Source of the DNA: Eubacteriales bacterium
Lineage (GTDB): Bacteria; Bacillota; Clostridia; Oscillospirales; Oscillospiraceae
Length of the DNA: 18,685 bases
Direction: 5' to 3'
Assembly (NCBI GenBank): GCA_030528965.1
Contig: JAUMXS010000011.1
Span: 1 to 18,685 of the forward strand
Positions 1 to 18,685 of this stretch are shown piece by piece; positions within the stretch are counted from its first letter, which is position 1; the number at the start of each line of letters is the position of its first letter. The notes under the pieces are model-generated. The model saw only the letters and a program-made list of their open reading frames with translations. It had not been told where the DNA came from and ran no database searches. The translations under genes were made by a program, and so were the position numbers.

Positions 1-1107
1 CCAGGAAATATAAAGTTCCTCCGCGGCTCTCTTCCCCACAACACGGGGAAGCTCCCGATTCTCCTGCAGAGCACACAGACAGCGGCTCAGGCTCTCCGCG
101 TTTTCCTCGATCAGGAAACCGTTCCGGGCGTCCTCGATCCCCTCGGCCGCGCAGCTGCCTTTGATCAGCACCGACGCCAGCGAACAGGCCGCCGCCTCAC
201 GGACGACCAGACCGTTCGTATCAAACGTGGACGGAAAAAGAAAAAGTTCCGCCCGGCAATACCAGGCGCGCAGGACTTCGCGGTCCCGGACTGCGCCGGT
301 GAAGATGCATACATCCCTCACACCGCAGGCCTCCGCATAGGCCTTGATTTCTTTTCTGTCATCTCCCTCGCCGACAAAGACCATCCGGAAATCTTTCCCC
401 TGCTTTTTCATCTGCGTAAGTGCGTCCAGAATGATCCGGATCCCTTTATACCACATCATTCTGCCAACGAAGAGATAAACAGGCACATCAAAAGGCAGGT
501 CATATCCATCCGTCGCCGCCCCGATCCCGCTCTCAGACACTCTTCCGCGCGGCAGATCCACACCGTTGGGCATGACAACAAAGTCCCCTTTATAGCCAAG
601 CTCACGGAGATTTTCCCCCGCGCCGCGGCTCACCGCCCAGACCTCGTCACAGGCGCTGATATTGGCGGCCAACGCCTTTTTGCATGCATTCTGCAGGCGT
701 CGGCTTCGGATGAGGTTCGAGATATCCACGTCGAATTTTGTATGGTAGGTCAAAACGACCGGGCTGTTCAGTATCTGCCGGAGTTCCCGGGCCATAAACG
801 TGGACATGATCGGACAATGCGTGTGCAAAAGCGCGGGTTTCAGTTTCGCGACACTTCCGGCCACCTCCAGAGAAAAGGGGATGCCGGCCATATATTCGTC
901 CATCTTCCGGAAATTCACGCTGGGATACCGGACGATCGGAAAGGAATATTTTCCGTCCTCGGCATGAGGATAGGCCGGTGCAGCAACGATCACCCCGGAA
1001 CCGCTGCGCGTAATTTCCCGGGCATAATTCAGTGTCGCATTCGAGACCCCATCGATCTGCGGCGGAAACGAGTCATTTAACAGACAGATCGTGTGTTCCT
1101 GATTCAT
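1..1107 (-). CDS. Glycosyltransferase family 4, probably glycolipid-forming (3' end beyond window)
   Basis: The reverse strand is open from an ATG at 1107 to the left edge, giving 369 residues without a stop; the C-terminus is missing. The start is supported by AAGGAAG four bases upstream. The N-terminus has the GT-B donor-side pattern of family 4 (NDSFPPQIDGVSN), then HTHCP and TYHTKFD. The second half has MPNGVDLPRG, the LFVGRMMWYKG segment that opens the nucleotide-sugar domain, and FPSTFDTNGLVVREAAACS, the expected E-x7-E-like donor-binding region. Family-4 enzymes with this start pattern include diacylglycerol glucosyltransferases and mannosyltransferases. A role in glucosyl-diacylglycerol synthesis at the inner membrane face is inferred from this similarity and from the nearby cardiolipin synthase. 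It is divergent from the TetR gene and probably shares its operator. The family is secure; the exact acceptor is not. Confidence 0.85.
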   Translation of the reverse strand, partial: MNQEHTICLLNDSFPPQIDGVSNATLNYAREITRSGSGVIVAAPAYPHAEDGKYSFPIVRYPSVNFRKMDEYMAGIPFSLEVAGSVAKLKPALLHTHCPIMSTFMARELRQILNSPVVLTYHTKFDVDISNLIRSRRLQNACKKALAANISACDEVWAVSRGAGENLRELGYKGDFVVMPNGVDLPRGRVSESGIGAATDGYDLPFDVPVYLFVGRMMWYKGIRIILDALTQMKKQGKDFRMVFVGEGDDRKEIKAYAEACGVRDVCIFTGAVRDREVLRAWYCRAELFLFPSTFDTNGLVVREAAACSLASVLIKGSCAAEGIEDARNGFLIEENAESLSRCLCALQENRELPRVVGKRAAEELYISW

Positions 1108-1130
1108 CCGACTTCCTTTCCCGTCTGCTT

Positions 1131-1153
1131 TGTTTACAGTATATTTGTTGACA
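1131..1153. promoter_or_regulatory. Candidate TetR operator in the divergent promoter region
   Basis: An imperfect inverted repeat reads TGTTTAC-N9-GTTGACA; five of seven positions per arm are complementary. It covers the -35 of the tetR promoter and a TATACT-like -10 facing the glycosyltransferase, which is where a TetR repressor controlling both genes would bind. The dyad is seen; its use as an operator is inferred. Confidence 0.4.
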
Positions 1154-1176
1154 TCTTTTTGTGCTTCCCATAAAAT
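1148..1176 (+). promoter_or_regulatory. Sigma-A promoter of the TetR-family gene
   Basis: TTGACA at 1148-1153 and TAAAAT at 1171-1176 are separated by exactly 17 bases, and the start codon follows 39 bases after the -10. This is close to the vegetative consensus. Confidence 0.75.
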
Positions 1177-1215
1177 ATACACGGTATCGAATGTCAGATT
1201 ATAACGAGGTATGTC

Positions 1216-1767
1216 ATGAGTATGCAGCGAAAAGAAAACATTGCAAACGCTTTTCTCGCTCTGACAAAGAAGAAGAATATCGATAAGATCACTGTCAAGG
1301 ATCTCGTGGAATACTGCGGCATTTCCCGTCAGAGTTTCTACTATCACTTCCCCGACATCACGGGCGTCATCGAATGGCTGATGCTCCGTCAGGAAGAGGA
1401 AATATCCGCCCGCATATATGCCTCGGATTCCTTTGAGGGATCCATCCGAATCCTGGCCGAATCTGTTCTCGAAAATCAGGGACTTATCATCAAGCTTCGG
1501 AACTCCCAAAAACGTGATTTCTTCGAAAGACTGATACTGAACACCATGCAGGAGCGCTTTCGTCAGGCGATCCGGGAATCCTCTTCCGACGCTTCCGGCA
1601 ACATGACGGCAGCCGAGACAGAAACACTCATCCGCTTTTTCTCCTTCGGACTTACCGGGCTGATCATCTCTTTCTGTCATTCCAGGGACGCAAACGCCGA
1701 TCAGCTGACAAAGCAGGTCCTCTCCGTATTCCGGAATCTGTCCGTCAATCCCAATGCCTTTCTGTGA
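1216..1767 (+). CDS. TetR/AcrR-family transcriptional regulator
   Basis: A 183-residue protein. The N-terminal helix-turn-helix (about residues 8-50) has the TetR pattern: IANAFLALTKKKNIDKITVKDLV in its first helices, then a recognition segment CGISRQSFYYHFPD, followed by an alpha-helical ligand/dimer domain that shows no specific match I recognise. GAGGT at 1206-1210 places the start at 1216; another ATG lies two codons later. The gene is divergent from the glycosyltransferase and upstream of cardiolipin synthase, separated from the latter by a terminator. It probably represses itself and the glycosyltransferase through the dyad at 1131-1153. The effector is unknown. Length and fold are normal for the family. 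Confidence 0.88.
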   Translation: MSMQRKENIANAFLALTKKKNIDKITVKDLVEYCGISRQSFYYHFPDITGVIEWLMLRQEEEISARIYASDSFEGSIRILAESVLENQGLIIKLRNSQKRDFFERLILNTMQERFRQAIRESSSDASGNMTAAETETLIRFFSFGLTGLIISFCHSRDANADQLTKQVLSVFRNLSVNPNAFL

Positions 1768-1852
1768 CCATCGCCCGCTCCTCCAGAACAATAATACAGG
1801 CCCCGAATTCTCCATCGCAATATACAATGCAGCAAGTATGTTTAGACAGACA

Positions 1853-1891
1853 CGTCGATGTGTAAAATTGTTTTACGCATCGGCGTTTTTG
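1853..1891 (+). terminator. Rho-independent terminator after the TetR gene
   Basis: A 15-base-pair stem (1853-1867 with 1871-1885, three-base loop, two G-U type positions) is followed directly by TTTTT. It separates the regulator from cardiolipin synthase. The following stretch to 1998 contains a TATACT at 1941-1946 that may be the -10 for cardiolipin synthase, but I see no good -35. Confidence 0.8.
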
Positions 1892-1998
1892 TCTATACAC
1901 TTTCCGAAAACTGAAAATAGCACATTTTTCGTCATTCTTTTATACTATTGTAATACCCTCAGGATAGTTCCCGTATTTTCTGACAGGAGGTTCCTGCG

Positions 1999-3531
1999 TT
2001 GCAAGAAAGAAGGCGGCTCAGCAGTCTGTTTTTCCAGCGTCTTACCGTTGCCGGACTGATCATTCTTCAGACGGTACTCATCATATATACGGTCGTCAGC
2101 AGGAGCAGATCCTCTCAGCTCTTCGGTATCCTGATGACCGTCATCAGCTTTTTTGTGGCCCTGCACATCGCCTCACAGCCAAGAAAAACGACGTATAAGG
2201 TCACATGGATCTTTTTGATCCTCACGTTCCCTCTGTTCGGCGGCCTCATGTATCTTCTTTTATATCTGCAAACCTCGAAAAAGCGTCTGCGCTCCGCTTT
2301 TCTCTCCAAAGAGACGCTGTACCGTCTGCGGTGCTGCCCCGGGGATGCGATGAATCAGCTCTGCGAACAGGCTCCGGAGCATCTGCAGCTGGTTCGGTAT
2401 CTGCAGGATCACGCCGGATATCCCGTGTATTCTGGCACCCAAACGAGACATCTCTCCCCCGGAGAAGCCGCTTTCCCGATCATTCTGGAGGAACTGGAAA
2501 AAGCCGAAAACTATATCTTTCTGGAGTTCTTTATCGTTCAGGAAGGCGTCATGTGGAACAGCATCCTTACGATCCTGAAACGCAAGGCCGCACAGGGCGT
2601 GAAAGTCCGGCTGCTCTATGATGACATCGGCTGTTTCCTGCTTCTGCCCCGCGAATACCCGCAGGCTCTGCGGAAATACGGCATCGAATGCATCACCTTC
2701 AACCCCTTCCGCCCGTTGCTTACTGCCACGCAAAACAACCGCGACCATCGGAAGGTCCTTATCATCGACGGAAAAACCGCCTTCACGGGCGGCATCAATC
2801 TGTCGGATGAGTATATCAACGTTTATGAAAAACACGGCTATTGGAAAGACTCCTGTCTGCTGCTGCATGGCAAAGCGGCATGGAGCCTTACCATGACCTT
2901 TCTCGAGATGTGGCAGATATGTTCGGGTCAGAAAGAATCGCCGAAAGTGTTTTTCCCGCCGGAGCTTAACTCGGCGGACTGTTCGGACGGTTTTGTCCAA
3001 CCCTTCGCGGACAGCCCCATCGACGAAGAATATGTCAGTGAGTATGTCTTTCTGCAGATGATCCATAATGCAAAAGACTATCTCTATATCAATACACCGT
3101 ATCTTGCGATCAATGAGACCATGATGACCGCCCTGTCGCTGGCATCCAAAAGCGGCGTCGATGTACGCATCGTAACGCCGCATATCTGGGACAAAAAAAT
3201 TGTTCACATGACCACCCGTTCCTATTATAAGGAACTGCTGAACGCAGGGGTCAGGGTCTATGAATATACCCCGGGGTTCATGCACTCCAAGCTGATGGTC
3301 TCTGACGACAGCTCCGCCGTGATCGGCACGATCAATCTGGATTTCCGCAGTCTGTATCTTCACTTTGAATGCGGTGTCCTGCTCCGGAACAGCGCTGCCG
3401 TAATGGAGGCAAAGGAGGACTTTCTCCGTACGCTGAATGATTGTCATCGCATCACCCCGGCAGACTGCAAAGGCAGCGTCCTGACAAGCCTCAAGACCGC
3501 CGCCCTGCGCCTGCTGGCCCCGCTGATGTAA
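1999..3531 (+). CDS. cls: Cardiolipin synthase, phospholipase D superfamily
   Basis: A 510-residue membrane enzyme that joins two phosphatidylglycerol molecules to form cardiolipin and glycerol. Two hydrophobic N-terminal segments (about residues 14-33 and 40-58) and a third (68-90) anchor it. Both catalytic HKD motifs are intact: H250-x-K252-x4-D257 followed by GGINLSDEY, and H429-x-K431-x4-D436 followed by GTINLDFRS. The length matches bacterial ClsA-type enzymes (480-520). The start is TTG at 1999, chosen because AGGAGG lies at 1985-1990 with eight bases between. The gene is monocistronic, closed by the hairpin at 3585-3619. Together with the glycosyltransferase upstream it gives the left end of the window a membrane-lipid theme. 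A PLD-family enzyme with another phospholipid substrate is possible but less likely. Confidence 0.93.
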   Translation: MQERRRLSSLFFQRLTVAGLIILQTVLIIYTVVSRSRSSQLFGILMTVISFFVALHIASQPRKTTYKVTWIFLILTFPLFGGLMYLLLYLQTSKKRLRSAFLSKETLYRLRCCPGDAMNQLCEQAPEHLQLVRYLQDHAGYPVYSGTQTRHLSPGEAAFPIILEELEKAENYIFLEFFIVQEGVMWNSILTILKRKAAQGVKVRLLYDDIGCFLLLPREYPQALRKYGIECITFNPFRPLLTATQNNRDHRKVLIIDGKTAFTGGINLSDEYINVYEKHGYWKDSCLLLHGKAAWSLTMTFLEMWQICSGQKESPKVFFPPELNSADCSDGFVQPFADSPIDEEYVSEYVFLQMIHNAKDYLYINTPYLAINETMMTALSLASKSGVDVRIVTPHIWDKKIVHMTTRSYYKELLNAGVRVYEYTPGFMHSKLMVSDDSSAVIGTINLDFRSLYLHFECGVLLRNSAAVMEAKEDFLRTLNDCHRITPADCKGSVLTSLKTAALRLLAPLM

Positions 3532-3584
3532 AAAGCATAACAGAAAAAAGCCTCCCTCATATAGGACAGCAGTCATAAAACAGC

Positions 3585-3624
3585 AAATCCTACCTGCGAA
3601 TACCGCGCAGGTAGGATTTTTGCT
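3585..3624 (+). terminator. Rho-independent terminator after cls
   Basis: A perfect 14-base-pair stem, 3585-3598 with 3606-3619, encloses a seven-base loop; the stem ends in TTT and runs on into further T residues. The stretch 3625-3722 holds no gene I can support. Confidence 0.9.
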
Positions 3625-3722
3625 TGGCGATTCAGTATAGCAGCATAACCGTCATTGCACGGTATGCCCGGAGGGGGTACGGAAGCGTGCCTTTAGTATC
3701 TGCTCGACAAATTGGAATTGAT

Positions 3723-4385
3723 TTAACAGTTTTCAGAAATCCGCTTCTTCGACCAAGCCATCAAGGTTTCGGACATTGGCAAAAAATCAACCGCACAGCC
3801 TTTTTTCAAACTTAAAAATGTATCAACAATGGCTCGTTCGTCAGACAGAGCGAATGGGAGCAATTCAATTTGGTGTTTAATGTAGGTTCCCGTCCGCTTA
3901 AATACAATTGCCTGCACAACGAAAGATGCGGATTTATATAGAGCCCGCAAAATGTCGTCGCTCTTTTCGTGCAGCATATTGTGAACACAACCGTGGTATA
4001 TGTTGCAGGCGCCGATCTTGATCGCTCTGATTACAGCGGTTTCATCAATAACCGACAGCAGTTCGTCAAGGCTTCCCTTTATCGGAGTCGTGTCATGGTA
4101 GAACTGAAAAAGGTCAGAAGGCTCCCAATTCATAATTTCATCTTTGCCTGAAAGGAAACCGCAAATCAGTTCTCTGTGAGGCAAAGTATCCAGCATGGCA
4201 TTATAAGCCCCAATGTCTGCCGCAGACAACTCATCCAGAATTACAACAATATCAATGTCGCTTGTTTCTGTTGCTTCACCGCGGCCATAACTGCCCTGCA
4301 AACCAACAAACCATACACGGTCTCCAAATATCCCATTTAGGGTCTGCAAGAAGAGTTCCGTCCAGGCAGTAATATCTATCATCAT
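3723..4385 (-). CDS. Stand-alone nucleotidyltransferase (NTP_transf_2 fold)
   Basis: About 220 residues. The N-terminal third has the polymerase-beta nucleotidyltransferase signature: GLQGSYGRGEATETSDIDIVV, that is GS-x10-DxD with the two metal-binding aspartates, then a conserved downstream region with no assigned partner. Such proteins transfer a nucleotide from NTP to a small molecule, protein or RNA; the family includes aminoglycoside and lincosamide adenylyltransferases, but nothing here identifies the substrate, so resistance should not be assumed. The start at 4385 (or the next ATG, 4382) is preferred because GAGGTG lies just upstream; an open frame extends to 4472 but runs through a palindrome. 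Base composition looks lower in G+C than the flanking genes, which suggests transfer. It stands alone between repeats and the cls terminator. Confidence 0.8.
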   Translation of the reverse strand: MMIDITAWTELFLQTLNGIFGDRVWFVGLQGSYGRGEATETSDIDIVVILDELSAADIGAYNAMLDTLPHRELICGFLSGKDEIMNWEPSDLFQFYHDTTPIKGSLDELLSVIDETAVIRAIKIGACNIYHGCVHNMLHEKSDDILRALYKSASFVVQAIVFKRTGTYIKHQIELLPFALSDERAIVDTFLSLKKGCAVDFLPMSETLMAWSKKRISENC

Positions 4386-4424
4386 AATCACCTCATCAAA
4401 TTCAGTTTCATTGCACTGACGCGG

Positions 4425-4467
4425 CAGCTCCCAAGGCTCCTTTGTGCAAAGGGAACCTTGGGAGCTG
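4425..4467. repeat. Long palindromic hairpin
   Basis: CAGCTCCCAAGG (4425-4436) pairs perfectly with 4456-4467, and the intervening bases contain a further TTTG/CAAA stem, so almost all 43 bases form one hairpin. It lies directly upstream of the nucleotidyltransferase and has no U tract on either side. It looks like a short interspersed or element-end repeat rather than a terminator. Confidence 0.6.
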
Positions 4468-4558
4468 AGCATAAAGGTCTAGCTCAAACCAAACCGAAGC
4501 CCAGCGCAGCGGGTTCGATTTGGAAAGGAGCAGCGGCATGAGCGCGCTCTGACTTTTG

Positions 4559-4596
4559 AAAAAAGTCGGAGCAAGCGATACAAAGCTTGCTCCGAC
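4559..4596 (-). terminator. Rho-independent terminator after the 68-residue small protein
   Basis: Read on the minus strand, a perfect 12-base-pair stem with an eight-base loop is followed by six U residues (4564-4559). It lies 46 bases beyond the stop codon of the small gene. Confidence 0.75.
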
Positions 4597-4641
4597 GTGT
4601 AATATCACAACAGTATAGATGCCGCTTATGAAATTAAAGAA

Positions 4642-4848
4642 TTACGGCTTTTGCTTTGAACCCGATTCACTATCCAGAGAATCCGCATCGTCGTCAGGAC
4701 TGAAAATAAACATTTCCTCGGTGGTCTGCTGCGCCAGCTTCAGCTTTTCGGTGATGTCAACCAGTGCATTGGTGGTGGCTTCCAGCGCATCGATAGCGGT
4801 TGCCATGCGCCCCGCCAAGTGATAATACATAGCCTTATAATCCGGCAT
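4642..4848 (-). CDS. Small hypothetical protein, acidic C-terminus
   Basis: A 68-residue protein starting MPDYKAMYYHLAGRMATAID. GGAGGG sits six bases upstream of the ATG at 4848; an in-frame ATG at 4863 has no such site, so the shorter form is chosen. The body is predicted helical (ALEATTNALVDITEKLKLAQQTTEEMF, heptad-like spacing) and the tail is rich in Asp and Ser. It has no membrane segment and no recognised domain. From memory, short helical proteins beginning with a similar MPDYxxMY pattern occur repeatedly in gut Clostridia, often beside mobile DNA, but no function is known to me. It lies between the 3' end of a tRNA gene and a terminator, so it is transcribed alone or by read-through from the tRNA. 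Confidence 0.7.
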   Translation of the reverse strand: MPDYKAMYYHLAGRMATAIDALEATTNALVDITEKLKLAQQTTEEMFIFSPDDDADSLDSESGSKQKP

Positions 4849-4871
4849 ACAGATCCCTCCCAAGCAAATTT

Positions 4872-4913
4872 TTAATCATCGGCACTGCTCCATGAGACAG
4901 TGCCGATGATTAA
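4872..4913 (-). terminator. Hairpin downstream of tRNA-Ser, probable terminator or processing signal
   Basis: A perfect 16-base-pair inverted repeat (4872-4887 with 4898-4913) with a ten-base loop begins three bases after the tRNA CCA end. On the minus strand it is followed by AAATTT rather than a clean U tract, but the stem's outer pairs are A-U. It is more likely to end the tRNA transcript than to serve the small gene. Confidence 0.6.
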
Positions 4914-4915
4914 TT

Positions 4916-5004
4916 TGGCGGAGCGGGTGGGATTCGAACCCACGTGCAGTTGCCTGCAAACTGATTTCGAGTCAGCCCCGTTATGACCACTTCGATACCG
5001 CTCC
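4916..5004 (-). tRNA. tRNA-Ser, anticodon CGA
   Basis: Minus strand, 89 bases including an encoded CCA. The acceptor stem GGAGCGG pairs with CCGCTCC, with discriminator G. The anticodon arm has a seven-base loop CTCGAAA, anticodon CGA, reading UCG serine codons. The T arm carries GGTTCGAATCC. The long variable arm (class II) fits serine. It has its own promoter immediately upstream. Confidence 0.93.
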
Positions 5005-5017
5005 ATACATTTTGTGT

Positions 5018-5046
5018 ATTATACCTTTCCGGGCGGGAAATTGCAA
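5018..5046 (-). promoter_or_regulatory. Promoter of tRNA-Ser
   Basis: On the minus strand, TTGCAA (5046-5041) and TATAAT (5023-5018) are separated by 17 bases; transcription would start about seven bases before the mature tRNA end. The -35 and spacer lie inside the hairpin that follows the protease gene. Confidence 0.75.
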
Positions 5047-5076
5047 GTCTTATCTTGCCTCCCGCCCGGTCTTTTT
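5029..5076. terminator. Strong hairpin after the HtrA-type protease gene
   Basis: A ten-base-pair G+C-rich stem (5029-5038 with 5060-5069) encloses a second stem GCAAG/CTTGC. The T run (TCTTTTT) is on the plus strand; on the protease strand the stem is followed by AAAGG, so termination of the protease mRNA would depend on the stem alone. It overlaps the tRNA promoter. Confidence 0.5.
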
Positions 5077-5080
5077 CCCG

Positions 5081-6436
5081 TTATCCGTTTGTCTGTCCGC
5101 CGGTCTGAAGTGCGCTTCCCGTTTCCTCATCAAACACGATCGTACACTTCATATAGGCCCCGTCACGGTAGATCGTCAGCACAGCCGTATCGCCCGCCCG
5201 GTAATTCTTCTTGGCCGAGCGCAGGGACGAAGATCCGGTGATCTCTATATCGTCAAGCTTTGTGATGATATCTCCCAGCTCCAGTCCGGCTCTCTCCGCA
5301 CAGCTGTCGGGCTCTATCGCATAGACATACGCACCCTCTACCAGCCGATAATAATTCGCCGTTGCCGCACCGATGGTATCCACATACACGCCCAGCGACG
5401 GTTTTCCGCTCACATAGCCCTGCGTGATCAGGTCATTGGCAATATCGATGGCATCCGCGATGGGGATCGCAAAGCCCAGACCTTCGACGCCGCTGTCGCT
5501 GTATTTTGCGGTCACAACGCCGATCACACGGCCGGCCTCATCATACACCGGGCCGCCGGAGTTGCCGCTGTTCACAGCCGCATCGATCTGGAACATGTTG
5601 ACCGTCTTGATCTCCCGCGTCTGGCTGTCCTGTGACGAGATCTCACGATCCAGCGCGGAGACCATGCCGCGCGTCATCGTATAATGCAGTTCTCCCAAAG
5701 GATTGCCCACCGCATAGACCGTATCACCGACGCGCATCTCGCTGCTGTCGCCCATCGTTGCCGCGGTCAGGCCCTCGGCCTCGATCTTCAGCACCGCAAT
5801 ATCGCTCTCGTCATCCTCATAGCCCACGATCTCCGCCGTGTACTCCGTGCCGTCGTACAACACGACAGACACCGTGTACCCGCCGCTCACGGCATACTCG
5901 ATGACATGGTAATTCGTCAGAATATACCCATCTTCCGTCAGGATGAAACCGGATCCCGTCACAGCGCTGCTTGAGTTCATGCCGAAATAGTTCGTATAGG
6001 TGATCTCCGTCGTGATACCCACGACCTGACCGCAAGCCTGATCATAGATATCCGAAGCATCCATCACGCCATCTTCCCGATTCGCCACAGAAAGAACCGG
6101 CGTATTTGTTTCAGCCGGAGCCGGAGCTGTCTCCGCCGTCAAAGCCGGATTCTCATGGCCGGGCTCCCCGGCAGTATCGTTTCCAAACAGGTTGCCGCCG
6201 AAAGCCACGCCGATCGCCGTGCCGACCAGCACGCAAATGAGGCAAAGCGCAAAGATCCGTACGGCCGAGTTCTTTTTCTTCGGCGCCGCCGTATGCTTTC
6301 CGGACGCCGACGGTGCGGTCTGTATATAATTCGCGTCCTGATAGTTTTCACGGCCGGAGTCCGGACGCACGTAATGATACGGTTCCGAAGCTGTCGTTTC
6401 GCCCTGTTTTTCCCATTCGTTCGACGAAAAACTCAT
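5081..6436 (-). CDS. Membrane-anchored HtrA/DegP-type serine protease with PDZ domain
   Basis: A 451-residue protein. The N-terminus (1-58) is cytoplasmic and polar; one membrane segment spans about 59-81 (IFALCLICVLVGTAIGVAFG); an Ala/Pro/Glu-rich linker follows. The trypsin-like domain (about 125-335) has all three catalytic residues: His177 in TNYHVIEY, Asp212 in DDESDIAVLKI and Ser293 in NSGNSGGPV. A single PDZ domain lies at about 345-440, with the peptide-groove start SLGVYV and GLELGDIITKLD. Architecture and size match the HtrA/YyxA type of Firmicutes, which degrades misfolded secreted proteins on the outer membrane face. GGGAGGAT lies just upstream of the ATG. It is monocistronic; no CssR-like box was recognised. 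Substrates are not predictable from the sequence. Confidence 0.93.
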   Translation of the reverse strand: MSFSSNEWEKQGETTASEPYHYVRPDSGRENYQDANYIQTAPSASGKHTAAPKKKNSAVRIFALCLICVLVGTAIGVAFGGNLFGNDTAGEPGHENPALTAETAPAPAETNTPVLSVANREDGVMDASDIYDQACGQVVGITTEITYTNYFGMNSSSAVTGSGFILTEDGYILTNYHVIEYAVSGGYTVSVVLYDGTEYTAEIVGYEDDESDIAVLKIEAEGLTAATMGDSSEMRVGDTVYAVGNPLGELHYTMTRGMVSALDREISSQDSQTREIKTVNMFQIDAAVNSGNSGGPVYDEAGRVIGVVTAKYSDSGVEGLGFAIPIADAIDIANDLITQGYVSGKPSLGVYVDTIGAATANYYRLVEGAYVYAIEPDSCAERAGLELGDIITKLDDIEITGSSSLRSAKKNYRAGDTAVLTIYRDGAYMKCTIVFDEETGSALQTGGQTNG

Positions 6437-6602
6437 ATTGAATCCTCCCGTTCACAAGACACGTTTGCGCTTTCGCATTTTTCACAAATCATCTATGAAG
6501 CACAGTTCGGCATGCTTATCATAATATGCACATGTGACAAACCCGTGAACATTTCACAAATTATTTTAAAAAAATCCATCTCCGCCATGCTGCGCTCATG
6601 GG

Positions 6603-6631
6603 CACACTCCGCTCTGATGTACGCATAGTAT
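6603..6631 (+). promoter_or_regulatory. Candidate sigma-K promoter of dpaAB
   Basis: CACA at 6603-6606, 17 bases, then CATAGTAT at 6624-6631. This fits the mother-cell sigma-K pattern (A/C-AC-A/C, 16-17 bases, CATANNNTA) except at the last -10 position. It lies 35 bases before the dpaA start, and no sigma-A-like alternative is as well placed. In Bacillus subtilis the homologous spoVF operon is sigma-K dependent. The sequence match is seen; the sigma assignment is inferred. Confidence 0.5.
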
Positions 6632-6666
6632 GGAGCGTGAAAAACCGCAAAAGGAGGAATCCTTCC

Positions 6667-7536
6667 ATGAGATTTGCCGTGATCGGCGGAGATATGCGGA
6701 TCGCCAGTCTGGCTCAAATGTTATATCTCCGCGGTGACGCTGTGCGCTGCTTTGCGCTGGAACGGGCCGATCTTCCGCCCGAGCTCTGCGTCCCCAGTCT
6801 GACCGAAGCTGTCCGCTCCGCGGAATGTGTGATACTGCCGCTGCCCGCTGCCGGCCGCCGGGGTTTTCTGAACGCCCCTCTGGCCAACGCCGAACACCGT
6901 ATGGATACCGTTCTCGCGGCACTGTCGCCGGAGACACTCGTCTGTGCCGGGCGCGTGGACAGTGAAACCGAACGCGCTGCCCGCGCCCGCGGGATCGAAC
7001 TGATCGACTACTTCCAGCGTGAAGAACTGACCGTCGGCAATGCCGTCGCCACAGCAGAAGGCGCTGTGAGCCTTATTATGCAGGATACCGCCATCACCCT
7101 TTGGCGCAGCCGCGTATTGGTCATCGGCTACGGCCGCGTGGGGAAACTCACTGCCGACCGTCTGCGCGCTATGGGCGCAGAGGTATGGTGCAGCGCCCGC
7201 AAATGCGGAGACCGGGCCTGGATCGAGGCGTTCGGAATGCACGCCCTTGATACGCGTGCCCTGTCCGGCGAGCTTCGGCGTTTCGACGTCGTCGTGAACA
7301 CCGTTCCCGCCCCCATACTTACCGAGAGCCTGCTGCGGGAACTGTGCCCCGACACGCTCTGCATCGATCTTGCTTCCCGGCCCGGCGGGATGGATTTTGC
7401 CGCCGCCGGCGCTTTGGGGCTGCGTGCCGTATGGGCGCTCTCCCTGCCCGGCGAGGTGGCTCCCATCTCCGCCGGAGGCATGATCCTCGATACCATCCGC
7501 AATATTGTGAAAGAGAGGCATGAATGGAAAAACTGA
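6667..7536 (+). CDS. dpaA: Dipicolinate synthase subunit A
   Basis: A 289-residue protein. With DpaB it converts the dihydrodipicolinate-pathway intermediate to dipicolinic acid in the mother cell; the product is moved into the forespore and chelated with calcium. The N-terminal domain starts MRFAVIGGDMR, and the central dinucleotide-binding motif VLVIGYGRVGK is at residues 150-160 (GYGRVG 154-159). The C-terminal region has CIDLASRPGGMDF, characteristic of this subunit. AGGAGG at 6652-6657, nine bases upstream, decides the start at 6667; the frame is open further upstream without such a site. The 3' end overlaps dpaB by 13 bases, so translation is coupled. The pair marks the organism as a spore former that uses the dedicated enzyme rather than the EtfA route of some clostridia. 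Confidence 0.93.
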   Translation: MRFAVIGGDMRIASLAQMLYLRGDAVRCFALERADLPPELCVPSLTEAVRSAECVILPLPAAGRRGFLNAPLANAEHRMDTVLAALSPETLVCAGRVDSETERAARARGIELIDYFQREELTVGNAVATAEGAVSLIMQDTAITLWRSRVLVIGYGRVGKLTADRLRAMGAEVWCSARKCGDRAWIEAFGMHALDTRALSGELRRFDVVVNTVPAPILTESLLRELCPDTLCIDLASRPGGMDFAAAGALGLRAVWALSLPGEVAPISAGGMILDTIRNIVKERHEWKN

Positions 7537-8093
7537 GAATCGGGCTGGCTCTGACCGGCTCTTTCTGTACTTTTGAGAAAGCCATGGCCGCCGCCGAACG
7601 GCTCTGTAAACTCTATGACGTCACGCCGATCCTGTCGGAGACTTCCGCTTCCACCGATACCCGTTTCGGCCGTGCACAGGATTTTCTGGAAAGACTGGAG
7701 AGCCTTTCCGGAAAAACCGTCATTCGAACCGTGGAACAGGCCGAACCCATCGGCCCCAAAAAGCTTCTGGATATCCTCATCATCGCACCCTGCACCGGCA
7801 ATACCGTTTCCAAACTGGCGCACGGAATCACCGACAGTTCGGTCACCATGGCCGCCAAGGCACATCTGCGCAACGGCCGACCGGTGGTCGTCGCCGTTTC
7901 GTCCAATGATGCACTGTCCGCCGGCGCTGCCAATCTCGGGGCGCTTATGGCGCGGCGAAACATTTATCTTGTTCCGTTCCGGCAGGATGACCCCGTGAAC
8001 AAGCCTTCCTCTCTGGTGGCGGAGTTCAGCCTCATCGAGGCCACAGCCGCCGCTGCACTCGAGGGCCGTCAGATCCAGCCTATGCTCCTATAA
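7524..8093 (+). CDS. dpaB: Dipicolinate synthase subunit B (flavoprotein-like)
   Basis: A 189-residue protein, the usual length for SpoVFB. The fold is that of flavin-binding decarboxylase-like proteins: LTGSFCTFEKAM near residue 10 opens the nucleotide-binding loop, PCTGNTVSKLAHGITDSSVT follows at about 90-110, and PVVVAVSSNDALS leads to the conserved end YLVPFRQDDPVNKP. AAGAGAGG lies upstream within the dpaA coding end. Known role: partner of DpaA in dipicolinate formation. The operon ends at the hairpin 8101-8130; nothing else is cotranscribed, so transport of dipicolinate (SpoVA) is encoded elsewhere. Confidence 0.93.
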   Translation: MEKLRIGLALTGSFCTFEKAMAAAERLCKLYDVTPILSETSASTDTRFGRAQDFLERLESLSGKTVIRTVEQAEPIGPKKLLDILIIAPCTGNTVSKLAHGITDSSVTMAAKAHLRNGRPVVVAVSSNDALSAGAANLGALMARRNIYLVPFRQDDPVNKPSSLVAEFSLIEATAAAALEGRQIQPMLL

Positions 8094-8100
8094 CGATCAA

Positions 8101-8139
8101 CAGGAATGTCCGTCTGAGCGGACATTCCTGTCATTCATT
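8101..8139. terminator. Rho-independent terminator between dpaB and the DUF378 gene
   Basis: A perfect 12-base-pair stem (8101-8112 with 8119-8130) with a six-base loop is followed on the plus strand by the T-rich tail TCATTCATT. It sits between the convergent dpaB and DUF378 genes and could serve both. Confidence 0.8.
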
Positions 8140-8350
8140 ACACCGGTTCGTCGCCGACATCACGCTGCCGGAACAGCAGCGAAATGCACCAGACCGCCGC
8201 AAGACCCACCAGGGTATATACCACCCGGCTGACCGTCGAGGTCTGACCGCCAAACAGATAGGCCACCAGGTCAAAACGGAAAAGGCCGATGCTGCCCCAG
8301 TTCAGCCCGCCGATTATGGCAAGACTCAAAGCAATTCTGTCCATGATCAT
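8138..8350 (-). CDS. DUF378 small membrane protein
   Basis: A 70-residue protein with two hydrophobic helices, about residues 5-23 and 40-60. The first contains ALSLAIIGGLNWGSIGLFRFDLVAYLFG, the G-x-NWG-x-G-x-F pattern that defines DUF378 (YuzA-like). Function in the family is unknown. AAGGAG eight bases upstream supports the first of two nearby ATGs (8350). It is transcribed alone and has an unusually long, structured leader (8375-8470). The short tail is polar. Membrane location is secure; no biochemical role can be given. Confidence 0.87.
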   Translation of the reverse strand: MIMDRIALSLAIIGGLNWGSIGLFRFDLVAYLFGGQTSTVSRVVYTLVGLAAVWCISLLFRQRDVGDEPV

Positions 8351-8374
8351 GAACTTCGCTCCTTTTGTAGTTCA

Positions 8375-8470
8375 TACGAAACTTTGCACAGAGCCATAGG
8401 CTCCGTCATGCTTTCACCCAAAGCTTCGTACCGCCGCGCCGACAGCACGGCTTTGCCCCTAGCTTTCCCA
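8375..8470 (-). ncRNA. Structured 5' leader of the DUF378 gene, unassigned cis-element
   Basis: On the minus strand a 12-base-pair outer stem (8430-8419 with 8386-8375) encloses an eight-base-pair hairpin with a UAU loop (8406-8399 with 8395-8388) and an unpaired GGUGAAAG segment. Each stem has one mismatch on the plus strand that becomes a U-G pair on the minus strand, so the structure belongs to the DUF378 transcript. Upstream of it, GGGAAAGCTAGGGGCAAAGCC and a G+C-rich helix extend the leader to about 8470. The ribosome binding site lies 11 bases beyond the outer stem. I could not match it to a riboswitch class I know. Confidence 0.4.
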
Positions 8471-8585
8471 CCGTTCCCGGAATTATTCCGGCTGTAAAAC
8501 CATCCGACCTTGAAAGGTCCGGCGATGACTGCGTGCAGGAACCGTGATCAGCGCAAAAGCAGTGCTTATTCGACATTTTTCGCTC

Positions 8586-8614
8586 TTTACAAGCCCGTCT
8601 CAGGGGGATATAAT
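8586..8614 (+). promoter_or_regulatory. Strong sigma-A promoter facing a gene-free region
   Basis: TTTACA (8586-8591), 17 bases, TATAAT (8609-8614). There is no ribosome binding site or credible gene downstream; the transcript meets a terminator about 100 bases later. Confidence 0.75.
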
Positions 8615-8620
8615 ATGGTC

Positions 8621-8720
8621 ACAGCTTATCCAGGGGCGGCGAAAAGCCGCAGCAATCTGAGCTCATATCTTTATCCCACAACCCTGTTCCGGCGGGCCGA
8701 AAACGGTCTGCCGGCTTTTT
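8621..8720 (+). ncRNA. Candidate ~100-nt small non-coding RNA
   Basis: The start is predicted about seven bases after the TATAAT at 8609-8614; the end is the terminator U tract at 8716-8720. Inside, CAGGG (8631-8635) pairs with CCCTG (8682-8686), closing a GCGGC/GCCGC hairpin (8636-8640 with 8646-8650) and an unpaired A/U-rich stretch that could base-pair with targets. The only open frame has no ribosome binding site. It does not show SRP, 6S, tmRNA or RNase P landmarks. Existence is inferred from the promoter-terminator pair. Confidence 0.5.
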
Positions 8721-8722
8721 AT
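8689..8722 (+). terminator. Terminator of the candidate small RNA
   Basis: An 11-base-pair stem (8689-8699 with 8704-8714, two G-U pairs) with an AAAA loop is followed by CTTTTTATT. Confidence 0.8.
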
Positions 8723-8789
8723 TGTTTCGACGTCTCATCAGTTTTCCCGTTTTTTAAAGAACTATTCATGCAAAAGGTCAAAATAAAAA

Positions 8790-8827
8790 CGCAGCGGAAA
8801 CTTTTTCGGTTTCCGCTGCGTTTTTTT
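8790..8827. terminator. Bidirectional terminator after the SGNH lipoprotein gene
   Basis: A perfect 12-base-pair stem (8790-8801 with 8809-8820) is flanked by AAAA on one side and TTTTTTT on the other. It ends the lipoprotein mRNA on the minus strand, nine bases after the stop codon, and can block read-through on the plus strand. Confidence 0.9.
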
Positions 8828-8835
8828 AAAATCGA

Positions 8836-9789
8836 TCACACATAATGGCTGCGCAGATAATCGGCCCAGACGCCGTACTGCGATGCGGAGAAATGCACAC
8901 CGTCGGAGGTAACTTCCGCAGGAAGATATCCGTCAGGACCGGCAAGTGCCTCGCACAGATCCAGATACCATACGCCCTTTTCTCCCGCCAGTTCAACCAG
9001 CGCGTTGTTGAAGCTGTTCACACGCGTCATATTGAAAATGTCGCTGGTGGAGGATTTCGCGTAGCTCACCGGGGTGATGGACATGATATAGATATCCGCA
9101 TCCGGCTGCAGGGCGCAGATCGTGTCCAGCATTTTTCCGTAAGCCTGCTTGAAATAGCCCACATCACAGCCGATCTCATTGATGCCGAGCAGGATATAGA
9201 CCTTGGCATAGGGCTTTTGCGCAATGCCCTGAATGATCGTACCGGACATACCGTTATCCAGCGTAATGGCATTGACGGAATCCACGCCGAGGACGGACAG
9301 GCTGGTGGCAGCATAGTAGTCACATTCTGTGATCCCGGAGAAGAGCTGCAGCCCCTCGACCAGAGAGTTGCCGACAAAGGCGGCATCCCGGAAGAAGCTG
9401 TTATCCACCGGCGTACGGGCCGGAACAACATTCCCGGTCGGTTCCTGGCGGACATATCCCTCGGGCGGCGTCACGATATGATCCGGATCCTCCGTCGCGT
9501 TGGGATCCCCGGTTTCTTCCGGCTGCTCAGTGATCGCGGGATCGGGTTCCTCTGCCGGAGTCGTTTCCTCGGGAGTGGGAGGAAGCGGCTCCACCGGAGC
9601 TGTCTCGACCGGTTCGGTCGTCGGCGGCGTATTCTCGGCGCCGGGTGATTCCTCCGGAGGATCCGTTTGCGTCACTTCGGGCGCTTCCGGGGTGGATACA
9701 GGCAAATTCTGCGAACAGCTGATAAGCAGCAAAGCCATCGTGAGAATAACGAGAATTACGATATGTAAACGGGTCTTGCGTCCGGACAT
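8836..9789 (-). CDS. SGNH-hydrolase-like lipoprotein
   Basis: A 317-residue exported lipoprotein. Residues 1-24 are a signal peptide ending in the lipobox LLIS-C25. Residues 26-115 are a Pro/Glu/Thr-rich, low-complexity spacer that would lift the enzyme through the wall. The catalytic domain (about 130-317) has SGNH landmarks: block I VGNSLVEGL with Ser142, block III LGINEIG with Asn204, and block V SDGVHFS with Asp296 and His299. Block I has Asn in place of the usual Asp (GNSL rather than GDSL). Family members remove acyl or acetyl groups from lipids and cell-wall glycans; a role on wall or extracellular polysaccharide is inferred from location. GAGGTG upstream supports the start. It is monocistronic. 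Confidence 0.87.
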   Translation of the reverse strand: MSGRKTRLHIVILVILTMALLLISCSQNLPVSTPEAPEVTQTDPPEESPGAENTPPTTEPVETAPVEPLPPTPEETTPAEEPDPAITEQPEETGDPNATEDPDHIVTPPEGYVRQEPTGNVVPARTPVDNSFFRDAAFVGNSLVEGLQLFSGITECDYYAATSLSVLGVDSVNAITLDNGMSGTIIQGIAQKPYAKVYILLGINEIGCDVGYFKQAYGKMLDTICALQPDADIYIMSITPVSYAKSSTSDIFNMTRVNSFNNALVELAGEKGVWYLDLCEALAGPDGYLPAEVTSDGVHFSASQYGVWADYLRSHYV

Positions 9790-10010
9790 GATAACGACAC
9801 CTCAGATTTTTAATGCTCTCTTATATATACACTTCTCCCGCACACCCGGCAGACGTTTCCGTACGGCGGGAAAACCCATATTTCCTGAAAATACAACTTA
9901 ATTATAAGTGTCCGGTTCACATAATGCAAGCACATTTTCAAGAAAAAGCCGATTCCTTTCAAGGATTTTTCTCCACCGGACCCATTGCGAAAAAAAAGAA
10001 AAGTCCCCTC

Positions 10011-10039
10011 TTGAAAGATACCCCCCCAGGGTATATAAT
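10011..10039 (+). promoter_or_regulatory. Sigma-A promoter of the copper operon
   Basis: TTGAAA (10011-10016), 17 bases, TATAAT (10034-10039), with csoR starting 43 bases later. The spacer is almost wholly occupied by the CsoR-like palindrome. The remaining intergenic stretch 9790-10010 shows no gene or clear signal. Confidence 0.85.
10018..10034. promoter_or_regulatory. CsoR operator
   Basis: A perfect 17-base inverted repeat, ATACCC-N5-GGGTAT, lies between the -35 and -10 of the csoR-copA promoter and touches the first base of the -10. G/C-rich centre and A/T ends match the known CsoR-type operator form. Binding of apo-CsoR would block polymerase; Cu(I) would release it. Confidence 0.8.
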
Positions 10040-10082
10040 AGAACAAAAAGAACCGGAACGAGTTTTTACGGAGGGTCAAAAC

Positions 10083-10403
10083 ATGCCGGAACCTGTTTGT
10101 TCCTGCTGCAGCGGGAAGAACAAACGCTATAAAGCCGTTCCGCGGGATGCGGAAACGGTAGAGAAACTGCAGAAGCGGCTGCAGCGTGTGATCGGTCAGT
10201 TGGGCGGCATCAGCCGTATGCTGGACGAAAACCGTTACTGCGGCGACATCCTGATCCAGCTTGCCGCGGCGGAAAGCGCGCTGGAATCGTTCGGTTATAT
10301 CCTCCTGCACGACCACATGGAGACCTGCGTGGTGGAACAGATCCGTCAGGGAAATCTCGCCGTGGTGGACGAAGCCGTCGATCTGATGAAGAAGCTGAAA
10401 TAG
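10083..10403 (+). CDS. csoR: Copper-sensing repressor CsoR
   Basis: A 106-residue all-helical CsoR/RcnR-family protein. The Cu(I) ligands are present with the exact family spacing: Cys53, His78 and Cys82 (25 and 4 residues apart, as in the Bacillus and Mycobacterium proteins). The segment KRLQRVIGQLGGISRMLDENRYCGDIL is the diagnostic second helix. An N-terminal extension CSCCSGK carries three more cysteines, which is common in clostridial members. GGAGGG seven bases upstream sets the start at 10083 although the frame is open further upstream. It is the first gene of the operon, 17 bases before copA, and should repress both through the palindrome at 10018-10034. Confidence 0.93.
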   Translation: MPEPVCSCCSGKNKRYKAVPRDAETVEKLQKRLQRVIGQLGGISRMLDENRYCGDILIQLAAAESALESFGYILLHDHMETCVVEQIRQGNLAVVDEAVDLMKKLK

Positions 10404-10420
10404 TGAGGCGATAATACCCC

Positions 10421-13048
<2,628 letters not shown>

Positions 13049-13058
13049 TGTCCCGATG

Positions 13059-13095
13059 AAAAAGACCGTCTGCTGATGCAGGCGGTCTTTTTATT
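13059..13095 (+). terminator. Terminator of the csoR-copA operon
   Basis: A 15-base-pair stem (13059-13073 with 13078-13092, one G-U pair) with a TGAT loop ends in TTTTT and A/T-rich sequence. Confidence 0.9.
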
Positions 13096-13188
13096 ATATC
13101 ATCTTAATATATTAAATGTATTCTTTCCCGATCCGGTGGGCGCGCTTCCGGTTTTCCGGAGCCCGGTTCCCGTCAGGCTCCGTAGGTC

Positions 13189-14157
13189 TTACTCCTTATC
13201 CTCTGTGTCCTTCGGCCGACGATGGCTGCGGAGGAAGCGGCGCAGGAAGATCCCTGCAGGGATAACGATCACAGCAAGCAGCGCGATCACGGGGGCGCCG
13301 CCCACGACAAAGCGGAAGATGCCAAGGAAGAAATCTCCCACGCTCTGCAGGGACCGGCGGAAATCATCCCCCACCTGCTGCCAGTAGCTGCGCTGCACGG
13401 GGACCTCCTCGGTATAATCCGCGACCTCGCGGATATACAGCTCCAGAGTGCTGTAACTGATCAGGCTGTCCCAGTTCTGGAGAGTGGAAGTCAGGCTCTC
13501 GATCTCATAGCGCAGCTCGGAAAGTCTGGCTTCGATGCTGAGCATTTCCTCAATGGTCGCCGCCTTTTCCAGCATGACAAAAAGACGTTCTTCCTCAATA
13601 CGCAGGGCGTTGAGCCGGGAGGTGGTATCGGAATACCGAGGCGTGATATTCTGGGCAGAGCTTTCGTAATAGGGAACATTTCCGAGTTCGGAGAGGCCGT
13701 CGGTCATCTCGGCAAAATGCTGCCGCGGAATACGGAGCGTAAACCGGGCGGAACGGCCGGCGTAGGCGCTCTTATGATAGTCCGCACCGGTGACGGAGGA
13801 ACTCTCAATGAAGCCCCCATAGCGATCGACCAATTCCTGCACCGCCGCCACGGTTTCATCAAAGCTCTGCGTCTCCAGTTCGGCGTAGGCAGAGTAAATG
13901 ATCTTGTCGGACCCCCGTTCGCCGCCTTCCGCTTCGCCTGCCGTCACCGTGATGACGTCGGTCACCATACTCGATCCCGTGCCGGATGTTTCCGTTTCAA
14001 CTTTTTCCCCGGGCCGCACGACACCGTTTTCGGGCGCGGCGATGTCGGCACCGGCACTCATCTGCGCCTCATTCATTTTCGCGCTTCCGCAGCCGGAACA
14101 GGCAAGCAGGAACACAAGAACAACCGTCATGATCAGACTGATCTGCTTTTTCATCAT
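13189..14157 (-). CDS. DUF4349 membrane-bound lipoprotein
   Basis: A 322-residue protein. The start is set at 14157 by AGGAGG seven bases upstream; the frame is open to 14193 without such a site. Residues 1-19 form a signal peptide ending in LLAC, a lipobox, followed by a polar Ala/Glu-rich stretch. The main region is the DUF4349 pattern: IIYSAYAELETQSFDETVAAV, a YGGFIESS segment, FTLRIPRQHF, then a long coiled coil (IEEERLFVMLEKAATIEEMLSIEARLSELRYEIESL; heptads), and a membrane helix near the C-terminus (PVIALLAVIVIPAGIFL), ending in a basic tail. The family is widespread in Firmicutes and of unknown function. It is monocistronic and divergent from rubrerythrin. The lipobox plus C-terminal helix would anchor both ends in the membrane. 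Confidence 0.87.
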   Translation of the reverse strand: MMKKQISLIMTVVLVFLLACSGCGSAKMNEAQMSAGADIAAPENGVVRPGEKVETETSGTGSSMVTDVITVTAGEAEGGERGSDKIIYSAYAELETQSFDETVAAVQELVDRYGGFIESSSVTGADYHKSAYAGRSARFTLRIPRQHFAEMTDGLSELGNVPYYESSAQNITPRYSDTTSRLNALRIEEERLFVMLEKAATIEEMLSIEARLSELRYEIESLTSTLQNWDSLISYSTLELYIREVADYTEEVPVQRSYWQQVGDDFRRSLQSVGDFFLGIFRFVVGGAPVIALLAVIVIPAGIFLRRFLRSHRRPKDTEDKE

Positions 14158-14249
14158 CGAGAGACCTCCTTTGAAAAAGTCTGTATACCCCAATGACGAA
14201 TCCTCACGGTAATTTGTTCCCCGTATCGAGCAATTTTTTCAAAAAACCC

Positions 14250-14278
14250 TTGACAAATCCCAAAGCCCTCGTTATACT
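14250..14278 (+). promoter_or_regulatory. Sigma-A promoter of the rubrerythrin gene
   Basis: Consensus TTGACA (14250-14255), 17 bases, TATACT (14273-14278). It is one of the best promoters in the window, fitting an abundant stress protein. Confidence 0.85.
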
Positions 14279-14281
14279 AAT

Positions 14282-14300
14282 AACAGTAATCGTTACTAAT
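14282..14300. promoter_or_regulatory. Possible Fur/PerR-family operator at the rubrerythrin start site
   Basis: The dyad AGTAA-TCG-TTACT (14285-14297) lies directly after the -10, covering the expected transcription start. It is A/T-rich and has the centre-to-arm form of Fur-family boxes, but only five bases per arm match. Rubrerythrins in Clostridia are commonly under PerR. The operator assignment is inferred. Confidence 0.4.
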
Positions 14301-14341
14301 TGTATAATGCTAACTCACAAATTTGACAGGAGGATATAAAG

Positions 14342-14884
14342 ATGAAGAAGTTTGTTTGCTCCGTATGCGGTTATGTTCACGAGGGCGATACGCCTCCGGA
14401 AAGATGCCCGGTCTGCAAAGTCCCGGCCAGCAAGTTTATGGAACAGAAAGAAGAGCGCAGCTGGGCTGCGGAACATATAGTGGGCGTTGCGAAGGGCGTT
14501 GATCCCGAGATCATCGAAGGTCTGCGCGCAAACTTCGAAGGCGAGTGCAGTGAAGTCGGCATGTATCTGGCGATGGCGCGTGTGGCGCATCGTGAAGGCT
14601 ATCCGGAGATCGGCCTGTATTGGGAAAAGGCCGCCTACGAAGAAGCCGAGCATGCGGCGAAGTTTGCCGAACTGCTGGGCGAGGTCCTGACGGATTCCAC
14701 GAAGAAAAATCTCGAGTTGCGCGTGGATGCCGAAAACGGCGCTACTGCCGGCAAGTATGAGCTTGCCAAGAGAGCCAAAGAGCTGGGCCTTGACGCCATT
14801 CATGACACGGTGCATGAGATGGCCCGCGACGAGGCCCGTCACGGCAAGGCTTTTGAAGGCCTGCTGAAGCGTTACTTCGGCTGA
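14342..14884 (+). CDS. Reverse rubrerythrin (rubredoxin domain first)
   Basis: A 180-residue non-haem iron protein that reduces hydrogen peroxide, and in some species oxygen, to water in anaerobes. The domain order is the reverse of classical rubrerythrin: a rubredoxin-like Fe(Cys)4 site at the N-terminus (Cys6, Cys9, Cys22, Cys25; CSVCGY and CPVCK) followed by a ferritin-like di-iron four-helix bundle (about 55-178). Helix motifs with likely iron ligands are [20 protein letters not shown] with His104, and DEARHGKAF with Glu164 and His167. AGGAGG upstream and a consensus promoter indicate strong expression. It is monocistronic, ended by the hairpin at 14947-14982. Its last 66 bases are echoed at 15982-16047 and 18506-18580. 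Confidence 0.93.
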
Positions 14885-14946
14885 TCCCGTTCCCTTAAAA
14901 AAACAGTTTTTAAACTGATCTCCTTCCTTCTTATTGACCTCTCTAG

Positions 14947-14987
14947 ATACAGTGGGAGCAGAGTGATCTGCTCCCGTTGTATTTTTA
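14947..14987 (+). terminator. Terminator of the rubrerythrin gene
   Basis: A 16-base-pair stem (14947-14962 with 14967-14982, two adjacent G-U pairs) with a GTGA loop is followed by TTTTATCT. Between here and the next promoter (14988-15098) I see no feature. Confidence 0.9.
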
Positions 14988-15098
14988 TCTCCTCGCTTCA
15001 GGGACCACCCAAAAAATCCCTCTCCTTTGGAAAACAAAGGGTATTGATAGTATCGAAAACACGATGCAGTTTTCAGCATTAGGGACAAAAATTTGCGC

Positions 15099-15128
15099 TT
15101 GCCAGCCCATTCTTTCGTATGTTATACT
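15099..15128 (+). promoter_or_regulatory. Promoter of the alpha/beta hydrolase gene
   Basis: TTGCCA (15099-15104), 18 bases, TATACT (15123-15128), about 60 bases before the start codon. Confidence 0.6.
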
Positions 15129-15188
15129 AAGCGAAGCCTTCACTCTTAATATCTGATCAGAGTTTTGAAAGAAATCGGGGACCACCGT

Positions 15189-15959
15189 ATGCTGAAACAC
15201 GAAATCATCGACAATCAGTTGAAAGAATGGGTCGTTTTTATTCACGGACTTGGCGGAAGTTCCAAGACCTGGAAAAACCAGATCAAATCCTTTTCCAAAA
15301 AATATAACTTGTTATTATTGGATCTTCCCGGCCACGGACGCAGTGCGGGCAAAACCATCAACAAAGTAGATCCGCAAAAGCTGCACATCGGAATCAAAGA
15401 AACGCTGGATCATCTGCATATCGACCATGCCCATTTCGTAGGCATGTCTCTCGGTACGATCGTCATTACCAATTTTGCGGTTGACTATCCGGACTATACC
15501 GACACAATTATTTTTGGTGGGTCCGCATTAAAGCTGAACGGAATATACAAAGAAGCCTTGATATTGGCCAACGGCATAAAGCGGCTTGTGCCTTACGAAT
15601 TTTTGTATAAGTTTTTTGCCTGGTTCATGATGCCGAAAAAACGGCACAAAAAATCCCGAATGATCTTTCTGCGGGAAATTGTAAAACTGCGCAAAGAAAC
15701 GCTGTTTGCTTGGATCGAATACCTCAAGTTTGCTCTGCATCCGGATACCGTTCTCGCCAGGCTGGATCATCTCGAAAAAAAGATCCTGCTCATCTCCGGT
15801 GACGAAGACCATTGTTTTATCAAAGGAGCAAGGTCTATTGCAAACAGAATGAAAAACACAGAAATCCGGATCATCAACAGATGCGGGCATGTCTGTTCCA
15901 TTGAAAACTGGAGATCTTTTAATCATATCGCATTGGACTATCTGGCCGCTCTTGAATAA
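15189..15959 (+). CDS. Alpha/beta-fold hydrolase
   Basis: A 256-residue protein. The oxyanion-side motif HGLGGSS (19-25) is followed by LLLDLPGHGRSAG (42-54), the nucleophile elbow GMSLG with Ser87, an acid in SGDEDH (Asp205 or Asp207) and His234 in CGHVCSIE, a complete catalytic triad. A basic, aromatic lid region lies at about 125-180. The fold covers esterases, lipases and cofactor-independent hydrolases; nothing points to a substrate. The start at 15189 is preferred over an in-frame TTG at 15165 since the HGLGG strand begins soon after, but the ribosome binding site (GGGGAC) is weak. The gene is visibly more A/T-rich than its neighbours and lies between the rubrerythrin gene and a diverged copy of that gene's 3' end, so it may be acquired. 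It has its own promoter but no hairpin directly after it. Confidence 0.87.
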   Translation: MLKHEIIDNQLKEWVVFIHGLGGSSKTWKNQIKSFSKKYNLLLLDLPGHGRSAGKTINKVDPQKLHIGIKETLDHLHIDHAHFVGMSLGTIVITNFAVDYPDYTDTIIFGGSALKLNGIYKEALILANGIKRLVPYEFLYKFFAWFMMPKKRHKKSRMIFLREIVKLRKETLFAWIEYLKFALHPDTVLARLDHLEKKILLISGDEDHCFIKGARSIANRMKNTEIRIINRCGHVCSIENWRSFNHIALDYLAALE

Positions 15960-15981
15960 GATCACAAAAAAAGACTGACAG

Positions 15982-16047
15982 ATGGCCCGCGACGAGGCTC
16001 GCCATGGCAAGGCCTTTGAAGGTCTGCTGAATCGTTGCTTCAAGTAA
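15982..16047 (+). pseudogene. Remnant of a rubrerythrin gene (last 21 codons)
   Basis: These 66 bases match the last 66 of the rubrerythrin gene (14819-14884) at 55 positions without gaps and encode [21 protein letters not shown] and a stop. Five of the eleven differences are silent third-position changes, so the tail came from a homologue that had been under selection, not from a recent copy. No start, promoter or remaining rubrerythrin sequence lies upstream. It reads as the scar of a lost second gene or as the boundary left by an integration or recombination event. Confidence 0.8.
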
Positions 16048-16078
16048 TCGACAGTTCTTACATATCAAAGATTTTTCC

Positions 16079-16110
16079 GAGGGGGCATCCGGCGATGCCC
16101 CCTCTTTTTT
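16079..16110 (+). terminator. Terminator after the rubrerythrin remnant
   Basis: A perfect 11-base-pair stem (16079-16089 with 16094-16104) with a CGGC loop is followed by TTTTTT. It probably now ends the hydrolase mRNA and may once have ended the lost rubrerythrin gene. Confidence 0.9.
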
Positions 16111-16157
16111 AAAACAGGACCGCAGCCGCATCAAAACGCGAAAGTCCCTGCGGTACG

Positions 16158-16183
16158 CCCTAAATTTTTTGTAAAATTTAGGG
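16158..16183. promoter_or_regulatory. Palindrome upstream of the DUF1538 promoter, candidate operator
   Basis: A perfect 11-base inverted repeat, CCCTAAATTTT and its complement, with a four-base centre, ends two bases before the -35 of the DUF1538-PII operon. It has no U tract or gene upstream that would make it a terminator, so a regulator binding site is more likely. The regulator is unknown. Confidence 0.5.
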
Positions 16184-16184
16184 A

Positions 16185-16213
16185 TTGTCTTAACTATTAC
16201 AGCCGGATATGAT
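16185..16213 (+). promoter_or_regulatory. Promoter of the DUF1538-PII operon
   Basis: TTGTCT (16185-16190), 17 bases, TATGAT (16208-16213), 44 bases before the TTG start codon. Confidence 0.7.
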
Positions 16214-16257
16214 AAACTGATTAAATACACAACGATTTTGTCCATTGGGGTGATCAA

Positions 16258-17778
16258 TTGAAATTCCTGAATCCCAAAATGCAAAGCAAGCTGTCGGAAG
16301 CGCTGCTGGCCGTGGGTCCGGTCCTTGCGATCGTACTGGTACTGAGCTTCACGGTGGCGCCGGTTTCCCCCAGCATCCTGCTGAGCTTCCTGATGGGCGC
16401 TGTACTGGTCATGGTCGGCATGATGTTTTTCACACTGGACGCGGAGATCTCCATGACGCCTATGGGTGAAAAAGTGGGCGCAAAAATGACCCGAACCAAA
16501 AAAATATGGTTCATCGTTCTGCTGAGCTTTGTACTGGGCGTCATAATCACCATTTCGGAGCCGGATCTGCAGGTCCTGGCCGAGCTGGTGCCTTCCATCC
16601 CCAACCAGGCCCTCATTTTAACTGTTGCGGTCGGTGTCGGTCTGTTTCTTGTGGTCGCCATTCTGCGTATGCTGCTGGGCATTTCCCTGTCCCATCTGTT
16701 GGTGGGGCTTTATATCCTCGTTTTTATTCTGGCCTTTCTGGTCCCCGGTGATTTCCGCGCCATCGCCTTCGACTCCGGCGGCGTGACCACCGGTCCCATG
16801 ACGGTGCCGTTCATCATGGCACTGGGCGTCGGCATCTCTGCCATTCGTAACGACAAAGCTGCCGCAGATGACAGCTTCGGTCTGGTGTCGCTGTGCTCCG
16901 TCGGCCCCATCCTCGCGGTGCTGATCCTGGGCATGATCTTCAAGCCCGGCGAAAGCGCGCCGGAGATCATCCAAAACCTCCAGATCAGCGACACGGTGGA
17001 GCTTGGGAAAATGTTTGCGCGGGAGCTTCCCGCTTATATCGAGGAGATCGCAGTCTCTCTGCTTCCCATCGTGGTTTTCTTCGGCGTGTTTCAGGTCTTT
17101 TCTCTCCGCCTTTCCGGCAGACGCCTGAGTAAGATCGTGGTGGGTCTGGTCTATACTTATATCGGTCTGGTACTGTTCCTGACCGGTGCGAATGTGGGCT
17201 TCATGCCCACCGGTACCTATCTGGGCAGTGTGATCGCCGGAAAAGCCTACCGATATCTTCTTATCCCCATCGGCGCGATCATCGGTTATTTCATCGTTAA
17301 AGCCGAGCCGGCCGTCTATGTACTTAACCATCAGGTCGAAGAGATCACCGACGGCGCCATTTCCGCCAGAGCCATGGGCACCAGCCTTTCTCTCGGCGTT
17401 GCCGCCTCGGTGGCACTGGCCATGACCCGTGTGCTGACCGGTATCCCCATTTTGTATTTCCTGATCCCCGGTTATGCCATCGCCTTGGGACTGAGTTTCG
17501 TTGTCCCGAAGATCTTTACCGCCATCGCCTTCGACTCCGGCGGCGTAGCCTCCGGCCCCATGACCGCCACTTTCCTGCTCCCTTTGGCGCAGGGCGCCTG
17601 TGTGGCCGTGGGCGGAAACCTGGCCTCCGATGCCTTCGGTGTCGTCGCCATGGTCGCGATGACGCCCCTGATCACCATCCAGATCCTTGGCCTTGTCACC
17701 GTCATCAAAAACCGCAGACGCTCCGGCGGCGAGTTTGTCCCCTATGACGCAGATGAGGATGCGATCATCGAACTTTGA
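16258..17778 (+). CDS. DUF1538 polytopic membrane protein, putative transporter
   Basis: A 506-residue protein with roughly twelve hydrophobic segments and no signal peptide. It is an internal duplication: four motif pairs recur about 250 residues apart, LDAEISMTPMGEKVG/TGANVGFMPTGTYLG (60-74, 309-323), SEPDLQVL/AEPAVYVL (100-107, 349-356), AIAFDSGGVTTGPMT/AIAFDSGGVASGPMT (168-182, 422-436) and DDSFGLVS/SDAFGVVA (204-211, 457-464). The FDSGGV-x-x-GPMT signature with its Asp is the hallmark of DUF1538. Two repeats with matched charged residues inside membrane segments suggest an inverted- or tandem-repeat transporter; the substrate is unknown. The start is TTG at 16258, with GGGGTG six bases upstream. 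The PII-like gene follows 17 bases later, so the pair form an operon. Confidence 0.88.
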   Translation: MKFLNPKMQSKLSEALLAVGPVLAIVLVLSFTVAPVSPSILLSFLMGAVLVMVGMMFFTLDAEISMTPMGEKVGAKMTRTKKIWFIVLLSFVLGVIITISEPDLQVLAELVPSIPNQALILTVAVGVGLFLVVAILRMLLGISLSHLLVGLYILVFILAFLVPGDFRAIAFDSGGVTTGPMTVPFIMALGVGISAIRNDKAAADDSFGLVSLCSVGPILAVLILGMIFKPGESAPEIIQNLQISDTVELGKMFARELPAYIEEIAVSLLPIVVFFGVFQVFSLRLSGRRLSKIVVGLVYTYIGLVLFLTGANVGFMPTGTYLGSVIAGKAYRYLLIPIGAIIGYFIVKAEPAVYVLNHQVEEITDGAISARAMGTSLSLGVAASVALAMTRVLTGIPILYFLIPGYAIALGLSFVVPKIFTAIAFDSGGVASGPMTATFLLPLAQGACVAVGGNLASDAFGVVAMVAMTPLITIQILGLVTVIKNRRRSGGEFVPYDADEDAIIEL

Positions 17779-17795
17779 TTTCCGGAGGGTAGTAT

Positions 17796-18482
17796 ATGAG
17801 TGAATTATCCATGCTGGTGACCATCACCGCCCGAAAACTGAAAAAAAAGTTTATAGGCTTCTATGAAGAAATGGACCTTCCCGTTTCTTTCATTACCCTC
17901 GGCCGCGGCACCGCCTCCAGTGAGATCCTGGACTATTTCGGCCTTGACGGTTCGGAGAAGAGCGTTTTGATGCATATCGTCACGGATACCAAATGGAAGG
18001 AAGTCAAGCGCCAGCTCAGACGGAAAATGAACATCGATATTCCCGGCATCGGCATTTCGTTCCTTGTCCCCTTAAGCAGCATCGGCGGAGCAAAAGCGCT
18101 GCATTATCTCACCGCCCATCAGGATTACGTAAAAGGAGAGGAATCAACGTTGAAGGATACGAAATATGAACTGCTTATCACCATTTCCAATCAGGGCTAT
18201 ACCGAACTGATCATGGATGCGGCCCGTAAGGTTCATGCTGCCGGCGGCACCGTCATCCACGCCAAGGGCACCGGCACCCACCTCGCCGAAAAATTCATGG
18301 GCGTAACGCTGGTTCCCGAAAAGGAAATGATCTTCATCGTCGTGCGCAAATCCCAGAAAAACGATATCATGCGCGCCATTATGGATGAGGCCGGCACCGG
18401 AACCCCGGCCGGCGCTATCGTGTTTTCTCTGCCTGTGACCGACACCGCCGGTATGCGGATGATGGAGGAGCTCGAGGAATAA
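17796..18482 (+). CDS. Double-domain PII-like signalling protein
   Basis: A 228-residue protein with two PII-fold halves joined near residue 115. The second half (120-228) is close to the nitrogen-regulatory PII family: ELLITISNQGYTELIMDAARKVHAAGGTVI, a short T-loop region (HAKGTGTHLAEKF), EKEMIFIVVRKSQKNDIMRAI and a B-loop-like AGTGTPAGAIVFSLPV. The first half (1-115) is more diverged but keeps the order, with ITLGRGTAS, VLMHIVTDTKWKEVKRQL and MNIDIPGIGISFLVPLS. Classical GlnB is one 112-residue unit with a uridylylated Tyr51; no such tyrosine is evident here. PII proteins bind ATP/ADP and 2-oxoglutarate and gate transporters, so control of the DUF1538 partner is the natural inference. GGAGGG six bases upstream sets the start. 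It is second in the operon. Confidence 0.85.
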   Translation: MSELSMLVTITARKLKKKFIGFYEEMDLPVSFITLGRGTASSEILDYFGLDGSEKSVLMHIVTDTKWKEVKRQLRRKMNIDIPGIGISFLVPLSSIGGAKALHYLTAHQDYVKGEESTLKDTKYELLITISNQGYTELIMDAARKVHAAGGTVIHAKGTGTHLAEKFMGVTLVPEKEMIFIVVRKSQKNDIMRAIMDEAGTGTPAGAIVFSLPVTDTAGMRMMEELEE

Positions 18483-18485
18483 GAC

Positions 18486-18504
18486 CTGCCGGTCAGGCCG
18501 GCAG
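18486..18504 (+). terminator. Hairpin after the PII-like gene, weak terminator
   Basis: A seven-base-pair G+C stem (18486-18492 with 18498-18504) with a five-base loop lies three bases after the stop codon but has no U tract, so termination efficiency is doubtful. Confidence 0.4.
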
Positions 18505-18505
18505 A

Positions 18506-18580
18506 ATGATCCCGCAGCAAGACCCGTCACGGCAAAGTCCGTCACTTTGTGGTCTCCCGAAGAGATACTTCGGCGGATCC
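18506..18580 (+). pseudogene. Second, decayed remnant of the rubrerythrin gene end
   Basis: Two blocks match the end of the rubrerythrin gene: CCCGTCACGGCAA (18523-18535 against 14835-14847) and TACTTCGGC-x-GATCC (18566-18580 against 14873-14887). The blocks lie five bases further apart than in the intact gene, and the sequence before the first (ATG, CCCGC) also aligns. Reading frame is lost. The match crosses the stop codon into the bases beyond it. From 18591 to the window end I see no gene or signal. Confidence 0.65.
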
Positions 18581-18685
18581 TCAGCCGAAGCAGAAGAAAG
18601 CCGCCCCATCCCCCCATCAGCTTTATCTCCGATCAAACTATTTGAGTATTGCTGTGAGATACGTTTCTGTTTGCTGCTTATGTTT

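Follow-up and report, generated by a model that had tools for sequence, protein, structure and literature searches.

The 3' end of the rubrerythrin gene as a probable integration site for tyrosine integrases in Clostridia

Background

Why should the end of a rubrerythrin gene be found three times in one bacterial contig, with other genes in between? The question is raised by a stretch of 18,685 nucleotides (the window, a whole contig, G000:C135) from a 1.25-Mb, 71% complete draft genome of the Oscillospiraceae. The initial annotation considered either a decaying tandem array of rubrerythrin genes, or a gene end repeatedly used for integration. In our reading the 3' end of the rubrerythrin gene (rbr) is probably the attB site of tyrosine integrases, and the two orphan tails of the window would be the scars of at least two integrations. 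Tails, their association with integrases and inserts have been observed in other genomes, and the history of the window is reconstructed from them.

Rubrerythrin tails in the window

The features of the region, all on the + strand, are the following.

14342..14884, +, intact rubrerythrin gene (180 aa; Pfam RUBY_RBDX and Rubrerythrin), proposed integration target
14819..14884, +, tail copy 1, the last 66 bases of the intact gene, proposed proximal att site (attL)
14940..14985, +, terminator-like hairpin and T-rich stretch after the intact gene (fold -26.0 kcal/mol; absent from the consensus-scan list)
15099..15128, +, promoter-like site before the hydrolase (10/12, TG before the second hexamer), weak
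15189..15959, +, alpha/beta hydrolase, 256 aa, probable foreign cargo (Pfam; G+C)
15980..16047, +, tail copy 2, orphan rbr 3' end, proposed att scar
16079..16110, +, intrinsic terminator immediately after copy 2 (-23.6 kcal/mol; consensus scan)
16258..17778, +, DUF1538 membrane protein, cargo or native (Pfam)
17796..18482, +, P-II family protein, cargo or native (Pfam)
18511..18577, +, tail copy 3, decayed orphan rbr 3' end, proposed oldest att scar

Whole rbr genes 81-86% identical to that of the window reside in several genomes of the same family. Similarity to the gene end begins in copy 2 at 15980, and 55 of 66 bases match copy 1 without gaps (15982-16047). Nine codons differ; counting the stop codon, six of the differences are silent, and the copy can still be read as protein (25 letters). 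The alignment of copy 3 is gapped, and scores 55 to copy 1 versus 34 to copy 2. In 2000 dinucleotide-preserving shuffles for each copy, none reached the local scores of copy 2 (92) or copy 3 (55), the shuffle maxima being 42 and 39, respectively; elsewhere in the window, the best independent site reaches 38 (+ strand) and 31 (- strand). The three copies first proposed by inspection are thus real, the third included once properly aligned, and their coordinates were exact for copies 1 and 2 and a few bases off for copy 3. Copy 3, the farther and more decayed, probably marks an older integration than copy 2. Since the window is a whole contig, the readable sequence stops ~105 bases past copy 3. 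Upstream of the region, at 10122-13048, a metal-sensitive repressor gene (Trns_repr_metal) is followed by one for a heavy-metal P-type ATPase with two HMA domains.

The hydrolase is probably foreign in origin. Its segment has a G+C content of 0.43 versus 0.54 for the window, and the protein finds no match at E<=1e-25 in 109 other genomes of the family, nor at 1e-60 in any of 320 other genomes of the class. Close relatives occur in metagenomes (the best 81% identical), and one named match is from Lachnospiraceae. DUF1538 is found in 49 of the 109 other family genomes (1e-60; best G428, 83%, and G453, 76%), and the DUF1538/PII pair may be native and not cargo. By coordinates, DUF1538 lies less than 11 kb from rbr in two genomes, G453 (~5 kb) and G450 (~10 kb), in neither of them directly after it. 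Promoter-like sites number 8 in the region versus 3.5 expected (sd 1.7). The sequences after the three tails, compared with those after rbr in relatives, gave best scores near the shuffle maximum.

Neither module of the window holds an integrase or a recognisable remnant between the repeats. Six integrases used as queries found no match in the window below E=0.1, and none of 232 ORFs from the elements described below matches it at 1e-3. Across the loci compared, module ORFs did not recur from one locus to another, integrase pieces and two weak matches excepted. No Phage_integrase domain was detected in the draft genome, while the same domain was detected in 14 of 14 control genomes; since even the usual chromosomal recombinases with this domain are missing, incompleteness is a possible reason for the lack of an integrase. 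The modules may be scars, and are not complete members of the class of rbr-integrated elements.

Recurrence of rubrerythrin tails

Second copies of rbr segments were searched in 98 loci with a whole rbr gene (the window, 17 relatives and 80 loci from a genome collection). The last 75 bases of the gene (plus 5) recur outside it in 8 of the 98, always downstream and on the same strand. The start of the gene and two middle segments recur in none (0/98 each), and the ends of other ORFs, taken as a control, in 5 of 728. Fisher tests of tail recurrence against the controls gave p=2.3e-5 (versus other ORF ends) and p=1.2e-5.

A scan of relatives for the same gene end, suggested by the initial annotation, was productive. 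Tail matches were found in 87 of 110 family genomes, and orphan-like tails in 13 of the 110, the genome of the window included. Of these 13, four lie close to the edge of a contig, and in one (G456) tail and terminator have been duplicated in tandem. In the eight genomes in which an orphan and a full rbr share a contig, the orphan is invariably downstream and on the same strand (8/8).

Several candidates were set aside. The additional tails of G456 were rejected as elements, being tandem duplications. Tails at contig edges (G271, G273, G110, G302 and L203), or ~110 bases or less from an edge (G415, G436, G453 and G465), were excluded from the proof; the identical stretch common to the two contigs of G273 has the appearance of an assembly overlap. 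ORFs of ~420 aa carrying the rbr end, as in G205 and others, were rejected as orphans, the ORF of G205 containing a second whole rubrerythrin. In this genome (L167, 1534-3371) two whole rubrerythrin genes are arranged in tandem, the second within a 417-aa ORF.

Contigs show a weak bias to end 3' of rbr (8 versus 1 of 80 within 1 kb, p=0.04; 4 versus 0 within 500 bases, p=0.125). If the integration hypothesis is true, it offers a reason for contig breaks after rbr, and orphan tails become a simple search rule for the ends of elements.

A family of integrases beside the tails

An alignment of six integrases, searched at E<=1e-40, defines an integrase family (A1) found in 5 of 110 family, 13 of 394 order and 11 of 391 class genomes. 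The order and class searches (785 sampled genomes) yielded 26 loci in 24 genomes, one of the loci (L183) deriving from a seed of the alignment. An rbr gene or tail lies within the fetched locus in 21 of the 26, at 0.5 kb or less from the integrase match in 20 and at ~0.65 kb in one. In the remaining five, rbr is on the same contig ~3.6 kb away (L186), the match is the second half of a split gene (L188), the integrase lacks its first part (L199), or is distant, with E about 1e-50 (L204 and L205).

The 21 loci comprise 8 of type I, 12 of type II, and one with the tail behind the integrase. In type I, the orphan tail is immediately preceded by a tyrosine integrase gene of opposite orientation. 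This layout was seen in G182, G419, G457, G077, G319, G531, G229, G194, G421, G158 and G589, and those integrases that were tested carry PF00589. Direct repeats of the rbr end bound the elements in the first eight of these genomes, the distance from rbr to orphan being 13.0 kb in G182, 11.6 in G419, 6.4 in G457, 8.8 in G077, 8.9 in G319, 6.5 in G531, 4.0 and 4.2 in G229, and 51 kb in G194. Type I elements of G413, G414 and G224 have no distal tail near the integrase. In type II, the integrase comes just after rbr, on the same strand; six such loci searched over 5-19 kb contain no convincing distal tail, one candidate scoring 38 versus a shuffle maximum of 33. The lack of distal tails in these type I and type II loci speaks against the integration hypothesis.

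The locus of G194 is nested. A Mu-like prophage of ~37 kb (G194:C6, L140-L142) splits the integrase gene of the rbr-integrated element; the integrase halves, ~37 kb apart, enclose genes for a DNA transposition protein, a portal of the Mu type, a terminase, a sheath and a tape measure. Past the rbr stop, the repeat continues across a rubredoxin gene (PF00301) in G194 and G319, and across a gene for a BFD-like [2Fe-2S] protein (PF04324) in G421. As the repeat spans the gene after rbr, the integrated element brings in a second copy of that gene.

Could tails be duplicated locally by replication slippage or homologous recombination, with no integrase involved? Events of this sort do occur, as indicated by the tandem duplication of tail and terminator in G456 and by a 42-base copy 14 bases past the gene in L123, and copy 2 of the window also has no integrase at its side. 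Local duplication is nevertheless an unlikely explanation, leaving unaccounted for the integrase beside 21 of 26 loci, the presence of the tail in a phage, and the low rate of duplication at other gene ends (5/728).

A tail on a phage contig

The tail in question is found in contig IMGVR_UViG_3300021256_000475 (L136), and corresponds to residues 151-180 (97% identical) plus the stop codon. It sits where the attP site of a phage is expected, the 5' end of the gene for a tyrosine integrase being 135 bases away. Phage genes lie on both sides, those for a DnaB-like helicase, a Sak annealing protein and an N6 methylase on one, that for a packaging protein on the other. The octamer AGTCTGTC occurs six times on the contig versus 0.29 expected, and four of the occurrences flank the tail. 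Four viral scans returned no second contig with a tail beside an integrase. Six records of a phage collection matching the tail were rejected as attP, five carrying a whole rubrerythrin and one a tail at a contig edge. The one tail match among plasmids, on a large replicon of Vescimonas, bears the annotation NADH peroxidase.

Empty sites and identity along the repeats

Strains free of the hydrolase or of the DUF1538/PII pair should, according to the initial annotation, show one continuous rbr end at the junction; among relatives of the window, comparisons that agree with such empty sites have been obtained for two elements. The ORFs that follow the orphan in G182 have counterparts, arranged in the same order, behind rbr in four of nine loci of the same genus (G403, G332, G350 and G356; 37-83% identity by segment), the remaining five matching neither side. 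In G194, the ORF next to the orphan shares 78% identity with the one that comes first behind rbr in G381, the one locus compared (1/1). The ORFs after the intact rbr of G182 and G194 have no match in the compared loci other than another integrase. G271 matched neither of two same-genus loci on either side (0/2).

These comparisons bear on the hypothesis that a tandem rubrerythrin array decayed to 3' remnants, and that other genes were inserted between them. The hypothesis accommodates the coding-like pattern of copy 2, in which 6 of 9 codon differences are silent, and true tandem rubrerythrins do exist in the family, as the two whole copies of G205 illustrate. Against it stand the restriction of recurrence to the gene end (8/98, versus 0/98 for the start and middle segments), the integrases beside tails, the attP-like site of the phage, and the empty sites, which refute it for the relatives. 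The decaying array of the initial annotation is hence not supported, and has little chance of being the correct account.

Identity between intact and orphan copies was profiled codon by codon in 28 pairs, two G456 rows having been left out of 30. Twelve bases upstream of the RHG motif's His codon, mean identity is 0.80; it ranges from 0.82 to 0.96 from there to the Gly before the stop, and is 0.88 at the stop; past it, identity falls to 0.58 just after and 0.36 twelve bases on. Third codon positions vary most. The suggestion of the initial annotation that incoming DNA carries its own, silently diverged gene end fits this profile. The repeat ends near the stop, from 7 bases upstream to 11 downstream, in 22 of 28 measurable pairs, and runs on in six (G194, G271, G319, G421 and both G456 rows). 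The profile also speaks against the idea that tails serve as regulatory or terminator cassettes, maintained to end transcription, since identity sits in the coding tail and drops past the stop; a hairpin follows the intact end, copy 2 and, by eye, the phage copy, but no T-rich hairpin of the terminator kind was seen at copy 3 among the folds made, and this explanation is highly improbable.

Where the exchange took place has been approached by asking which copy resembles the host. In G182, compared with the host relative G403, the intact copy is favoured at 16 of 17 differing sites between -115 and -25, and the sites beyond -25 are divided, three siding with the orphan, two with the intact copy and one with neither. 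On visual inspection, the terminator of G403 is like the one behind the orphan and unlike the one behind the intact gene. Votes are mixed throughout in G194. These comparisons place the exchange in the tail region, and no more exactly than that.

A model for the formation of tails

In the model proposed, the integrase family would be carried by small integrative elements, and by at least one phage, in Clostridia. Next to its integrase, an element would have its own copy of the tail; upon recombination inside the tail, this copy would complete the host gene, leaving the protein unchanged or nearly so, and the displaced host end would become the orphan tail on the far side of the element. The model predicts that the integrase carries out the recombination and that the element is excised as a circle, for which the phage contig provides indirect support. 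In the window at least two successive integrations may have occurred; integrases would have been lost by deletion, copies 2 and 3 remaining as scars, between which the foreign hydrolase and possibly also the DUF1538/PII pair were left. As the window and the draft genome have no integrase, this history of at least two decayed integrations is inferred. The recurrent integration site envisaged by the initial annotation is therefore sustained in relatives, by tails that recur alone, by integrases, by a phage and by two empty sites; the DUF1538/PII pair, whose import is also part of that proposal, may be either cargo or native.

Modules bounded by rbr tails and free of integrases are ~0.3-3 kb in size; they contain the hydrolase in the window, a ribonuclease and barstar pair in L105, a small zinc-ribbon-like protein in L052, and single small ORFs in other loci. 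G459, in which only a short integrase fragment (E=8e-5) is found beside the orphan, is an example of decay. Alternatively, the short modules could be not decayed elements but cassettes moved in trans by rbr-specific integrases, the rbr end acting as a platform for integron-like arrays, a possibility we regard as unlikely. A large serine recombinase gene found after the last L052 tail has not been tied to the site, its only other match among the loci being a weak one in L119.

Relation to known systems

In temperate phages attP resides beside int, and is associated with arm-type repeats. The phage contig described above, with tail, integrase and flanking octamer repeats, has the same layout; the attB site, in contrast, is here the end of rubrerythrin and not a tRNA gene. 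SCC elements of staphylococci insert at the 3' end of rlmH by means of serine recombinases. Tandem insertions at one gene end, several direct repeats, and pieces without recombinase genes are features that rbr-integrated elements would share with SCC, from which they differ in that their recombinases are tyrosine integrases.

That tyrosine integrases insert DNA at the 3' ends of conserved protein genes is already known. According to PMC4701971, streptococcal ICEs use site-specific tyrosine integrases, and target the 3' ends of rplL, rpsI, lysS, rpmG and guaA. The rbr elements share with these ICEs the enzyme type, the choice of a conserved protein gene's 3' end, direct repeats containing the exact gene end (12-54 bp in the ICEs), a gene product unchanged or nearly so, and integrases that group by target (PMC4701971). 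Differences are also evident. The target is rbr, the elements described here are 4-13 kb in size, no conjugation genes were found among the ORFs scanned, and repeats reach 170-240 bases, including the whole rubredoxin gene in G194 and G319. Rubrerythrin as an integration target was not found in a literature search of limited depth, and the rbr 3' end is not the subject of PMC1924603 or PMC5025042 as far as excerpts of the two papers go. If the hypothesis is correct, rubrerythrin, a gene for peroxide defence in anaerobes, is a docking site for mobile DNA widely shared among Clostridia, and the last residues of rubrerythrin in lysogens, sometimes along with the next rubredoxin gene, are predicted to come from the element.

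Genes carried by type I elements and by a short module

Within ~1.2 kb of the intact rbr, five type I elements encode members of a small protein family (~120-170 aa, 25-88% identity to the L143 member), often as two genes; two members tested had no Pfam match. Members are located as follows.

L143:15605-16039
L152:3192-3680
L209:8793-9834
L212:8885-9696
L142:15500-16663

A regulator with a WYL domain adjoins the integrase in three type I elements (L152:11182-12300, L209:2967-3845 and L212:2810-3904). In L105, the interval from rbr to an orphan tail holds, at 8591-9507, genes for a ribonuclease of the barnase type (PF00545) and for a barstar (PF01337).
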